From: an uncultured Candidatus Poseidoniales archaeon
GTDB lineage: Archaea > Thermoplasmatota > Poseidoniia > Poseidoniales > Thalassarchaeaceae
Reading direction: 5' to 3'
Assembly: GCA_902625325.1 (NCBI GenBank)
Contig: CACOAW010000001.1
Span: 1-64,000, forward strand
Length of the DNA stretch: 64,000 bases
Shown: positions 1 through 64,000 of the stretch, one piece after another
Numbering within the stretch: position 1 is the stretch's first letter
Layout: every line of letters begins with the position of its first letter
Translations under genes and position numbers: made by a program
Notes under the pieces: model-generated
Databases searched by the model: none
What the model saw: the letters and a program-made list of their open reading frames with translations, nothing else
Told to the model about the DNA's origin: nothing

Positions 1-27
1 CATAAGCCAGGGGCCTTATGATACCTC

Positions 28-717
28 ATGGTGAGTCTTGATGATGCCGTTCTCGCTCGTCTCGAGAAGGGAGGAAGTAGGTATGAGATTCTTGTCGATC
101 CCCAATTAGTAGACAATTGGAAATTAGATAACAAGTCGGTCGAAATCTCAGATTTACTAGCAATTGAAGAAGTCTGGTCTGATGCCAGGGCAGGAGATAG
201 ACCCACCAGCGAGGCTCTCCAGAGAACGTTTGGTACAACAGATATTTACATTTGTGCTAGAACTATTCTAGAAAGGGGCAGCATTCAGCTAACTACATCG
301 CAGAGAAGGAATCTGGTAGATGAAAAGAAACGCCAAATCATAAATGAGATAGCTTCCACTGCTACAGACCCTAAGACGAAACTCCCCCATCCCAGAACAA
401 GGATAGAAAACGCCCTGGATGAGATTAGATTCTCGATTGACCCCTTCAGGTCAGTAGAAAGTCAGGTGGGAGATGCTGTCAAATTGCTGAGGCCGGTTAT
501 CCCACTTCAATTTATTACAGTCAATTTGGCCTTCATGGTCCAAGGCAAGGACTATGGAGCAGTAAGTCAGATGCTCAGGGACTCAATACAGAAGGAAGAA
601 TGGATGAGTAATGGAAATTGGGCATGCGTGGTCTCTGTTCCGGGTGGGATGAAAAATGACATAATAGACAGAGTCGCATCCAGGTCGCCCGATGTAGAAG
701 TCAGAGAATTAGACTGA
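28..717 (+). CDS. sbds: SBDS-family ribosome maturation protein
   Basis: The 229-residue product has the archaeal SBDS length and layout: an N-terminal FYSH domain (about 1-85, with the KGG turn at 14-16), a helical middle domain and a C-terminal ferredoxin-like domain (about 160-229). In archaea and eukaryotes SBDS works with EF-2-family GTPases in late 60S-type subunit maturation. The start MVSLDDAV matches archaeal SBDS N-termini. It is followed 29 nt later by rrp4, the classic archaeal SBDS-exosome superoperon order. The proteasome alpha gene that often precedes it would lie outside the window. Confidence 0.95.
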   Translation: MVSLDDAVLARLEKGGSRYEILVDPQLVDNWKLDNKSVEISDLLAIEEVWSDARAGDRPTSEALQRTFGTTDIYICARTILERGSIQLTTSQRRNLVDEKKRQIINEIASTATDPKTKLPHPRTRIENALDEIRFSIDPFRSVESQVGDAVKLLRPVIPLQFITVNLAFMVQGKDYGAVSQMLRDSIQKEEWMSNGNWACVVSVPGGMKNDIIDRVASRSPDVEVRELD

Positions 718-746
718 TTGGGCAAATATTCGCAGCATCAACGGTT

Positions 747-1445
747 ATGAACGGTGGGCCGGTCGCGCGGCTCGATAATATGACGAAAAAGAATGGTGCG
801 GCAGGGCCGCAAGGAAATAAGCGAGGTAATAACCTCGTGGTGCCCGGTGATGATCTGGGCGACTCAGAGGGCTTTGAGGCCGGACATGGCGTATTGGAAA
901 TGTCAGGCAGACTCAAGGCATTAAAGCAAGGAAGGCTAAGGGAAAAGGGCCGATTAATTTCAATCGAGCCTGTACACACCAGATACATTCCCAGACCGGG
1001 AGATCTGGTAATTGGCTTCATAGAAGGATGCACAAATAATCTGTGGTTCATAGAATTGGGAGCCCCGTTTAATGCAATTCTCCCAATGAGCCTAGGACCG
1101 GGAAAGGTGGACTTCGGAGGGACTAGATCGGTAATGGATATCGGCGATGCTGTACTTTGCCGGGTCCAGGAAGTAGAGGAAACACACTCTAGCGTTGTCA
1201 CCATGAAGGGAATGGGACTACGGAAGATTCGCTCCGGAGTGGTCGAAGAAATCGATCCACATTTGCTCGGAAAGATAATTGGAAAGGGGGGCGAGACTCT
1301 CAGAAGGATGAAAGCGGAGACCGAGTGCCGTATCGTTGTGGCCGACAACGGAAGGATGTGGATAGACGGCGAGCTCGATGGAATACTGGATGTCCGCAAT
1401 AGATTATCCGAAATTTCCAGAGACAGTAGAGGAGGTAGAAACTGA
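747..1445 (+). CDS. rrp4: Exosome RNA-binding cap subunit Rrp4
   Basis: The 232-residue protein has the Rrp4 architecture: an N-terminal domain with the VVPGD signature (about 36-40), an S1 domain (about 88-150) and a KH domain with the GKGG loop (about 175-180). Rrp4 forms part of the trimeric cap that feeds RNA into the Rrp41-Rrp42 ring for 3'-5' degradation. A second in-frame ATG at 780 is a possible alternative start because the first 11 residues are outside the conserved part. Its TGA overlaps the ATG of rrp41 by one base (TGATG), implying translational coupling. Confidence 0.95.
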   Translation: MNGGPVARLDNMTKKNGAAGPQGNKRGNNLVVPGDDLGDSEGFEAGHGVLEMSGRLKALKQGRLREKGRLISIEPVHTRYIPRPGDLVIGFIEGCTNNLWFIELGAPFNAILPMSLGPGKVDFGGTRSVMDIGDAVLCRVQEVEETHSSVVTMKGMGLRKIRSGVVEEIDPHLLGKIIGKGGETLRRMKAETECRIVVADNGRMWIDGELDGILDVRNRLSEISRDSRGGRN

Positions 1446-2164
1446 TGGGGGGGTATGGAGAAGTTCAGATGATCGATGAAAACGGAATTCGGGCCGATGG
1501 AAGGGGCCCTGGAGATATTCGACCAATCACAATTGAAACTGGAGTAGTCCCTGTCGCGGATGGGTCATGCAGAATGACTTGGGGCACTAATGAGGCAATT
1601 GTCGCAGTCTATGGGCCGATGGAGGCCCATCCCAGGAAGATACAGCGGCAAGATCGTGCTGTTTTGGACGTGGCATACAACATGGCACCTTTTTCAACAA
1701 CTGATAGAATGAGGCCCGGCTTCAATCGTAGAAGCAGAGAGGTCAGTAAGGTTACTCAGGATGCACTTGAGAGCGTTGTTCTTCTTGAGCTGTATCCACG
1801 CTCGAAGATAAGGATAAGCATTGAGATTGTATCTGCCGAGGCCGGAACAAGATGTGTGGGCCTTACAGCTGCCTCCGTAGCACTAGCAGATGCCGGAATA
1901 CCCATGATGGACTTAGTGGTCAGCGTAGCCAGCGGCAAGATCAACGACGTAGTCGTTTGCGACCTCAATAAGGAAGAAGACAACTACGGCGAGGCCGACC
2001 TTCCCATGGGAATAATGCCTAATTCAGGTGAACTAGTATTCCTACAGATGGATGGGGATCTTTCACAAGATGAATTTAAGCAAGCTTGGGAGTATAATAT
2101 GGATGCTGCACAGGAAATTCACAAATTGATGGTAGAAGCACTGAATGGGGGGGATACACAATGA
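1445..2164 (+). CDS. rrp41: Exosome catalytic subunit Rrp41 (RNase PH fold)
   Basis: The 239-residue RNase PH-family protein has the RADGR motif near residue 16, the RDRAVLDV strand region, the TRCVGLTAASVALADAGIP segment and the acidic EEDNYGEADLP stretch that carries the phosphorolytic active-site aspartates. In the archaeal exosome Rrp41 is the active subunit and pairs with Rrp42 in a hexameric ring. It overlaps rrp4 by 1 nt and rrp42 by 4 nt (ATGA), so the three ring and cap subunits are made from one message. Confidence 0.96.
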   Translation: MGGYGEVQMIDENGIRADGRGPGDIRPITIETGVVPVADGSCRMTWGTNEAIVAVYGPMEAHPRKIQRQDRAVLDVAYNMAPFSTTDRMRPGFNRRSREVSKVTQDALESVVLLELYPRSKIRISIEIVSAEAGTRCVGLTAASVALADAGIPMMDLVVSVASGKINDVVVCDLNKEEDNYGEADLPMGIMPNSGELVFLQMDGDLSQDEFKQAWEYNMDAAQEIHKLMVEALNGGDTQ

Positions 2165-2940
2165 CAATCCCAATAGTGCCAAAACTCCTCAGATCACACC
2201 TCTCTAATCTCGCAGAAAGAGATGCCAGGTTAGACGGTAGGGGAAGATGGGAAGGGAGGGAGCTCGAGGTTCAACACTCAATACTCCCCAGAGCCGAGGG
2301 TTCAGCACGAGTAAGGATGGGGGACACCATCGTATTAGCTGGTGTCAAGTTCCAAATTATGACTCCTTATCCAGACCGCCCCAACCAAGGTGGACTGATG
2401 TGCTCAGCAGAGGTCAGACCAGTAGCAGGAAGGAACTGGGAATCTGGCCCACCCAGTCCAGAGTCCATAGAACTCGGAAGGGTTGTTGACAGAGGAATTA
2501 GAGAGTCCGGGTGCATAGATGTCGACTCACTGTGCATCATTCCCGGAGAAAAGGCTTGGCAGGTTATTCTAGACCTGTTTGCCGTCTCTGACGATGGCAA
2601 CCTGTTCGACGCGTTTGCATTGGCAGGCATTGTCGCACTTAGGAACGCTACTGTACCTGCGGAGAGATTTGAGGTCGGAGAGGACTATCAATTGTCAGTG
2701 TCCAAGACTCCAATAATGTGTTCCTATCACAGGGTCGGGGGTAGATTCGTATTCGACGCTAATGCCAGAGAAGAGCTTGGAGGTGACGAGCGCATCCACA
2801 TCACTCTCGGAGACGATAACAACGTCCACTCCCTACAGAAGGGTCTAAAGGGAATTTTCTCAGCGGACGAGTTCACTGAAATCATGGATAATGCCATAGA
2901 AAGAACAGAGAAACTAAGAAAAATAGTCGATGAATTGTAG
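2161..2940 (+). CDS. rrp42: Exosome ring subunit Rrp42
   Basis: The 259-residue RNase PH-family paralogue of the preceding gene carries a RLDGRGRWEGR motif near residue 22 and a C-terminal half lacking the Rrp41-type catalytic acidic cluster. This fits Rrp42, the structural partner that completes the RNA-binding pore. The ATG overlaps the rrp41 stop by 4 nt (ATGA). The next gene, L37Ae, begins 8 nt after its stop, keeping the operon tight. Confidence 0.95.
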   Translation: MTIPIVPKLLRSHLSNLAERDARLDGRGRWEGRELEVQHSILPRAEGSARVRMGDTIVLAGVKFQIMTPYPDRPNQGGLMCSAEVRPVAGRNWESGPPSPESIELGRVVDRGIRESGCIDVDSLCIIPGEKAWQVILDLFAVSDDGNLFDAFALAGIVALRNATVPAERFEVGEDYQLSVSKTPIMCSYHRVGGRFVFDANAREELGGDERIHITLGDDNNVHSLQKGLKGIFSADEFTEIMDNAIERTEKLRKIVDEL

Positions 2941-2948
2941 GTTATATT

Positions 2949-3317
2949 ATGGCAAAGAGGACTCAGAAGGCTGGCGCAACTGCTCGATTTGGAGCTAGGT
3001 ACGGAGTCAGCGTTAGGAGAAGGGCTGGTTCAGCAATCTCGAAGAAATCTAGAGTATACACTTGTCCGAGCTGCCATTATCGCAAGGTACGTAGGAAGTC
3101 TGCAGGAATTTGGGAGTGCAGAAAGTGTGGTTACACATTCTCTGGTGGAGTTTGGGAGCCTTACACTAGAGCTAGCGATGCCAACAAGAGGATAGTTAGG
3201 CGATCATTAGAGGGCGCTACTGCAACAGACATGACTGTTATAGCACAACAGGCAGCTTTGGAATTTGAAAGAAAAATATCCGAGAGAGAGACAGATGAAG
3301 GAACAGAAGAGGAATGA
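2949..3317 (+). CDS. rpl37ae: Large-subunit ribosomal protein L37Ae
   Basis: The 122-residue basic protein begins MAKRTQKAGATARFGARYG, as L37Ae does, and has a CPSC...CRKC zinc ribbon (about residues 39-61). It is some 30 residues longer than most L37Ae proteins because of a C-terminal tail rich in Glu/Asp that reaches past the conserved fold. The last 23 nt overlap the start of the next gene in another frame. Archaeal operons of this type often carry rpoP next; no RpoP-like reading frame is present here. Confidence 0.95.
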   Translation: MAKRTQKAGATARFGARYGVSVRRRAGSAISKKSRVYTCPSCHYRKVRRKSAGIWECRKCGYTFSGGVWEPYTRASDANKRIVRRSLEGATATDMTVIAQQAALEFERKISERETDEGTEEE

Positions 3318-3534
3318 CTCGGTTTCACTCAAACTGACCTTGGAGCACAGTGACACACGCTCTCTCTCATCTTCACTAGTTACAGAGGCCCAATTTGTTA
3401 GCAAAGATGGAGAAATTTCAGTATCTCTTCATTCCGATTCGTTCAATGATGCCAGAGCAAGATGGAACTCAATAATGAGAGCCCTCATAGCCTCTGATAG
3501 GTCCCTGGAAGCTACAGGAGGTGAGAGGAATTAG
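3295..3534 (+). CDS. pcc1: KEOPS complex Pcc1-like subunit
   Basis: The short protein (79 residues from ATG 3295) has the Pcc1/CTAG-like pattern: a beta-rich first half, an ISVSLHSDSFNDARARWNS segment and a final helix of the type MRALIASDRSLE. Pcc1 dimerises the KEOPS complex that makes t6A on tRNA. An ATG at 3265 is in frame but lies deep inside L37Ae, so 3295 is preferred. Its position between L37Ae and prefoldin beta matches the common archaeal order. The assignment rests on context and pattern rather than long motifs. Confidence 0.75.
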   Translation: MKEQKRNDSVSLKLTLEHSDTRSLSSSLVTEAQFVSKDGEISVSLHSDSFNDARARWNSIMRALIASDRSLEATGGERN

Positions 3535-3850
3535 TACTAGACCTTCTACAGAAGATATTCAGGCTTTAGCCAGAGAGCTACAAGCCCTGAGAGGACAGAT
3601 ACAATCCATCTCCTCTCAGTGTTCCGAATATGGCATCACAATAGAGTCACTTTCGGCACAAGATCCAGACAAACCAGTATACCGCTCCCTTGGCAACATA
3701 CTTCTGGAAGTGGATGATAGAGATTCACTACTCGAGGAACTAAAGTCCGCAGAAAAGGCACTAACAGAACACTTGGCCAGATTAGCGGAGAGGGAAGAAA
3801 GCATCAGGGAAAAGTATGAAGAAATGGCCGAACAATTCGAGATGGAGTGA
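3521..3850 (+). CDS. pfdB: Prefoldin beta subunit
   Basis: The 109-residue protein has two long coiled-coil helices (about 12-48 and 72-108) joined by a beta-hairpin around PVYRSLGNILLEVD, the beta-class prefoldin signature. Prefoldin hands unfolded proteins to the thermosome. The start is GTG at 3521; the only other in-frame candidate before an upstream stop is CTG. The Shine-Dalgarno-like GGAGGTG touches the start codon, which is unusually close. It overlaps pcc1 by 14 nt and the next gene by 4 nt (GTGA). Confidence 0.9.
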   Translation: MRGISTRPSTEDIQALARELQALRGQIQSISSQCSEYGITIESLSAQDPDKPVYRSLGNILLEVDDRDSLLEELKSAEKALTEHLARLAEREESIREKYEEMAEQFEME

Positions 3851-4683
3851 AACCCTTGAAAAGACCTCAATCAAGTGAAAACCCTTCTGTAGACTCCCTT
3901 CTTTTCAAGTCCCTTCTCTCAGAGGGAAAAAAAGAAGAAGCCCTGAAGCTGAGTGAGAATATCCTAGCCCAATCAAGAATATTGGTTCAACGTGATTTCG
4001 AGACAGAAGCTTGGATTAGGATGGAACGAGCACTACTCGGGGAGATGGAAAATAATGACCTAGGCCAAGAACTGAGATGGTGTGTAGATCGCCTAGCATC
4101 GGTATCTCCGGGCTCTCCTCTTCACGGAGTATCGTTACTGAATCTGGCAGCATGGCATCGAAACCAAGGTGAGCACATGATGTCCTTGGTCACCCTTTCT
4201 GATATCTCCTCAGACAGGGGGCACCCCTCAGACATAATCGGCCTGTCAAGGTTGGAATCCGGGAGGATTCTCGCTTCAATCGGGGATCTAGAGCCAGCAA
4301 TGAGGCATCTGTGGATAGCAATGAGGCGCCTATCGTCTGTCGAAATGCCTGCAGAATCAGTAGTCTGCGCTATCGAATGGCTCGACATAGCATTGGATGA
4401 GATTGCGGAAGACTCCCCAATGATGGATGAGAGAATAGTCAATGCAAAACCGCGAGATAGTCCAGGAATGACAACGGTACCCTCGAATCCGGATGACATA
4501 AGGGAATGTGTCGAACTTATACTCTCACTGGCCCTAGTCGATGTCTCTGGTACACAGAGGGATGATCTTGGATTGGTACTTGACGCAAGCGAGGCAATTC
4601 ACGAACCAAAATGGAAGTCTGAGATAGAGAAGAGAAGCCATGAAATTCAGGACTCAAGACTTCTTGAAGCCCTCCAATCATGA
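3847..4683 (+). CDS. Helical TPR-like protein of unknown function
   Basis: The 278-residue soluble protein begins with GTG overlapping the pfdB stop as GTGA. It is mostly helical with degenerate TPR-like pairs such as LLNLAAWHRNQGEHMMSLV and LESGRILASIGDLEPAMRHL. No catalytic motif or membrane segment is visible. As the last gene of the exosome/L37Ae/prefoldin operon it may be a scaffold for one of those complexes, but that is only context. Its last 37 nt overlap the 3' end of the convergent Nudix gene. Confidence 0.7.
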   Translation: MKPLKRPQSSENPSVDSLLFKSLLSEGKKEEALKLSENILAQSRILVQRDFETEAWIRMERALLGEMENNDLGQELRWCVDRLASVSPGSPLHGVSLLNLAAWHRNQGEHMMSLVTLSDISSDRGHPSDIIGLSRLESGRILASIGDLEPAMRHLWIAMRRLSSVEMPAESVVCAIEWLDIALDEIAEDSPMMDERIVNAKPRDSPGMTTVPSNPDDIRECVELILSLALVDVSGTQRDDLGLVLDASEAIHEPKWKSEIEKRSHEIQDSRLLEALQS

Positions 4684-5042
4684 TCGATAACTGACTGTAT
4701 TTCCTCTCTAACCCATGCAGAGGACTCAGGAATTTGTAGACACCATCCTACCTCCTCGATGGAATCGTCTGAAGAAATCCACGGGTCTGGGCTAACCTCT
4801 CTTTCTACTCTTACTAAAACCACATAGCCTCCAAGTATCAAATCCCCTTCAACGGCCTTTGCAGTGCCTAGAATGCCAGTCTCCTCATACAACTCCCTAA
4901 GTGCTGCTTCCTCTGGTAGCTCGCCTGTTTCCAATTTACCTCCAGGAAATTCCCATCCTCTACTCTTGTTCTTCACCATAATCCAGGCATCGTCAATATC
5001 CATGGGCAGGGCCAAGACCACGACGAACGTCTTTTCATCCAT
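4647..5042 (-). CDS. Nudix hydrolase (MutT-like)
   Basis: The 131-residue protein has a complete Nudix box: GGKLETGE followed seven residues later by RELYEETGI (about residues 34-57), fitting G-x5-E-x7-REuxEExGu. The WEFPGG strand just before the box is typical of MutT-type enzymes acting on nucleoside triphosphates, though the substrate cannot be read from sequence. It overlaps the upstream TPR gene (5035-6006) by 8 nt in the same direction, so the two are probably cotranscribed. Confidence 0.9.
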   Translation of the reverse strand: MDEKTFVVVLALPMDIDDAWIMVKNKSRGWEFPGGKLETGELPEEAALRELYEETGILGTAKAVEGDLILGGYVVLVRVEREVSPDPWISSDDSIEEVGWCLQIPESSAWVREEIQSVIDHDWRASRSLES

Positions 5043-6006
5043 CTAAATCACCCAAAATCTCCGTCACCAATTCTCTTGCCCCTTCAACTCCTTGTGCAGC
5101 CATCCTTCTTGCTAGGAAGAAGGCCTCAGTATCCCTTCCTTGTTGTCTAAGATCCTCTAAGCGTGATAATTCTAGACTCTCCTCGTCACTAGGCGGCCTA
5201 TCATCATCATGAGCGTTCTTTCTAGACAGGCGACTAAGACGACTAAGGAAATGCGATCTGTCGGTAATAGACGGCTCTCTCCAAGGTTTTTCAGCAGATC
5301 CGCCCACTCTTGCCTCCATCCTTTCTCTAAACCCCTCCCTTGCAGAAGATCGAGGATAAACGGCATTGGCTTGGTCATAGCAAAGCCATGCCTCATCGTA
5401 TTCCCCCCTTCTCTCATACAACTTTCCCAGTTGTTCCCACGATTCATGATTTGTCGGTCTTTGGGATAGGAGAATCCTTGACAGCTGTAGGAACTCATCC
5501 TCATAGCCTCCTTCTCTTACTTTCTCGAGCCTTCTTGAATACAGTATATTTGATCTCTGATCAGAAACATCGAGAGTACGGAGTCTTTCGGCGAATCCTT
5601 GCAACTCCTCTGGTTTATCGAAGATTCCAGACCACCATTTGTCCGGATCCAGGGGGTCTGACAGGAAAGCCCCCTCCAGTAGATCCTCGCACGATGATAT
5701 GATGTCTATCCCAGATAGTTGAGACATAAGTTCTGGATCCCTGCCCAGAACAGAAAATAGGTCCGATAACACCAATCTGGATCCCTCCGAGTCCTCCATC
5801 AGAACCTTGATCCGAATCAAAACCCTCCAGTTTTCTTCATTCGTGAAGTCATATAGGACACTCTGTTTAGCACTCTGCTCGGCCCAAGATAGATTACCCG
5901 TATCCTTGCCTAGTTTGAGGAACTTTTCAGCTTGGCTTCTGTATCTGTTACCAAGACTCCTACGAGGATGTTGCAGGGACTCAGAAAGCGTACGATCTTC
6001 TTCCAT
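5035..6006 (-). CDS. TPR-repeat protein
   Basis: The 323-residue soluble helical protein has one clear TPR unit near 190-225 (ESWEQLGKLYERRGEYDEAW, with the usual G-Y-A-type spacing) and weaker ones earlier (residues 15-60). A charged, Arg/Ser-rich linker follows (about 245-275). No enzymatic motif is seen. It lies 9 nt downstream of the UbiD-family gene and overlaps the Nudix gene, forming a three-gene minus-strand unit. The function is unknown, probably protein-protein binding. Confidence 0.75.
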   Translation of the reverse strand: MEEDRTLSESLQHPRRSLGNRYRSQAEKFLKLGKDTGNLSWAEQSAKQSVLYDFTNEENWRVLIRIKVLMEDSEGSRLVLSDLFSVLGRDPELMSQLSGIDIISSCEDLLEGAFLSDPLDPDKWWSGIFDKPEELQGFAERLRTLDVSDQRSNILYSRRLEKVREGGYEDEFLQLSRILLSQRPTNHESWEQLGKLYERRGEYDEAWLCYDQANAVYPRSSAREGFRERMEARVGGSAEKPWREPSITDRSHFLSRLSRLSRKNAHDDDRPPSDEESLELSRLEDLRQQGRDTEAFFLARRMAAQGVEGARELVTEILGDLDG

Positions 6007-6015
6007 CTCGATTAC

Positions 6016-7287
6016 TCACAGTACAGATTCGAATGGGGTCCTGTCGGCACCGGGCTCTATCGTAGCGTCAATACCTATCTTGCTTGTAGTACCGTCTGGA
6101 GAACGACTCGGATCTAAACTAGACCCCTTTTGGTCTGATAGGATTAGTGTATCCTTGTCTGGCTGCCACCTAGTCATTAGAGCCCATTCAACTCTGGTTG
6201 AATTAGTTACGTCGATGTCTGTATCGACTACGATAACTTGTTTCATCGACTTGTGGCCGTCAAGCGCTGCTCGTATGGCCCTCATGCTATCGCCAGAATT
6301 CTCAGGAATGATTTGAACCACAGAAGAGAGCCAACCGCTCCCCCCGTCTGTTAGGTAAACATCCGTGCAGGTTACTACTTCTGAGACGGCTGTCTTGATG
6401 GTCGGAGCTCTGGGCATTCCCATCAAAGTCATGTGTTCCACTCCCGCTGGTATCAATGCATGAAATATCGGCTGGTTCCTGTGGTATATTGAGTCATATT
6501 CGATTACTGGCTCTTGTCTAATGTCGTCGACGGTCCCTGTAATATCTACATATGGTCCCTCATCATCAAGTTTTGTAGTAATCCTTGCCTCCATGGCATA
6601 TTCAGATTCTGCTGGGACTTGAACCCCATTTGGTAACTCCACCAGTCCCAATTTAGTGCCGTACAACCGCTCGTGTAAAGCAGATGCCACTCTTAATTCA
6701 TCTATCGGCTCGTTGAATGACATTGCCGCTGCAAGTAAAACCAATGGATCAGGACCATTCACGACTGCAATGGGAACATCCTCATTGTTCTCAAAAGCCT
6801 GATCTGCCATTGTTCGGAGATGGCGGGGGACCAACCTTGTAGTGGTCCTGTCCGGTCCTTTCAGGAGTTGTCTGTGAAATGAGGTATTCCTTTGCCCTCC
6901 ATATTGGGCAATAATAATTGACGAGGACTGGTATCTGCCACCGTCCTCCTTGTAATGCCGGGGTATTGGAAGTACGGATATGTCAACATGCTCCATCCTG
7001 TTTTCCAATACTGGAGCTGAATCGACCTCCACCAGAACAGTATCGGAGGGATTCTCCATAGCCCACGACAGTATATCGATTAATTCTCCAGGCTCAACAT
7101 TGAATGCCTCACAGAGCCTGTGTCGAGTAAATATGTTAGTGACCGCTCTTTGCCCAGGAGATTCTATAATTTCACTGAAAAGTAGAGGTTCATTTCCTGA
7201 AGACTCAGAAGCAATTTTCATGTCATAGTTCACACTAATTGGGTCTTTAACCGCGCGGATTCCATCAACTAGATCCCTGAATCCCAT
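6016..7287 (-). CDS. UbiD-family prenyl-FMN-dependent decarboxylase
   Basis: The 423-residue protein from ATG 7287 has the UbiD fold pattern, including VPAESEYAMEA and the EGPY-V-D segment. By comparison with UbiD/Fdc the catalytic triad is R139, E243 and D248, with the expected five-residue E-to-D/E spacing. An upstream in-frame start at 7356 would add 23 unconserved residues. Two archaeal roles fit: trans-anhydromevalonate 5-phosphate decarboxylase of the modified mevalonate pathway (isopentenyl phosphate kinase lies 5 kb away), or decarboxylation of the prenylated naphthoate in futalosine-type menaquinone synthesis. The sequence alone does not choose. It is divergent from rps12. Confidence 0.85.
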   Translation of the reverse strand: MGFRDLVDGIRAVKDPISVNYDMKIASESSGNEPLLFSEIIESPGQRAVTNIFTRHRLCEAFNVEPGELIDILSWAMENPSDTVLVEVDSAPVLENRMEHVDISVLPIPRHYKEDGGRYQSSSIIIAQYGGQRNTSFHRQLLKGPDRTTTRLVPRHLRTMADQAFENNEDVPIAVVNGPDPLVLLAAAMSFNEPIDELRVASALHERLYGTKLGLVELPNGVQVPAESEYAMEARITTKLDDEGPYVDITGTVDDIRQEPVIEYDSIYHRNQPIFHALIPAGVEHMTLMGMPRAPTIKTAVSEVVTCTDVYLTDGGSGWLSSVVQIIPENSGDSMRAIRAALDGHKSMKQVIVVDTDIDVTNSTRVEWALMTRWQPDKDTLILSDQKGSSLDPSRSPDGTTSKIGIDATIEPGADRTPFESVL

Positions 7288-7374
7288 GTTTTGCCCCGGA
7301 CTACTGAGCCGCTTGAATGTTCGGCTCCTATTACCGCAAGGAGGGCCGATATTCAATACAGGCTACCCGTCAGT

Positions 7375-7384
7375 CTCATAAATG
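7375..7384 (+). promoter_or_regulatory. Candidate TATA box for rps12
   Basis: CTCATAAATG lies 40-49 nt upstream of the TTG start of rps12, placing a transcription start near 7404, just ahead of the GAGGTG ribosome site at 7412-7417. The ATG at 7382 that could be read as an earlier start falls inside this box. Confidence 0.45.
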
Positions 7385-7423
7385 GACCGCAGGTCCCGAA
7401 ACTGTCAATTTGAGGTGCATTAT

Positions 7424-7864
7424 TTGGGACGAGGCCTTTTCTCCGGTTCTAAAATGAAATCTGATCGTAAGAGATACAGGTGGAAGGAGAGGAAGTTCAG
7501 GAATAGGCAGGCTAAGAGAAAACAGGGAGGAGTTCTGAAGCACGACCCCCTAAGAGGAAGCCCCCAAGCCAAGGGGATAGTAATTGAGAAAGTAGGATTC
7601 GAGGCCAAACAACCGAACTCAGCTATCAGGAAGGCAGTGAAAATCAGTCTTATTCGAACTGGAAACCGCTTAACTGCGTTCGCGCCCGGGGATGGGGCAA
7701 TTTCATTCATAGACGAGCACGACGAAGTTATGGTTGAGGGAATTGGGGGAAGCAAGGGTAGATCCTACGGAGACCTCCCAGGCGTTAGATACAAAGTTAT
7801 CAAGGTAAATGGGGTATCTCTCGATGAGATGGTCCGAGGAAGAAAGGAAAAGCCAGTACGCTGA
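7424..7864 (+). CDS. rps12: Small-subunit ribosomal protein S12
   Basis: The 146-residue protein has the S12 hallmarks KQPNSAIRK and [16 protein letters not shown]12 lies in the decoding centre. The start is taken as TTG 7424: the reading [10 protein letters not shown] aligns with the normal archaeal S12 N-terminus, and GAGGTG sits six bases upstream. ATG 7454 would cut off conserved basic residues, and ATG 7382 adds 14 foreign ones. rps7 follows 10 nt downstream and EF-2 after that, as in the archaeal str-type operon. Confidence 0.96.
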
Positions 7865-7874
7865 GGTATTTCTA

Positions 7875-8507
7875 ATGGAAGAGGATATCGAAATTTCAGA
7901 AGCACCCGCTGTCACAGAGGAGCCAGAATCTCCAATTGCTGGAATTGGAACTATGGTTTTTGGCAAGTGGGATGCAAGTGAGGTTGTGTGCAGCGATCCT
8001 GGCATCTCCAGATACGTGAATCTGAAGATGATCGGTGCGCCCCACACAGGAGGACGTCATGCGAACGCGTGGTTTGGTAAACAGGATCTCTCAGTAACTG
8101 AGAGGTTCATCAACAACCTCATGCGATCTGGAAAGAATAGTGGCAAGAAACAGTACTGTGCGAAGTCTCTAGACGAAGCCTTCGACAGAATACACGAAAA
8201 GAGCGGAGAAAATCCACTTCAGAAATTCATAGACGCTATAACAGAGGCGGCCCCGTGCGAAGAGACGACCAGAGTAAGGATTGGTGCCGTAAGCCAACCT
8301 AAGGCCGTCGACTCCTCTCCCAGTAGGAGACTCGATGTTGCACTGAGGAACCTAGCAATAGGCGCCGCATCGGCAACTATGAAGAGCAAAAAGTCCCTCA
8401 CTGAGGGGATAATCTCCGAACTAACTAAGGCCGCAGATGGAGACGTCAACTCCTTTGCAGTGGGAAAGAGACACGAAGTAGAGAGAATAGCCGCATCTGC
8501 TCGATAA
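7875..8507 (+). CDS. rps7: Small-subunit ribosomal protein S7
   Basis: The 210-residue protein from ATG 7875 has the archaeal S7 signatures AKSLDEAFDRIHEKSGENPLQ in pieces, followed by the R-R-LDVALRNLAIG region. S7 nucleates assembly of the 30S head. GAGGT seven bases upstream supports 7875 rather than an in-frame start at 7809 inside rps12. The N-terminal 25 residues are Glu/Pro-rich and probably disordered. It is cotranscribed with rps12; a TATA box separates it from EF-2. Confidence 0.96.
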   Translation: MEEDIEISEAPAVTEEPESPIAGIGTMVFGKWDASEVVCSDPGISRYVNLKMIGAPHTGGRHANAWFGKQDLSVTERFINNLMRSGKNSGKKQYCAKSLDEAFDRIHEKSGENPLQKFIDAITEAAPCEETTRVRIGAVSQPKAVDSSPSRRLDVALRNLAIGAASATMKSKKSLTEGIISELTKAADGDVNSFAVGKRHEVERIAASAR

Positions 8508-8533
8508 TCTCAATCCGCGAAACAACTCCGAAT

Positions 8534-8544
8534 TTCTTTAAATC
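8534..8544 (+). promoter_or_regulatory. TATA box for elongation factor 2
   Basis: TTCTTTAAATC, a strong archaeal TATA element, lies about 56 nt upstream of the EF-2 ATG in the 92-nt gap after rps7. A start site near 8566 would give a leader of about 34 nt holding the AGGTGA ribosome site. EF-2 can therefore be transcribed separately from the ribosomal protein pair. Confidence 0.65.
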
Positions 8545-8599
8545 CACTCAATCGTCTTTATGAACCGTTTTCAGGTCGGAAATACATCTAGGTGAGTAT

Positions 8600-10807
8600 A
8601 TGGGTCGAAAGGAAGACAACATCAAGCGCGCTACCGAGGTTATGCACAACCGTGAAAGAATCCGAAATCTCGCTATAGCTGCTCACATCGACCATGGAAA
8701 GACCACTCTCTCCGACAATCTGATAGCTGGAGCGGGGATGATGTCCGAAGAGCTTGCAGGAAAATCACGAGTATTGGACTTCGATGACCAAGAAAGCGCT
8801 CGAGGCATCACAATCAATGCCGCTAGCGCATCCATGGTGCACGGTGTAGATGGCGAAGACTATCTGATCAACCTAATTGATACCCCGGGTCACGTAGATT
8901 TCGGAGGTGACGTCACTAGGGCAATGAGGGCGGTGGATGGATGTATCATACTTACCTGCGCTGTTGAGGGGGCAATGCCTCAAACGGAGACCGTGGTCAG
9001 GCAGGCTCTGAAGGAGAAGGTTCGTCCAGTTCTATTCATCAACAAGGTAGACAGACTAATCAACGAACTACAGGTAACCCCTGAGGATATGATGGCTAGG
9101 TTCCAAAAGCAGATAATCAAGGTAAACGACCTAATTCGGACTTTTGCCCCAGAACAGCACAAGTCCGACTGGCAAGTTGATGTCGCGAAGGGAACGGTTG
9201 CTTTCGGTTCTGCATACCACAACTGGGGGATAACAGTCCCATTTATGCAAAAGACAGGAGTAAACTTTCCTGAGATTTTCGAATACTGTAACAACGAACA
9301 GCAGAAGGAGCTAGCTAAGAAGGCACCAGTTCACGAAGTTTTACTCGATATGGCAGTAGACAAACTACCATCTCCCTTAGTAGCTCAGGAATACAGGATC
9401 CCGAATATCTGGCAGGGGGATCTCGATTCGGAAGTAGGCAAGACCATGGTCAATTGCGATGCGGATGGACCGCTTTCCCTCATGATTACTAAGATTTGGA
9501 TGGATCCCCATGCAGGCGAGGTAGCAGTCGGAAGAGTGTATTCTGGGACAATAAAGCAAGGAGAGACTGTATGGGCAAGTGGAGCCGGCAAAGCCGAGCG
9601 TGTCCAGCAGGTCAGTATGATGGTAGGTGGTGACAGGATCCAAGTTCCAGGAGTATCGGCAGGAAACATTGCTGCACTGACCGGGGTGAGGAGCGCAGCT
9701 GCAGGGGTCACAATTACAAGGGATAAGGATGAGACCCCATTCGAGGCAATCAGGCACTACTCAGAACCAGTTGTTACGGTGGCAATTGAACCAAAATCAA
9801 TGAAGGATCTGCCCAAATTCATCGGAGCTCTCCGAAGTTTGGCCAAATCGGATGCATCCCTATCTGTAGATACCAACCATGAGACAGGAGAGGCACTACT
9901 CTCTGGGATGGGGGAGCTTCACCTTGAGATTACTATTTATCGATTAGAGGAAGAACAGGGCATCAAGGTAAATCAGAGTAATCCGATCGTGGTTTACAGG
10001 GAGTCAATAGCGGCGGATAACACGGGCAGGCCTTTCGAAGGTAAGTCCCCCAACAGGCATAACAGATTTTATGTGGAGGTGGAGCAACTTCCAGAGAACG
10101 TAATTGCTGCTTTAAGAGAAGGCGATTTAGGAGACGGGCCAGTTAGGACCAAGGATGCCAAGGAGGTCGGCAACAAGTTTGGCGAACTTGGAATGGATAA
10201 GGACCTGATGAGGAAGATATACGCGATAAACGCCACTACCGTACTCGTCAACGATACGAAGGGTATCCAGAATCTGCATGAAACGAGGGAACTCATCATA
10301 GAGGCATTCAACGACGTCTGCAAGAAGGGGCCTATAGCCGATGAGCCACTGACTGGAGTCCTGGTTAGACTAGTAGACGCAAAGTTGCATGAGGATGCCA
10401 TTCACAGGGGTCCCGCCCAGACTATTCCGGCTGTAAGGAATGCAATAAAAGGCGCCTTACTGAGGGCCGATTCGGTACTTTTCGAACCAATCCAGAAAAT
10501 CCGTATCGATGCCCCTTCTGAGTGGGCCGGGGGGATTACCAGGCAACTAATCACCCGAAGAGGCGTGATTGAGGATATGCCTGTCGAAAACGATGTCACG
10601 TGTGTGATTGGTAAAATGCCGGTCGCCGAATCATTCGGATTCTCAAATGACATAAGGGCCGCAACCCAGGGAAGAGCCGTTTGGAATACTGAGAATGCTG
10701 GATATGACCAGGTCCCTCCAGAGCTTTTCCACAAGATAGTCGGCGATATTAGACAGAGGAAGGGCCTAAAGGAAGAAATTCCAGGAGAGTCCCAATACAC
10801 GGACTGA
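8600..10807 (+). CDS. fusA: Translation elongation factor 2 (aEF-2)
   Basis: The 735-residue GTPase drives ribosomal translocation. The G motifs are intact: AHIDHGKTT (G1), GITI (G2), DTPGH (G3), NKVD (G4). The C-terminal domain IV holds the diphthamide site HEDAIHRGPAQ, whose second His is the modified residue and the target of diphtheria-type toxins. Length and sequence are of the archaeal/eukaryotic type. AGGTGAGTAT precedes the ATG. Its TGA directly abuts the stop of the convergent isomerase-synthase gene. Confidence 0.98.
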   Translation: MGRKEDNIKRATEVMHNRERIRNLAIAAHIDHGKTTLSDNLIAGAGMMSEELAGKSRVLDFDDQESARGITINAASASMVHGVDGEDYLINLIDTPGHVDFGGDVTRAMRAVDGCIILTCAVEGAMPQTETVVRQALKEKVRPVLFINKVDRLINELQVTPEDMMARFQKQIIKVNDLIRTFAPEQHKSDWQVDVAKGTVAFGSAYHNWGITVPFMQKTGVNFPEIFEYCNNEQQKELAKKAPVHEVLLDMAVDKLPSPLVAQEYRIPNIWQGDLDSEVGKTMVNCDADGPLSLMITKIWMDPHAGEVAVGRVYSGTIKQGETVWASGAGKAERVQQVSMMVGGDRIQVPGVSAGNIAALTGVRSAAAGVTITRDKDETPFEAIRHYSEPVVTVAIEPKSMKDLPKFIGALRSLAKSDASLSVDTNHETGEALLSGMGELHLEITIYRLEEEQGIKVNQSNPIVVYRESIAADNTGRPFEGKSPNRHNRFYVEVEQLPENVIAALREGDLGDGPVRTKDAKEVGNKFGELGMDKDLMRKIYAINATTVLVNDTKGIQNLHETRELIIEAFNDVCKKGPIADEPLTGVLVRLVDAKLHEDAIHRGPAQTIPAVRNAIKGALLRADSVLFEPIQKIRIDAPSEWAGGITRQLITRRGVIEDMPVENDVTCVIGKMPVAESFGFSNDIRAATQGRAVWNTENAGYDQVPPELFHKIVGDIRQRKGLKEEIPGESQYTD

Positions 10808-12496
10808 TTAGCTTATTCTAATCAATTGGAAGTCGGTCAACTCCCTTAACACCGATAGAGATGGTGACTCCTCGAGCTTGTCTAGACATTCATGTGCGAG
10901 TGAATGGTGATGCATTGCTCTCTTCTTTGCGTAACTTATCGAACCGGAAGCTTCCAGTTCTGAAACGGCTCTAGACAAATTCTCTTCACTACACTCTCCG
11001 GATCCGAACACTTCGTTGAAGTTGGAAAGATCCGAATCACTTTGTAGCGCATGGATCGCAATGAGCGTCCTCTTGCCTTGGACGATGTCTGATCCAGCCG
11101 GTTTACCCAGTGTCGCAGTATCACCAGTGATGTCAATCAAATCATCCATTAATTGGAAGCATAATCCCAGATTAAGGCCCCATTGCGCCATATTGGAAAC
11201 TTCCTCATCGCTAGCCCCCGCGAGGATTGCCCCAGTCCTGGCACAGGTCTCAAACATAGCACTGGTTTTCCCCGCAATCATGGCTATGTATTCATCTTCA
11301 GTTACTTCATCTCTCGCCTCGAACTCAATGTCTTCTTGCTGTCCTTCTGCGACCTTTCTTACCATTTTACCAATTGATCTGATCAGGTGCCCTAGCAGTT
11401 CGTCAGGTACATCTTTTGACTCTGCTAGAATCTCGAATCCGACAGCGAGCATGGCGTCTCCAGCATTGATTGCCGTGGCATCATCGTACTCAACGTGAAC
11501 AGCGTCTAAACCCCTTCTAATGGGGTCTTGATCGATAATGTCATCGTGAATCAATGTAAAATTGTGAATAATTTCTATCGACGCACCCAGCGTGTAGTGG
11601 CCATTATTTGCATTTCCTACTGCCTCTCCAACAAGCCTAGGCAGTATGGCTCGCAGCCTCTTTCCTCCTCCCTTGAATAGATGCGTCATTGCACCATGGA
11701 GGTTCTTCTGCTTCATTTTTGATAGACTAGACATAATCTCTCCCTCTACCTTATCCCTATGCCCAGAGAGAGCATCCAACAAGGTCTGACCGGGATTTAC
11801 TGGACTGCCATCCATGTCTACTTCCCCACAATAAGTAATATCATCGTTTATTTCACTTGTCATAGATAAAAAATCGCAATCGTTAGGAATTACATAATGT
11901 TCCCAAATTAGTCTGAACCACGGAGCAACCACTTGGTCTCGCCATTTTCCTTTTCCATCCATCATCCTCTTGACTTCATCAGGTTCAGCCCAGAGAACCT
12001 CTGAAATCTCATTCATATTATGGTCCACAGTCGCATCTGCCCGAACCACCATGATGTGATCAATCTCCCTCTCAATCCAATCCTCGTTCCACCTGCAGGA
12101 GTATTCCATCCTTCCAACATGATGGAAAGTCCATTGATCAGTTTCATTTTGCGGGATTCCTAACTCCTGCCATAGTTTCCTTCTTGCGGCCGTTACGGCC
12201 CCCTCTTTGCCGTTTTTTTCTGATTCTATGTCAAGTGGATGACTGCAGCAACTGTTAGCCCAAACACCTGGAAAGGTAATCTTCTCTGAGGCTCTCTTCT
12301 GAACCAGTAGTCTTCCTTCAGAGTCAAAGATTAGAACGCTAAAAGCTCTATGCCTGCTGCCTTCATTTCTGTGGCAATCTAGTTTCGTCTCAGAACCAAT
12401 CACTCTGTCCTCCGAATCGACCAATAGGCACATCTCACTCATCATCTGTAACTGGGAGGAATCATGGCCGTCCAGATTAACTTCTCTCGTGGACAT
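10808..12496 (-). CDS. Fused type I isopentenyl-diphosphate isomerase / GGPP synthase
   Basis: One uninterrupted 562-residue protein carries two enzymes. Residues about 15-205 are a Nudix-fold type I IPP isomerase with the catalytic Cys in NSCCSHP (C83/C84) and the acidic site around W140-IEREID. Residues about 235-562 are a trans-prenyltransferase with DDIID (318-322) and DDLID (451-455), plus GGGKRLR. Phe313, five residues before the first Asp motif, fits archaeal C20 chain-length control. Together it would convert IPP to DMAPP and extend it to GGPP. A TTG at 12535 overlapping the kinase stop is an alternative start. Confidence 0.95.
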   Translation of the reverse strand: MSTREVNLDGHDSSQLQMMSEMCLLVDSEDRVIGSETKLDCHRNEGSRHRAFSVLIFDSEGRLLVQKRASEKITFPGVWANSCCSHPLDIESEKNGKEGAVTAARRKLWQELGIPQNETDQWTFHHVGRMEYSCRWNEDWIEREIDHIMVVRADATVDHNMNEISEVLWAEPDEVKRMMDGKGKWRDQVVAPWFRLIWEHYVIPNDCDFLSMTSEINDDITYCGEVDMDGSPVNPGQTLLDALSGHRDKVEGEIMSSLSKMKQKNLHGAMTHLFKGGGKRLRAILPRLVGEAVGNANNGHYTLGASIEIIHNFTLIHDDIIDQDPIRRGLDAVHVEYDDATAINAGDAMLAVGFEILAESKDVPDELLGHLIRSIGKMVRKVAEGQQEDIEFEARDEVTEDEYIAMIAGKTSAMFETCARTGAILAGASDEEVSNMAQWGLNLGLCFQLMDDLIDITGDTATLGKPAGSDIVQGKRTLIAIHALQSDSDLSNFNEVFGSGECSEENLSRAVSELEASGSISYAKKRAMHHHSLAHECLDKLEESPSLSVLRELTDFQLIRIS

Positions 12497-12531
12497 ATTG
12501 GTTAATCGGAAGGAGACGCGTATATGAAGAC

Positions 12532-13326
12532 TCAATAGGGCATAATCTTCGTACCTCTAGTTTCCCCGGTACTCAATAATTCTACGACCCTTTCAGGACT
12601 TCGCCCGTCTAATATCCATACCTCCTCGACATCCGAAGCAATTTTTCTGGCCCTGTCTATTTTCAGACTGATTCCACCAGTTACATCGATATCCGAGTAA
12701 TGGGGGCCATCGAACTCCTCTTCTGCCCCTAATATACGAATCAAACTCGATCCTTCTTGATTGGGTGGTCCGGTTAAGACCCCCTCTGCGTCTCCAATGA
12801 GGAAAATACAGTGTGATACCTCCAATTCTCTGGAAAGCCTCACCATCAAATCATCCCCGGAGAGTATTCCAAACTCCAGCTCATCATCTGTATTCACAAC
12901 ATCGCCGAAGGTAATGGGGAGGGGGGCATCGACCACTCTTTCGAAATTTGTAATGTCACCTTGGAAACCTGATCCAGTACCAATTGCCCATTCAGAGGGA
13001 GGCAGGCCCTCAGATGCTAATTCTGAGTCCGAAAGACTATCAATCACCAATTCATTTAATTCAAGCATATCTGATCTTATTTGATCGACAATCATTCGCT
13101 GCTCTTCAGCAATCTTCTGATCTAATCCTCCCGATATTGACCATTCCTTTGCTAGCAAATGACCGAAGGATCCCGCACCATGAACTATGACTACGGGAAC
13201 CCCCATCTCAACGATTGTGGATACTGAATCGGCGACCCTTTCCATGGAATCAGAATCAAACTTCTTCATTGAACCCTTTTCAGTAATAAGGCCCCCGCCC
13301 AGTTTTATCACTACCCTTGATGCCAT
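12532..13326 (-). CDS. ipk: Isopentenyl phosphate kinase
   Basis: The 264-residue amino-acid-kinase-fold protein starts at ATG 13326 with RVVIKLGGG. It has the IPK signature HGAGSFGH (49-56), in which H56 is the substrate-phosphate-binding His that separates IPK from other family members, and a later DVTGGISLK segment. IPK makes IPP from isopentenyl phosphate, the last step of archaeal modified mevalonate routes. It lies directly upstream of the isomerase/GGPP synthase fusion on the same strand, so the product passes to the next gene's enzyme. An in-frame start at 13368 adds 14 unconserved residues. Confidence 0.93.
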   Translation of the reverse strand: MASRVVIKLGGGLITEKGSMKKFDSDSMERVADSVSTIVEMGVPVVIVHGAGSFGHLLAKEWSISGGLDQKIAEEQRMIVDQIRSDMLELNELVIDSLSDSELASEGLPPSEWAIGTGSGFQGDITNFERVVDAPLPITFGDVVNTDDELEFGILSGDDLMVRLSRELEVSHCIFLIGDAEGVLTGPPNQEGSSLIRILGAEEEFDGPHYSDIDVTGGISLKIDRARKIASDVEEVWILDGRSPERVVELLSTGETRGTKIMPY

Positions 13327-13389
13327 ACACGAACAAATGGGGGGAGACTCGTATTCTAACATTTTCAAGTCAATACATACAGTTTAACG

Positions 13390-13731
13390 ATGATGCTCTA
13401 TCCAAATACCGTGGTCGACATATCCGAACTTGAAAGGTTTCAGAGATGGCTACAGTCTGAATTAGCCAATGCATCTCTTATCGACGACAAGGATGACAGA
13501 GGACGCCGAACCCTCCAAATTGAGCTTGCTATTTCCGAGGTTGTTAGATACAGGGAGATTCTGACCAGTCTAGATCAATCTCATGCTTCTCCATTCGTTG
13601 AGAGGGAAGAATCAGTGCGCGTACAGAATAACTCTGAAGTGAAACCCGTTACCAAATCCGGAGAGTGCCACTCTTGCGGGGCTGAGAAACAGAGTGATTT
13701 GCAATTCTGCCCCGTTTGTGGTGAGTTCTGA
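13390..13731 (+). CDS. Small zinc-ribbon protein, function unknown
   Basis: The 113-residue protein has a helical N-terminal half (about 10-65) and a C-terminal zinc ribbon CHSCG...CPVCG (about 93-111), joined by a low-complexity linker. Such two-part small proteins are common in archaea, but no specific family is recognised. It is divergent from the isopentenyl phosphate kinase and its TGA directly abuts the stop codon of the convergent kptA. Confidence 0.7.
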   Translation: MMLYPNTVVDISELERFQRWLQSELANASLIDDKDDRGRRTLQIELAISEVVRYREILTSLDQSHASPFVEREESVRVQNNSEVKPVTKSGECHSCGAEKQSDLQFCPVCGEF

Positions 13732-14421
13732 CTACTCTTCTTCAAACCAGGTCTCTCTCAAAAGTGATAGCTCTGGGTCATCTTGACCGACTATTGAGAG
13801 ATACTCGCCCGCGACACTCTCGGATAAGTAGACCGTAACTCCTGCATGCCAAATCGTTTCTCCCGAGGCAACCATCCTAGCGGTATCGACCTCAATTATC
13901 GCAGGATCGTCGTGATGTACCCTTCCTGCCTCGGCAGCATGCCTGATAGATGCAGAAAGATGAACATGGGCCCTATCTCCGGGGCTTATCCCAATTTCAA
14001 CTAGATTTCCTGCTTCATCTGGACTACAAGGATAGTATAGGGAATCCGGGATATCACTCGATGGCAGGTCCAATTCTATCTCGACTGTATGGCCATAAGT
14101 AGCCCTCATCATATTCCCTCGTACCTCATATCTTCCCTTTGGATCGGTTTCTGAGATAGCAACTAGATGGTGGGGCCTCAGCCAGTGTTGTCTGCGCCTG
14201 CCACCATCTTTGAATTTCCTTACTATGTCTCTAACGTCTATCCAACCATTGATGTCCATTTCCAGATCGAACTTCTCGGGAGCATGTCTTAGAACGAGGG
14301 CTAGCTTTCTTGCCATCCCGTCCCTCTCTCTGGTACTCATTATGAACTTGCCCTCTGAGTTACATGCAGGACATAGGTCATCGTCTGAAAAGTATCCGTG
14401 TACCGGGCATTCCCTAATCAT
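13732..14421 (-). CDS. kptA: RNA 2'-phosphotransferase KptA/Tpt1
   Basis: The 229-residue protein from ATG 14421 begins with a small metal-binding module CPVHGYF...CPAC (about 5-21) seen in archaeal KptA, then the Tpt1 fold with LRHAPEKFDLEMDINGW, the YGHTVE segment and DRAHVHLS. The family transfers a 2'-phosphate from RNA to NAD+. In archaea its substrate is uncertain, because archaeal tRNA ligation does not leave a 2'-phosphate. A TTG nine codons upstream is the alternative start. Confidence 0.92.
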   Translation of the reverse strand: MIRECPVHGYFSDDDLCPACNSEGKFIMSTRERDGMARKLALVLRHAPEKFDLEMDINGWIDVRDIVRKFKDGGRRRQHWLRPHHLVAISETDPKGRYEVRGNMMRATYGHTVEIELDLPSSDIPDSLYYPCSPDEAGNLVEIGISPGDRAHVHLSASIRHAAEAGRVHHDDPAIIEVDTARMVASGETIWHAGVTVYLSESVAGEYLSIVGQDDPELSLLRETWFEEE

Positions 14422-14466
14422 GATTAACGCCCGGTGAGGATTATTCAAGAACCCCTCGGTCGTTCA

Positions 14467-14475
14467 AAATTTATC
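14467..14475 (+). promoter_or_regulatory. Candidate TATA box for the thiolase gene
   Basis: AAAATTTATC-type sequence about 45 nt upstream of the GTG start at 14517, in the 95-nt divergent gap with kptA. The predicted start site near 14497 leaves a leader of about 20 nt. Confidence 0.4.
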
Positions 14476-14516
14476 GCTCTGGGAATCGTTATGGGGTCGC
14501 TACATGTCGGAACATC

Positions 14517-15650
14517 GTGGTATCAGTAATTGTTGATTGGCGTCGAACCCCATTCAGTAGGTCTCACAAGGGGGAATTATCTGGGATAAGGCCTGATGAA
14601 TTTGCCTCACAGGTGCTAGTTGAGCTGCTTAACAACCTAAACATCAATCCAGCTGAAATAGATGACGTGATAGTCGGCTGTGCATATCCTGAAGGAGAGC
14701 AGGGATACAATGTTGGACGCTTAATGGCACTTATGTCGGGACTGCCGAAGGAGGCCCCTGGGGTAACAATAAACAGACTCTGCGGGTCTTCCATGCAGGC
14801 AATCATGTACGCATCGGCAAACATTTCTGCTGGCTGGGGAGAATGCTTCGTGTGCGGTGGGATAGAATCAATGTCTCGTGTTAAGAGGAGGGGATTCAAT
14901 TGGAGCCCACATCCAAAATTCGAAATGGATTTTCCGGAGGCCTACGTGAACATGGGCATCACTGCGGAGAATGTCGCAGAATTGTATGGGATATCCAGAA
15001 CAGAACAGGAGGAATTCTCCCTCCTGTCCCATAAAAAGTCGTCAAATGCGGAATTGTCGGGCAAATTTGCCGAGGAGATAGTACCCATAGTTCACAACGA
15101 TGGGTTAATCGCAAAAGATGGGTGTATCAGGCCGGACTCCTCCCTTGAATCAATGTCACGTTTAGGGCCGGCCTTCGTAGATGGCGGCACCGTGACTGCT
15201 GCTACCTCCTCTCCTCTAACAGATGGGGCCGTTTTTTCTCTTGTTTGCAGTGAAGATTTTGCTAGAAAAAATGAATTGCAACCAATGGCCAGAATTGTTT
15301 CTGCTGCAACCACGGGTTGTCCTCCCGAACTAATGGGTTTAGGACCCGTTTCTTCTACCAGACTTGCACTAGATAGGGCAGGTTGGAAACTCAATGAGAT
15401 CGACGTCTTCGAATTGAATGAGGCGTTTTCCTCACAGAGTATTGCTTGTATCAGGGAACTCGGATTAAACCCAGAAATAATCAATATCGATGGTGGCGCT
15501 TTGTCTATAGGACACCCATTGGGTGCTTCCGGAGCCAGGATTGCCTGTAAGGCTGCCAGCATTTTGGGTAGGGAAGGGGGAAAAAAAGCCCTTGCCTCTA
15601 TGTGTATCGGTGGGGGAATGGGTATCTCAATTGCGATGGAATCACTTTAG
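14517..15650 (+). CDS. Thiolase (acetyl-CoA C-acyltransferase)
   Basis: The 377-residue thiolase has the active-site Cys in NRLCGSSMQA, the ELNEAFSSQS region, GHPLGASGAR with the catalytic His, and the C-terminal CIGGGMG motif with the second catalytic Cys. Unlike the HMG-CoA-linked archaeal thiolases, all three classic catalytic residues are present, which fits a FadA/AtoB-type enzyme in fatty-acid degradation or acetoacetyl-CoA chemistry. The GTG start gives VSVIVDWRRTPF, the usual N-terminal strand. It stands alone before coaBC. Confidence 0.93.
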   Translation: MVSVIVDWRRTPFSRSHKGELSGIRPDEFASQVLVELLNNLNINPAEIDDVIVGCAYPEGEQGYNVGRLMALMSGLPKEAPGVTINRLCGSSMQAIMYASANISAGWGECFVCGGIESMSRVKRRGFNWSPHPKFEMDFPEAYVNMGITAENVAELYGISRTEQEEFSLLSHKKSSNAELSGKFAEEIVPIVHNDGLIAKDGCIRPDSSLESMSRLGPAFVDGGTVTAATSSPLTDGAVFSLVCSEDFARKNELQPMARIVSAATTGCPPELMGLGPVSSTRLALDRAGWKLNEIDVFELNEAFSSQSIACIRELGLNPEIINIDGGALSIGHPLGASGARIACKAASILGREGGKKALASMCIGGGMGISIAMESL

Positions 15651-15694
15651 CCAAGCATCGACGACCTCTTGAATGATTATCCAATAGGAAAGTC

Positions 15695-16888
15695 ATGAGT
15701 GAGGATACCGGAGTCTCGGTGGTTGGTGACAGTTTAGAAGGTAAGAGGGTTATCCTGGCAGTTTCAGGTGGAATTGCTGCCACAGAGTCTGTCAAGCTCG
15801 CTAGAGAACTAAGGAGACATGGCGCAGAAGTGTTCCCTATGATGACTAAGTCCGCAGAGAAAGTAATCACTCCGCTCGCTCTGTCATGGGGCTCTGGAAT
15901 CGACGTAGTGACTGAATGGGAGTCACAAATGTCTCAACTTGGAGGGTTCGATGGATTGATCTTGGCCCCAGCAACCAGGAATACCGTTGCTAAGTTCGTT
16001 CATGGAATAATTGACTCCCCGATAATGATGGCAATCTCCGCAGCATCTGGAAGTGAAATCCCAATCCTGTTTGTTCCATCGATGCATAACGATCTTTTTC
16101 AGGACAAGGTTACTGATGAATTACTATCCGAATCAGTTAATCGGGGCGTAGAAATACTGTTCGAAGATCCCAAAGAGGGCAAGAGGAAGCAGCCTGACCC
16201 TGTTGAGATAGTTGCGACATTCTGTAATTTAGTAAACCGGAATATTGCGAGTAGGAAAAGAGTAGCAATTACTCTTGGTGCGAACTCTGCCCCAATCGAC
16301 TCCATAAGGAAAATTGTAAACACTTCTTCAGGAAATACAGGGTGGTCAATTGCCGAGTACCTGCACAGAATGGGCCATGACGTAGTATGTGTTTCCGGAA
16401 TAACTAGCAGAAAACCAACGTTTAGTTTGCCAGATATTAGAATTGCCGAGTCGCCAGATTTGATGCTGGAAGAATCTATTCTTGTCGCTAACTCTGAAAA
16501 AAAACCAGAATTTTGGATTCATGCAGCAGCTATTCTGGACTATTCCCCTGAACCGATAACGGGTAAATTCCCTAGTAATTCTGGAGATTGGGAAATCACA
16601 CTCAAGCCTACTTTGAAGCATCTTAAGGAATTAAGGAAGCATACAATTGGCAGCAAAAGAATTGCTTTCAAGCTGGAGGTAACTGGCGCTGAGGACTCTC
16701 TTATTAGCAAATCAACTAACTTGATATCCGAAAACGAACTACTAGCAGTAGTGGCAAATATGCTGACTGATGTACAAGGAAAATCTAATTCTAGATGTAG
16801 AATTGTTTTTTCAGATGGAAGGGTTTCGGAAATCAATGATATTGGCGATCTATGCGTAGAAATCGAGAAAATCCTCACGTCTTATTGA
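15695..16888 (+). CDS. coaBC: Bifunctional phosphopantothenoylcysteine decarboxylase / phosphopantothenate-cysteine ligase
   Basis: The 397-residue protein covers two steps of coenzyme A synthesis. Residues about 12-185 form the flavoprotein decarboxylase (AVSGGIAATESVKLARE, LAPATRNTVAKFVHG, PSMHNDLF). Residues about 195-397 form the ligase (ITLGANSAPIDSIRKIVNTS and a SGNTGWSIAEY loop equivalent to the usual SSGKMG). The Gly-rich ligase loop is diverged from the standard TAGGT but remains recognisable. It ends 43 nt before proS on the same strand. Confidence 0.92.
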   Translation: MSEDTGVSVVGDSLEGKRVILAVSGGIAATESVKLARELRRHGAEVFPMMTKSAEKVITPLALSWGSGIDVVTEWESQMSQLGGFDGLILAPATRNTVAKFVHGIIDSPIMMAISAASGSEIPILFVPSMHNDLFQDKVTDELLSESVNRGVEILFEDPKEGKRKQPDPVEIVATFCNLVNRNIASRKRVAITLGANSAPIDSIRKIVNTSSGNTGWSIAEYLHRMGHDVVCVSGITSRKPTFSLPDIRIAESPDLMLEESILVANSEKKPEFWIHAAAILDYSPEPITGKFPSNSGDWEITLKPTLKHLKELRKHTIGSKRIAFKLEVTGAEDSLISKSTNLISENELLAVVANMLTDVQGKSNSRCRIVFSDGRVSEINDIGDLCVEIEKILTSY

Positions 16889-16931
16889 CGTAACTTAAAT
16901 CGAATAATTCAAGCCTAATAGCAAGGAGCGC

Positions 16932-18455
16932 ATGGTTGTGTCTGGACCTTCTAAGGCTAATCGGGGAATTCCTCCAAAATCCGAATTCAAAAAGTGGTAC
17001 CCCGCAATAGTCGAAATTGCCGATCTTGTAGACAAACGGTATCCGATAAAGGGTATGGATGTCTGGAAGCCATACGGACTAACCGCAATGGGCCTAATTG
17101 ACTCACTCGCTAGAAGGGAGATGTCCAGGACAGGACACCACGAGTATCGCTTCCCACTACTAGTTCCAGAGGATCTTTTGGACAAGGAAAACAAACTCGT
17201 CTCTTTCTTGAAGGCAGCACGCGAATTAGGCGTCGATCCGTCAGAACTGAGATTTGACGAAGAAGCCTCGGGATTCAAGAAAGAAGTATATTGGGTTACT
17301 CACGGAGGAGAGAATAAGTTAGAGGTGCCGATGTTTCTCAGACCAACATCAGAGACTCCCATGTACACCATGTTCTCACTTTGGGTAAGAAGTCACGCCG
17401 ATCTACCACTGAAGACATTCCAAATCGTTAATACCTTCAGGTATGAGACAAAGCAAACACGCTCTTTCATCAGGGTCAGGGAGATTCACTTCTTTGAGGC
17501 ACATACTGTGCATGCTGACCAAATTGGTGCAGACGAGCAGATAGAAGAAGATGCTGAGATGGTTCAGAGAATAATGCACGATTTGTGCTTGCCATGTTTG
17601 GTCTCAAAAAGACCAGTTTGGGATACCTTCCCGGGTGCATGGTACACAAAGGCAGCGGACGTTGTAATGCCCGACGGCAGAACACTTCAGGTAGCAACCT
17701 ATCACCATTACAAGGATCAGTGGGCGAGAGCATTCGATCTTTCTTATGAAGACCCGGAGGGGAACACAAAGCCCTGCCATCAAACTACATTCGGAATGTC
17801 CGAGAGGCTTCTTGGTGCTGTTGTTGGAATGCATGGTGACGACAAGGGTTTGATCCTCCCCCCTGCCATAGCTCCTATTCAAGTGGTAGTCATGCCAATA
17901 GCCGCACATGCAGACCGCAACGTGGAACCAGCAGCCCGAGCATTGGCGGAACGCCTTTCCGCATCCGGGATCAGGGTAGAACTAGACACTCGGGACGTTC
18001 GGCCGGGTGTGAAACACTATGACTGGGAAATAAAGGGGGTGCCAATCAGAATAGAGCTGGGACCTAGGGACTTGTCCGCAGGAAAACTCGTCCTCATCCT
18101 GAGAACCGGTTCCAAGTCTGAGATTATAATAGATGAAGCTGAGAAAACGGTATTGGAGTCACTTGAAGGATTGGCAGATGATCTGCGTCAGAGAGCAAAA
18201 TCCCTGGTTTCTGATAAATTACAACCTTTCCCCTTCGATAATCTGGATTATGATGCCTCCCAAGAATCTTCAATTGGAAGTGGGATAGTATACCAGATAG
18301 CATTCGAAGGAAATGACTCAGATGCAGAATTTCTAGAAAAGAAGACAGGCCTGACTCTGTTGGGGGAATGCGATGACGAATTTCCCGAAGAAAGGAACTG
18401 CCTAGTTACAGGAAAAGCGACAAAAAAGATGCAGCATATAGCTAGGATGTACTGA
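16932..18455 (+). CDS. proS: Prolyl-tRNA synthetase (archaeal/eukaryotic type)
   Basis: The 507-residue class II synthetase has motif 2 around FRYETKQTRSFIRVREIHFFEAH, which is longer than needed to identify it and typical of type-3 ProRS. Other supports are the LRPTSETPMY segment, motif 3 (GMSERLLG), an anticodon-binding domain, and the C-terminal zinc-like/Tyr-ending extension finishing HIARMY. No bacterial editing insertion is present. The ATG at 16932 follows AAGGAGCGC. A tRNA-Pro gene lies 25 kb away in the window. Confidence 0.97.
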   Translation: MVVSGPSKANRGIPPKSEFKKWYPAIVEIADLVDKRYPIKGMDVWKPYGLTAMGLIDSLARREMSRTGHHEYRFPLLVPEDLLDKENKLVSFLKAARELGVDPSELRFDEEASGFKKEVYWVTHGGENKLEVPMFLRPTSETPMYTMFSLWVRSHADLPLKTFQIVNTFRYETKQTRSFIRVREIHFFEAHTVHADQIGADEQIEEDAEMVQRIMHDLCLPCLVSKRPVWDTFPGAWYTKAADVVMPDGRTLQVATYHHYKDQWARAFDLSYEDPEGNTKPCHQTTFGMSERLLGAVVGMHGDDKGLILPPAIAPIQVVVMPIAAHADRNVEPAARALAERLSASGIRVELDTRDVRPGVKHYDWEIKGVPIRIELGPRDLSAGKLVLILRTGSKSEIIIDEAEKTVLESLEGLADDLRQRAKSLVSDKLQPFPFDNLDYDASQESSIGSGIVYQIAFEGNDSDAEFLEKKTGLTLLGECDDEFPEERNCLVTGKATKKMQHIARMY

Positions 18456-18456
18456 T

Positions 18457-19002
18457 TCACTTCTTGAGAAATAAGCCTGTGATCGAAATAGCTGTGAAAA
18501 TAGAAAGAATCAGTAAGTCACCGAGTAAGGGTTCTGTCATCGGCTTTACCCATGTTTCTATCTGGTGAAGGCCGTCCCAATTGTATCCCTTGGTCCAGAC
18601 AACCTTGGTCTGTGAGTATTCTTCACTACATATCTGCCTCATGTTTGCGATTCCAGTTGAGCATAATATTGCCCCAACCCCGATAACCATGTTGAAGATC
18701 GTACCAGCTAATCCACAGAAACCGAAAAACACCAATCCCCATCGTCTAGATTTCCTATCGGACTCCACTTTCAAGTCAGGCAGGTCGGGCATAAATTCAG
18801 GAAGGCTGATGTCATTGGATATTTGTCCGAAATCAACTTCCTCAGAGGCTTCGCCTATCTCCGGAGCGTGAACTCCCATCTCCTCTAATGCTTCACTCCC
18901 GTAAATCCTCTCTGCCATAGAGTACAGTCCCGGATCCTGCTCAATCTCAGCTGGATCGATAACCCCCTCAAGTAACCTTCTGACTGCGTCGCTGTCAGGC
19001 AT
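18457..19002 (-). CDS. Membrane protein with acidic N-terminal domain, unknown
   Basis: The 181-residue protein has an acidic soluble N-terminal part (1-85) followed by two membrane segments (about 90-115 and 155-178) with a loop carrying two cysteines. No family is recognised. It ends one base from the convergent proS stop and lies 60 nt downstream of the transketolase pair on the same strand, so it could be in that transcript. Confidence 0.65.
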   Translation of the reverse strand: MPDSDAVRRLLEGVIDPAEIEQDPGLYSMAERIYGSEALEEMGVHAPEIGEASEEVDFGQISNDISLPEFMPDLPDLKVESDRKSRRWGLVFFGFCGLAGTIFNMVIGVGAILCSTGIANMRQICSEEYSQTKVVWTKGYNWDGLHQIETWVKPMTEPLLGDLLILSIFTAISITGLFLKK

Positions 19003-19062
19003 CTATACTTTTGTCGGATTGAGGTCCCTATCAAATGAACCCATACTTGTCGGTCAGGAATA

Positions 19063-20004
19063 TTATTTCCTACTAATTGCTCTTCTTGCGGCCTCGCAGA
19101 TTCCAGCTTCATTCAAACCCATCAAGTCCATCAGTTCCGAAGAGCTACCACTCTGTCCAAAACTATCTGTAACTCCTACCATCTCCAAGGGAGTCGATGT
19201 ATTGGTCGAAAGCCACTCTGCAAGAGCCCCTCCCAAACCACCAATCACAGAGTGGTCCTCGGCCGTCACAAAAGCTCCGCAGGATTCTGATAGTTCAGCA
19301 ATTAGACCCACGTCCAGCGGCTTGATTGTATGCATATCAACCACGGTACTGCTTATGCCCTCATTCGACAGAGTTTCTGCAGCAGAGATAGCCACTCCGA
19401 CCATTACCCCACATGAAATGATTGCCAAGTCCCCTCCTTCTCTGAGAACTGAACCTGATCCAATTTTCAAGTTTGAACCATCTTCATACATTCTTGGGAC
19501 CTTATTCCGAGCTGTCCTCATGTATGACGGGCCATTCAGGTCAATTAGTTGAGCGGTTAACTCCTCCGCTGAGATATCGTCACAGGGATGAATCACAGTC
19601 ATTTTCGGAATTGTTCTGTAGACTGCTAAATCCTCTATTGACTGAGCACTGCTACCATCTGTACCAGTATGGATTCCGCCATGGCTACCACAGATATGGA
19701 CAGGTAATCCGGGACGAGCAATCCCGTTACGAACTTGCTCGAAAGCCCTTTCTGTGAATATCGCGAACGTGCTGGCAAACGGGATTTTCCCTGAAGACGC
19801 CATACCAGCCGCAACAAGCATCATATTCTGCTCTGCAATTCCTAATGAAACAGTTCTCTCTGGATATTCGTTACGAAAGTGGCATGATTTAGTCGATTTC
19901 CCTAAATCAGCCTCTAACACGACCACACGAGGGTCTTCTGCAATCCGCAATAGGCCCTTGCCATATCCATCTCTGGATGCACCTCCAAATGAAGGCGCAC
20001 TCAT
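19063..20004 (-). CDS. Transketolase, C-terminal subunit
   Basis: The 313-residue protein corresponds to the pyrimidine-binding and C-terminal domains of transketolase, with GIAEQNMM, the HTGTDGSSAQ loop and a C-terminal Rossmann-like domain. Archaea usually encode transketolase as two half-size subunits, as here. The ATG overlaps the stop of the N-terminal subunit by 4 nt (ATGA). The pair would interconvert pentose and hexose phosphates, mainly for ribose and aromatic precursors. Confidence 0.94.
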   Translation of the reverse strand: MSAPSFGGASRDGYGKGLLRIAEDPRVVVLEADLGKSTKSCHFRNEYPERTVSLGIAEQNMMLVAAGMASSGKIPFASTFAIFTERAFEQVRNGIARPGLPVHICGSHGGIHTGTDGSSAQSIEDLAVYRTIPKMTVIHPCDDISAEELTAQLIDLNGPSYMRTARNKVPRMYEDGSNLKIGSGSVLREGGDLAIISCGVMVGVAISAAETLSNEGISSTVVDMHTIKPLDVGLIAELSESCGAFVTAEDHSVIGGLGGALAEWLSTNTSTPLEMVGVTDSFGQSGSSSELMDLMGLNEAGICEAARRAISRK

Positions 20005-20888
20005 GATAACTCCTCCAATGCAATTCGCAACTCTTCATCATCCGGGGCCTTTCCATGGAAGGATGGATTGTTCTCCATGAATGAAACACCATTTCCTTTG
20101 ATAGTATTCGCCACAATAGCAACAGGCCCCTCATCTTCGTTGTTGGCCCAATCTACTACATCAATCAAAGAAGACATATCATGGCCATCTACTTCCTTGA
20201 CTGTCCAACCAAAAGATCGAAACTTCTCGCCGATATCTCCAATTTCCATCTGTACTTCCATGAAGTCATCATTCTGAATCCTGTTGCGATCCACAATTAC
20301 CTTTAGGTTGGTTGCGTTATGGTAGTTAGCTGCCATAGCGGCCTCCCATATCTGACCTTCTTGGGTTTCTCCATCTCCCAACATAACCCAAATTCTTCTG
20401 TCACTTGAATCCATTTTGGCGGAAAGAGCGCACCCGAGACCGAATGACAAACCCATCCCCAGACTTCCTGCAGAGAAATCCACCCCCTTAGTCCAATTCA
20501 TATCGACGTGACCTTGGCAAACAGACCCAAGTGTCCTGAATCCCTTGATGTCGTTATCATCAAGGACTCCGATTTGATGTAGAACGGAATACATAGCAGG
20601 ACTTGCATGACCCTTGCTCATGATGAATCTGTCACGATCTTCCCAATCAGGATTGCTTGTATCAAAACGAAGACATGTACCATATAGTGCGACCATACAG
20701 TCTACCGCCGAAAGTGAACCTCCAGGGTGTCCAGATTTCGCAGCATGCGTCATTGAAACAATGTCAACTCTGCATCTCCTAGCCATTTCCTCGAGCTCAC
20801 TAACATCTACTTCGGCACCGTCTCCCATGTGCAAAAGTGGCGCGTCAGGGCTATTGATGGTTTTCAATGATGTTTTTTGTTTAACCAT
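20001..20888 (-). CDS. Transketolase, N-terminal subunit
   Basis: The 295-residue protein is the thiamine-diphosphate-binding half of transketolase. SGHPGGSLS, SKGHASPA and the GDGETQEGQ motif that binds Mg-ThDP are present, followed by DRNRIQND. The first 20 residues are outside the conserved part. It is the promoter-proximal gene of the transketolase pair and is divergent from mqnE, with about 95 nt between the start codons. Confidence 0.94.
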   Translation of the reverse strand: MVKQKTSLKTINSPDAPLLHMGDGAEVDVSELEEMARRCRVDIVSMTHAAKSGHPGGSLSAVDCMVALYGTCLRFDTSNPDWEDRDRFIMSKGHASPAMYSVLHQIGVLDDNDIKGFRTLGSVCQGHVDMNWTKGVDFSAGSLGMGLSFGLGCALSAKMDSSDRRIWVMLGDGETQEGQIWEAAMAANYHNATNLKVIVDRNRIQNDDFMEVQMEIGDIGEKFRSFGWTVKEVDGHDMSSLIDVVDWANNEDEGPVAIVANTIKGNGVSFMENNPSFHGKAPDDEELRIALEELS

Positions 20889-20983
20889 CCAGTAGAGTGA
20901 TTCAAATCATATCATTAGTTCGCGCATTCGTGAATTCGGACTTCTCAGTCTCTGAGCGTAATTGGCGTGAAGAACTATCAAGA

Positions 20984-22132
20984 ATGTCAATTCCAATTTC
21001 AGTCAAAAATGACGTTTTACTTAGCAAAACCCTTCAGAGTTTAATCAAAGATGGACGGGTAACTTGTGAGCTGGGAGAGAAATTGCATGCTAACGCCCAA
21101 CTGCCCGGCCTTACAGCCCTAGCGATGATGATCAAAAAGGCAAGGTTTGGAGATAGTATCTTTTTCAATGAAAACCTCCATGTAAATACAACGAATGTCT
21201 GCACTCTTGCATGTAGATTCTGCGCTTTCAGAAAGGGTCCAAGGCACAGAGATGCATATTCTCTTACTCCCGAAGAGTTCGTATCCAGGATAGAACCATA
21301 TGAAGGGAAAATCGACGAGGTGCATGCAGTGGGTGGGCTCCACCCAGATTGGGACATAAATCACTATTCAGAGTTTTATCGAATTACCAAGGAGAGGTTT
21401 CCTGGATTAAGCATCAAGTCATTAACTGCTGTCGAAGTAAAGCATATTGCATCCAAATCTGGATTGGGGGTACTGGAAACACTGACTATTCTGAGAGATT
21501 CAGGCCTCGATTCCCTACCAGGAGGAGGGGCAGAGATTCTTGTAGATACTATCAGGGATCGTATTTGTATGGGTAAGGAGAAGTCTTCCGAATACTTGGA
21601 AATACACGGTATTGCACACGAATTAGGAATCCCAACAAATTGTACCATGCTTTTCGGAACCATCGAAACAATCCAAGATCGCATCACTCACCTGAACAAA
21701 TTGAGAGAACAGCAAGACTCCACTGGAGGATTCCAGTGTTTCGTACCATACCCGTTCCTTAAGGATAATTCAAGATTGCCGGAGGCACGACTAGCATCAG
21801 GCGAGGAAGTAATCCGAGTAATCTCCGTTTCTAGGATAATGCTTGACAATATTCCCCATATCAAGGCTTACAGGATGAATATTGGAGATCATCTTTCGAC
21901 AATTGCAATCAACTCTGGAGCAGATGACATAGACGGAACTGTCGGTCACGAGGAAATAATGCATGTCGCAGGTAGTACTACAAGTTTGAACTACGACTCA
22001 AACAAGCTAGGAAACCTCATTGACTCTGCAGGCCAGAATCCTATAAAGAGAGACTCCACATATACGAGATTCGAGCCTTTGAAAATCAAATCAAGAAGAG
22101 AGAGCAAACTCCTTCCAATAATAGGTCAGTGA
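20984..22132 (+). CDS. mqnE: Aminofutalosine synthase (radical SAM)
   Basis: The 382-residue protein from ATG 20984 has the radical-SAM cluster CTLACRFC, the AVGGLHPDW segment and GLDSLPGGGAEIL, all typical of MqnE. It joins 3-enolpyruvyl-benzoate to S-adenosylmethionine, giving aminofutalosine. A GTG at 20897 would add 29 poorly conserved residues. It is followed 4 nt later by mqnA, whose product supplies its substrate. MqnC-like proteins share the fold, but the second radical-SAM gene in the window (57922) fits MqnC better. Confidence 0.93.
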   Translation: MSIPISVKNDVLLSKTLQSLIKDGRVTCELGEKLHANAQLPGLTALAMMIKKARFGDSIFFNENLHVNTTNVCTLACRFCAFRKGPRHRDAYSLTPEEFVSRIEPYEGKIDEVHAVGGLHPDWDINHYSEFYRITKERFPGLSIKSLTAVEVKHIASKSGLGVLETLTILRDSGLDSLPGGGAEILVDTIRDRICMGKEKSSEYLEIHGIAHELGIPTNCTMLFGTIETIQDRITHLNKLREQQDSTGGFQCFVPYPFLKDNSRLPEARLASGEEVIRVISVSRIMLDNIPHIKAYRMNIGDHLSTIAINSGADDIDGTVGHEEIMHVAGSTTSLNYDSNKLGNLIDSAGQNPIKRDSTYTRFEPLKIKSRRESKLLPIIGQ

Positions 22133-22136
22133 ACCC

Positions 22137-22934
22137 ATGTCATGGGACGGAGTTCTTGGCAGAGTTTCGTTCATCAACTGTGATCCGGTTTTCCACACGA
22201 TTCCTGACAATTGGAAGGTTCTCTCCGCACCTCCGTCTTGGTTGACTGGTCATCTACTACGTAGGGACTGCATCACTGCCCCAATTCCAACAGCCGACTA
22301 TGCATCCAATGTGGGAGAATTTAACCTCATCAGGGATATAGGAATAGTGGGCCGCGAGTCTGTTGGATCGGTTCTTCTATTCGGAAAAAGGCCCATTGAG
22401 ACAATGAGGGACATCGCATTACCCTCAGACTCCTCGACTTCCAATATGCTGATGAGATGGATACTAAAGCAGAGGGGTCTCGATCCGAAATATGTTAAAA
22501 TGGGGCCTGACATGGATTCAATGCTTGATGAATGCGATGGAGCACTAATAATTGGTGATCGAGCAATAGCCGCTGCCATCCATAACCCCGAGTTAGTTAG
22601 GATGGACCTCGGTAGAGAATGGGTGGAGATAACTGGTCTGCCAATGGTCTTCGGGGTATTCGCCGCTAGGAAAGACTCCAACGCCCATTCAATAAGCATG
22701 GCAAGAGAATTGATGCTAAGCAATTACAACATTTTTCTTGAACAAGAGGAAGTAAGGAATATTGTTATTTCCGACGCTTCCAAGAAGGTTAGCCTTTCTG
22801 TCGAAAGAGTGGCCGAATACTATGCCAGTGAAGTCTCTAATCTACTCAGTCCAGAGTCAATCAAAGGTTTGAGAGTCTTCCTAGAAGAGGTCTGCGAGGT
22901 AGAATCCAATCCGAACTGGTTCGACCACATTTAG
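22137..22934 (+). CDS. mqnA: Chorismate dehydratase (menaquinone synthesis)
   Basis: The 265-residue periplasmic-binding-protein-fold enzyme begins LGRVSFINCDPVF, like MqnA, and carries the SSTSNML and IGDRAI motifs of the family. MqnA dehydrates chorismate to 3-(1-carboxyvinyloxy)benzoate, the first futalosine-route step. It lies 4 nt after mqnE. Its TAG overlaps the convergent HEAT-protein stop by 4 nt (TTAG). Confidence 0.93.
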   Translation: MSWDGVLGRVSFINCDPVFHTIPDNWKVLSAPPSWLTGHLLRRDCITAPIPTADYASNVGEFNLIRDIGIVGRESVGSVLLFGKRPIETMRDIALPSDSSTSNMLMRWILKQRGLDPKYVKMGPDMDSMLDECDGALIIGDRAIAAAIHNPELVRMDLGREWVEITGLPMVFGVFAARKDSNAHSISMARELMLSNYNIFLEQEEVRNIVISDASKKVSLSVERVAEYYASEVSNLLSPESIKGLRVFLEEVCEVESNPNWFDHI

Positions 22935-23410
22935 TCAGAGTACTCGAGCTTCTTGCTTGATACCCAGTTTAGGAGATCTATGGCTACTTCGCAGGATTCC
23001 GCCACTACCACCTCTTCGTCCGATGCAAACTTTTCCAGCGTACTCATGGCGATCCTGTTCCCAATAGCGCCCAAGGCTTCTGCTGCCTCATGCCTTACCA
23101 TTACATCTTCCTCCAAATCCTCCAGTCTTTCAATTAGGTGAGGGACTGCATTATCATCCTGCATTTGTCCCAAAACATAAGCAATCTCGTGCTTTAGTAA
23201 GGCAGACGATGAGTCAAACGCGTCTGCCAGCGAATCCACAGCAGGCTTGCCTCCGATATTCCTCAATGCGAATAGAGCCCTCATCCTCTGAAACATCTTC
23301 TCGCCCTCGTCGCACAAGGTATCGCGCAGTTTCTCCACGTTTTCGGCATTGCTAGCAGGAGGGGCTGGATCAACCGATCCAAACTCGCTAATTTCGGGCC
23401 TTTCAGTCAT
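22931..23410 (-). CDS. HEAT-repeat protein resembling half of deoxyhypusine hydroxylase
   Basis: The 159-residue protein has HEAT-like repeats with two His-Glu pairs, H74-E75 in LLKHEIAYVLGQMQ and H107-E108 in VRHEAAEALGAIG, 33 residues apart. Eukaryotic deoxyhypusine hydroxylase (DOHH) has two such halves, each with two HE pairs at the same 33-residue spacing, binding a di-iron site. The flanking MRALFALRNIGG and VAESCEVA segments also match DOHH closely. A homodimer could rebuild the four-pair site. It overlaps mqnD by 8 nt (ATGACTGA), so it is cotranscribed. The alternative is a general HEAT scaffold. Confidence 0.8.
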   Translation of the reverse strand: MTERPEISEFGSVDPAPPASNAENVEKLRDTLCDEGEKMFQRMRALFALRNIGGKPAVDSLADAFDSSSALLKHEIAYVLGQMQDDNAVPHLIERLEDLEEDVMVRHEAAEALGAIGNRIAMSTLEKFASDEEVVVAESCEVAIDLLNWVSSKKLEYSD

Positions 23411-24275
23411 GCTCCCCAGCTCCAATGAACTTCAGAACACTAGCATCGAAATCACTCCTAACTAGGCCGAGCCCCACTCCCCTCTCAAGAAACATTCTAA
23501 CGGCCCTGCGGCCATCCTTACCATAGTCTATCGTTCGTCTGTTTACGTACATCCTTACGAACTCCTCGTTGGTGCCCTCGTCTATACCCCTCCCCCACTT
23601 TATTGCACCCTTTAGTGCATCCTTGGGATTTTCCAGTGAGAACTCGATGCTTCTTTTGATGTCGTCACAAACTTGTTCACACATCGACTCTCCTAGATCC
23701 TTCCTTACAATATTCCCGCCCAATGGGAGGGGCAGACCAGTCTCTTTGTTCCACCAGACGCCCAAATCTAAAACCATGAATGCGCCTTCGTCGGACCAAG
23801 TCAACTGACCCTCGTGAATGATTACCCCAGAGTCATACTTTCCATCCATTACCCCGGGAAGGATTTGGTCAAATGGGACCTCAACCACCTCTACTTCTCC
23901 CAAAGCTAGCACAAGAGCGAGATAAGAACTCGTACTCTTTCCGGGTACTGCAATTACTGACCTCTTTGCTTCTTCAATAGTCATTTCCTTTTTGGAAATT
24001 AAGATTGGTCCATACCCCTCGCCCATCGAGGCACCACAATTCATCAGATAGTAAGAATCAGAAATTTTAGGATAGGAATGAATGCTTACGGCAGATACTT
24101 CGAAACTCCCCATCTCTGCTTCTCTATTCAAAGTGTCAATATCAACTAGAATGTGTTCATACCTTCTGTTACCTGTGTCAATTGTCCCATTTGTCAACGC
24201 ATGGAACATGAAAGCATCATCAGGATCCGGGGAGTGCCCGATTCTGATGGTAACTGTGTCATCATTCATACCCAT
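23403..24275 (-). CDS. mqnD: 1,4-dihydroxy-6-naphthoate synthase
   Basis: The 290-residue periplasmic-binding-protein-fold enzyme begins IRIGHSPDPDDAFMFHAL, the MqnD signature, with VSIHSYP and GYGPILISK further on. It splits cyclic de-hypoxanthinyl futalosine to 1,4-dihydroxy-6-naphthoate. It is on the strand opposite mqnE and mqnA and carries the DOHH-like gene in its operon. The intervening futalosine enzyme MqnC is encoded 34 kb away in the window. Confidence 0.93.
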   Translation of the reverse strand: MGMNDDTVTIRIGHSPDPDDAFMFHALTNGTIDTGNRRYEHILVDIDTLNREAEMGSFEVSAVSIHSYPKISDSYYLMNCGASMGEGYGPILISKKEMTIEEAKRSVIAVPGKSTSSYLALVLALGEVEVVEVPFDQILPGVMDGKYDSGVIIHEGQLTWSDEGAFMVLDLGVWWNKETGLPLPLGGNIVRKDLGESMCEQVCDDIKRSIEFSLENPKDALKGAIKWGRGIDEGTNEEFVRMYVNRRTIDYGKDGRRAVRMFLERGVGLGLVRSDFDASVLKFIGAGEHD

Positions 24276-24356
24276 TCCGTCGTGATTCAGTTGAAATGAG
24301 TTTTGTTTCGAACTCCTCCACGTAATAATGAAGTGGAAAACATCGCAGGGCGTGAT

Positions 24357-24551
24357 ATGCCCGACCCATCTAAGCTTTCAACTGCCTCCGGACAACTTGG
24401 TCCGGTATGCGCAATTACAGGCAAGGCTCTGAAGTTCTCAGAGGCAATAGTTCTGGACAACGAGTATGTATGTTGGGAAGCCTACATCGAAGCGACAGGA
24501 GCCTCACCATCAACAGATGGTAAGGAAGTAGGCGGCCTCAAACTAGGCTAA
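24357..24551 (+). CDS. Small protein upstream of primase, unknown
   Basis: The roughly 64-residue protein from ATG 24357 (a TTG at 24303 gives 82 residues) contains VCAITGK and YVCWEAY segments, a two-cysteine arrangement like half of a zinc knuckle. No family is recognised. Its TAA directly abuts the possible TTG start of priS, suggesting cotranscription and coupling with the primase. Confidence 0.6.
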   Translation: MPDPSKLSTASGQLGPVCAITGKALKFSEAIVLDNEYVCWEAYIEATGASPSTDGKEVGGLKLG

Positions 24552-24587
24552 TTGAAAACTTATGGCCCTAGCCCCTTGCTTTGCCTC

Positions 24588-25802
24588 ATGGCCGGAGGCT
24601 GGAGTAGATTCGCTCACCGATTTTCCGAGTATTACGACTCCATATCTCCAAACTCAATTTGGACACCACCCAGATTAAGGAATAGAGAGTGGATGTTCAT
24701 CCCATGGGGGGGCGCTCCACCTGATAGGCATCGTGCATTCCCAGACAAGATTTCACTTCATTCTTATCTCAAAACAAGAGCACCGCACTCGTGCTTCCAC
24801 AGCACCGCTTACTACCAAGATCCCTCCAAGGGCAAGATGGTAGAGAAGGGATGGTTGGGTGCGGATCTGATTTTTGACCTCGATGGGGACCATCTTCCCG
24901 GAGTTTCAGACAACGACTTCCCGGCAATGATCGATGTCATCCAGGGACAAGCCTGGAGGCTATGGAACGAATTTCTGGAACCGGAATTCGGATTCAAGCA
25001 AAAATACGCACAATTCACATTTTCCGGGCATCGCGGATTTCATATCCATCTGAGGGATCCTTCATTGTTACACTTAGATTCGAACGCACGAAGGGAGATA
25101 GTGAACTACATCAGGGGAGAGGGGATAGATATCCAATCAACTATCAATTCGGACTCTGGTTGGGGGAAAAGGGCCATTGATGGAATCGACTCCACATTGG
25201 GACAACTTTCTCAGATATCTTCTGGAAAGGAAGGAAAGAGGCATACGCTGGATAACCTTCACGAAATAGTAAAGACCAGATCCAAATCACCCAATGTCAA
25301 TCTCAAGTCCTCAAGCAAAGCTAGTATCGAGGAATTGGCAAAGCTAGCGGACGGAAGGGATGAATTCGGCCTCGATAGGATCAATAGGTTGAAAGATGAT
25401 CCATCCCTAGAGGTTTTCGGCAAACTCACCCCCTTATTCTGGGAGCTTGTCAAGGGAGACTCTTCCGTAGTAATCGGGACAGCAGGTGAGACCGACGAAG
25501 TAGTAACAGTGGACACAAAGAGAGTAATTAGATGGGTGGGCAGCCTTCATGGGAAATCCGGGCTGAAAGTTACTGAATTGCCACTCGATCGTTTAGATCC
25601 AGACTCGAGAAATTGTTTCGACCCACTAAAAGAGGCAGTCGTCTTCACCGGAGGCACTGTGAAGGTACGAATTCTTGCAAATGATGTACGTGCGAGCTTG
25701 TCCGGAGAGCAAATAGAGCCATCACTTGGGGATGAACTCATTGTAAAGGAATCAATGGCTATGTTCCTGTGCCTGAAAGGATGGGCAGAGATCTGCAGAT
25801 AG
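24588..25802 (+). CDS. priS: DNA primase small (catalytic) subunit
   Basis: The 404-residue protein from ATG 24588 has the archaeal/eukaryotic primase active site: ADLIFDLDGD with the metal-binding aspartates and FSGHRGFHIH with the nucleotide-binding His. HSTAYYQDPS and GWLGADL precede it, as in PriS. PriS makes the RNA primer with PriL, which is not in the window. TTG 24552 is an alternative start that abuts the preceding stop. Confidence 0.94.
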   Translation: MAGGWSRFAHRFSEYYDSISPNSIWTPPRLRNREWMFIPWGGAPPDRHRAFPDKISLHSYLKTRAPHSCFHSTAYYQDPSKGKMVEKGWLGADLIFDLDGDHLPGVSDNDFPAMIDVIQGQAWRLWNEFLEPEFGFKQKYAQFTFSGHRGFHIHLRDPSLLHLDSNARREIVNYIRGEGIDIQSTINSDSGWGKRAIDGIDSTLGQLSQISSGKEGKRHTLDNLHEIVKTRSKSPNVNLKSSSKASIEELAKLADGRDEFGLDRINRLKDDPSLEVFGKLTPLFWELVKGDSSVVIGTAGETDEVVTVDTKRVIRWVGSLHGKSGLKVTELPLDRLDPDSRNCFDPLKEAVVFTGGTVKVRILANDVRASLSGEQIEPSLGDELIVKESMAMFLCLKGWAEICR

Positions 25803-25860
25803 TCCGTTTCACCGCATTTATGCACTAATTGACTCATCGAGTTTACGAATACGGAGAATA

Positions 25861-26871
25861 TTGAATAATGGTGAACTGCGGAATAGCTTCGTGATTGACC
25901 CTTTAGACGATGTAGAAGAAGACTCCGATGGGTCTTCGGATGTCCTGCCACCACCGCCTCCAGGGATTTCAATGCCACCTCCACTGCTCGATTCTGAGCT
26001 CCCAGAGATACCCCCACTTCCACTCGATCCTCCAGGGCCTAAGTTCGGATTCTCACCAGAGCAATCCTCTGACGGAGACCTACTGGACGCTGCAGCCTCT
26101 CTTTCATCACCTACAGAGTCTTCGATTTCAGACGACTCTTCGGATTTCAAATCGGTGTGGAATAGGAGAAAGTCCAATGATCCTTCCATTTCTAGCAGCT
26201 CCAGAGACAGCATATACAATAGGATTGAGAGAATAACGACAGGGAAGGGCGACTCCCTGATGGAAAGGTATGCTGATAGGTTTGGCTCAGACCTAGATAG
26301 AGAGATAATCGTTCTCAGGAAGAAAGACCAAGACGATCTTGCCAGTATAAAACCAACAGTTGAGGTAATATCTGGATCCACTAACAACGAGATGGCCCTA
26401 GATGAATTCATTGAGGCTATGGAAGACTCGGATTTCATCGCTAGAGTTTCCGAGAAAACAGGCGTTTCCATAGAGAAAATAGGTGAATTAGATATGGATT
26501 CGATGAAATCTTTTTTTGAACAAGCAGATATAGACAACTCGGGCACTCTAGACTTTGACGAGTTCGTGAATGGTATCATTCAGAGCTTCCGAAGTTATGA
26601 CGAGGATTTTTCTCACTTCTTCACGGTAGTCAACGGATTACTCGGAGAATTGCCAGATGAGAAAACTAGTGAATTCATTTCATCGGATGGTTTTGAAATG
26701 TTCAAGACTGTCGGCGAAGACCCCGTGGCCACAGATTCGGATACCAGAGGTCAGTTCTTCACGATGGTTAATGAACTGCTTGTCGACTTGCCTGAAACAG
26801 TCATGAAGTCATTCACCGATTCCCAGGACTTTGATTTGTACAAGGTGATTGCAGATAGGTATGGTGGTTGA
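25861..26871 (+). CDS. Proline-rich EF-hand protein
   Basis: The 336-residue soluble protein has a Pro/Ser/Asp-rich N-terminal third (about 15-100, with a run of prolines at 30-34) and a canonical EF-hand calcium loop at 223-234 (D223, D225, S227, D231, E234; DIDNSGTLDFDE). A second half-domain follows with two similar segments around FFTVVNGLLGELP and FFTMVNELLVDLP. The start is TTG 25861. Its stop abuts the TTG of the next gene, a membrane protein, so the two are likely an operon. The function is unknown; calcium-dependent binding is inferred. Confidence 0.75.
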   Translation: MNNGELRNSFVIDPLDDVEEDSDGSSDVLPPPPPGISMPPPLLDSELPEIPPLPLDPPGPKFGFSPEQSSDGDLLDAAASLSSPTESSISDDSSDFKSVWNRRKSNDPSISSSSRDSIYNRIERITTGKGDSLMERYADRFGSDLDREIIVLRKKDQDDLASIKPTVEVISGSTNNEMALDEFIEAMEDSDFIARVSEKTGVSIEKIGELDMDSMKSFFEQADIDNSGTLDFDEFVNGIIQSFRSYDEDFSHFFTVVNGLLGELPDEKTSEFISSDGFEMFKTVGEDPVATDSDTRGQFFTMVNELLVDLPETVMKSFTDSQDFDLYKVIADRYGG

Positions 26872-27675
26872 TTGGGTCTGCTGGAGAAGGCAGGACAGAT
26901 AGAGGGCGAAAAAACCTCCTCCGAGAAGCCAAAGATAGCCGAGCCTGAGTCTGCAAAAGCGGCACCAGAACCCGTTAGTCAGCCTGAGCCTGTCAAGATC
27001 AAGAAGGAAAAGAGGAGTAGGAGGAAGAAGGTCAGGAAACCTAGGCAGAAGAAGGAAAAGGCACCGAAAGTTTTGCCGGAAGACTCTGAGCCTGCATCTC
27101 CGACGCAGTTCAGGATAAGAAAATACTCCGACTTTCTAGTTTCGTGGGGATGGACCATGCCGCTGGTAGCTTTCACCGCTTGGGGTAATGATTTCCAGCC
27201 TACTATTTTCGTTCTCGCTGGACTGGGTTTGATATCATTCAATCTAGGCTTCATGCCTTACTCCACAGGCAGGACCACTGGCAACTGGATCACCCGTACG
27301 ACCTACATCAACGCGAAGGCCGAGAAGCCTCATCAATCGTACGTTTTTCTTAAAGGAATGACGTTCCCACTTGTTATTCTCGGAATTATAGCCATTCTCA
27401 CAGCTACAGCCACCGGGTTGTCAGAAAATGCAGGGATGATACAGCTAGCTCTTGGGCTGTTCTTCCTCCTGCCCCCCCTCCTAGACTATCTGTTCTACAG
27501 ATTCAAGAGCGATAATCTTGGATTATGGGATACCCTATTCGGTGGCGTGTGGCTTGTCAAGACTGCAAAGACAGCTGAGTCAAAAGGCTGGCTGAAGAGG
27601 TTAGAGCAACTAGGAGACTACACTGAGGCTCAGGGATGGTTATCGGACGGAGACTCAAAGGATTCCTCTGACTGA
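26872..27675 (+). CDS. Membrane protein with Lys/Arg-rich cytoplasmic head
   Basis: The 267-residue protein begins with TTG directly after the EF-hand gene stop. Residues about 1-80 are strongly charged (a run of Lys/Arg between 43 and 65), and four hydrophobic segments follow (about 95-115, 120-135, 163-185, 190-212). The last resemble an RDD-like membrane domain, with RxxDNLGLWDTLFGGVW. No enzyme motif is seen. The basic head could bind nucleic acid or acidic lipid, or the acidic EF-hand neighbour; these are guesses. Confidence 0.7.
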   Translation: MGLLEKAGQIEGEKTSSEKPKIAEPESAKAAPEPVSQPEPVKIKKEKRSRRKKVRKPRQKKEKAPKVLPEDSEPASPTQFRIRKYSDFLVSWGWTMPLVAFTAWGNDFQPTIFVLAGLGLISFNLGFMPYSTGRTTGNWITRTTYINAKAEKPHQSYVFLKGMTFPLVILGIIAILTATATGLSENAGMIQLALGLFFLLPPLLDYLFYRFKSDNLGLWDTLFGGVWLVKTAKTAESKGWLKRLEQLGDYTEAQGWLSDGDSKDSSD

Positions 27676-27686
27676 TAGAATCTCTT

Positions 27687-28745
27687 CTACTCTGACTCGG
27701 AGTCAAATCTTCTCTTGGCAAGTTCTCGCATGTCTTCGTGTAGCACACCATCGTCTATAGCATCTTGATCCGATTCATCAACTATCTCGACTCCCAGTAG
27801 GGTCTCTATGATGTCCTCCATAGTTACCAACCCAGCGGTACCGCCGAACTGATCCTTGGCGACCAGCAACTGCTCCTTGTTCTCCAGTAGAATGTCAAGG
27901 GCTCTGTCCACAGATGTATCTACATCGCACGTCACAAGCTCTCGAGAAATCTCTGACATCCTGGTGTCGAAGTCGTCATCCGCTGCTCTTCTGAGAATCT
28001 CGCTACGAAGAACTAGACCTACCATTTCATCGACATTCTCCTCGTACACAGGCATCCTGCCATGAGTCATAATAGGGATCCTCTCCATTACATCTTTGAC
28101 AGATTCAGTGGCCTTAGCAGAGGTAATTACAACTCTAGGAGTCATGATTTCTGTCACTTTCATTTCTCTTAGCCTCAACAGATTCTGAATAACTGCCTCC
28201 TCGTCTTCTTCTATTACGTCCGACTCCTCAGCAATATCTGCTAGTACTGATAGCTCCGTCCGGGTAACTGTCTCTGTCTCGACTTGGGGGAATGGAGCCC
28301 TCATTACCTCTATTATTACTACAATAGGCCATAGAATCCACATCAACCCTCTAAGTACATGGTAGGAGGTTACTGTGAGCCTTCTCCAGTACAGAGCTCC
28401 GATAGTCTTTGGAAGAATCTCGCTAAGCAGAAGTATCGCTATCGTAAGTATTGCAGCCGAACCGGCTATGACATACTCCCCTTGGAAATTATTTTCAACT
28501 TCTGAACCAACTCCAAGAGCTCCAACTGTATGGGCTATTGTGTTTAGAGTGAGTATTGCAGTCAGTGGCCCCTCTGGGTCCTCTTTCCATTTGGACCATG
28601 TTGCGCTTACTTTCGCGTGTGTGTCCTTCAACGCAACGATATGTCCATGAGAGGTTGACAGTAGTACTGCCTCAAGAATACTGCAGAGGAAAGAGGCGCC
28701 TAACGCCAGAACGGCGTATGCAATCATCAAAGTATAGTCTGCCAA
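27687..28745 (-). CDS. CNNM/CorC-type membrane protein with CBS pair
   Basis: The 352-residue protein has an N-terminal DUF21/CNNM membrane domain (three or four segments within 1-165, with SEILPKTIG, the family's conserved reentrant motif) and a CBS pair (about 200-330, opening with VTEIMTPRVVI). The C-terminal CorC_HlyC domain of bacterial relatives is missing. The family moves or senses Mg2+ and the CBS pair binds ATP-Mg. The start is TTG 28745 after GAGGAAT; ATG 28727 is an alternative. It is divergent from metG. Confidence 0.88.
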   Translation of the reverse strand: MADYTLMIAYAVLALGASFLCSILEAVLLSTSHGHIVALKDTHAKVSATWSKWKEDPEGPLTAILTLNTIAHTVGALGVGSEVENNFQGEYVIAGSAAILTIAILLLSEILPKTIGALYWRRLTVTSYHVLRGLMWILWPIVVIIEVMRAPFPQVETETVTRTELSVLADIAEESDVIEEDEEAVIQNLLRLREMKVTEIMTPRVVITSAKATESVKDVMERIPIMTHGRMPVYEENVDEMVGLVLRSEILRRAADDDFDTRMSEISRELVTCDVDTSVDRALDILLENKEQLLVAKDQFGGTAGLVTMEDIIETLLGVEIVDESDQDAIDDGVLHEDMRELAKRRFDSESE

Positions 28746-28836
28746 TTCCTATTCCTCTTGGAGATTCTGAGGCAACGAGATAGGTCCAGTTTGGTTCTCC
28801 ACAGCGCTTAGCTCCAGCCTCATCCGGGCGAACATG

Positions 28837-28846
28837 ACATAAATAT
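28837..28846 (+). promoter_or_regulatory. TATA box for methionyl-tRNA synthetase
   Basis: CATAAATATC lies 30-39 nt upstream of the preferred GTG start (28876). A start site near 28868 would make the transcript almost leaderless, which argues against the more upstream TTG at 28852. Confidence 0.55.
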
Positions 28847-28875
28847 CTAACTTGACGGGACAATGGCGAGCTCTC

Positions 28876-31068
28876 GTGGACTACGTTGCAATTTTCATGG
28901 CATGGCCATATGCAAACGGCCCACTCCATCTAGGTCACGTTGCAGGTAACTGCCTTCCTGCAGATATCCAGTATAGGTATGAGAGAGCCAGAGGTAGACG
29001 GGTACTGATGTGCAGCGGTTCAGACGAGCACGGGACGCCCATCACGATTACTGCTGATGAGATGGGTGTTAGTCCACAGGAGGTTGTGGACAAATACCAC
29101 CGAATAAACACGCAGGCACTAGCTGATCTCGGGTGCTCCTGGGTAAACACTGTTGATTCTAGGGGAATCGAGTATGGAGGCGCCCTTTACAACAGGACCT
29201 CTGATGAAATGCACAAGGAAATCGTCCACGAAGTTTTCACGAATCTGATGAACTCGGGATTCCTCGAAAAGATGACTATGCAGCAATACTGTTCAATTTC
29301 TCAGGAAGGAGAAGTCAGGTTTCTTCCTGACAGATATGTCGAGGGCCAGTGCCCAGAATGCTCAGAAGAGGGAGCAAGGGGTGACCAGTGCGACATCTGC
29401 GGTGCAACATACGAGGCCCATGAACTGGTCAATCCGAAATCCAAGCTCGATCCAGAATCTGACATAGAGGTCAGGGATACGGAACACTTTTTCTTGCGTC
29501 TTAACGACTTCCAAAGCTCTCTGAGTCTCCATTCTTCGGAGAAGCAGAAGGTGTGGAAGCCGAACGTGCGGGCCATGTCGAAGAATTGGCTCGACATGGG
29601 ACTTCGGCCACGTGCAGTTACTAGAGATATTGAATGGGGAATCACCATCCCCCTTGAGGGTGAAGATTGGAAATCCAAAAGGGTCTATGTTTGGTTTGAG
29701 GCAGTACAGGGATACTACTCATGCGCACGAATCTGGGCATCTAGGATTGCTAGTTCTGCAGGACATCCTGATGGCGAGGACGCCTGGATGAATTGGTGGC
29801 AAGTTTCCGAGACCGGAGAATCGCCCAAGCACATCTACTTCATGGGCAAGGATAACATTCCATTCCATACAATCATCTGGCCTGCGATTATCATGGGATT
29901 GAACGCCTCAGAATCATCAGAAGTTTCACATTTGCCTGGGCCGGGTGATCTAGTTCTCGAGGAAAACGTTTCCGCCAACGAGTATCTGATGCTTCAGGGA
30001 GGCCAATTTAGCAAGAGTAGGAAGCACGCCGTTTGGCTACCATCATACCTAGAGCAGTACGATGCTGACTCGTTGAGGTATTACCTATCAATAAACATGC
30101 CAGAGACTCATGACACTGACTTCAGATGGGATGAGTACGTCGACAGGGTGAACAACGAATTGATAGGAACCTACGGGAATTTCGTTCATAGGGTAATGAC
30201 ATTAACTCACAGGCTGGAACGCGATGAAGGAAACCCGCTTTCAAAATATGACGGCTTCTCAGACCACAGCAAGACCCTGCAGGAGGTCGACAATCAGATC
30301 TCTAGCGCTATTGAGTCAATGGAAAAGCAGAGGTTCAAAGAGGCTCTTCGTAGCATCATGGGAATCGCTCAGATTGGGAACTCACTACTCCAGGAAGCAG
30401 CCCCTTGGAAGTACATTAACGAAGACGAATCCGATGAGAGGAGCTCATCCTTATCCTCGCTATCAATTTCTTGGAGGATTTGCTCATGTCTCGCAGTCTG
30501 CATGAGGCCATTCACACCGTTTTCATCTGACAGACTATGGGTGATGCTAGGAAACCAGAATGACATAGACAACGTACTTTGGGAGGATTCGATGGATGTG
30601 AAAACCAACCTCTTCTGGAATGAGAAAACCCCTGAACCACTTTTCTCCAGGCTCGAACTAGACGAGATTCTCGAGCGAGAGAACTCCCTCATCGACAGTA
30701 AGGACAATGACGAATCACTTCCTCCCAATGACGGAGGCGGTTACATAGACTTCGAAGATTTCATGAAAGTAGAAATGCGAACGGGGAGAATCGTCTCCGT
30801 GGTTGACCACCCCAATGCGGACAAACTCTTCGTAATCACAATCGATGAAGGCTCCGACTCAACCAGAACTGTTTGCGCAGGTCTGAAGGGGCATTACGAG
30901 CCATCCGATCTGGAGGGTCTGAATGTCGTATTCGTAGCCAATCTAGAGCCAAGGAAACTCAGGGGTGTAATGTCCGAGGGAATGATACTTGCCGCAGACG
31001 ACGGTGAAGGGGGGGTCAAGGTCCTAACTACGGAGGGGGATATCCTATCGGGTTCAAGGGTGCGGTAG
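28876..31068 (+). CDS. metG: Methionyl-tRNA synthetase with C-terminal tRNA-binding domain
   Basis: The 730-residue class I synthetase has the HIGH-type motif PLHLGH near the N-terminus, a zinc-binding knuckle (CPEC...CDIC), the KMSKS-type FSKSRKHAVW and a C-terminal EMAPII/Arc1p-like OB domain (about 620-730, starting FMKVEMRTGRI). The start GTG 28876 gives MDYVAIFMAWPYANGP, matching the family. The TAG directly abuts the stop of the convergent lipoprotein gene. Confidence 0.96.
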   Translation: MDYVAIFMAWPYANGPLHLGHVAGNCLPADIQYRYERARGRRVLMCSGSDEHGTPITITADEMGVSPQEVVDKYHRINTQALADLGCSWVNTVDSRGIEYGGALYNRTSDEMHKEIVHEVFTNLMNSGFLEKMTMQQYCSISQEGEVRFLPDRYVEGQCPECSEEGARGDQCDICGATYEAHELVNPKSKLDPESDIEVRDTEHFFLRLNDFQSSLSLHSSEKQKVWKPNVRAMSKNWLDMGLRPRAVTRDIEWGITIPLEGEDWKSKRVYVWFEAVQGYYSCARIWASRIASSAGHPDGEDAWMNWWQVSETGESPKHIYFMGKDNIPFHTIIWPAIIMGLNASESSEVSHLPGPGDLVLEENVSANEYLMLQGGQFSKSRKHAVWLPSYLEQYDADSLRYYLSINMPETHDTDFRWDEYVDRVNNELIGTYGNFVHRVMTLTHRLERDEGNPLSKYDGFSDHSKTLQEVDNQISSAIESMEKQRFKEALRSIMGIAQIGNSLLQEAAPWKYINEDESDERSSSLSSLSISWRICSCLAVCMRPFTPFSSDRLWVMLGNQNDIDNVLWEDSMDVKTNLFWNEKTPEPLFSRLELDEILERENSLIDSKDNDESLPPNDGGGYIDFEDFMKVEMRTGRIVSVVDHPNADKLFVITIDEGSDSTRTVCAGLKGHYEPSDLEGLNVVFVANLEPRKLRGVMSEGMILAADDGEGGVKVLTTEGDILSGSRVR

Positions 31069-32820
31069 TCAGACAACTCTCCTGCCTATTACCGCAGATG
31101 ATGCCAAAATACTCGATATCGCCACTAAGAGTCCGAATCCGGGTGTGAATACCCCTCCAGTCGGCATTCCCGCCCACGAGTCATAGAACATGAATTGGAA
31201 GTCTCTGTCCCTATACTCATCATCTTCATCACAGGGCTCGATTACCTTATCAGTCCTGGAGATTGAATAGGCATCTCCTGCAGATGTATACCCGTCGTTA
31301 TCGTTGTCGGACCATGACAGCGTCCATTGGTAGCATTGGTCAGTGTAAGTGGAAGACTGTTCGCTAAGTTGCATCTCAGTGACCAAAGCGTCCTCACCAC
31401 CGCTCTCCTCTGATTCCCCATCGATTGCATAGACGCGCAAGATGATCTCGTTCAGATTGACCTCCTCGAAATGCTCCTCGCTGAGGTCTGCAGACCATGT
31501 CTTGACATTGCCCGAATCCTCCTCGATATCGTTCTCTATCTTCATGGTCATTGAGGTTCGCGGGAGAGTGGTATCAATTCCAATATCAATTAACGAAGCG
31601 TCCAACATCTCTATTGAGCAACTTTCCATACCCTCAATTGATGAAATCTGTAAGAGCTTCAATTCAGGGACGCTTCCAACAAATTCGAGGCTCGCGACTA
31701 ATCCCTCTCCTTCGTTTATTCCTTCGACCGTGTTTACTCCATCATCGTATGATAACGTCCAATTATCCGTCCAGCCAAATGGGTGATTATCGAAGAACTC
31801 ATCGCATTCGGACTCTCCGTCGTCGCTCTCACCATCTCCACCTTCTCCCCCCTCGTCTTCGGAGAATGGGTTTTCGTATTGGTAGACCTCATCCCTCGCA
31901 TAGTACCAAGATCCAGAGTCGGGACTGCCGATTCGGTAGTTTATCCCGTCTGGACCCTGAACTGTGGTTTGTTCGATAGAAATATCCCCCATGATTCTCA
32001 TAACCATGCTGTTGTACATAATTTCGTTTGATGGATCATGGCCCACAATCATCTCCACTGCAGTCGTGTTAGCATTACTGTCGCTTTCCATTCCACCTTC
32101 TTCGGTGCTTGCTTCGATCACAATTACTCTGATGAATCCAGTATCGTTTCTTAGAGCATCAATAGATGCCTCAAAGCCATCGGGGTCCCCGTCATTGTCG
32201 CTATCAAATAGGAACGCCTCAAGATTCTCCAAAGTCATAACGAATGGGTATTCGCACATTGTCTGGTTGCTTTCTGTTGCGCTAGAATCGTAGTTTGTTG
32301 CAGTAATATCAGTGCAGCCTTCCGACTCTGCCCAGTCATATACTCCGTCATCGTCTTCGTCGTAGTCGCATGAGCCATCATCATCAGTAGATGAAGAGTT
32401 GTGATTGTTGGCATTGATATCTGTGCAACCAGGCTGTTCAAATGGATCTATTATCCCGTCTCCGTCACTATCGTATACGCAGGTCCCATCGTCTTCAGTT
32501 GCGTTAATTTCGTAATTGTAAGCTTCAGGGTAAGTGCATCCTGGGACAGGTTCTGGGACAACTGGGTAGCGACATGAGCCATCGTCCTCCGTGGCTGATG
32601 GATTATGATTCAGAGCATCCGAGTACATGCACCCAAGAATTTTCGCAGGTGCGTCCGGGTAAATGCAGGATCCATCGTCAATATTGGAAGATGAATTGAA
32701 GTTAATAGCCTCCGGATAAGTGCAGCCCATCGATTGTTCAGAAGTATCAATGTCAGATTGTGTGCATCCGGACATCAAAATTGGTGCTATCAGGACTATG
32801 GTAATTAGCAATGGCCTCAT
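31069..32820 (-). CDS. Secreted repeat protein with lipobox and PGF-CTERM-like tail
   Basis: The 583-residue protein from ATG 32820 has a signal peptide ending in a lipobox-like LMSGC (C19). Five tandem Cys-bounded units follow (C33-C52, C64-C83, C95-C114, C132-C151, C169-C189), each of the type GCT-YPEA-N-N...DDGSC and resembling repeats common in marine surface proteins. An acidic Asp/Glu/Ser-rich ectodomain comes next. The C-terminus has TPGFG (559-563), a hydrophobic helix and RR, like the PGF-CTERM signal cut by archaeosortase. It may thus be anchored at both ends. It lies 25 nt downstream of folA. Confidence 0.85.
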   Translation of the reverse strand: MRPLLITIVLIAPILMSGCTQSDIDTSEQSMGCTYPEAINFNSSSNIDDGSCIYPDAPAKILGCMYSDALNHNPSATEDDGSCRYPVVPEPVPGCTYPEAYNYEINATEDDGTCVYDSDGDGIIDPFEQPGCTDINANNHNSSSTDDDGSCDYDEDDDGVYDWAESEGCTDITATNYDSSATESNQTMCEYPFVMTLENLEAFLFDSDNDGDPDGFEASIDALRNDTGFIRVIVIEASTEEGGMESDSNANTTAVEMIVGHDPSNEIMYNSMVMRIMGDISIEQTTVQGPDGINYRIGSPDSGSWYYARDEVYQYENPFSEDEGGEGGDGESDDGESECDEFFDNHPFGWTDNWTLSYDDGVNTVEGINEGEGLVASLEFVGSVPELKLLQISSIEGMESCSIEMLDASLIDIGIDTTLPRTSMTMKIENDIEEDSGNVKTWSADLSEEHFEEVNLNEIILRVYAIDGESEESGGEDALVTEMQLSEQSSTYTDQCYQWTLSWSDNDNDGYTSAGDAYSISRTDKVIEPCDEDDEYRDRDFQFMFYDSWAGMPTGGVFTPGFGLLVAISSILASSAVIGRRVV

Positions 32821-32845
32821 GTTTTCCCGCTGGAACTGGCACAAA

Positions 32846-33355
32846 TCAACCCTTTGTCCAGATTGAGTAGGTGGAATCGTATTCGTTATCCTCATCACTC
32901 TCAAAAGTCTGGATTAACTGTTGGGTCCACAATGATCGATCCCACTCAGGGAAGAAAACATCACCACTCTTGTTGGTTTGAACCTCTGTAACGTGTATTT
33001 CCTCCACTCTGTCTATGAACATCTCATATATCTGGGCCCCACCTATTATCCAACACTCATCGCTTCCTTCTGCAAATGCTATCTCTATCGCTCGACCGAC
33101 ATACAGTGCTGTGACAGCACCCTCGTCCTCCCAATCTGTATCCCTAGACATTACGATGTTAACTCTCTCTGGAAGCGGCCGGAACCTCTCTGGTAGGGAC
33201 TCCCATGTACGCCTCCCCATGACCACCGAGTTGAATCCATCAGCCTCAGTCAAACTCTTGAAACGGGCCATGTCGCTAGATAGCCTCCATGGCAAACCAT
33301 TTCCCTTTCCTATGCAACCGTCCCTGTCCATAGCAACGATCATCGCCATTTTCAT
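32846..33355 (-). CDS. folA: Dihydrofolate reductase
   Basis: The 169-residue protein follows the DHFR pattern: MIVAMDRDGCIGKGNGLPW with the Met20-loop-like segment, DMARFKSLT, VVMGRRTWESLP, and IIGGAQIYE for NADPH. DHFR regenerates tetrahydrofolate after ThyA. It lies 7 nt downstream of thyA on the same strand, the bacterial thyA-folA arrangement. The sequence looks bacterial rather than halophilic-archaeal, which suggests transfer of the pair. Confidence 0.95.
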   Translation of the reverse strand: MKMAMIVAMDRDGCIGKGNGLPWRLSSDMARFKSLTEADGFNSVVMGRRTWESLPERFRPLPERVNIVMSRDTDWEDEGAVTALYVGRAIEIAFAEGSDECWIIGGAQIYEMFIDRVEEIHVTEVQTNKSGDVFFPEWDRSLWTQQLIQTFESDEDNEYDSTYSIWTKG

Positions 33356-33362
33356 TAAATCA

Positions 33363-34157
33363 CTAAACCGATATTGGAGCCGCTATGTGTGGATGATGTT
33401 CATATCCGACTATGGATATGTGCTCGAATCTGAAATCATCAATTGACTTTATTGATGGATCCAGTTTCAGAATTGGTAAACTCAGCGGCTCTCTGGAGAC
33501 CTGCAAACGAGCTTGCTCTATGTGATTCAGGTACAGGTGACAATCCCCCCCGGTCCAGATAAACTCGCCAGGCTCTAGATCGCAAACCTGGGCAATCATG
33601 CAAGTCAAGAGGCTGTAGGAAGATATGTTGAATGGCACACCAAGGAAAACATCTGCACTCCTCTGATATAGGTTACAAGACAGCCTCCCATCGTTTACGT
33701 AGAATTGGAAGAATGCGTGACAGGGCATCAATGCCATGTCCCGTAGTTCCCCCACGTTCCATGCTGAAACAATGATACGTCTACTGTCCGGATTTTTTTT
33801 GATAAGATCTATTGCCTCTTCGATTTGATCTATTACCCTACCGTCGTTTGACTCCCATTTCCTCCACTGTTTACCATAAACTGGACCTAGATCACCATTC
33901 TCGTCCGCCCACTCATTCCATATCCTTACTTTGTTCTGAATGAGGTACTCGATATTGGTATCTCCGGAAAGGAACCAAAGTAACTCGTGTATAACGCTCG
34001 GCCAATGGACTCTTTTTGTGGTAATTGCAGGGAAACCCTCGCTTAGATTGAACCTCATCTGATGACCGAAAAGTGAGATCGTTCCTGTCCCAGTCCTATC
34101 TCCCTTGGCCTCGCCCTCCTCGAGTATTCGGGTTAGTAAGTCAAGATACTGCCTCAT
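33363..34157 (-). CDS. thyA: Thymidylate synthase (ThyA)
   Basis: From ATG 34157 the protein is 264 residues, the same length as E. coli ThyA, and begins [15 protein letters not shown]. It has the catalytic Cys in [33 protein letters not shown] and [14 protein letters not shown]. It methylates dUMP using methylene-tetrahydrofolate, producing dihydrofolate for the adjacent DHFR. An in-frame ATG at 34190 adds 11 residues absent from relatives. The close match to proteobacterial ThyA suggests acquisition from bacteria. Confidence 0.97.
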
Positions 34158-34197
34158 GTGGTTGCTAGGTGTAACCAGGTAGTCCATCAAGAATGCG

Positions 34198-34974
34198 CTA
34201 GGGTGCTCCCCTCATTGCAAGTGTGTTTACTAGTTGGTCTGAGAACTTACGATACAATATCCTCATTTCTTCCTGGCGTTCATCTATGCTTTTTGCCATC
34301 ATTAAATCTACCCAGTGGTCATCTATGGAGCCGCCATCGGAATGCGCTGCCCATTCTGAGAATGTTATAGGGTCGTCCACAATCAAATCGATCCTCTTCC
34401 ATGGCTTGGGCAGCATTGTTCCTGGAGGCATGAAGTCTCTCGCCCCAATGGACAAAGTTACAGGAACAATTGGCACGTCTGGGAAAAGTGCTGCTAGCCT
34501 TGAAAAACCAGTTTTAGAGGGCTGTAGTAAAGGTGCTTCTGTCCTTCTCGATCTTGTTCCCTCGGGAAATATTCCCAGACAACAGCCACTCTCTAACACA
34601 TCTACCGCTCTGGCGAGAGCATCCCTAGCTCCGGAACCTCTGAAAGTTTCAATTTGACCCGTAGAGATCATCACAAATCTATTAGGTTGTTTGTCAAAGT
34701 GACCTTCCTTCGCCATAAAGTGAATAGGCCTCTGAGACGCTAGTATCTTGATGAATGGGTCAAGATTACCTAGGTGGTTGCCACAGAATATTGCCGGACC
34801 TTCCAATGGTACCTTGTGAGCCCCCCTAATGTGCACATTGGTCACGCTTCTCAGGACGGCTGGAAGGTACTTTTCCAGGAACCTGTAGATTAGCGGGGTG
34901 GAGAAGGCCTGTCCTGTACCCTCCAACTTCACCCAGGAGCTAATATTCTTCATTGATTTCTCAGACAGGCCCAT
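34198..34974 (-). CDS. PlsC-type 1-acylglycerol-3-phosphate acyltransferase
   Basis: The 258-residue protein has the acyltransferase motifs in order: NHLGNLD (HX4D type, about 71-77), [19 protein letters not shown] (about 138-145) and a VPIVPVTL strand. PlsC-family enzymes acylate lysophosphatidate. Archaeal membranes are ether-linked isoprenoids, so the natural acceptor here is unclear. It is the first gene of a minus-strand unit that continues into thyA 40 nt later. Confidence 0.9.
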
Positions 34975-35048
34975 ATCACCGCCACAGAGTATTCAGTTTC
35001 ATACTTTACAGTTGAAATGTTGAAGTGGCATAATGCTTGGTTAGTACC

Positions 35049-36158
35049 ATGCACAGCAGATGCCGGGCCCTTTCACTAGGCCTGATTCTACTCTCTCCAA
35101 TTATTGCGCCATCTGCTGTCGGGGAATGGGGGACCGATACATGGCTAACGAATATAATCGGCCCTGAGAGATTGGAACAAGGTGATGAATTCGGGTGTCA
35201 TGGTTTTGAGGGGGTGGATACCATAGAGGAAAACTGGGTAATTCCCGGATGTAGGGATTATCTCGCAGGATTAACCGACTCCTCAAAGTGGGGCAGTGAT
35301 CCTGTTTCATTTGGAATAGAGGCCGACGTGCTTGATCAGGTTACAGTTGACTCATTGATAGACTCTGGATTTGTAATTGTTGGAGACTCGCTGGAAGAAG
35401 TCCCTGAAGAACTGGTTTCTATGGTTAGGAACGGTGGTAGTCTGGAGAAGGGAGTTGCCGACATAGAGCTGCTTGAGTCGGCAGAGGAGGACTCGCTAAT
35501 CTCTGTTTACTGGAGGGCAAGAGTTGGAGACTTGCGCGTTAGGGATGATGCTGAGGTCATATCATGGTTGGAGAATCAGCAGGTGTGGTTTACCACATGG
35601 GGGGAATGGCATTTTCACGGAATATCCGGACGGTCAACTTCGGTAATCTCCGATGGATCAGTCCTAATTTCAACGTCTCCCCCTTCGGAAAGGTGGAACG
35701 TCCCAGGAACGATCATGCTCCAGTTCCAGCAGGATGTCGTATCTGTTTCCGACTCCAAAGGTGCTGAGATTCCTCTGATTCCACTAGATTCGAGAGACCT
35801 CTCAATCGGTTGGAGGCCGATTGAAACAGGTATGCTTCTAACCCAGGCTCCCGGAACAAACATCACAATAGAATTAGATGGCCCAGCCGATACATTCGAA
35901 ACGACTCCTATGACTACTTTCAATGGTCTACATCATGGCGTAACGGTAGTAGGTCATCACACGTCGAATCTTTTCAGATGGACACAAGACTTCCCTGAAT
36001 CCATCCTTTCTTTTACATGGCTAGTGGAAAGGCCGGAGAAAGAGGAGATTGGTTGGATTATACCCGCATTCGCAATATCGATGATAATTGCAGTGCCTGC
36101 ATCCATATACTTCCTAGTGAAAAAAGACGGCAGAATGATGTCTATTGGCCAGGAGTAG
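35049..36158 (+). CDS. Secreted protein with one C-terminal membrane anchor
   Basis: The 369-residue protein from ATG 35049 has a signal peptide (about 5-25, ending around SAVGEW), a beta-rich ectodomain with two Cys pairs and a single C-terminal membrane segment (about 338-360) followed by a short basic tail. No known domain is recognised. TTG 35037 is an in-frame alternative. Its last 17 nt overlap the end of the convergent saccharopine-dehydrogenase-like gene. Confidence 0.7.
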   Translation: MHSRCRALSLGLILLSPIIAPSAVGEWGTDTWLTNIIGPERLEQGDEFGCHGFEGVDTIEENWVIPGCRDYLAGLTDSSKWGSDPVSFGIEADVLDQVTVDSLIDSGFVIVGDSLEEVPEELVSMVRNGGSLEKGVADIELLESAEEDSLISVYWRARVGDLRVRDDAEVISWLENQQVWFTTWGEWHFHGISGRSTSVISDGSVLISTSPPSERWNVPGTIMLQFQQDVVSVSDSKGAEIPLIPLDSRDLSIGWRPIETGMLLTQAPGTNITIELDGPADTFETTPMTTFNGLHHGVTVVGHHTSNLFRWTQDFPESILSFTWLVERPEKEEIGWIIPAFAISMIIAVPASIYFLVKKDGRMMSIGQE

Positions 36159-37242
36159 TAATGATAGGCCCTTGGATGTCCACACCCTCTTCGACCAACC
36201 TACTAACGATTCTGCTAACAGATTCGGGAGACATTGCTTCGGGAGGATGAACTCCTGGTGGGAGCATTTCTGAGTCATTCAACCACTCTTCTACGCAGCA
36301 AATCGTTACTAAACCGGTTGACCGAGCCATTGAGTGACCGTCATCGCTACCATGATCTTGGAGGATCCACCTCATGCTCGTGCCATCTCTACCTTGGGCA
36401 AGTACTTCCATCCATGTGAACTCTGGAGTCTTTTCGTTATACTGCCATTCTGCAGTAATCCTTTCAAGGTCAATCTCCGTATTCTCAGTTTCATCGATGA
36501 ACATCTGAATGTGCCCAGGCCACCTGACTGTGTATTCTGAAAGCTCTTGTGCGGGTATAGTTTTCAGCACACTCCTCAATCCGTCGGTGAGAAATGCCTC
36601 CATGGTTCCTTTCTCATTGACCTCGATCTCATGCCTCTCCGATAATGCAGGCAATGTGACCAGTTCTGAACCTCTGATTACTCTAGCCGGCCTGGTATAC
36701 TCAGCAATCACATCTATTGGAGAGAATGGAGCCATGTAATTCCACCCTCCAGTAGGACCGGTTGGGTTTCCACCAACTCGAACTTCACCTTTCTCTAGAG
36801 GGCCCATTTCATCGCATGCTCTGGATAGGAGCATGTTAGACAGACCGGGCGCTATCCCTGTATCCCATAGGATTCTTGCACCGTATTCTTTTGCCTTATC
36901 GTCATCTCTGTCCGGAGTAAACTGGCTGAAGCTGAGATCTACTGTTCTCCAGGGAAGCTCCGCGAGAGCCGTTGTACTCGAATGTCCTATGTCTCCCGGC
37001 AGCATGTTCAATACGATGTCCTGCAAGGGATTGAATTCGAACCCCTCTTGATGCAAAATCATGTCTAACATCAAATCTACTGGATTTTCATCAATCTCAA
37101 GATTGTGGACCTCTACACCAGGAATTCCGATGACACGGAACGGTTTTGGGTCGTAAGCGTGTACGGTATGGCCTGACTCGGCTAACTTTGCTGCAACATA
37201 GGAACCGACCAGTCCCACTCCGAAACAATGGATACTAGCCAT
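36142..37242 (-). CDS. Saccharopine dehydrogenase-like oxidoreductase
   Basis: The 366-residue protein from ATG 37242 opens with a Rossmann NAD(P) motif (CFGVGLVGSYVAAKLAESG) and has the family's DTGIAPGLSNMLLSRA segment near 145-160 and the C-terminal domain of saccharopine/homospermidine dehydrogenase-like enzymes. These act on carbon-nitrogen linkages of amino acids. The exact substrate cannot be read; archaeal members are mostly uncharacterised. A start at 37254 adds four residues. It is divergent from trpS. Confidence 0.85.
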   Translation of the reverse strand: MASIHCFGVGLVGSYVAAKLAESGHTVHAYDPKPFRVIGIPGVEVHNLEIDENPVDLMLDMILHQEGFEFNPLQDIVLNMLPGDIGHSSTTALAELPWRTVDLSFSQFTPDRDDDKAKEYGARILWDTGIAPGLSNMLLSRACDEMGPLEKGEVRVGGNPTGPTGGWNYMAPFSPIDVIAEYTRPARVIRGSELVTLPALSERHEIEVNEKGTMEAFLTDGLRSVLKTIPAQELSEYTVRWPGHIQMFIDETENTEIDLERITAEWQYNEKTPEFTWMEVLAQGRDGTSMRWILQDHGSDDGHSMARSTGLVTICCVEEWLNDSEMLPPGVHPPEAMSPESVSRIVSRLVEEGVDIQGPIITTPGQ

Positions 37243-37341
37243 GTATCCCCGCATACGAACTCGTTATTCGTTGTAACTGTTCGCAATTCTTAGAGCAAAA
37301 ATTAGCGATGCCTTGATTGGGTGTAATACAAGCCGCAATTC

Positions 37342-38724
37342 ATGGTAGGGAGAGGAAACATTGATCCTTGGTCCTCTGAGCAATCTACTGACTATGATAG
37401 AATGATCGAGCAATTCGGCATGACTCCAATGGACCTCGGGTCTTTGCCAAATCCAGGAATGTTGCACAGACGAGGAATAGTATTTGCACATAGGGATTTG
37501 GACGTGATTACTGATTCGATAACCAAGGGGGATCCATTTGGAGTTCTTACCGGCCTAATGCCCAGCGGTAGGATGCATCTTGGACATAGCATGGTTATAG
37601 AACAGGTTCGCTGGTTTCAGGAGCAGGGTGCCGACGTAACCGTCGCCGTTGCCGACTTGGAGGCACTCGCGACCAGAGGAACCTCCCTTCATCGTGGAAG
37701 GGAGACAGCATTACGGGAGTACGTGTCGAATTATGCAGCATTGGGCTTGGACTCGGACAAGACTAACGTATACTTTCAGAGCTCTAGGCCTGAGGTTCAG
37801 AGACTGGCCTTTACTCTAGGAAAACGTACTAACCTATCAGAATTAGACGCAATATACGGATTCGGTGGAGATACAAATCTGGCTCACGTTCAGGCGCCTC
37901 TTGTACAGGTTGGTGACATTGTGCACCCTCAATTAGATGATTTCGGAGGATTAAGACCAATAGTTGTGCCAGTAGGAGTTGACCAAGATCCGCATCTAAG
38001 ATTGACCAGAGATATAACTCAAAAGACCAACTGGTTTAACGTGAAGAAGAGGAAGTCTGGAGGGCTCACCGTGGCTCTTTCAGTCCAAGAAGACAATCAG
38101 ACAGAGATGGGGGTTTCCCACTCTGGTAAGATAGATATGGATTCTAGAGAAAAACTCGTTGGAAACATTGTTCACTCGATCGCTGAACTAGGATTTTCTG
38201 ATATCAAGCCCAATGCCAAGCATGGAACAATCGAGATTCCCGGCGCGACAGTGGGTGATGGCTCCAGAATTAGGATAATGTTGCTCCATATTGAGAGAGA
38301 ACTGGGTGGCCTAGGGCTAATGCCCCCTTGTTCCACCTACCACAGATTCGCTGTAGGAATGACAGGCGATAAGATGTCATCATCAAAACCTGAGAGTACA
38401 ATCTTCTTGGACGATGATATTGAATCCATGGAGAGGAAGGTGAAGCGAGCAATCAGCGGTGGACAACCCACGGTGGAAGAGCATAGAAGGCTGGGCGGGG
38501 ATACCTCAAAGGACGTAGCATACCAGTATTTGCAGTTCTTCTTCGAAAGTGACGATGCGGCCCTAGCAGAGGTCAAGTCAGAATATGAAAGCGGGAGGAT
38601 GCTAGCCGGGGAAGTCAAGCAAATTTGTATTGACAGGGCTACAGACTGGCTTATTGATCTAAAGGAAAGGAGGGAACAAATGGAAGATAGTGTGACCGAT
38701 TTCCTCGCCCCTGATGCAATTTAG
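37342..38724 (+). CDS. trpS: Tryptophanyl-tRNA synthetase (archaeal type)
   Basis: The 460-residue class I synthetase has GRMHLGHSM (HIGH type), DPHLRLTRDI and DKMSSSKPES (KMSKS type). The archaeal/eukaryotic N-terminal DPWS motif is present (WSSEQSTDYDRMIEQFG). Its TAG overlaps the convergent ZPR1 stop by 4 nt (TTAG). Confidence 0.96.
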   Translation: MVGRGNIDPWSSEQSTDYDRMIEQFGMTPMDLGSLPNPGMLHRRGIVFAHRDLDVITDSITKGDPFGVLTGLMPSGRMHLGHSMVIEQVRWFQEQGADVTVAVADLEALATRGTSLHRGRETALREYVSNYAALGLDSDKTNVYFQSSRPEVQRLAFTLGKRTNLSELDAIYGFGGDTNLAHVQAPLVQVGDIVHPQLDDFGGLRPIVVPVGVDQDPHLRLTRDITQKTNWFNVKKRKSGGLTVALSVQEDNQTEMGVSHSGKIDMDSREKLVGNIVHSIAELGFSDIKPNAKHGTIEIPGATVGDGSRIRIMLLHIERELGGLGLMPPCSTYHRFAVGMTGDKMSSSKPESTIFLDDDIESMERKVKRAISGGQPTVEEHRRLGGDTSKDVAYQYLQFFFESDDAALAEVKSEYESGRMLAGEVKQICIDRATDWLIDLKERREQMEDSVTDFLAPDAI

Positions 38725-39302
38725 CGAATGTCGAAAACTGGAACCTCCGGCCCTAAATCCAACGTCTTCTCCTCGTTTTCCGTTAGCTCCCTAATGGTTG
38801 CATCTTTGTGAATAATCTGGCTCCTGCCCCTTGGGTCCAGAAGCTCGATGAGAAAATGAGAACTCCCGTCTTTCATCTTTCTCAGCCCCTCTAACAGTTC
38901 CACAGATGCGTCTAGTACCTTTTCATCATCCGAATTCCCCCTCATAATAGAGCGTACAGCATCTTCGAATCTATTTAGGACCCCTTCAATGTTTGACACA
39001 AACCCACTGGAAGAACCGCCGGGTGAGACCTCCAAATCTAGTTCAGGTATCCTGATAGTACATGATGAAGACCGGACCACTCTTGCCGAGCACTTTTCTG
39101 GTTCGTCTACGATTAAAGATGAGTAACCGGGTTTCTCACCGTCCGAGGGAATGAAATCCGTATGCTTCCATCCGCATGAATCACAAATAACAGTTATTTG
39201 TGTATGTTCTCCGAAGTACGGAATTTCGGAGCTCATTGCCAGCATTATCAATGCGCCGTCTTTGTGACATTGGGGGCATGGAGCATCTACCTTACTCTGC
39301 AT
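38721..39302 (-). CDS. ZPR1-family zinc-finger protein
   Basis: The 193-residue protein is a single ZPR1 module: a zinc finger CPQC...CDSCGWK (about 9-45) followed by the beta-helical A-domain with GYSSLIVDEPEKCSARVVRS and the EGVLNRFEDAV helix. Eukaryotic ZPR1, with two modules, assists eEF1A folding; an archaeal one-module version could do the same for aEF-1A, by inference. It is 3 nt downstream of sepF on the same strand. Confidence 0.9.
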   Translation of the reverse strand: MQSKVDAPCPQCHKDGALIMLAMSSEIPYFGEHTQITVICDSCGWKHTDFIPSDGEKPGYSSLIVDEPEKCSARVVRSSSCTIRIPELDLEVSPGGSSSGFVSNIEGVLNRFEDAVRSIMRGNSDDEKVLDASVELLEGLRKMKDGSSHFLIELLDPRGRSQIIHKDATIRELTENEEKTLDLGPEVPVFDIR

Positions 39303-39305
39303 TTC

Positions 39306-39659
39306 TCACTCCACCCTGGCGCTAACAAAAGTTGGAGGAAGTAGTAGGAGTCTGGTGTTTCCGAGTCGAACCACTTGGCCATTCACGTCGTCCTCGACAA
39401 AATCCTGGATTTTTCCGACTGCTAGTTGTAGTTCCATGTCCCGGGACATCAGATCTGACATCTCGATAATTACGATGTCCCCGTCAGACACCCAGTCCAT
39501 AATTTGTGAAATTCCTGTAACATCTTCCAGAACTGCTCTATGAATGATGACGTCTCCCTCTAACCTAGGTACTGGGGCATCGGGGAACCTCATGCCCAGA
39601 TCATGGTAAGGCTCGCCTGGATCTATAATGCTCATTCCTTTATCAGCTATGCTAGGCAT
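39306..39659 (-). CDS. sepF: SepF-like cell-division protein
   Basis: The 117-residue protein from ATG 39659 has a C-terminal SepF domain (about 35-117): DVIIHRAVLEDVTGI, GDIVIIEMSDL and the GQVVRLGNTRLLLLPP strand at the end. In archaea SepF anchors FtsZ to the membrane. The start is uncertain: the open frame continues upstream to 39965, but that part runs antisense through the proteasome gene and looks non-coding. ATG 39659 leaves little room for the usual membrane-targeting helix, so an upstream non-ATG start is possible. Confidence 0.82.
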   Translation of the reverse strand: MPSIADKGMSIIDPGEPYHDLGMRFPDAPVPRLEGDVIIHRAVLEDVTGISQIMDWVSDGDIVIIEMSDLMSRDMELQLAVGKIQDFVEDDVNGQVVRLGNTRLLLLPPTFVSARVE

Positions 39660-39755
39660 CTCCACCCACCTAGGGCCATCATCACCTACAGACACAAATT
39701 GCCGACATACTTTGTGCCCTTGATACCTTCTGAATACGTGCTTAGGATATTCCGA

Positions 39756-39764
39756 AATTATATG
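39756..39764 (+). promoter_or_regulatory. Candidate TATA box for proteasome beta
   Basis: AATTATATG in the divergent gap between sepF and the proteasome gene, about 83-91 nt before the ATG at 39847. The predicted start site near 39788 leaves a leader of about 59 nt that contains the 12-nt palindrome at 39807-39818. Confidence 0.35.
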
Positions 39765-39846
39765 CAATTTGGCAAGCCCGACTCCCGTCGCATTGATAAG
39801 GGGTCGATTCTTAAGAATGACACTGGCAACTCCGTCGGTGATTATT

Positions 39847-40473
39847 ATGGATGCAACCTCAAGCGCAATAAAAACCGGTACAAGTACCGTAGGAATAACG
39901 TATGATGGGGGTGTTATTGTAGGGGCAGACCACAGGGCCACCATGGGGCATTTCATAGCCAACAAGTCCGTTCAGAAGTTATTCCGAATTTCTGACAATA
40001 TTGCTCTAACCACAGCCGGACTGGTTGGCCATGCCCAATCACTTTCCCGCGTTCTAGCCGCTGAATTGAAGCTCTTCGAACTAAAGAGGGACATGCCTAT
40101 GACCGTAAGAGGGGCGGCTACATTCACAGCCAATATTCTATCTGGAAGGCCACACTATGTACAGTTATTGATAGTAGGAGTAGATCCCTCTGGTCCAAGC
40201 GTATACAGTATCGATTCTGCTGGTGGCTCTATCCCAGACACGTATTGTGCAACTGGCTCCGGAAGTCCGTACATGTACGGTGTACTCGAAGACCAATTCA
40301 AGTTAGGCATGTCCAAGGACCAAGCACTAGCACTTGCTGCTAAGGCACTTCTAGCATCAGCCCAGAGAGATGCTGCAAGTGGCAATGGAATGGACCTTGC
40401 GTTCATCACTAACGAAACTGGATTCACACAGCTATCCGAAGAGGAAGTGGCGACTCTACTCTCCACTATCTGA
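39847..40473 (+). CDS. psmB: 20S proteasome beta subunit
   Basis: The 208-residue precursor from ATG 39847 has an 11-residue propeptide ending in TG before Thr12, the autocatalytically exposed nucleophile (TSTVGITYDGGVIVGADHRAT). The second residue of the mature chain is Ser in place of the usual Thr. GSGSPYMYGVLE and the C-terminal helices complete the fold. Upstream in-frame ATGs (39769) would give an unusually long propeptide. fttA begins 25-43 nt downstream. Confidence 0.96.
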   Translation: MDATSSAIKTGTSTVGITYDGGVIVGADHRATMGHFIANKSVQKLFRISDNIALTTAGLVGHAQSLSRVLAAELKLFELKRDMPMTVRGAATFTANILSGRPHYVQLLIVGVDPSGPSVYSIDSAGGSIPDTYCATGSGSPYMYGVLEDQFKLGMSKDQALALAAKALLASAQRDAASGNGMDLAFITNETGFTQLSEEEVATLLSTI

Positions 40474-40516
40474 TTACATTCCCGATCTAGAGCAATAATT
40501 GCCTAGGTTTCATGAC

Positions 40517-42445
40517 ATGAGGGATATTATGCGCTTGACTCTGCCCGATATAAAAAAGAGGATTTCGAAGATTATCCCCGATAGTATAGATCACGAAGTA
40601 ACACTGGAAGCCGGCTCTATCGCAATCATCACAAAACAGCCCAAGGAATTCTCAGGAGGTGGCGATAGCCTAACTGTAAGGATTGCCAAATCCGTGAAGC
40701 GTAGGGTTGTAATACGGCCCCATCCAGAAATCCTATCCGATGAACAGGAAGTTCACGATGCTGTCAATAGAATAATTCCTGCCGAGGCAATGGTCAGAAA
40801 TACGTGGCTCGATCCAGCATTATCTGAGGTTATTTTGGAATGCGATGATCCATCATCGGCCGTGGGTCCTAAAGGGTCCCACATTAACGCGTTGAGAGAC
40901 GAAATCGGCTGGCTTGTAAAAGTAGAACGTGCTCCTGCCAGAGAAAGCAGAACCCAGCACGACATCCGTCGTTACCGCAAGGAGTTAGCCGGTGACAGGA
41001 AGTCCTTGCTGAAGAAATTCGGAACACGGATATATCGTCCTCAGAGACCAGGGGAGTCATGGGTAAGAGTTTCAGCACTTGGATCATATCGAGAAGTTGG
41101 GCGAGCAATGCACTTGGTCACGACTAACGAGTCTAAAGTTCTGGTAGATGTTGGAGCAAAACCTACCAATAACCAGAGTGAGGTTCAGCCATTCTTCTCG
41201 GCACCAGAACTACTACCACTTGACAATCTAGATGCCGTTGTCATCACCCATGCTCACGTGGATCACATAGGGATGCTCCCCGTTCTTTTCAGGTATGGAT
41301 ACAAGGGACCAGTGTATTGCACACCCCCGACAAGAGATCTGATGACCCTTCTCCAAATTGATTACATCAAGGTCTCACAAGCAGAGGGTAACGAACCACC
41401 ATATTCCAAGGCCGACATACAGGAGTGCATCAAGCACGTTGTAGATGTGAATTGGGGGGACAAAACTGACATCGCTCCAGATATTAAGATGACAATGGAG
41501 AATGCAGGCCACATTTTGGGGTCATCCAGCGTCTACATGCAAATAGGAGAAGGAAAGTCCGAGCACAGACTTTTGTTTTCTGGCGACATAAAGTATGAGA
41601 AATCCTGGCTTTTCGATGCGGCTACTGTAAGGTTTCCCAAAGTTGACACACTCGTAATTGAGTCTACATATGGTGGACCTCAGAGCATTCAGCCAACAAG
41701 GCACCAGGCTAGCCAGGAGCTACAGGATCTCGTCTCCGACACCCTTAGTAGGAAGGGAAAGATCTTCTGTCCCGTATTCGCAGTTGGACGATCCCAGGAG
41801 GTAATGTTGGCAATAGATGAGTTGTTCAAGTCAGGACGTGTGCCACCTGTCACTGTTTGGCTCGACGGAATGATTAGCGAGGCGAGCGCGATTCATTCAA
41901 GTCATCCCAACTTCCTCAATAGGGAGCTCAAGAAAAGCATGCTAAGGGGTGGGGATGAGAATCCTTTCAACTCCTCTTGGTTCAGGCAGGTCGACTCTAG
42001 GGAGATGCGTGAGACCATACTCCTTGATCCAAGTCCTTGCATAGTTCTAGCTACCAGTGGTATGATGACTGGTGGTCCTATCATAGAGTATCTCAAGCAC
42101 TGGGCACCAGAGCCCGGGAACACCTTATGCTTCGTAGGCTATCAGGCCTCAGGTACCCTTGGAAGGAGGCTTCAGGAAGGCCATTCCCATGTTCCGTTGA
42201 TGGACAAAGGACAGACACTGATGCTCGACGTGAATTGCAACATGGTGATAATTGACGGATTCTCCGGTCACTCCGACAGGAACCAACTTATGGACTATGT
42301 TTCGGCTTTAAATCCAACTCCGAGGAAGATCATCTGCCATCACGGGGATCCCCAGACTTGCAATGCCTTCAGAATGGGCCTTCGTGAGAAATTCAAGGTA
42401 CAGACTTACGCGCCTGCAAACCTAGAGACTCTGCGACTCTCTTGA
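40517..42445 (+). CDS. fttA: FttA/aCPSF1 transcription-termination ribonuclease
   Basis: The protein of about 642 residues has two N-terminal KH-like domains (about 1-140), a metallo-beta-lactamase domain with THAHVDHIG and GHILGSSS, and a beta-CASP domain (SGMMTGGP, FSGHSDRNQLMDYV). This is the universal archaeal CPSF73-type factor that cuts nascent RNA at U-rich sites and terminates transcription. The ATG at 40517 is preferred; TTG 40499 and ATG 40529 are alternatives. Its TGA abuts the convergent small-protein stop (TGATCA). Confidence 0.95.
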   Translation: MRDIMRLTLPDIKKRISKIIPDSIDHEVTLEAGSIAIITKQPKEFSGGGDSLTVRIAKSVKRRVVIRPHPEILSDEQEVHDAVNRIIPAEAMVRNTWLDPALSEVILECDDPSSAVGPKGSHINALRDEIGWLVKVERAPARESRTQHDIRRYRKELAGDRKSLLKKFGTRIYRPQRPGESWVRVSALGSYREVGRAMHLVTTNESKVLVDVGAKPTNNQSEVQPFFSAPELLPLDNLDAVVITHAHVDHIGMLPVLFRYGYKGPVYCTPPTRDLMTLLQIDYIKVSQAEGNEPPYSKADIQECIKHVVDVNWGDKTDIAPDIKMTMENAGHILGSSSVYMQIGEGKSEHRLLFSGDIKYEKSWLFDAATVRFPKVDTLVIESTYGGPQSIQPTRHQASQELQDLVSDTLSRKGKIFCPVFAVGRSQEVMLAIDELFKSGRVPPVTVWLDGMISEASAIHSSHPNFLNRELKKSMLRGGDENPFNSSWFRQVDSREMRETILLDPSPCIVLATSGMMTGGPIIEYLKHWAPEPGNTLCFVGYQASGTLGRRLQEGHSHVPLMDKGQTLMLDVNCNMVIIDGFSGHSDRNQLMDYVSALNPTPRKIICHHGDPQTCNAFRMGLREKFKVQTYAPANLETLRLS

Positions 42446-42715
42446 TCACAACACAGGAACATCGAAACCAGCATCAGCAGGATCGCCCACATTGCCATCT
42501 GTTTCTACTTCGTTAGTTTCGTCCCAGTCTTCCATAGAATCTGACGCTTCGTCAACCGAGTCAGGATTCGTGGTTATTGAAACTGCAATAGGAATGGGCG
42601 TAACCAGTAGCAATGCCCAGGCTTCGGGGGTTATGGTCCCCTCAACTATCATGATAATTAGTGATATCATTGCGATTGAACATGAAATCGCAGCTGCTAT
42701 TACGCTCCTGAGCAT
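42446..42715 (-). CDS. Small membrane protein, unknown
   Basis: The 89-residue protein has two closely spaced hydrophobic segments (about 3-24 and 32-48) and an acidic C-terminal tail (about 50-80, rich in Asp and Glu). No family is recognised. It is convergent with fttA, with directly abutting stop codons. Confidence 0.6.
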   Translation of the reverse strand: MLRSVIAAAISCSIAMISLIIMIVEGTITPEAWALLLVTPIPIAVSITTNPDSVDEASDSMEDWDETNEVETDGNVGDPADAGFDVPVL

Positions 42716-42792
42716 ATTTTCGTATTGCTCGGAGCAGATGTTTGTTATGTTTTTAACGACAAGGTGATGAACCTTGGATTAATTCACCTTTT

Positions 42793-43230
42793 ATGGGACA
42801 CGACTGGTATCTAGTTAGATGTAAGTGCGGTCATTCCTTTGGACATAGAAAGGGGACTAAATCAAAATGTACAATATGCGGCTCCAATGATGTGACTAAT
42901 GTCCAACAGTTCTCAGATTCAAGATCCCTGGCAAATGCCGTTTCTAATGCAAACCTTCCGAAAGAACTCTCAAAAGAACTGTCATCAAGACTCGAATCCA
43001 AAATTGCTATCGAAGAAAACAGACAGCAAGGTCCCGTTAGTATTAGGGAAAGGGTAAGGGGAACATTGCGCAGTGCGACCGATGAACACGGAGTTTTACG
43101 AGTAAGCGCCATAAGAAGAGAATTAGACAGTGCCGGTCTCGATGCAGAATCATGGGAATCCATCATTGGAGGCGCAGAATTGGAGGGAATCTTAGTTAGA
43201 TGCAGTAATGACTCATGGAGGTGGGTCTAG
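42793..43230 (+). CDS. Zinc-ribbon plus winged-helix-like protein
   Basis: The 145-residue protein has an N-terminal zinc ribbon (CKCG...CTICG, about 9-30) and a helical C-terminal region (about 80-145) ending EGILVRCSNDSWRWV, which resembles a winged-helix wing. This suggests a nucleic-acid-binding protein. No specific family is recognised. The ATG at 42793 begins MGHDWYLVRCKCG. Confidence 0.7.
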   Translation: MGHDWYLVRCKCGHSFGHRKGTKSKCTICGSNDVTNVQQFSDSRSLANAVSNANLPKELSKELSSRLESKIAIEENRQQGPVSIRERVRGTLRSATDEHGVLRVSAIRRELDSAGLDAESWESIIGGAELEGILVRCSNDSWRWV

Positions 43231-43268
43231 CAAAGTTCATGACCACAACTAGTGCGCTTTCAACCTAA

Positions 43269-43346
43269 GGGCCTGTGGGTTAGTCTGGTCTATGCTTGTT
43301 GCTTTGGGAGCAATAGACCCTGGTTCGAATCCAGGCAGGCCCACCA
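43269..43346 (+). tRNA. tRNA-Pro (anticodon UGG), CCA encoded
   Basis: The acceptor stem GGGCCTG pairs perfectly with CAGGCCC (43336-43342). It is followed by discriminator A and an encoded CCA (43344-43346). The T arm is CCTGG-TTCGAAT-CCAGG. The anticodon stem GTTGC/GCAAT encloses the loop TTTGGGA, giving anticodon UGG with G37, as expected for proline. The D stem pairs weakly by eye. No intron is present. It sits in the 217-nt gap between two convergent genes; beyond the tRNA nothing else is seen there. Confidence 0.85.
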
Positions 43347-43447
43347 GACGCTAATCTTTCTATTGATGGTAAATCCAAATCATATTACACATTAGCATTC
43401 AGAAATCTGGATGTAGGTACAAATGTGCTATTCAATCCGTAAAACTA

Positions 43448-44212
43448 TTACAAATGTGCATTTATTGCATCAATATCGAATTCTGAAACTGCTACTCTAA
43501 TGGCTTCTTCTTTGGCGAACCATCTAGCTTCTTCTATTTCATCATCCTTAGGAGATATTTTTTGTCCCTCCAAGTCATCCTCACACTTGTAAGTGAATGA
43601 AACCCAATTTACCCCTTCATCGTTGAAAATTTTGGATTGGACTATTGCTCCTCGAAGATGCTTAATCCCTTCGACCTCGTTCAGCGGATCTGGTATGTCA
43701 ATTGCCACGCCTAGCTCTTCTAGAGCTTCTCTCACAGCCGCGTCACGCGGGTGCTCGCCATAATCTACGAACCCCCCAGGGAGTGTCCAGCAACCTGTGA
43801 AGAATCCTCTCGAAACCTTGGCTAACAGGACCTCATCTCTGGTATTGGTAATGACAACCTTGCTAACAACCCTGTGTATTGTCCTATAGACAGATTCCCT
43901 AGCGACTGGATCTACAGCGTTGTCGCTGATTACAGAGTCCTTCCACGCCCAGTTTTCAGGCCACGGGATTTGAGGCATTCCGTATACTACGACGTAGTCT
44001 ATTTCTCCTAGCCTAATTCTGTTTACCCTTCTATCGTTCCAAGTAATTCCCATTGATTCTGCTTCATCTGGCGTCGGAAGTCTTATTCTTTCAGTACTGT
44101 CGAATTTTATCCTGCCCATTTCTGGGATTTTTGGGCCATTCCCATTAATATCAACGAGGAGAATCTTTCCATCATTTTCTAGATGGACATATTCTTTCGT
44201 CAATGGTTTCAA
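43448..44212 (-). CDS. Nudix hydrolase with N-terminal extension
   Basis: The 254-residue protein has a Nudix domain in the second half: GGFVDYGEHPRDAAVREALEELGV spans the box (about 157-180) with all acidic ligands. The first 110 residues form a separate beta-rich domain with no recognised family; the layout recalls NadM/NrtR-like or NADH-pyrophosphatase-type Nudix proteins. The substrate is unknown. It lies 10 nt downstream of the malate dehydrogenase gene, likely cotranscribed, which loosely favours a nicotinamide nucleotide substrate. Confidence 0.85.
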   Translation of the reverse strand: MKPLTKEYVHLENDGKILLVDINGNGPKIPEMGRIKFDSTERIRLPTPDEAESMGITWNDRRVNRIRLGEIDYVVVYGMPQIPWPENWAWKDSVISDNAVDPVARESVYRTIHRVVSKVVITNTRDEVLLAKVSRGFFTGCWTLPGGFVDYGEHPRDAAVREALEELGVAIDIPDPLNEVEGIKHLRGAIVQSKIFNDEGVNWVSFTYKCEDDLEGQKISPKDDEIEEARWFAKEEAIRVAVSEFDIDAINAHL

Positions 44213-44222
44213 CCTCGTAATT

Positions 44223-45161
44223 TCAGTATCCCAGAATTTCAGAGAGTTGTTCTTTGTAGAAGGTACCAGAACTCTGCAGACTATCCAGCTCTTTCTCAGC
44301 TAGTTCGAGCTCAATTATCCTCTCAACTCCATTTCTACCGAGAACAACTGGTACTCCAATGTATATGTCATCCATTCCATATTCACCCGAGAGGTAAGTG
44401 CTACATGGAAGAACCCTTTTCCTATCTTCGAGAATTGCTTCGGCCATTATTGCAGCCGCGCTTCCCGGAGCGTAGAACGCACTGCCTTTCTCCAGTAACT
44501 TCACAATTTCTCCTCCACCGCTGGCTGTCCTTATGCAGATTGCCTCTACTTCTTCATCACTCAGAAGTTGATTCACTGGAATCCCGTTCACCGTCGTGTA
44601 TCTTGGAAGCGGGACCATGGTATCTCCATGACCGCCAAGAACCATTGCCTGCACATCCTCATTACTGCAACCCACAGCCTGTGCGATGAAATGTGTCATC
44701 CTCGCACTATCCAATATTCCTGCTTGGCCAACTACTCTACTATGTTCGAATCCAGTTACTTTCTGCATGTGGTAAGTCATCAGGTCCAGGGGATTGGTTA
44801 CCATCACGACAATCGAATTGGGAGCGTGTTGCCTTATGCCTTCGCCTACCTGTGAGACTATGTCTGCGTTCTTTCCAATCAAATCCTCCCTTGTCATCCC
44901 GGGTTGCCTAGGAAATCCAGAAGTAACTACAACAACATCCGAATTTGCGATATCTGCATAGTCCTTCGTTCCTGTTACGCGGCCATCGTAGTTTAGTACC
45001 TGACCACCTTGGCTCATATCGAGTGCCTTGCCCTTGGCAAACCCTTCGTAGATATCCAATAAGACTACGTCTCCAACCTTCCTTTCTGCAAGAACGAACG
45101 CACAAGTTGCCCCAACGTTTCCTGCTCCTATAACTGCGACCTTCTTCGCTCCATTTGCCAT
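44223..45161 (-). CDS. mdh: Malate dehydrogenase
   Basis: The 312-residue LDH/MDH-family protein has the NAD motif IGAGNVGATCA, the substrate loop FPRQPGMTR with the Arg that selects dicarboxylates (malate rather than lactate), TNPLDLMTY, and the catalytic His in GGHGDTMVP. It interconverts malate and oxaloacetate in the citric-acid cycle. It is of the tetrameric LDH-like MDH type seen in many bacteria and archaea. Confidence 0.95.
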   Translation of the reverse strand: MANGAKKVAVIGAGNVGATCAFVLAERKVGDVVLLDIYEGFAKGKALDMSQGGQVLNYDGRVTGTKDYADIANSDVVVVTSGFPRQPGMTREDLIGKNADIVSQVGEGIRQHAPNSIVVMVTNPLDLMTYHMQKVTGFEHSRVVGQAGILDSARMTHFIAQAVGCSNEDVQAMVLGGHGDTMVPLPRYTTVNGIPVNQLLSDEEVEAICIRTASGGGEIVKLLEKGSAFYAPGSAAAIMAEAILEDRKRVLPCSTYLSGEYGMDDIYIGVPVVLGRNGVERIIELELAEKELDSLQSSGTFYKEQLSEILGY

Positions 45162-45239
45162 GTCTACGGGCTAATGATTACAGTCTTAGCACTTTGGAGA
45201 AGAATTAGTCAATTCCGTGACCAACTATATTGACTAGAG

Positions 45240-45941
45240 GTGCTATTTTCAAATGTGGCTACCAAAACGAATTCCGTCGTTCCACTAGCTCTGGTTGGCT
45301 TCGTTCCTACAATTTCGGTATTATTCACGTTAGGCTATAACGACGATGATTTCACCTCTCAGATATTTTTCTTCACTTGCAAGATCTGGCTTCTTTTGGC
45401 TCCGGCGTATTGGTACCTTAGTGTTGAGAAAAACTCACCATCTTGGTCATTTCCTACCAGAGATGGGATAGTTGTAGGAGGAATTTCAGGAATAATTATG
45501 TCCATAATCATCATTGTAATATGGATATTATTTGGTGATACTTTAGAAACAGGCTCAATGATCTCTAATCTGGAAAGTACGGGTCTCACGGAATTCCGAG
45601 TGTATCTTGCTGGAATCATTTACTGGATATTCTTAAACAGTCTACTTGAGGAGTATGTTTTCAGATGGTTTGTAACAATTAAGTCGATAGAACTCCTTGG
45701 AAGTGAGGCCAGAGCGATTATCCTATCAGCCATCCTTTTTACTCTTCATCATGCTATTGCACTGCACTATTTCGGGTTTGTTTGGTGGCAAATAGCAATG
45801 GCTTGCTTCGGTCTTTTGTCAGCATCTGCAATTTGGTCCTGGCTTTACGTCCGATACAGATCTGTTTGGGTTTGTTGGTTCTCGCACGCTATATGTGATG
45901 TTGCAGTATTTGGATTAGGATATCTGATTATTTTTGGCTGA
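45240..45941 (+). CDS. CPBP-family intramembrane metalloprotease
   Basis: The 233-residue membrane protein with about six to seven hydrophobic segments has the CPBP/Rce1 (Abi) motifs in order: LLEEYVFRW (EExxxR), FTLHHAIA and WFSHAICD. The acidic pair and the histidines would form the metal site of an intramembrane protease. The substrate is unknown. The start is GTG 45240. It stands alone between mdh and the transhydrogenase operon. Confidence 0.88.
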   Translation: MLFSNVATKTNSVVPLALVGFVPTISVLFTLGYNDDDFTSQIFFFTCKIWLLLAPAYWYLSVEKNSPSWSFPTRDGIVVGGISGIIMSIIIIVIWILFGDTLETGSMISNLESTGLTEFRVYLAGIIYWIFLNSLLEEYVFRWFVTIKSIELLGSEARAIILSAILFTLHHAIALHYFGFVWWQIAMACFGLLSASAIWSWLYVRYRSVWVCWFSHAICDVAVFGLGYLIIFG

Positions 45942-46017
45942 CTAATTTGAGAAAGTTTCTCGCCGACGGCTTCAATAACATCCCTCAATTGGAAGTTTTA
46001 CAAAATCGGGCGGTAAA

Positions 46018-47181
46018 ATGAGACTTGGCGTGCTTAAGGAGCCTGTTGGTGAGAATCGTGTGTCCGTTATTCCTAACTCATTCAAGAAACTGAATAAGTT
46101 AGGCTTCGAATTAGCTGTAGAATCAGGGGCCGGTGAAATATCTCACTACAGCGACAAAGAATACCAAATCGCTGGATTCACAGTTTCCGATAAAATCTCA
46201 GTCCTTGAGTCTGACATAGTAGTTTCAATATCGATGCCCGACCTTTCAGATGCCAAAGAAGGTCAGATATTTGTCTGCGTTTCGGATCCTTTCCGAAATC
46301 CTAGCATCGTTAAACAGGCCATCGAGAAGAAAATCACCCTAATTAGCATGGACATGATTCCACGAAGACTCTCCAGGGCCCAAGCAATGGATGTTAACTC
46401 GAGTCAAGACAATCTCGCCGGTTACAAGGCCGTTCTGCTGGGAGCAGCCCACGTTCCGAGGGGGATACCTATGATGACTACCAGTGCTGGTACCGTAAGG
46501 CCCTCAAAGTTCGTTATCATGGGCTCCGGAGTAGCCGGCCTACAGGCAATAGCCACTGCCAAGAGATTGGGGGCCATTGTCTATGCCTCGGATGTGAGAA
46601 AATCTGCTGCAGAACAGATTGAGTCTGTAGGGGGTCGTTTCATCGAAGTCGATGGAATGGACGATTTCGAAGATGAATCTGGTTATGCTAAGCCACTTAC
46701 CCCGGAGTTTATTCAGAAGGTGAACGATACCGTGTGCGAGGTGGCCAGAGATGCCGATGTAATCATAACGACGGCTAGGATTTTTGGTAGGCCTGCACCG
46801 ATCACTGTTCCGGCTTCTGCAATATCTACTTTCAAGCCAGGGTCAGTTGTAGTAGACATGAATGCGGATGTCGGGGGCAACTGTGAACTGACAGAGCCGG
46901 GCGAGGTATTCACCACAGAAAACGGCGTAACAATTGTTGGAACGACGAATCTCCCCGGTGAACTGTCAACTACCGCAAGTATGCTATATTCCAACAATAT
47001 GGTTACGTTCCTGTCCACACTTGTCAGTAAGGAGTCAATCAGCATTGACCTCGATGACTCTATTCTTGTAGGTGCACCAGAAGGAGATGAGTTTTACGTT
47101 CCGGGAATGGGTGGAGTTCTATTGTGCCACCAAGGTGAGATTCACCACAAACAGAGTCGACTCTTGGAGGTGGTTAACTAA
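46018..47181 (+). CDS. pntAA: NAD(P) transhydrogenase alpha subunit, soluble part
   Basis: The 387-residue protein is the NAD(H)-binding domain I of proton-translocating transhydrogenase: GVLKEPVGENRVSVIP at the N-terminus, the Rossmann MGSGVAGLQAIATAKRLGA, and the mobile loop before TVCEVARDADV. It passes hydride between NADH and NADP+. GGCGGTAAA precedes the ATG. The TAA overlaps the pntAB ATG by one base (TAATG). The three-subunit split is the bacterial form. Confidence 0.95.
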   Translation: MRLGVLKEPVGENRVSVIPNSFKKLNKLGFELAVESGAGEISHYSDKEYQIAGFTVSDKISVLESDIVVSISMPDLSDAKEGQIFVCVSDPFRNPSIVKQAIEKKITLISMDMIPRRLSRAQAMDVNSSQDNLAGYKAVLLGAAHVPRGIPMMTTSAGTVRPSKFVIMGSGVAGLQAIATAKRLGAIVYASDVRKSAAEQIESVGGRFIEVDGMDDFEDESGYAKPLTPEFIQKVNDTVCEVARDADVIITTARIFGRPAPITVPASAISTFKPGSVVVDMNADVGGNCELTEPGEVFTTENGVTIVGTTNLPGELSTTASMLYSNNMVTFLSTLVSKESISIDLDDSILVGAPEGDEFYVPGMGGVLLCHQGEIHHKQSRLLEVVN

Positions 47182-47495
47182 TGCTCACCACCGCAACTCT
47201 GGTGGCTAGCATTACTGTTTTCGTACTGGCGATTTTCCTAGGTTTCGAATTGATTAGCAAAGTCCCCCCTACACTACATACACCTCTGATGTCAGGGGCT
47301 AATGCCATTTCTGGCATCACCATCGTAGGTGCGTTGATACTTTCTAATGTCGAATTCAACAATGGAAACCCAGGCACTGCTTCTTGGTTGGCATTCATAG
47401 CTTTGGTTATGGCCACGATAAACGTAGTTGGAGGCTTCATGGTTACTAACAAGATGCTCGAGATGATTGCAGGAAAGAAAAGAGGTGGCAATTGA
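47181..47495 (+). CDS. pntAB: NAD(P) transhydrogenase alpha subunit, membrane part
   Basis: The 104-residue membrane protein has three to four helices; the TPLMSGANAISGITIVGAL segment is the PntAB signature. It makes part of the proton channel of domain II. It overlaps pntAA by 1 nt and pntB by 4 nt (ATGA), keeping the three chains translationally coupled. Confidence 0.95.
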   Translation: MLTTATLVASITVFVLAIFLGFELISKVPPTLHTPLMSGANAISGITIVGALILSNVEFNNGNPGTASWLAFIALVMATINVVGGFMVTNKMLEMIAGKKRGGN

Positions 47496-48940
47496 TGGTC
47501 GACTCGGTTGTCTGGGACATAGGTTACCTTGTATCGGCAGCTCTGTTTATTTTCGGTATAAAACGTCTTTCCAGTCCTAAAACTGCCCCTCAGGGCAATC
47601 GTCTTGGCGCTTATGGGATGTTTCTTGCAGTTCTAGTTACACTCGTAAAGATGTATTCTGAGGGGATTATCGGAATTGAGCTGATAGCCGCCGGGTTAGC
47701 TCTTGGTACCATCATCGGATACATTATGGCTACTACGGTTGAGATGACTGAGATGCCAGAACTGGTCGCCCTATTCAACGGATTTGGCGGGGGGGCATCA
47801 GCACTTGTGGGTCTTTCAGAAGTACTCAAGCGGCTACAGGAGGGGGAAATCCCAGATGCAGGCATCGAGTTATACGCCACATGGATCGCAATAGGACTTT
47901 CCGGAATAGTCGGATGGGTTACGCTTACTGGAAGCCTCATGGCTATGGGAAAACTCAGGGGAGGGTTCTACATCCCTTTCACGAAAAAGGATGATCGAGG
48001 GCGGAGTAAATGGGTTAGTTTCCCTACTTGGGGGCCCCCATGGCTTAATGCTGTCAAGTGCGCGATATTGATTAGTTGCATTTCTCTGATTGGACTAACA
48101 ATCCAAGAACCTGAGAATTACGACTACATCTATTCACTAGTCGGCCTGTCTTGCCTACTCGGCGTGCTATTCGTTATACCAATTGGTGGTGCTGACATGC
48201 CGGTTGTTGTAAGCCTCCTGAATTCAATGTCGGGAATTGCCGCAGCTTTCACCGGTTTCGTGATAGGAAACAATGTCCTGATTATCGCTGGCTCTATGGT
48301 GGGAGCGGCCGGCCTAATCCTGACTTTCATTATGTGCAAAGCGATGAACAGAACCCTCACTGCAGTCCTTTTCAAGTCATTCGGAGGAGGCGGCCGTGAG
48401 TCGGTTACCAGAACCAAAGTAGGAAGCGACCCAGAGGAGGTAGCAATGGTTTGCGATGGCATAAGCAAGTGCGTAATTATTCCTGGCTATGGTATGGCAG
48501 TTAGTCAGGCACAGCATGCTGTCAAGGAGTTCGCTGACCTTCTGGAGTCTCAGGGTGTGGAGGTTTCGTACGGAATCCATCCTGTCGCAGGTAGGATGCC
48601 AGGACACATGAATGTACTATTAGCCGAGGCTAGCGTCCCATACGAACAACTCATTGAGATGGACGACATTAACTCCGAACTCCCGGAGACCGACGTTGCT
48701 CTCGTAATAGGCGCCAATGATACCGTTAACCCGGTTGCTCGTACAGGCGATGGGCCACTTGGAGGAATGCCGATCATCGACGCTGACAAGGCAAGAGTTG
48801 TTGTAATTATCAAAAGGAGCCTTTCCGTTGGGTATGCGGGAGTTGACAACGACCTATTCTATGATGACAAGACTATGATGCTATTCGGTGACGGTAAGAA
48901 GATGATGAATGAATTGAATTCCTCTATCAAGGAGTTATGA
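47492..48940 (+). CDS. pntB: NAD(P) transhydrogenase beta subunit
   Basis: The 482-residue protein has an N-terminal multi-helix membrane domain (about 1-290, including NGFGGGASALVG) and a C-terminal NADP(H)-binding domain III (about 305-482) with GYGMAVSQAQH, HPVAGRMPGHMNVLLAEA and IGANDTVNPVA. With PntAA/PntAB it uses the proton gradient to make NADPH from NADH, a likely supply for DHFR, geranylgeranyl reductase and biosynthesis. Confidence 0.96.
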   Translation: MMVDSVVWDIGYLVSAALFIFGIKRLSSPKTAPQGNRLGAYGMFLAVLVTLVKMYSEGIIGIELIAAGLALGTIIGYIMATTVEMTEMPELVALFNGFGGGASALVGLSEVLKRLQEGEIPDAGIELYATWIAIGLSGIVGWVTLTGSLMAMGKLRGGFYIPFTKKDDRGRSKWVSFPTWGPPWLNAVKCAILISCISLIGLTIQEPENYDYIYSLVGLSCLLGVLFVIPIGGADMPVVVSLLNSMSGIAAAFTGFVIGNNVLIIAGSMVGAAGLILTFIMCKAMNRTLTAVLFKSFGGGGRESVTRTKVGSDPEEVAMVCDGISKCVIIPGYGMAVSQAQHAVKEFADLLESQGVEVSYGIHPVAGRMPGHMNVLLAEASVPYEQLIEMDDINSELPETDVALVIGANDTVNPVARTGDGPLGGMPIIDADKARVVVIIKRSLSVGYAGVDNDLFYDDKTMMLFGDGKKMMNELNSSIKEL

Positions 48941-48997
48941 GGTCTATCTCCCCCAACCGTTATTTGACATCGACTGCGAGAAAGGTATAGTGATATC

Positions 48998-50020
48998 ATG
49001 CGTTTGAGCGTTAGTCGCGCCTTCATATGCCTTGTAGTAGTAGCTGCGGTATCAATCCCTGCTCTTGGAATGAGCAACGGCCCCGGGGCTTACAATTCAG
49101 ACGATGAGTTGACCGTAAAGTATGGTTGCTCATGCCACAACAACGGCGCATCATCAGATAGAGCAGTTGTAATGGTTACGGGTGTCCCCCTTATGTACGA
49201 ACCATCAGAGAGTTATCAACTCACTATCAGGGTAGCTGACTCTCTTACCCTATCGGGCGGTGAAGGAAACACACAAGCTGGTTTCCTGCTTTCTTCTGAT
49301 TCGATTGGCAACTTCACCTGGCAAGACGACCAAGAAATACGTTACGCAGAGGGGCGAGCTGATGATGTTTCACACTCTGATACTGACCTCGATGGATCAT
49401 GGGTATTGACATGGACAGCTCCCGATGATGACATGGGGATAGTACAATTTTGGATAGCGGGAAACTCAGTAGATGGGGGGGGGATACCCGACGAGATGGA
49501 TTACTGGAACGTCCTTTCTTTCTCGATTAACCCACCTGGCACTATAACCACTGATGAGAGCGGAGCAACCTTGGAAACTCGAACCATCTCTGTTGGCACT
49601 TATGACTCGCTATTCCTACTAGAGGTGTCTGACGAACAACTCGAGAAGGAACGTCAGGACGGAATATCCCAAAGGGTGTTCTCACAAGGTAACCTGTTCT
49701 ACTGGACTAGCCTAACTGCACTTATCGTCGGGGCAGTCGTCCAGAAGGAGATTCTCGAACGAAAATATGATGACGGACCAGAATTCTTGGCGAGCGAACT
49801 GGCTTATCCCCAGGGTTTCCGTAGGGCGTTCGGCTGCTTGCTATCGTTCTACCTAGGCGTCAGATGGGCTAGTTCCGATAGCCCTATTGTTTTCCAAGGT
49901 GTGGACTTCACAGATTTCGCCACCGGTACAGCGTTCTTCGTTAGTGCATGGGCTGCTTATGGCGTGTATAGAACGGTTCTTGCAGCCAGAACCTTGCCCG
50001 ATGCGAAGGATGTATTGTGA
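48998..50020 (+). CDS. Exported CSCH-containing protein with C-terminal membrane helices
   Basis: The 340-residue protein has a signal peptide (about 5-25), then YGCSCHNNG (about 42-50), a C-x-C-H motif one residue short of a heme c CxxCH. A beta-sandwich ectodomain follows (about 55-190) resembling the reelin/choice-of-anchor-V type, where such a motif is usual. The C-terminal third has three or four membrane segments (about 232-332). The last codons overlap tatC (GTGA), so it is cotranscribed with a protein-export gene. Its role is unknown. Confidence 0.75.
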   Translation: MRLSVSRAFICLVVVAAVSIPALGMSNGPGAYNSDDELTVKYGCSCHNNGASSDRAVVMVTGVPLMYEPSESYQLTIRVADSLTLSGGEGNTQAGFLLSSDSIGNFTWQDDQEIRYAEGRADDVSHSDTDLDGSWVLTWTAPDDDMGIVQFWIAGNSVDGGGIPDEMDYWNVLSFSINPPGTITTDESGATLETRTISVGTYDSLFLLEVSDEQLEKERQDGISQRVFSQGNLFYWTSLTALIVGAVVQKEILERKYDDGPEFLASELAYPQGFRRAFGCLLSFYLGVRWASSDSPIVFQGVDFTDFATGTAFFVSAWAAYGVYRTVLAARTLPDAKDVL

Positions 50021-50757
50021 CTAGCGAATTAGCCAGCGTTTTCCCTAACTGGGATATTCAAGAGCACCTCAGAGAGCTGAATACAATAGCCCGAAGAACC
50101 TCATTTACATTGATCATCATGTGTATCTTCTGGTCCTTCTCAATAGATAATATGATCACTCACTGGTTAGGTGTATTACCTCTGGAAACTGGACCCAACA
50201 ACGAGACCATGTCAATCTATGGGCCGTACGAATGGCTACAGTTGAGGTGGGCTGCTGTAATTCTCCTAGGATTAATATCAATTTTGCCATTAATCTCGAT
50301 ACAGGTTTATTCGTTCGCTAGGCCAGGACTATATCCACCAGAGCGAAATTGGCTGATATCGGTACTTGTTCTCTCGACAGCTATCATCCCAATCATCATT
50401 TCCCTAATATGGTATCTGGCCCTGCCTACCTTGTTTGAGCTGTCTGAAGCATCTGGTAGGCCCGATGGCCTACTTGTTAGATACGATGCCTCCGCTATCT
50501 TCTCTTTAGGTATGGCACTTTCTTGGGTACTTGTAATCTGGTCGGTGACAACGATTTCACTCTCTCTAACGAGAATATATGGCATGATAAAAAATGGCGA
50601 GATTAGGTTCAGGAAGCGCTTACTCGCAATTTCAACAGGTTTGGTAATTCTAACTTTACCCATCGAGTTTGATGGATTGAAAATTATAATTGCAATACTT
50701 TCCGCAGGATTATCCGATATCGTATCAAACTCCTTGCCAATTAGAATCATCGATTAA
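50017..50757 (+). CDS. tatC: Sec-independent translocase TatC-like protein
   Basis: The 246-residue membrane protein opens with the EHLRELNTIARRTSF amphipathic segment whose Glu contacts the twin-arginine signal. It then has about six helices and the FARPGLYPPERN loop characteristic of TatC. It would move folded proteins across the membrane with TatA, which is not in the window. The GTG start overlaps the preceding stop by 4 nt. Confidence 0.9.
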   Translation: MTSELASVFPNWDIQEHLRELNTIARRTSFTLIIMCIFWSFSIDNMITHWLGVLPLETGPNNETMSIYGPYEWLQLRWAAVILLGLISILPLISIQVYSFARPGLYPPERNWLISVLVLSTAIIPIIISLIWYLALPTLFELSEASGRPDGLLVRYDASAIFSLGMALSWVLVIWSVTTISLSLTRIYGMIKNGEIRFRKRLLAISTGLVILTLPIEFDGLKIIIAILSAGLSDIVSNSLPIRIID

Positions 50758-50832
50758 ATCTGGAACAAAACTCGACTTAACCAGATAACATCTGGGGATT
50801 GGTTTGAAAGCATTAGCTACAGGCCAAAAGGT

Positions 50833-52818
50833 GTGGGCAAAAGCACACCGACTAGTATTTTTCGAATTTTTTCTGTTATCATGCTAATGGTAGCATCTTC
50901 GTTCGTATACATAAATTCTGAATCGGTTAACGACGCCATATCATCAACAGTCGAAACGAGAAATGCCAATGGAAGTCCATTAGTCGGACTTGCAGAGAAA
51001 GAATTCTGGCCGGTACTAAGAGTCAGCTTTCCCGCGAAACCCTTCCCTAACTCTCAACTGGAGCATCTGTTCGAAGGGGATAATTCGGCACAACAATACA
51101 TCTCCGAGATGAGCGGGGGTGATTCTCAATTAACGACGACTATAGTGGGAGAGACTTGGGCTTCCCCATACTCAGAGTCCCACTGGGGGACGGATTCCGA
51201 AACTGAGAGAGACACGGGAGCGGACTCTGGAGGTGCTAGAGAATTAGCAAGAGAGGCGATAATTAGTGCGTTCTCTGAGTCTGGGCGGGGACAAAATCTA
51301 GACATCTCTCAATGGGATTTAGATGGAGACTTCAATGTTGACAGGCTACTCATTATACATTCCGGACAGCCACAAGAAGAGGGAGGACCATCGACGAGCA
51401 TTTGGAGCCACTTTTCAACATTCTACGAGCCTGTTACGGTCGGGGATTATACATTCGAACACTACACGATGGCTTCAGTGCATGGGGGCCTCGGAGTATT
51501 AGTCCATGAGATGCTGCATCAGATGGGTGCCGTAGATTTGTACGATGTACATAGCGATGCACCTACGAGAAACTGGCATGGACTAGGTGATTGGGACGTG
51601 ATGGCCAGTGGAAATTGGGTAGATGATGGTTCCAAGCCAACGCTACCTTCATCTTCCACTCTCGAACTTATTGACGCCATAGATCCAATTGAACCTAATT
51701 TAACCTCGGATGGAAACTTCTCTCTCGAACCTCTATCTTACGGCGGTAACCCACTAAAGATTGAGATAGCTCCTCGAGAATATATCTGGATTACACTTAG
51801 ATCGAATACTGGTTTCGACAAGGGTTTGCCCGGGCACGGCATATTAGTCGAACAGCAGGATCTAAATTTCGGAGACGTGGCTTCAAACCTAGTGAATACC
51901 GACCCAACAAAACCATGGGTTAAGATTGTTGAAGCAGATGGAGACGATGCTCTATTGAGGGCTAAAGACTATGGCTCTGCAGCTGATGTTTTCGTTGCTG
52001 GTGATAGATTCGGCCATACTGGTAAGAAGATTTGGGACAATCACGGGAGGCTTGTCCAATGGACAATTAATGTCATAGATATTAGCGAGGGTTCCGCAGT
52101 TATTGATTTCGATTTCGTTGGTGATGCGAACTCTACACTAAAATTGCCCCGAAATCCTATCGTGGTTCTAAATGATGAACCAATCATTGCAGATATGTTC
52201 ACGACCGACAAATGTACGGTAGAAGTTGATATCTCATCAACAGGCGGTGTTGTGATCCCCTCCCACAATGGCAATACTACAAGGATTCAATTAATCGAAA
52301 TAAGAAACTCTTCTTCTTCTAAGGGGACGATTGAAGGATCTATTGGTTGCCAGGACCAACCTAAGAACACAGTGTCCATTGATTGGATAGTAGTAAACCA
52401 CAGGCTCTCTCCAGATGATATCATAGCAACCATACCTTGGGACTCAGAATCTACTATTGCTCTATATCCTGAATCACTTGGTTCCGGCCCCAGGACATAT
52501 AGTAGCATAACGATTGAAGGTGCCGCTGGAAGAATCGCTGAACCACTAACCAAAGGAACGTTTTACCCCGGAGACGCAATTGAATTGCGAATTACCCCAA
52601 ATGGACTTCTGGAGCCAAGGATGGTTGCAAAAGGGGAACTTGTCATTCTAGACTCGGATAACATCGAACAAAGAGTCCCGTTCCAATTAAATGCGGAAGG
52701 AGATCTGCCTTTCGGACCATTAAACTGGCTGGCAATTCCCTCCAATGCAATTTCCGCAGTTCTCGTCTTGATGGCATTGTCCATAGCAACCAAAGATACG
52801 CAGAACAAGAAAAATTAG
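50833..52818 (+). CDS. M6-family (immune-inhibitor-A-like) secreted metalloprotease
   Basis: The 661-residue protein starts at GTG 50833 with an N-terminal signal/anchor segment (about 9-28). The zinc site HEMLH is at 225-229, followed by the M6-typical MGAVDLYD and GLGDWDVMASGNW. A beta-rich C-terminal half and a final membrane segment (about 632-652) with a Lys-rich tail follow. It would be a membrane-tethered extracellular protease. It is 75 nt after tatC on the same strand; no twin-arginine signal is visible in it. Confidence 0.88.
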   Translation: MGKSTPTSIFRIFSVIMLMVASSFVYINSESVNDAISSTVETRNANGSPLVGLAEKEFWPVLRVSFPAKPFPNSQLEHLFEGDNSAQQYISEMSGGDSQLTTTIVGETWASPYSESHWGTDSETERDTGADSGGARELAREAIISAFSESGRGQNLDISQWDLDGDFNVDRLLIIHSGQPQEEGGPSTSIWSHFSTFYEPVTVGDYTFEHYTMASVHGGLGVLVHEMLHQMGAVDLYDVHSDAPTRNWHGLGDWDVMASGNWVDDGSKPTLPSSSTLELIDAIDPIEPNLTSDGNFSLEPLSYGGNPLKIEIAPREYIWITLRSNTGFDKGLPGHGILVEQQDLNFGDVASNLVNTDPTKPWVKIVEADGDDALLRAKDYGSAADVFVAGDRFGHTGKKIWDNHGRLVQWTINVIDISEGSAVIDFDFVGDANSTLKLPRNPIVVLNDEPIIADMFTTDKCTVEVDISSTGGVVIPSHNGNTTRIQLIEIRNSSSSKGTIEGSIGCQDQPKNTVSIDWIVVNHRLSPDDIIATIPWDSESTIALYPESLGSGPRTYSSITIEGAAGRIAEPLTKGTFYPGDAIELRITPNGLLEPRMVAKGELVILDSDNIEQRVPFQLNAEGDLPFGPLNWLAIPSNAISAVLVLMALSIATKDTQNKKN

Positions 52819-53885
52819 TACCTGATCGGATTACTCCATCTTGAATCGGAGGGCGGCCTGGATATTTGCAAGTATCTCCACCCTTTTTCACCATCGAATA
52901 TTGGGTAAAGCCAATCCTTGTTTACGCCTGAGGCCAACCTCGATGAGAGACAGGCCTCCGCCCAATTCCTTGGATTGTCTGATGATGGGTCTACTACTAA
53001 CCAAGGAGCGTGACCTTCCCCTACATCCGAGGGGTAGCATCTCCACTTCGTCCCGTACTTGAACCCAGACCTAGTGTTCAGACCCCTTTTCCAAAGATCG
53101 AGAACTATACTAGAAGATACCGACATGTTCTCTGTTCCCTTGTTCGTTATGGATTGGACAACCTCGTATTCGATATTTTCTAGCTGTCTTCCGCCATGTA
53201 CTGGTAATCCAATAGCATCGAATACCCAATCATCGTCGTGAATAATGAACACTCCATCTTCTCCTAAATCAACTGAATTAAGCCTAGAAATCCTTTGAAA
53301 CTCATCGAAGTCTGGTGGACGAAGAACTCCAGTTGGATCTGACTCAGAAATACGATAAGTGACTACAGACTTTTCCTCATCCACGACAAGAACCTCTGAA
53401 ATCCTATTCTTGGAATATACCTCATTTGACCAATGAAGTAACGAGTCCAATGAACGTGATTGATCGGATTTACCACTCAATAATTCACTCGAACTAAACC
53501 AAATAACTTCTGAGTCTGGTTCATTTCTAGAAGGGTGCTTATCTGAAGCCCACCTAATGCCCCATGAATCACAATTATCTATGCCCAATTTAGAGAAGTT
53601 ATGGTGGAGCACAACTTTGTTTCCCGGAACTCTTAATGCTTCTAAAACCGCATATTCTTGAATTATTGCCGGGTCTTTCTGTAGTCTCTCATTCACCCAT
53701 TCTAACATGGCATTATCATCTGGAATCAAAGGAAAGATTACTCCTCTGTGATTCCTTGAGAATAAGACTTCAATGTCAGAAAGCGCTAGTCCACCTCCGT
53801 CGATAAGTCCCCCGATAGCCGATTTCTCCCATAATCTACTATACTCTGGACCTTCGAAAATCCACCATTTCCCGGTCCACTCCAT
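52815..53885 (-). CDS. endA: tRNA-splicing endonuclease
   Basis: The 356-residue protein is of the two-unit euryarchaeal length. The C-terminal catalytic domain has Y284, H292 (GHAPWLV) and K323 (VNKDWLYP), a triad with the expected His-Lys spacing of 31. The N-terminal half repeats the fold in degenerate form. EndA cuts introns at bulge-helix-bulge sites in tRNA and other RNAs. Its stop overlaps that of the M6 protease by 4 nt (TTAG). Confidence 0.88.
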   Translation of the reverse strand: MEWTGKWWIFEGPEYSRLWEKSAIGGLIDGGGLALSDIEVLFSRNHRGVIFPLIPDDNAMLEWVNERLQKDPAIIQEYAVLEALRVPGNKVVLHHNFSKLGIDNCDSWGIRWASDKHPSRNEPDSEVIWFSSSELLSGKSDQSRSLDSLLHWSNEVYSKNRISEVLVVDEEKSVVTYRISESDPTGVLRPPDFDEFQRISRLNSVDLGEDGVFIIHDDDWVFDAIGLPVHGGRQLENIEYEVVQSITNKGTENMSVSSSIVLDLWKRGLNTRSGFKYGTKWRCYPSDVGEGHAPWLVVDPSSDNPRNWAEACLSSRLASGVNKDWLYPIFDGEKGWRYLQISRPPSDSRWSNPIRY

Positions 53886-53956
53886 GTACGAACGAGGACG
53901 CTGTCAAATTAGACGCTATCCCCAAATATCATCCGTGTGACCTCTGTGGGAATAAC

Positions 53957-55009
53957 GTGACCGAAGACACCGAAGAAAGAAGAAAGGAAAGCCTCAAGAC
54001 TCTGCGAAATCTTTTGAAAACAATAGATGGGCAAAAGGTGACACTCATTGGTGACACAATGCTCGATAGATATCACCACGGTTTTGCAAATAATCTGAAC
54101 TCTACAGCCCCAGTACCTGTACTGAAGATTACCCATTCGGAGGAGTCACCGGGTGCATCTGCACACATAGCCATAGGACTCTCTTCATTCGGAATGAAGG
54201 TCTCATTCCATACTGCGTTAGGGGATGATTCTGAGGGCGATTCGATAATTTCTACACTAAAAAAATTCAATATTTCGACAGATAACGTAAGCATCATCCC
54301 ATCCAGGGAGACTCTTACTAAGATTCGATTCTTCGGCAGTAGGGAGAGCCTTCTCGATAGAGGGCAAATACTGCTACAGGCAGATCGAGGTACAAACGAA
54401 CCCGTAGGTGAAGCAATCTCTTCTGAGCTCGCTTCTTCTGCAATAGAAGGTTTAGAGGACAGTTGCGCCTTGGTTATTTCTGACTACGACAAGGGAGTTG
54501 TTACTATCGAAGAATCTCTTAAGTTAATCTCCGAGGCAAATAAGATAGGAATTCCAGTGATAGTAGATCCTAAATTAACCGGCTTGGAAAAAAGCCGAGG
54601 CGCATCTGTAGTGATTTTTGAAAAGAGGGGCATGTCCCTTTTAGCACGTCGAATCGGAAAAGAAATAGAAGAAGCGGCGCAGAATATGCTGATTGAGTAT
54701 TCATGGCATGGAATTCTTGTACTGGGGGGAATTCATGGAGTCCAGTTGTACCAGCGTGATTCCGACTCTATCCTCATACCATGCATGGCACCTGCTGCAG
54801 AACAGCAGATAGGAATGCACGATGCAGCCGCAACATCTCTTGCAGCAGCCCTGGGCTCAGGTCTTTCCCTCTATGACGCGGCTTTGCTGGCATCTGCAGC
54901 ATGCGAATGCGTCCTCTCAGCTAGTACCGCAAAGGAGTACATTGATCGAGATACACTAGGGTTATGGCTTGATGAGCTTTCATGGCAGATGAGAATATCT
55001 GATAGGTAG
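53957..55009 (+). CDS. PfkB-family sugar kinase (HldE kinase-like)
   Basis: The 350-residue protein resembles the kinase half of the heptose enzyme HldE: VTLIGDTMLDRYHHG, PVPVLKI, SPGASAHIAIGLSSFG and VISDYDKGVV. The usual C-terminal GAGD is replaced by GMHD (with the catalytic Asp kept), and no cytidylyltransferase domain follows. It probably phosphorylates a sugar or sugar-phosphate. The altered anion-hole glycines make activity uncertain. It is divergent from endA. Confidence 0.85.
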   Translation: MTEDTEERRKESLKTLRNLLKTIDGQKVTLIGDTMLDRYHHGFANNLNSTAPVPVLKITHSEESPGASAHIAIGLSSFGMKVSFHTALGDDSEGDSIISTLKKFNISTDNVSIIPSRETLTKIRFFGSRESLLDRGQILLQADRGTNEPVGEAISSELASSAIEGLEDSCALVISDYDKGVVTIEESLKLISEANKIGIPVIVDPKLTGLEKSRGASVVIFEKRGMSLLARRIGKEIEEAAQNMLIEYSWHGILVLGGIHGVQLYQRDSDSILIPCMAPAAEQQIGMHDAAATSLAAALGSGLSLYDAALLASAACECVLSASTAKEYIDRDTLGLWLDELSWQMRISDR

Positions 55010-55064
55010 AAACATGATTACATGGGATTGAATAGTGTTGGTTAACGCCGATGGAACGAGAGCC

Positions 55065-56570
55065 ATGGTATCTTCACTCAAACCAGGCTTTACCTTCTTA
55101 GTGATTCTATTGGTTACTTCGAATATACCAGGATTGAATTCACAGGCAGAGAATGACTTTCCTGCTTCAATTAGCATCGGTCTTGAAGATGGTACCGTCA
55201 TTAATGATGAATTCGCATTCAAGGCTTTAGTGATAGATGAATTGGAACCTCATTCCGCGAGTTGGGAGTTGTTTGACTCTACTACAACAAGACACTATGT
55301 TTCGGTAACAGAATTCTATCAAGGCGTTACTTCTGGACCAGTGACCGAATGGACATTCGACATCGTCATCTCCCCCGAAACGGTAGGCTCGTGCTCATGC
55401 ATACTTGTCGTGAGCATAACTGACTCAAGCGGGGTTAATCTTGTAGAGTCTGCAAGCATTTTCATTCAATCCCTAGGTGTGACCGATGAGTTTCTTCCTC
55501 CAACGTTGCGTATACATGAAAGTGGAGTGGATAATTGGCACAGCGAATCATATATCCTAGACGCGTTATCTTCTACTATAGATAGCACTGAACCCTCATT
55601 CTCAATCATAATTCGCACTTCAAGTGCAATTAAATGCACCTATGGCGGGCTTGAGGACGAAGTCTCCCTTTACGCGGTCAATTACAACTCGACTCCGCAT
55701 CCAAGCCTATCCGAAATTATGTGGGACGGCGACACTCTAACTTTCGAGATTAACTTGGTTGATTTTGATGATGGATGGCATGACATCATTATATTTGCCC
55801 AATCCGAAATTGAAGATTCCCAATTCTCCCACGATTGTATAAGTATTAGGATCGATAACACACCACCTAGTGTGATATTGAATGTTCCCGAAGAGATTCC
55901 TGAGGGCATGGAAACAGTATACTTAGATGCCTCTTCGACCTTCGACGAATATTGGGGAATACAGGGACTAACTTATACTTGGTCAATAAGCAATACTGGA
56001 GGGTCGGATGAAGGAATAAATCAGGTTTTCAGTGGGCTAGATTACCGGTCAATCGAGCTAAATATAATTGATTCGGGAATTTACGTCATTTCACTATCTG
56101 TATCCGATAATGCTGGGAACATGGGCCTCTCAACTTCTAGGCTAGAAATTGTCAACATGGCCCCAACAGCACGCCTGACCATTAATGGGGAGAATTATTT
56201 TGATAATGATCAGATTACTCTATATCCAAACTCTTCGATTCTTGTCGATGCCTCATCATCTACAGATACCTCAAACGATATAGATGGACTCAGATATATT
56301 TGGAGAGTTGACAATGTCCCAACCTATGAGGGGGCTTCTAGATCTATATCATGGCCCGATGGAGTGGATGACGATTCCTTCATCTTATCGATTGAAGTAA
56401 TTGACGACGACTCTGCGTCATCCATGATCTCAGTTATCGTAATAGATGATGCCGGGGATGATAGTCCTCCCCTTTCAATACTAATTCTGATTATTTCTGG
56501 TGGCTTCTTGTCATATTCTATATTCAGACGATCGAAATCAGATGATTCAGAAATTCCCAAGTGGAACTAA
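55065..56570 (+). CDS. Surface protein with Ig/PKD-like domains
   Basis: The 501-residue protein from ATG 55065 has a signal peptide (about 5-28), several beta-sandwich domains (the last two PKD-like, with YTWSISNTGG and YIWRVDN strands about 100 residues apart) and one C-terminal membrane segment (about 470-488) before a charged tail. A TTG at 55035 is in frame. It is probably an S-layer-associated or adhesion protein; no PGF motif is present, unlike the lipoprotein at 31069. Confidence 0.75.
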   Translation: MVSSLKPGFTFLVILLVTSNIPGLNSQAENDFPASISIGLEDGTVINDEFAFKALVIDELEPHSASWELFDSTTTRHYVSVTEFYQGVTSGPVTEWTFDIVISPETVGSCSCILVVSITDSSGVNLVESASIFIQSLGVTDEFLPPTLRIHESGVDNWHSESYILDALSSTIDSTEPSFSIIIRTSSAIKCTYGGLEDEVSLYAVNYNSTPHPSLSEIMWDGDTLTFEINLVDFDDGWHDIIIFAQSEIEDSQFSHDCISIRIDNTPPSVILNVPEEIPEGMETVYLDASSTFDEYWGIQGLTYTWSISNTGGSDEGINQVFSGLDYRSIELNIIDSGIYVISLSVSDNAGNMGLSTSRLEIVNMAPTARLTINGENYFDNDQITLYPNSSILVDASSSTDTSNDIDGLRYIWRVDNVPTYEGASRSISWPDGVDDDSFILSIEVIDDDSASSMISVIVIDDAGDDSPPLSILILIISGGFLSYSIFRRSKSDDSEIPKWN

Positions 56571-56609
56571 TCCTGAAAAGACCAAAAGGGAATAATATCA
56601 GGGATTTGT

Positions 56610-57929
56610 ATGAGTTTACCATTCGATAGGGAAGAATACCTTAATCGTCAGGAGTCAATATTCTCTAAATTGCCAAAGTCGAGCTTAGCAATCATACCAA
56701 CAAATGAACGAAAAATACGATCCAATGATGTCGCTTATCCGTTTAGAGCCAATTCATACATGCTATATCTTTGTGGTTGGGAAGAGGATGAAGGTACATT
56801 ACTAGCAACGAATTTATCTGGAAAATGGGTAACAACTCTGTTCGTACCTGATAGGGATACAACCAAGGAAATTTGGGAAGGGATACGTGTAGGCGTTGAT
56901 GGCGCGAAGTCATGGCCAGTGGATTATACCGATTCATTACAAAGTCTTGATTCATGTATCAAAGAATTAGTCTCAGATGGATGTAGAGTTTTCAAAATCC
57001 CCGGCGCGTCCTCTTCATTAGACATATCGTTAGATGAGAATAATGTGGTCGAGGACTTACGCCCCTATATTGATCCAATTAGGAGGGTCAAATCAACAAA
57101 TGAAATCCAATATATGAAAGAGGCCGCATCCATCGCATCGTTCGCCCATGAGAAGGCAATGCGCGATTCTCGACCCGGGATGGGGGAATGGGAGATTCAG
57201 GCCCTGGTCGAAGGCCACTTTATGTCCTCACTTAGTCAATGGAGCTTTCCATCAATAGTAGGCGGGGGAGATAACGCAACTGTACTCCATTACAAGAATA
57301 ACAACCAGGTCATAAAATCAGGGGATCTTGTATTAGTTGATGCAGGATGTGAAGTCAGTGGATATGCGTCAGATATTACTAGAACATGGCCAGTGAATGG
57401 GAAGTTCTCTCAACCCCAGAGGGAAATTTACGAACTTGTTCTAAGGGCTGAACTAGCAGGAATTGAGGCTTGTCAACCGGGATTGCCATGGTTTTCTATG
57501 CATGAGGCAGTATGTGAGGTCATAGCAGAAGGTCTGATAGAACTTGGAGTGTTAAACTGCACTCTCGAAGATGCACTGGGCAGAGTGGAAGGAAAACCCG
57601 GTGTTTTCGAGGGCCAAATACGGAATTTCTTCATGCACGGTACCGGTCACTTTCTAGGATTAGACGTGCATGACGTAGGAGGGGGCCGCCAAGGCGACCC
57701 TAACTCCTCTTTCTTACTAGAGCCCGGAATGGTTTTGACAATTGAGCCGGGCTTGTATTTCGGATCCTGGAGAAATGACATATTAATTCCAGAAAGATAT
57801 GCGGGTATAGGAATCAGAATAGAGGATGACGTTTTAGTAACAGAACAAGGACCTGTAGTATTATCATCTATGTGTCCGAAGATGTTAGACGAAATCGAGC
57901 AGATAGTGGGGAAAGGGGCACATGACTGA
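56610..57929 (+). CDS. pepP: Xaa-Pro aminopeptidase (M24B)
   Basis: The 439-residue protein has an N-terminal creatinase-like domain and a pita-bread catalytic domain with the five metal ligands: VDAGCEVSGYASDITRTWP carries both Asp, FMHGTGHFLGLDVHD the His, and EPGMVLTIEPGL and RIEDDVLV the two Glu. It removes N-terminal residues preceding proline. It overlaps mqnC by 8 nt (ATGACTGA), with no obvious functional link. Confidence 0.94.
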   Translation: MSLPFDREEYLNRQESIFSKLPKSSLAIIPTNERKIRSNDVAYPFRANSYMLYLCGWEEDEGTLLATNLSGKWVTTLFVPDRDTTKEIWEGIRVGVDGAKSWPVDYTDSLQSLDSCIKELVSDGCRVFKIPGASSSLDISLDENNVVEDLRPYIDPIRRVKSTNEIQYMKEAASIASFAHEKAMRDSRPGMGEWEIQALVEGHFMSSLSQWSFPSIVGGGDNATVLHYKNNNQVIKSGDLVLVDAGCEVSGYASDITRTWPVNGKFSQPQREIYELVLRAELAGIEACQPGLPWFSMHEAVCEVIAEGLIELGVLNCTLEDALGRVEGKPGVFEGQIRNFFMHGTGHFLGLDVHDVGGGRQGDPNSSFLLEPGMVLTIEPGLYFGSWRNDILIPERYAGIGIRIEDDVLVTEQGPVVLSSMCPKMLDEIEQIVGKGAHD

Positions 57930-59073
57930 CTGGCAAACAATTCTGGAGAAGCAGCTTGCTGCAGATCCCCCTCCTTTAACAGTAGAAGACGCGGAGAAAA
58001 TATACCTCCAAGCGCCCCTGAGTGAATTGATGTATGCTGCCTCAGAGAGGAGAAAGTCGCAAGTACCTGGAAATTTGGTTACTTTTATGATTGATAGAAA
58101 TATAAATTACACCAATATTTGCACAATAAACTGCAATTTCTGCTCCTTCTACCGCTCACCCGGTCATGATGAGGGATATACCCAGACATTTGACCAGATT
58201 AGCGCTAGAATTGTTGAGTTAGAGGAACTAGGGGGTTCGAGAATCCTAATGCAAGGGGGCGTAAACCCCTCACTAAACTTCGAATGGTATACTGAGTTAC
58301 TATCAGAACTCTCTAGGAGGCATCCCTCGATAGCTCTGGACTGCTTTTCGCCCATAGAGATTGAGGGTATAGCTGAAGTCTCTGGCCTATCAACCATAGA
58401 GGTCTTATCGAGGTTTCGCGAATCGGGTATGCACGGGCTTCCGGGAGGAGGCGCCGAAATGCTAGTTGATAGCGTTAGGAGTGGGATTTCACCTAGGAAG
58501 GGGTCCTCTGATAATTGGATTAGGGTGATGGGCGAGGCTCAATCATTGGGCCTGACAACTTCTGCAACCAACGTCTTCGGCTTCGGCGAGAGTATCATAG
58601 ATAGAGTAGAGCACATGAAAAAGATCAGATCATTACAGGAGAACTCATTGTCAAATGGCTACCTTGGGTTCACATCTTTCATTTCCTGGCCAGTAATGCT
58701 CGAGAACAATGCTTTCGGGAAAATTGGGATGAGGAAGGGTGCGACAAATCTAGGAGCAGGCTCAGTGGAATACCTCAGGCATGTTTCTGTATCAAGGCTA
58801 TTCATGAGTAACATTGACCACATTCAAGCATCTTGGCCTACTATGGGATTGAATGTGGCTCAAATCGCTTTGACGGCGGGCGCCGATGACATAGGATCAA
58901 CCATGATGGAAGAGAATGTAGTCTCGGCCTCAGGAACCACCAAGACAATGGCTACTATTTCCGAATTGAAGGAATCTATATTTAGTTGTGGATTTACTCC
59001 GGCTAGAAGGGACTCAGATTACAATATTCTGGAAATTCTAGGAGAGGACCAAGCTCAATTACAAGTCAGATAG
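57922..59073 (+). CDS. mqnC: Cyclic dehypoxanthinyl futalosine synthase (radical SAM)
   Basis: The 383-residue radical-SAM protein has CTINCNFCSF (cluster-binding Cys), LMQGGVNPSL, GLPGGGAEMLVDSVR and ENVVSASG, all MqnC-like. MqnC closes the futalosine-derived ring, between MqnE/MqnB and MqnD. It is separate from the mqnE-A-D locus by 34 kb. Its end overlaps that of the convergent membrane-protein gene by 15 nt. Confidence 0.92.
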   Translation: MTDWQTILEKQLAADPPPLTVEDAEKIYLQAPLSELMYAASERRKSQVPGNLVTFMIDRNINYTNICTINCNFCSFYRSPGHDEGYTQTFDQISARIVELEELGGSRILMQGGVNPSLNFEWYTELLSELSRRHPSIALDCFSPIEIEGIAEVSGLSTIEVLSRFRESGMHGLPGGGAEMLVDSVRSGISPRKGSSDNWIRVMGEAQSLGLTTSATNVFGFGESIIDRVEHMKKIRSLQENSLSNGYLGFTSFISWPVMLENNAFGKIGMRKGATNLGAGSVEYLRHVSVSRLFMSNIDHIQASWPTMGLNVAQIALTAGADDIGSTMMEENVVSASGTTKTMATISELKESIFSCGFTPARRDSDYNILEILGEDQAQLQVR

Positions 59074-60144
59074 CTCTGCTCTACCGTTAATCACTGGAGC
59101 CCTGAGAATTTGGGTCGGCTCTTCAGACTGTGGCATGATTATTGGTAAGACCCAGAAAATCCTCCTACCATTGGATTCAAGGAACTCCAAAATAACCTCC
59201 CAATGAATGGCGATAAGTGACGAATATACGGTACCTGGCCATTGATCTGATGGCATTTTCAATGTGATTTCTGTTGTAGAATCTCCTGCCTGTGTCCAAT
59301 CGCCCTTTTCCATTATCCGAAGGGGCTCTAGAATTACTGACTTCTTAGACGATAACTGCATCGGGATAGATTCCCCTACACCCGTCCCAGTCTCATCTCC
59401 GGAAGCCAGTCTTTTCTCGGGTAACTTAGTTGACATTCCAGGGGCAGGCTGTCCACCTTCTTGTCTATCCAGTGTCGATAGTACCGAACTCCTCTCGGGC
59501 ATTGCTACACCGACTTGGACTCTAGATCGCATAAGCTGCAAATTAATGTCTTTTTTTCGTACTTCGATATCTATCGCTCCCCTTTCAACAATTATGCTAA
59601 CCTCTGGCTCCTCATATGGGCTCTCTGAAATCTCCTTCTGCCTATTGAAATCTCTGAAGTTTGCGATGGTTCTGAATATAAGTGGTAAGATGAATAGTGG
59701 GAAGGTGTAGAATAGCAACCTAGGATAGTCCAGAGGACCTATGGAAATTGAGCCTGCAATAGTTTCACCGATTATTCCTTGCTCAACTAGACCAGGCTCT
59801 ATAGCATGAATAAATAAAGAGAGTATTAGTAATGAAACCGTGGGGATAATTAGCTTCCTAGAAATATTGTGCAGCCTATCTGGTCTGATGAACCAACCCA
59901 ACCTGGTATCGGTCAAGAAACGTGGGGGGGAATCTGTGATATCGCACTCTAGATGTAGCAACTTGGCCTCCTCTTCCTCCTGATCTCTCCACTGTACGAA
60001 CCAGCCATCTTCTGATCCAATTTTGAAGCTCGTCACACTCATGCCAAAGCTATCGATTGTAGCCCTGGAAATTGGTATGTTTGTAGGATTCACATGTTCA
60101 AGTTCGAACGGAGGGTACCTTATGCTCTGTACGTACCTATCCAT
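59059..60144 (-). CDS. Membrane protein with two helices, unknown
   Basis: The 361-residue protein from ATG 60144 has a soluble N-terminal part (1-95), two membrane helices (about 98-118 and 147-168) and a large soluble C-terminal domain. No family is recognised. It starts one base from the end of the geranylgeranyl reductase gene, so the two are cotranscribed. Confidence 0.65.
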   Translation of the reverse strand: MDRYVQSIRYPPFELEHVNPTNIPISRATIDSFGMSVTSFKIGSEDGWFVQWRDQEEEEAKLLHLECDITDSPPRFLTDTRLGWFIRPDRLHNISRKLIIPTVSLLILSLFIHAIEPGLVEQGIIGETIAGSISIGPLDYPRLLFYTFPLFILPLIFRTIANFRDFNRQKEISESPYEEPEVSIIVERGAIDIEVRKKDINLQLMRSRVQVGVAMPERSSVLSTLDRQEGGQPAPGMSTKLPEKRLASGDETGTGVGESIPMQLSSKKSVILEPLRIMEKGDWTQAGDSTTEITLKMPSDQWPGTVYSSLIAIHWEVILEFLESNGRRIFWVLPIIMPQSEEPTQILRAPVINGRAELSDL

Positions 60145-60145
60145 G

Positions 60146-61366
60146 CTATCCCCACAACACGGCTTTGGCGGCCCTGCCTGCAAGCCTTCGGAACTCCGGT
60201 ACTTCCCTGAGCATTTTGATTCCAAGTGGTATCGGATTCTCAATGTCTCCGAATTCGTTTATCAAATCAGTAACCTCGGGCCTAACCCAAACATCGAATA
60301 TCTTCTCAAGCTCGACATCGCTCATTTCAGTCAAAAATGCATCCCTTAGTGCTCTCTTCTTCCTCTGGTTCCTAGCCATCTCCTTCAGCAATGCAGATAT
60401 TGAATTCATAGTACCTCTGCTTAGTTCGTTATTCTCCATACATTTGCTGAGTTTTGGGACTAGTAAGTCTACTTGTTTGAATCCAGGGCCTATTCCGCCC
60501 CCAGTTGTAGGTTTGCACACCCCTGCAGAGTCTCCGAAAAGTGCCACCCTCTCAATTAGCGGCTTTCTAACAATGCCACTAGGAACCGGCCCGCAAAATC
60601 TGGCTACTTCGGAACACAGCCTGAACCTAGAGTTGATTTTCTGATCTTGCAACAACTTGTCAAGATACTGCTCACTGGATAAGCCGTTCATCAACTCAGC
60701 CTTTGTCCATGTACCTACTCTAGTAGTATCTCCAGTGGGTATCGCCCAGCTGAAGAATCCAGGTGAAATATTCTTTCCAGTGTACATGTCTAACATCCCT
60801 GAATCTCCATTATATCCCGTTACTTCGATCTGAAAACCAATCATGGTTTCACGAGGTTTACCCATACGGAAATTTCTACGGACCCATGAGTGTGCACCAT
60901 CGGCACCACATAGTAGCTTACAGTGGATGGTTTCGTCACCATTCGGACCATCTATCTTTACTTCTACGAATTCATCGAAAACTATTGCCGAATACGGCTT
61001 TGATGATAGAAGGAGTTCTGTTCCGGTTGCTATTGATTGCATTACAACGGCTTCATCGAAGAGTTTTCTACAGACAGAGAATGTTCGTGGAACTCTCGGA
61101 TCGCCTATCGTAACTCTTGTCCCTGTTGGACTATGGATGTTAGCACCCCAGATTGAAGTTAGAATTGTATTCTCCAAACCTATCGTCTTCATTGATGCAG
61201 GATTCACCAAACCGGCACATTGGAACGGCCTTCCAATCTGGTTATGTTCCTCTATCATGAGTACGCTGTTTCCGTGTTCATTGAACCTTCGTGAAAGATA
61301 CCCGCCAATAGGCCCAGCACCAACCACAACAACATCGAACTCACGAATCATAATATTCCCATACAA
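60146..61366 (-). CDS. Geranylgeranyl reductase-family flavoprotein
   Basis: The 406-residue protein has an FAD-binding GAGPIGGYLSRRF at the N-terminus, FQCAGL at the substrate side and GDSAGVCKPTTGGGIGPG in the C-terminal part, all typical of archaeal geranylgeranyl reductases. These enzymes saturate the isoprenoid chains of archaeal lipids and of menaquinone. ATG 61351 is an alternative start closer to the conserved region. It is cotranscribed with the membrane protein and lies 2 nt downstream of topA. Confidence 0.9.
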   Translation of the reverse strand: MYGNIMIREFDVVVVGAGPIGGYLSRRFNEHGNSVLMIEEHNQIGRPFQCAGLVNPASMKTIGLENTILTSIWGANIHSPTGTRVTIGDPRVPRTFSVCRKLFDEAVVMQSIATGTELLLSSKPYSAIVFDEFVEVKIDGPNGDETIHCKLLCGADGAHSWVRRNFRMGKPRETMIGFQIEVTGYNGDSGMLDMYTGKNISPGFFSWAIPTGDTTRVGTWTKAELMNGLSSEQYLDKLLQDQKINSRFRLCSEVARFCGPVPSGIVRKPLIERVALFGDSAGVCKPTTGGGIGPGFKQVDLLVPKLSKCMENNELSRGTMNSISALLKEMARNQRKKRALRDAFLTEMSDVELEKIFDVWVRPEVTDLINEFGDIENPIPLGIKMLREVPEFRRLAGRAAKAVLWG

Positions 61367-61368
61367 TA

Positions 61369-63600
61369 CTATTTTTTGCTTCTACGCCTAGAATTTATTG
61401 TTTTCTTAAGATTTCCAATTAGAATGCTCGCGTCAGATTTGGTGATAGTTTCTATTGATTCTGTTCTCACTGCCTCAAGAGCTTGCTCAATTGGCATCTC
61501 CAGTTTTTCGACCATAGAGATTATTGCAGCTACCTGTTTTTCTGTTGCAGGACTATTTCTGTCCATGTTTAGTAGCATATCAATCAATTCACTGGCACTG
61601 CCATCTTTCCCACCGGTAAGTTCGGATAGATCCGCTAATCCCATCTCGCCAAGAATAGAATCCAATTCTAGACCTAATCTATCTGAGACTCGAATGATTA
61701 ATGCTATCTGTTTTTCACTCGGTGCGATGTTAGTCTTCCTTTCTTCGCTGATTTCATCAAGAATATTCTTCACATCATCTCCCGTTAGTTGCGTTAGTGA
61801 TCTGTTGTCTAATATGTCGGAAGCTTCCTCCTCAGACATATTTGCCAGAATTCTTTGTAGATATTCTATTTGCTTCAATGTGGGCTTCTGCTTTCTCTTT
61901 TCCAATGCAAGTTGGTGAATACTACGGAACAGTTGTTCAAACTCGGTCCACTTTGAATGGGCTTCGGCCAAGCCATCTTCAATAGAATCCAAATCTGACT
62001 CCATAATTGCGGTAAAGTCCGCGGAGAATAATTCTACATCTGGTTGGTTGTAATGCGGAGCAACGTCTAACCACAAGGTTCTGCCGTTTTTTGTCGGAAT
62101 CAGTGAGCTCCCATCTTTTTCGACATAACGCTTCAGCTCGAGGTTTTTGACCATTGAAACATATGTGGATGGTCGTCCGATGCCACTTTTCTTCATTTCT
62201 TGAATAATCGAGCTTTCAGTGTATCTCCTAGGTGGTTTAGTAAAATCAACAGTCATTTCAGCATTTGAATCAATATCCCAGGAATCTCCTACAGAAAAAC
62301 CGACTTCTGGAGGTTTTGTTTGGACATCACCGATCGACCATGAAAATACATTTTCCCATCCGTCGTGCGTTCTCCATGAGGCAGTTCCAGTAATTGGTAC
62401 CTCCACCCCATCACATGAAAATTTCAGAGCCCTCCTTTCTCTAACGGAATTGGACATTTGGCTGGCTGCAAACCTTGACCAAATCAGTTGATACAATTTC
62501 TTTTCTTCTTTATCCTTACCTGCATTTTCAATCTTTGGATCACTGGGTCTAATTGCTTCGTGAGCGTCCTGAACATTGCCGGTCCTCTTTCCTGACTCGC
62601 CTACTCCTTGGCCGAGATATTTTTCTCCTAATTTGTTGGAGATGTGGTCTCTGATGCTTTGTCTGGCCTTTGCATTAGTTCTGGTTGAATCGGTTCGAAT
62701 ATAGGTTATATGCCCTTCATTATACAGGGATGAAGCGACACCACTGGTCTTCGATATGGACCAGCCTAAAGTTGAGTTAGCAGTTTGAAGCATAGTATCA
62801 GTTGTGAAAGGTGGTTTTGGTTTACGATTAACCGTACCCTCCTTAGATTCTGTTAGAATCAATTTTTTTGAGGAGTTTATCATTTCAACGGTTTGTTCAG
62901 CGAGTTTGGTATTCGAGGTTCTGTTTGGGTGATGTTTTCCATCATCATCTAACCAAGCATCAGGATCATCAGATTCGTGAAATCTAACATTCATTTCAAT
63001 CCCATTGGAAGGAACCGAAACCGAATGGTACTCTTTGGGTACATGGTTATCTCTCTCCAACTCTTTTTCAACAATGAACCCAAGTGTTGGAGTTTGCACC
63101 CTCCCCATTGATTTCAATTTCCATGATTTGCAGAATTTTGAGCATCTCCAGCCAACCAATCTGTCTATCAGTCGTCTAACTATGGCTGCATTGACAAGAT
63201 CCATGTCTACATCACGTGGTTCGGAAATTGCAGACATTACCGCATCCTTCGTAATTTCGTTGAATGAAATTCTCTTTACAGAGTCGAAATCGGAAAGAAT
63301 ATCATTCAGTCTCCATGCGATGAATTCTCCCTCCCTATCAGGATCAGTAGCAATAAATATCTCGTTCACGGAAGACTTGGATGCTTTGTTCATAATCGTA
63401 GATAGTTTCCTCTCCGCCTTTTCATCAGTCCAACTCCATGGGGGATTAGGCAACTCCCCTTCCTTGTAAGCCCACATCGCTTTGTTGTTTACCGGTAAAT
63501 CCTGAATATGGCCATTGCAAGCATCTACAATCCACCCCTTTCCTAGGTACTTTTTGATAGTCTTAGCCTTGGCACCAGATTCAAGGATTACTAGTTTCAT
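61369..63600 (-). CDS. topA: DNA topoisomerase I (type IA)
   Basis: The 743-residue protein from ATG 63600 has the TOPRIM motif ESGAKAKTIKKYLG, the DPDREGE acidic site (86-92) and the catalytic Tyr300 in ITYIRTDSTR. It is of the bacterial TopA type and relaxes negative supercoils. The usual zinc fingers are absent. Instead the last 170 residues hold three helical repeats of about 50 residues beginning PTLKQI, PSEKQI and PATEKQV. GAGGGAT before the ATG, and a TATA box at 63639-63646, support this start over one at 63690. Confidence 0.94.
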   Translation of the reverse strand: MKLVILESGAKAKTIKKYLGKGWIVDACNGHIQDLPVNNKAMWAYKEGELPNPPWSWTDEKAERKLSTIMNKASKSSVNEIFIATDPDREGEFIAWRLNDILSDFDSVKRISFNEITKDAVMSAISEPRDVDMDLVNAAIVRRLIDRLVGWRCSKFCKSWKLKSMGRVQTPTLGFIVEKELERDNHVPKEYHSVSVPSNGIEMNVRFHESDDPDAWLDDDGKHHPNRTSNTKLAEQTVEMINSSKKLILTESKEGTVNRKPKPPFTTDTMLQTANSTLGWSISKTSGVASSLYNEGHITYIRTDSTRTNAKARQSIRDHISNKLGEKYLGQGVGESGKRTGNVQDAHEAIRPSDPKIENAGKDKEEKKLYQLIWSRFAASQMSNSVRERRALKFSCDGVEVPITGTASWRTHDGWENVFSWSIGDVQTKPPEVGFSVGDSWDIDSNAEMTVDFTKPPRRYTESSIIQEMKKSGIGRPSTYVSMVKNLELKRYVEKDGSSLIPTKNGRTLWLDVAPHYNQPDVELFSADFTAIMESDLDSIEDGLAEAHSKWTEFEQLFRSIHQLALEKRKQKPTLKQIEYLQRILANMSEEEASDILDNRSLTQLTGDDVKNILDEISEERKTNIAPSEKQIALIIRVSDRLGLELDSILGEMGLADLSELTGGKDGSASELIDMLLNMDRNSPATEKQVAAIISMVEKLEMPIEQALEAVRTESIETITKSDASILIGNLKKTINSRRRSKK

Positions 63601-63638
63601 ATGATCCCTCTGGAATTGTTCGGCCGTAACATGCCCTG

Positions 63639-63646
63639 TATAAACT
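63639..63646 (-). promoter_or_regulatory. Candidate TATA box for topA
   Basis: GTTTATAC read on the minus strand, 39-46 nt before the topA ATG. The alternating 22-nt palindrome at 63674-63695 lies about 28 nt upstream of it. Confidence 0.5.
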
Positions 63647-63673
63647 AGGTGGGGATGTGGATACTTCAACGCT

Positions 63674-63695
63674 CGCACACGCGTGTGCACGCGCG
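63674..63695. promoter_or_regulatory. 22-nt alternating purine-pyrimidine tract with 14-nt perfect palindrome
   Basis: Every base from 63674 to 63695 alternates pyrimidine and purine (C, G, A, T in CG/CA/TG steps), and 63675-63688 is a perfect inverted repeat GCACACGCGTGTGC. Such tracts favour Z-DNA under negative supercoiling. It lies in the gap between the divergent topA and pyrD starts, upstream of both promoters. A binding site for a dimeric regulator is the other reading. Confidence 0.6.
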
Positions 63696-63776
63696 ACTCC
63701 GAAGTTGTTTGACAAAGGCGGTATTAACTTGATTTGAAACGTAACGATTGAAGAATGAATGCGTTTGGCATGAGTG

Positions 63777-64000
63777 ATGGGAATTGCGTGGAGTGTTTTG
63801 GGAAGTCCAGCACTGAGGCTCGTTGATTCTGAGACCGCCCATTCTATTTCTATGAGTGTAATGAGGAGGTTTGGAGAAACTAGCGTGGGTCAGAATATGC
63901 TGAACGCGCTGTACAAGCCTCCAGAAGTTCCAATAGAAGTCTTTGGAAAGATGTTCCATCACCCCCTAGGATTAGCGGCTGGTTTTGATAAAGGTGCAGA
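63777..64000 (+). CDS. pyrD: Dihydroorotate dehydrogenase, quinone type (partial, runs off the end)
   Basis: The first 74 codons from ATG 63777 read MGIAWSVLGSPALRLVDSET and then HHPLGLAAGFDKGA, the FMN-binding entry of class 2 dihydroorotate dehydrogenase. The N-terminal extension ahead of LGLAAGFDK is that of the membrane-associated, quinone-using class. It would feed pyrimidine synthesis and pass electrons to the menaquinone made by the mqn genes in this window. The gene is cut off by the window end. Confidence 0.85.
   Translation, partial: MGIAWSVLGSPALRLVDSETAHSISMSVMRRFGETSVGQNMLNALYKPPEVPIEVFGKMFHHPLGLAAGFDKGA

Follow-up and report, generated by a model that had tools for sequence, protein, structure and literature searches.

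In human deoxyhypusine hydroxylase (DOHH), two arms form a symmetrical dyad and cooperate to build the binuclear site (PMC8153317). The iron ligands are H56, H89, E90, H207, H240, and E241, and the substrate residues are E57, E90, E208, and E241 together with a glycine pair printed as G65/G214 (PMC9117371). Reviews and experimental papers report no known DOHH in archaea and treat the source of archaeal hypusine as unsolved (PMC5178350, PMC6105217, PMC7432094, PMC8153317). A hypusine route without a canonical DOHH has likewise been proposed for Trichomonas, according to the work cited in PMC6105217, in the form of a bifunctional DHS/hydroxylase. That enzyme is unrelated to the protein described here, which is a DOHH homologue encoded alongside DHS.

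We analyzed a 64,000-nucleotide stretch of a contig from an uncultured Candidatus Poseidoniales archaeon, hereafter the window. It carries a half-size DOHH-like gene (half-DOHH) among menaquinone genes:

20897–22132 (+), radical-SAM MqnE/MqnC/CofH-type enzyme of the menaquinone cluster, from profile matches
22137–22934 (+), mqnA-like gene (PF02621), convergent, its end overlapping the half-DOHH stop codon region
22931–23410 (−), DOHH-like gene of half size; 159 codons and a stop, product with four HEAT hairpins (phmmer, AF2, Foldseek)
23087–23092 (−), His-Glu pair 2, H107-E108, mapping to human H89-E90 and H240-E241; invariant
23168–23170 (−), G81, the substrate-side glycine, mapping to human G63 and G214
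23186–23191 (−), His-Glu pair 1, H74-E75, mapping to human H56-E57 and H207-E208; invariant
23357–23377 (−), SVDPAPP segment, residues 12–18, aligned by phmmer with the inter-half linker just before the human DOHH C-half
23403–24275 (−), mqnD (PF02621), its 3' end overlapping the half-DOHH start by 8 bp

The ATG at 23410 gives the 159-residue protein; a TTG at 23425 could provide a longer one, but the homologues favor the ATG. The open reading frame contains H74-E75 and H107-E108, 33 residues apart, as the initial annotation had stated. The overlap with mqnD (ATGACTGA, 23410–23403) fits the co-transcription that it had also proposed. The radical-SAM enzyme scores under both the MqnE and the MqnC equivalog cut-offs.

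The resemblance to eukaryotic DOHH, together with the conservation of the His-Glu pairs, is far beyond chance. In a phmmer search of all PDB chains, human DOHH (4d4z) is the best match (E=6.5e-74), followed by alphaRep designs. The archaeal protein aligns to both human halves, with 119 and 130 bits; it is 46.9% identical to the N-half over 128 aa and 50.4% identical to the C-half over 141 aa, whereas the two human halves are just 39.7% identical to each other. With 57 homologues as input, AF2 confidently predicts the monomer (pLDDT 89.8) as an arm of four hairpins, for which Foldseek again ranks 4d4z first (E=1e-10, TM 0.80; runner-up 1.7e-5). The likeness to eukaryotic DOHH (human 4D4Z, yeast Lia1), which the initial annotation had recognized and which both sequence and fold bear out, thus extends over the HEAT hairpins, the iron ligands, the substrate residues, and the SVDPAPP linker, at 47–50% identity to the human enzyme. 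In profile libraries, the protein matches only HEAT_PBS and HEAT_2, plus weak phycobilin-lyase matches far under the cut-off. HEAT_PBS repeats are shared with the phycobilin lyases and NblB (CpcE, CpcF), and we rejected such an identity on scores (41.7 vs a cut-off of 300; 27.6 vs 330) and on residues; the phycobilin-lyase-type structure 5n3u is matched by Foldseek at only E=2.5e-3. The alphaRep designs and MTH187-type HEAT proteins share the repeat fold, but the alphaRep alignments lack any His-Glu pair at the positions where those of half-DOHH are invariant.

Residue mapping equates H74 with human H56/H207, H107 with H89/H240, and E108 with E90/E241 as iron ligands. None of the three varies among 57 diverse homologues, some as distant as 38% identity. 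On the deoxyhypusine side, E75 (E57/E208), E108 (E90/E241), and G81 are present and likewise invariant; our alignment places the human N-half equivalent of G81 at position 63, versus the printed G65. D14 and P15 of the SVDPAPP segment are also invariant among the 57 homologues. The family has 25 invariant residues. Both human halves share 19 of them, including every iron ligand and substrate residue, as a symmetric dimer would require. Canonical DOHH has eight hairpins and four His-Glu pairs per chain. Half-DOHH has four and two, and we therefore class it as a half-size homologue; the earlier reading of it as a DOHH relative holds, each chain having the iron and substrate residues of one complete arm.

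The family was surveyed by a scan of genome contigs and a scan of 390 genomes of the phylum. Nearly all 80 loci kept from the peptide-pattern scan of the contigs came from marine group II/Poseidoniales/Euryarchaeota genomes. Altogether, 130 loci were extracted; they belong to Poseidoniales (marine group II archaea) and to six further families of Thermoplasmatota. Each is half-size (150–181 aa) and keeps both His-Glu pairs, the spacing being 33 residues in Poseidoniales and 32 in most families outside. Both Poseidoniales families have the gene, with a match in 39/55 and 57/72 sampled genomes, and the six other families contribute nine gene-bearing genomes. Apparent fused or full-length archaeal DOHHs of 666 and 320 aa (G013 and G037) proved to be only GC-rich reading frames lying upstream of an ordinary half-size gene. 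No viral or plasmid relatives of half-DOHH were found. Most genomes have a single copy. One (G161) has the locus twice, on contigs C29 and C55 (L127 and L128), probably through assembly duplication, and the copy of G106 is a pseudogene with two stops. In one genome of family f4, half-DOHH lies directly downstream of a gene for a VIT-family iron/manganese transporter (L113:3379-4158).

The genome to which the window belongs encodes a true DHS, which matches a solved DHS with E=1.9e-77, and an aIF5A carrying SKPGKHGSAK, with the modifiable lysine. With DHS and an IF5A containing PGKHG, it has the predicted gene set for a deoxyhypusinated IF5A. A DHS paralogue (PF01916, 139 bits) adjoins an enolase-like gene on contig C4 (L132:1492-2433, minus strand). 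Half-DOHH, present in one copy, is the sole HEAT_PBS protein of this genome (79% complete), so that no other recognized gene supplies the missing half. Each chain brings one full complement of iron and substrate residues, so the four pairs would most naturally be assembled by a homodimer.

We therefore consider it likely that half-DOHH is a homodimeric, O2-dependent di-iron DOHH acting on aIF5A. Each 159-aa chain would provide one four-hairpin HEAT arm with one iron site (H74, H107, and E108) and one set of substrate residues (E75, E108, and G81). Two chains would pair about a two-fold axis, like the N- and C-arms inside a single eukaryotic chain, and the two irons would meet at this axis and bind O2 as a peroxo-di-iron species. 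The di-iron center would then act on Lys37 of aIF5A, hydroxylating the deoxyhypusine that DHS has formed there. The archaeal enzyme would differ from eukaryotic DOHH, with its two tandem arms, in having one arm and needing to dimerize; it also differs in adjoining mqnD.

Among Poseidoniaceae, loss of half-DOHH is accompanied by changes in aIF5A at −5 (K>T), +8 (L>I), and +24 (T>S). Nine of 10 genomes with Thr at −5 lack the gene and 45 of 49 with Lys have it (Fisher, p=5e-7 raw; p=4e-6 when unassembled loci are dropped and G106 is counted as a pseudogene). In a column scan of aIF5A and three neighbor genes in 36 genomes, these three columns are, by plain counts, those most tied to gene loss among 302. 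Under a phylogenetic dependent-versus-independent model they rank 1–3 of the 252 variable columns of the four genes, with likelihood ratios of 18–21 (3 df) that overstate independence, since some T-I-S alleles in genus g12 share synonymous sites and recombination may have spread them. Four g12 genomes (G053, G262, G343, and G092) have a related aIF5A allele in common, as judged from third-codon positions, which means that there was recombination. The gene-less T-I-S genomes sit in five places on the mqn-locus tree, that is, in five loss lineages, and at least three origins are independent on synonymous sites (the g12 group, G130/G341, and G360). In the second tree of the mqn-locus analysis, the label Dp is a mere default for G341, G343, G321, G133, G209, and G106. 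One genome, G295, has the T-form aIF5A yet keeps half-DOHH. In the other Poseidoniales family, all 20 aIF5As shown from gene-bearing genomes keep SKSKPGKHGSAK and HVGTVTD. In the gene-less genus g4 (L162, L163, and L243–L245), the loop is altered (with TKRKPGKHGAAK, and likewise MTKRKPGKHGAAK, in four of five), and HVAPVTD, within SHVAPVTD, replaces HVGTVTD. In these features g4 resembles the archaeal aIF5A 1eif. Losses without a change in the aIF5A loop also occur, in genus g5, G179, and G203 of that family, whose aIF5A is unchanged, and in G209, G303, and G106. We infer that aIF5A adjusts after the loss of the hydroxyl and that recent losses have not yet been followed by adjustment. This co-variation appears to tie half-DOHH to the expected substrate better than any neighbor gene does. 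Given its repeated loss, half-DOHH must be dispensable, just as yeast survives with a lia1 null mutation (PMC8153317).

The initial annotation had also seen in the linkage to mqnD a hint of a different oxygenase role. Half-DOHH would then be a homologous di-iron monooxygenase with another substrate, such as one from the metabolism of quinones or polyamines, in line with the mqnD overlap and with an adjacency conserved in both Poseidoniales families. Outside this order the adjacency is absent and the neighbors are unrelated. Five gene-bearing genomes have no PF02621 gene (G037, G063, G152, G214, and G301), and G301, which has lost mqnD, still has half-DOHH in its usual position. Conversely, mqnD occurs without an intact half-DOHH in G053, G057, G092, G130, G262, G352, G360, G303, G078, G127, G109, and others. 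Decayed relics of half-DOHH are found in G092, G209, and G203, with weak traces elsewhere. Mqn genes without half-DOHH also occur in family f27 (Thermoplasmatales-type) and in many Poseidoniales. The presence of half-DOHH is thus uncoupled from that of the Mqn genes, which places it outside menaquinone synthesis and led us to reject a futalosine pathway enzyme; the menaquinone link is positional. As E75, G81, and E108 match DOHH and the co-variation points to aIF5A, another substrate is unlikely, and the part of the earlier proposal that relied on mqnD falls.

Alternatively, the protein might be a remnant that has lost catalysis: a DOHH arm with at most one iron per chain, surviving as a HEAT scaffold or chaperone that binds aIF5A. 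Most of the HEAT_PBS family are scaffolds, and each chain has two His-Glu pairs only. However, a scaffold would not need the invariant H74, H107, and E108, and the occurrence of half-DOHH tracks the terminal oxidase. Outside Poseidoniales, a haem-copper oxidase is found in 9/9 gene-bearing genomes versus 74/263 overall (p=8e-6, uncorrected), and at the family level the association has p about 2e-4. The association does not hold in the other direction: families f27, f6, and f3 have the oxidase but no half-DOHH. We accordingly give little credence to a loss of catalysis. A heterodimer with a different, unrecognized partner, for which the asymmetry of the human halves (39.7% identity) could be a precedent, is very improbable given the single copy in most genomes and, in the genome of the window (79% complete), the lack of a second copy or second HEAT_PBS protein.

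The homodimeric DOHH therefore remains our preferred reading, and its relation to the eukaryotic enzyme can be read in two directions. Half-DOHH is closer to the human C-half than to the N-half and carries the linker preceding the C-half. These features would fit a truncation, but also a gene predating the duplication, with the segment lost later from the first copy; a rooted tree comparing ancestral and truncated forms favors neither, with supports of 50–65%. It is thus only tentatively that we propose an archaeal O2-dependent hypusine pathway with a symmetric homodimeric half-size DOHH, ancestral to eukaryotic DOHH through tandem duplication and fusion, and an aIF5A loop that re-adapts once the enzyme is lost.

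Searches of freely accessible journal articles returned no description of a half-size DOHH family. The three-site change in aIF5A accompanying gene loss in Poseidoniaceae and the confinement of half-DOHH, outside Poseidoniales, to genomes with a haem-copper oxidase are new. A half-size DOHH would leave the hypusine of Sulfolobus and of anaerobes unexplained. It is nevertheless a good candidate for the archaeal hypusine-finishing step: concrete, widespread in abundant marine archaea, and directly expressible and assayable. It may also represent the pre-duplication form of the eukaryotic enzyme, as retroviral protease compares with pepsin, and its family offers natural gene-loss lineages with matched changes in aIF5A.
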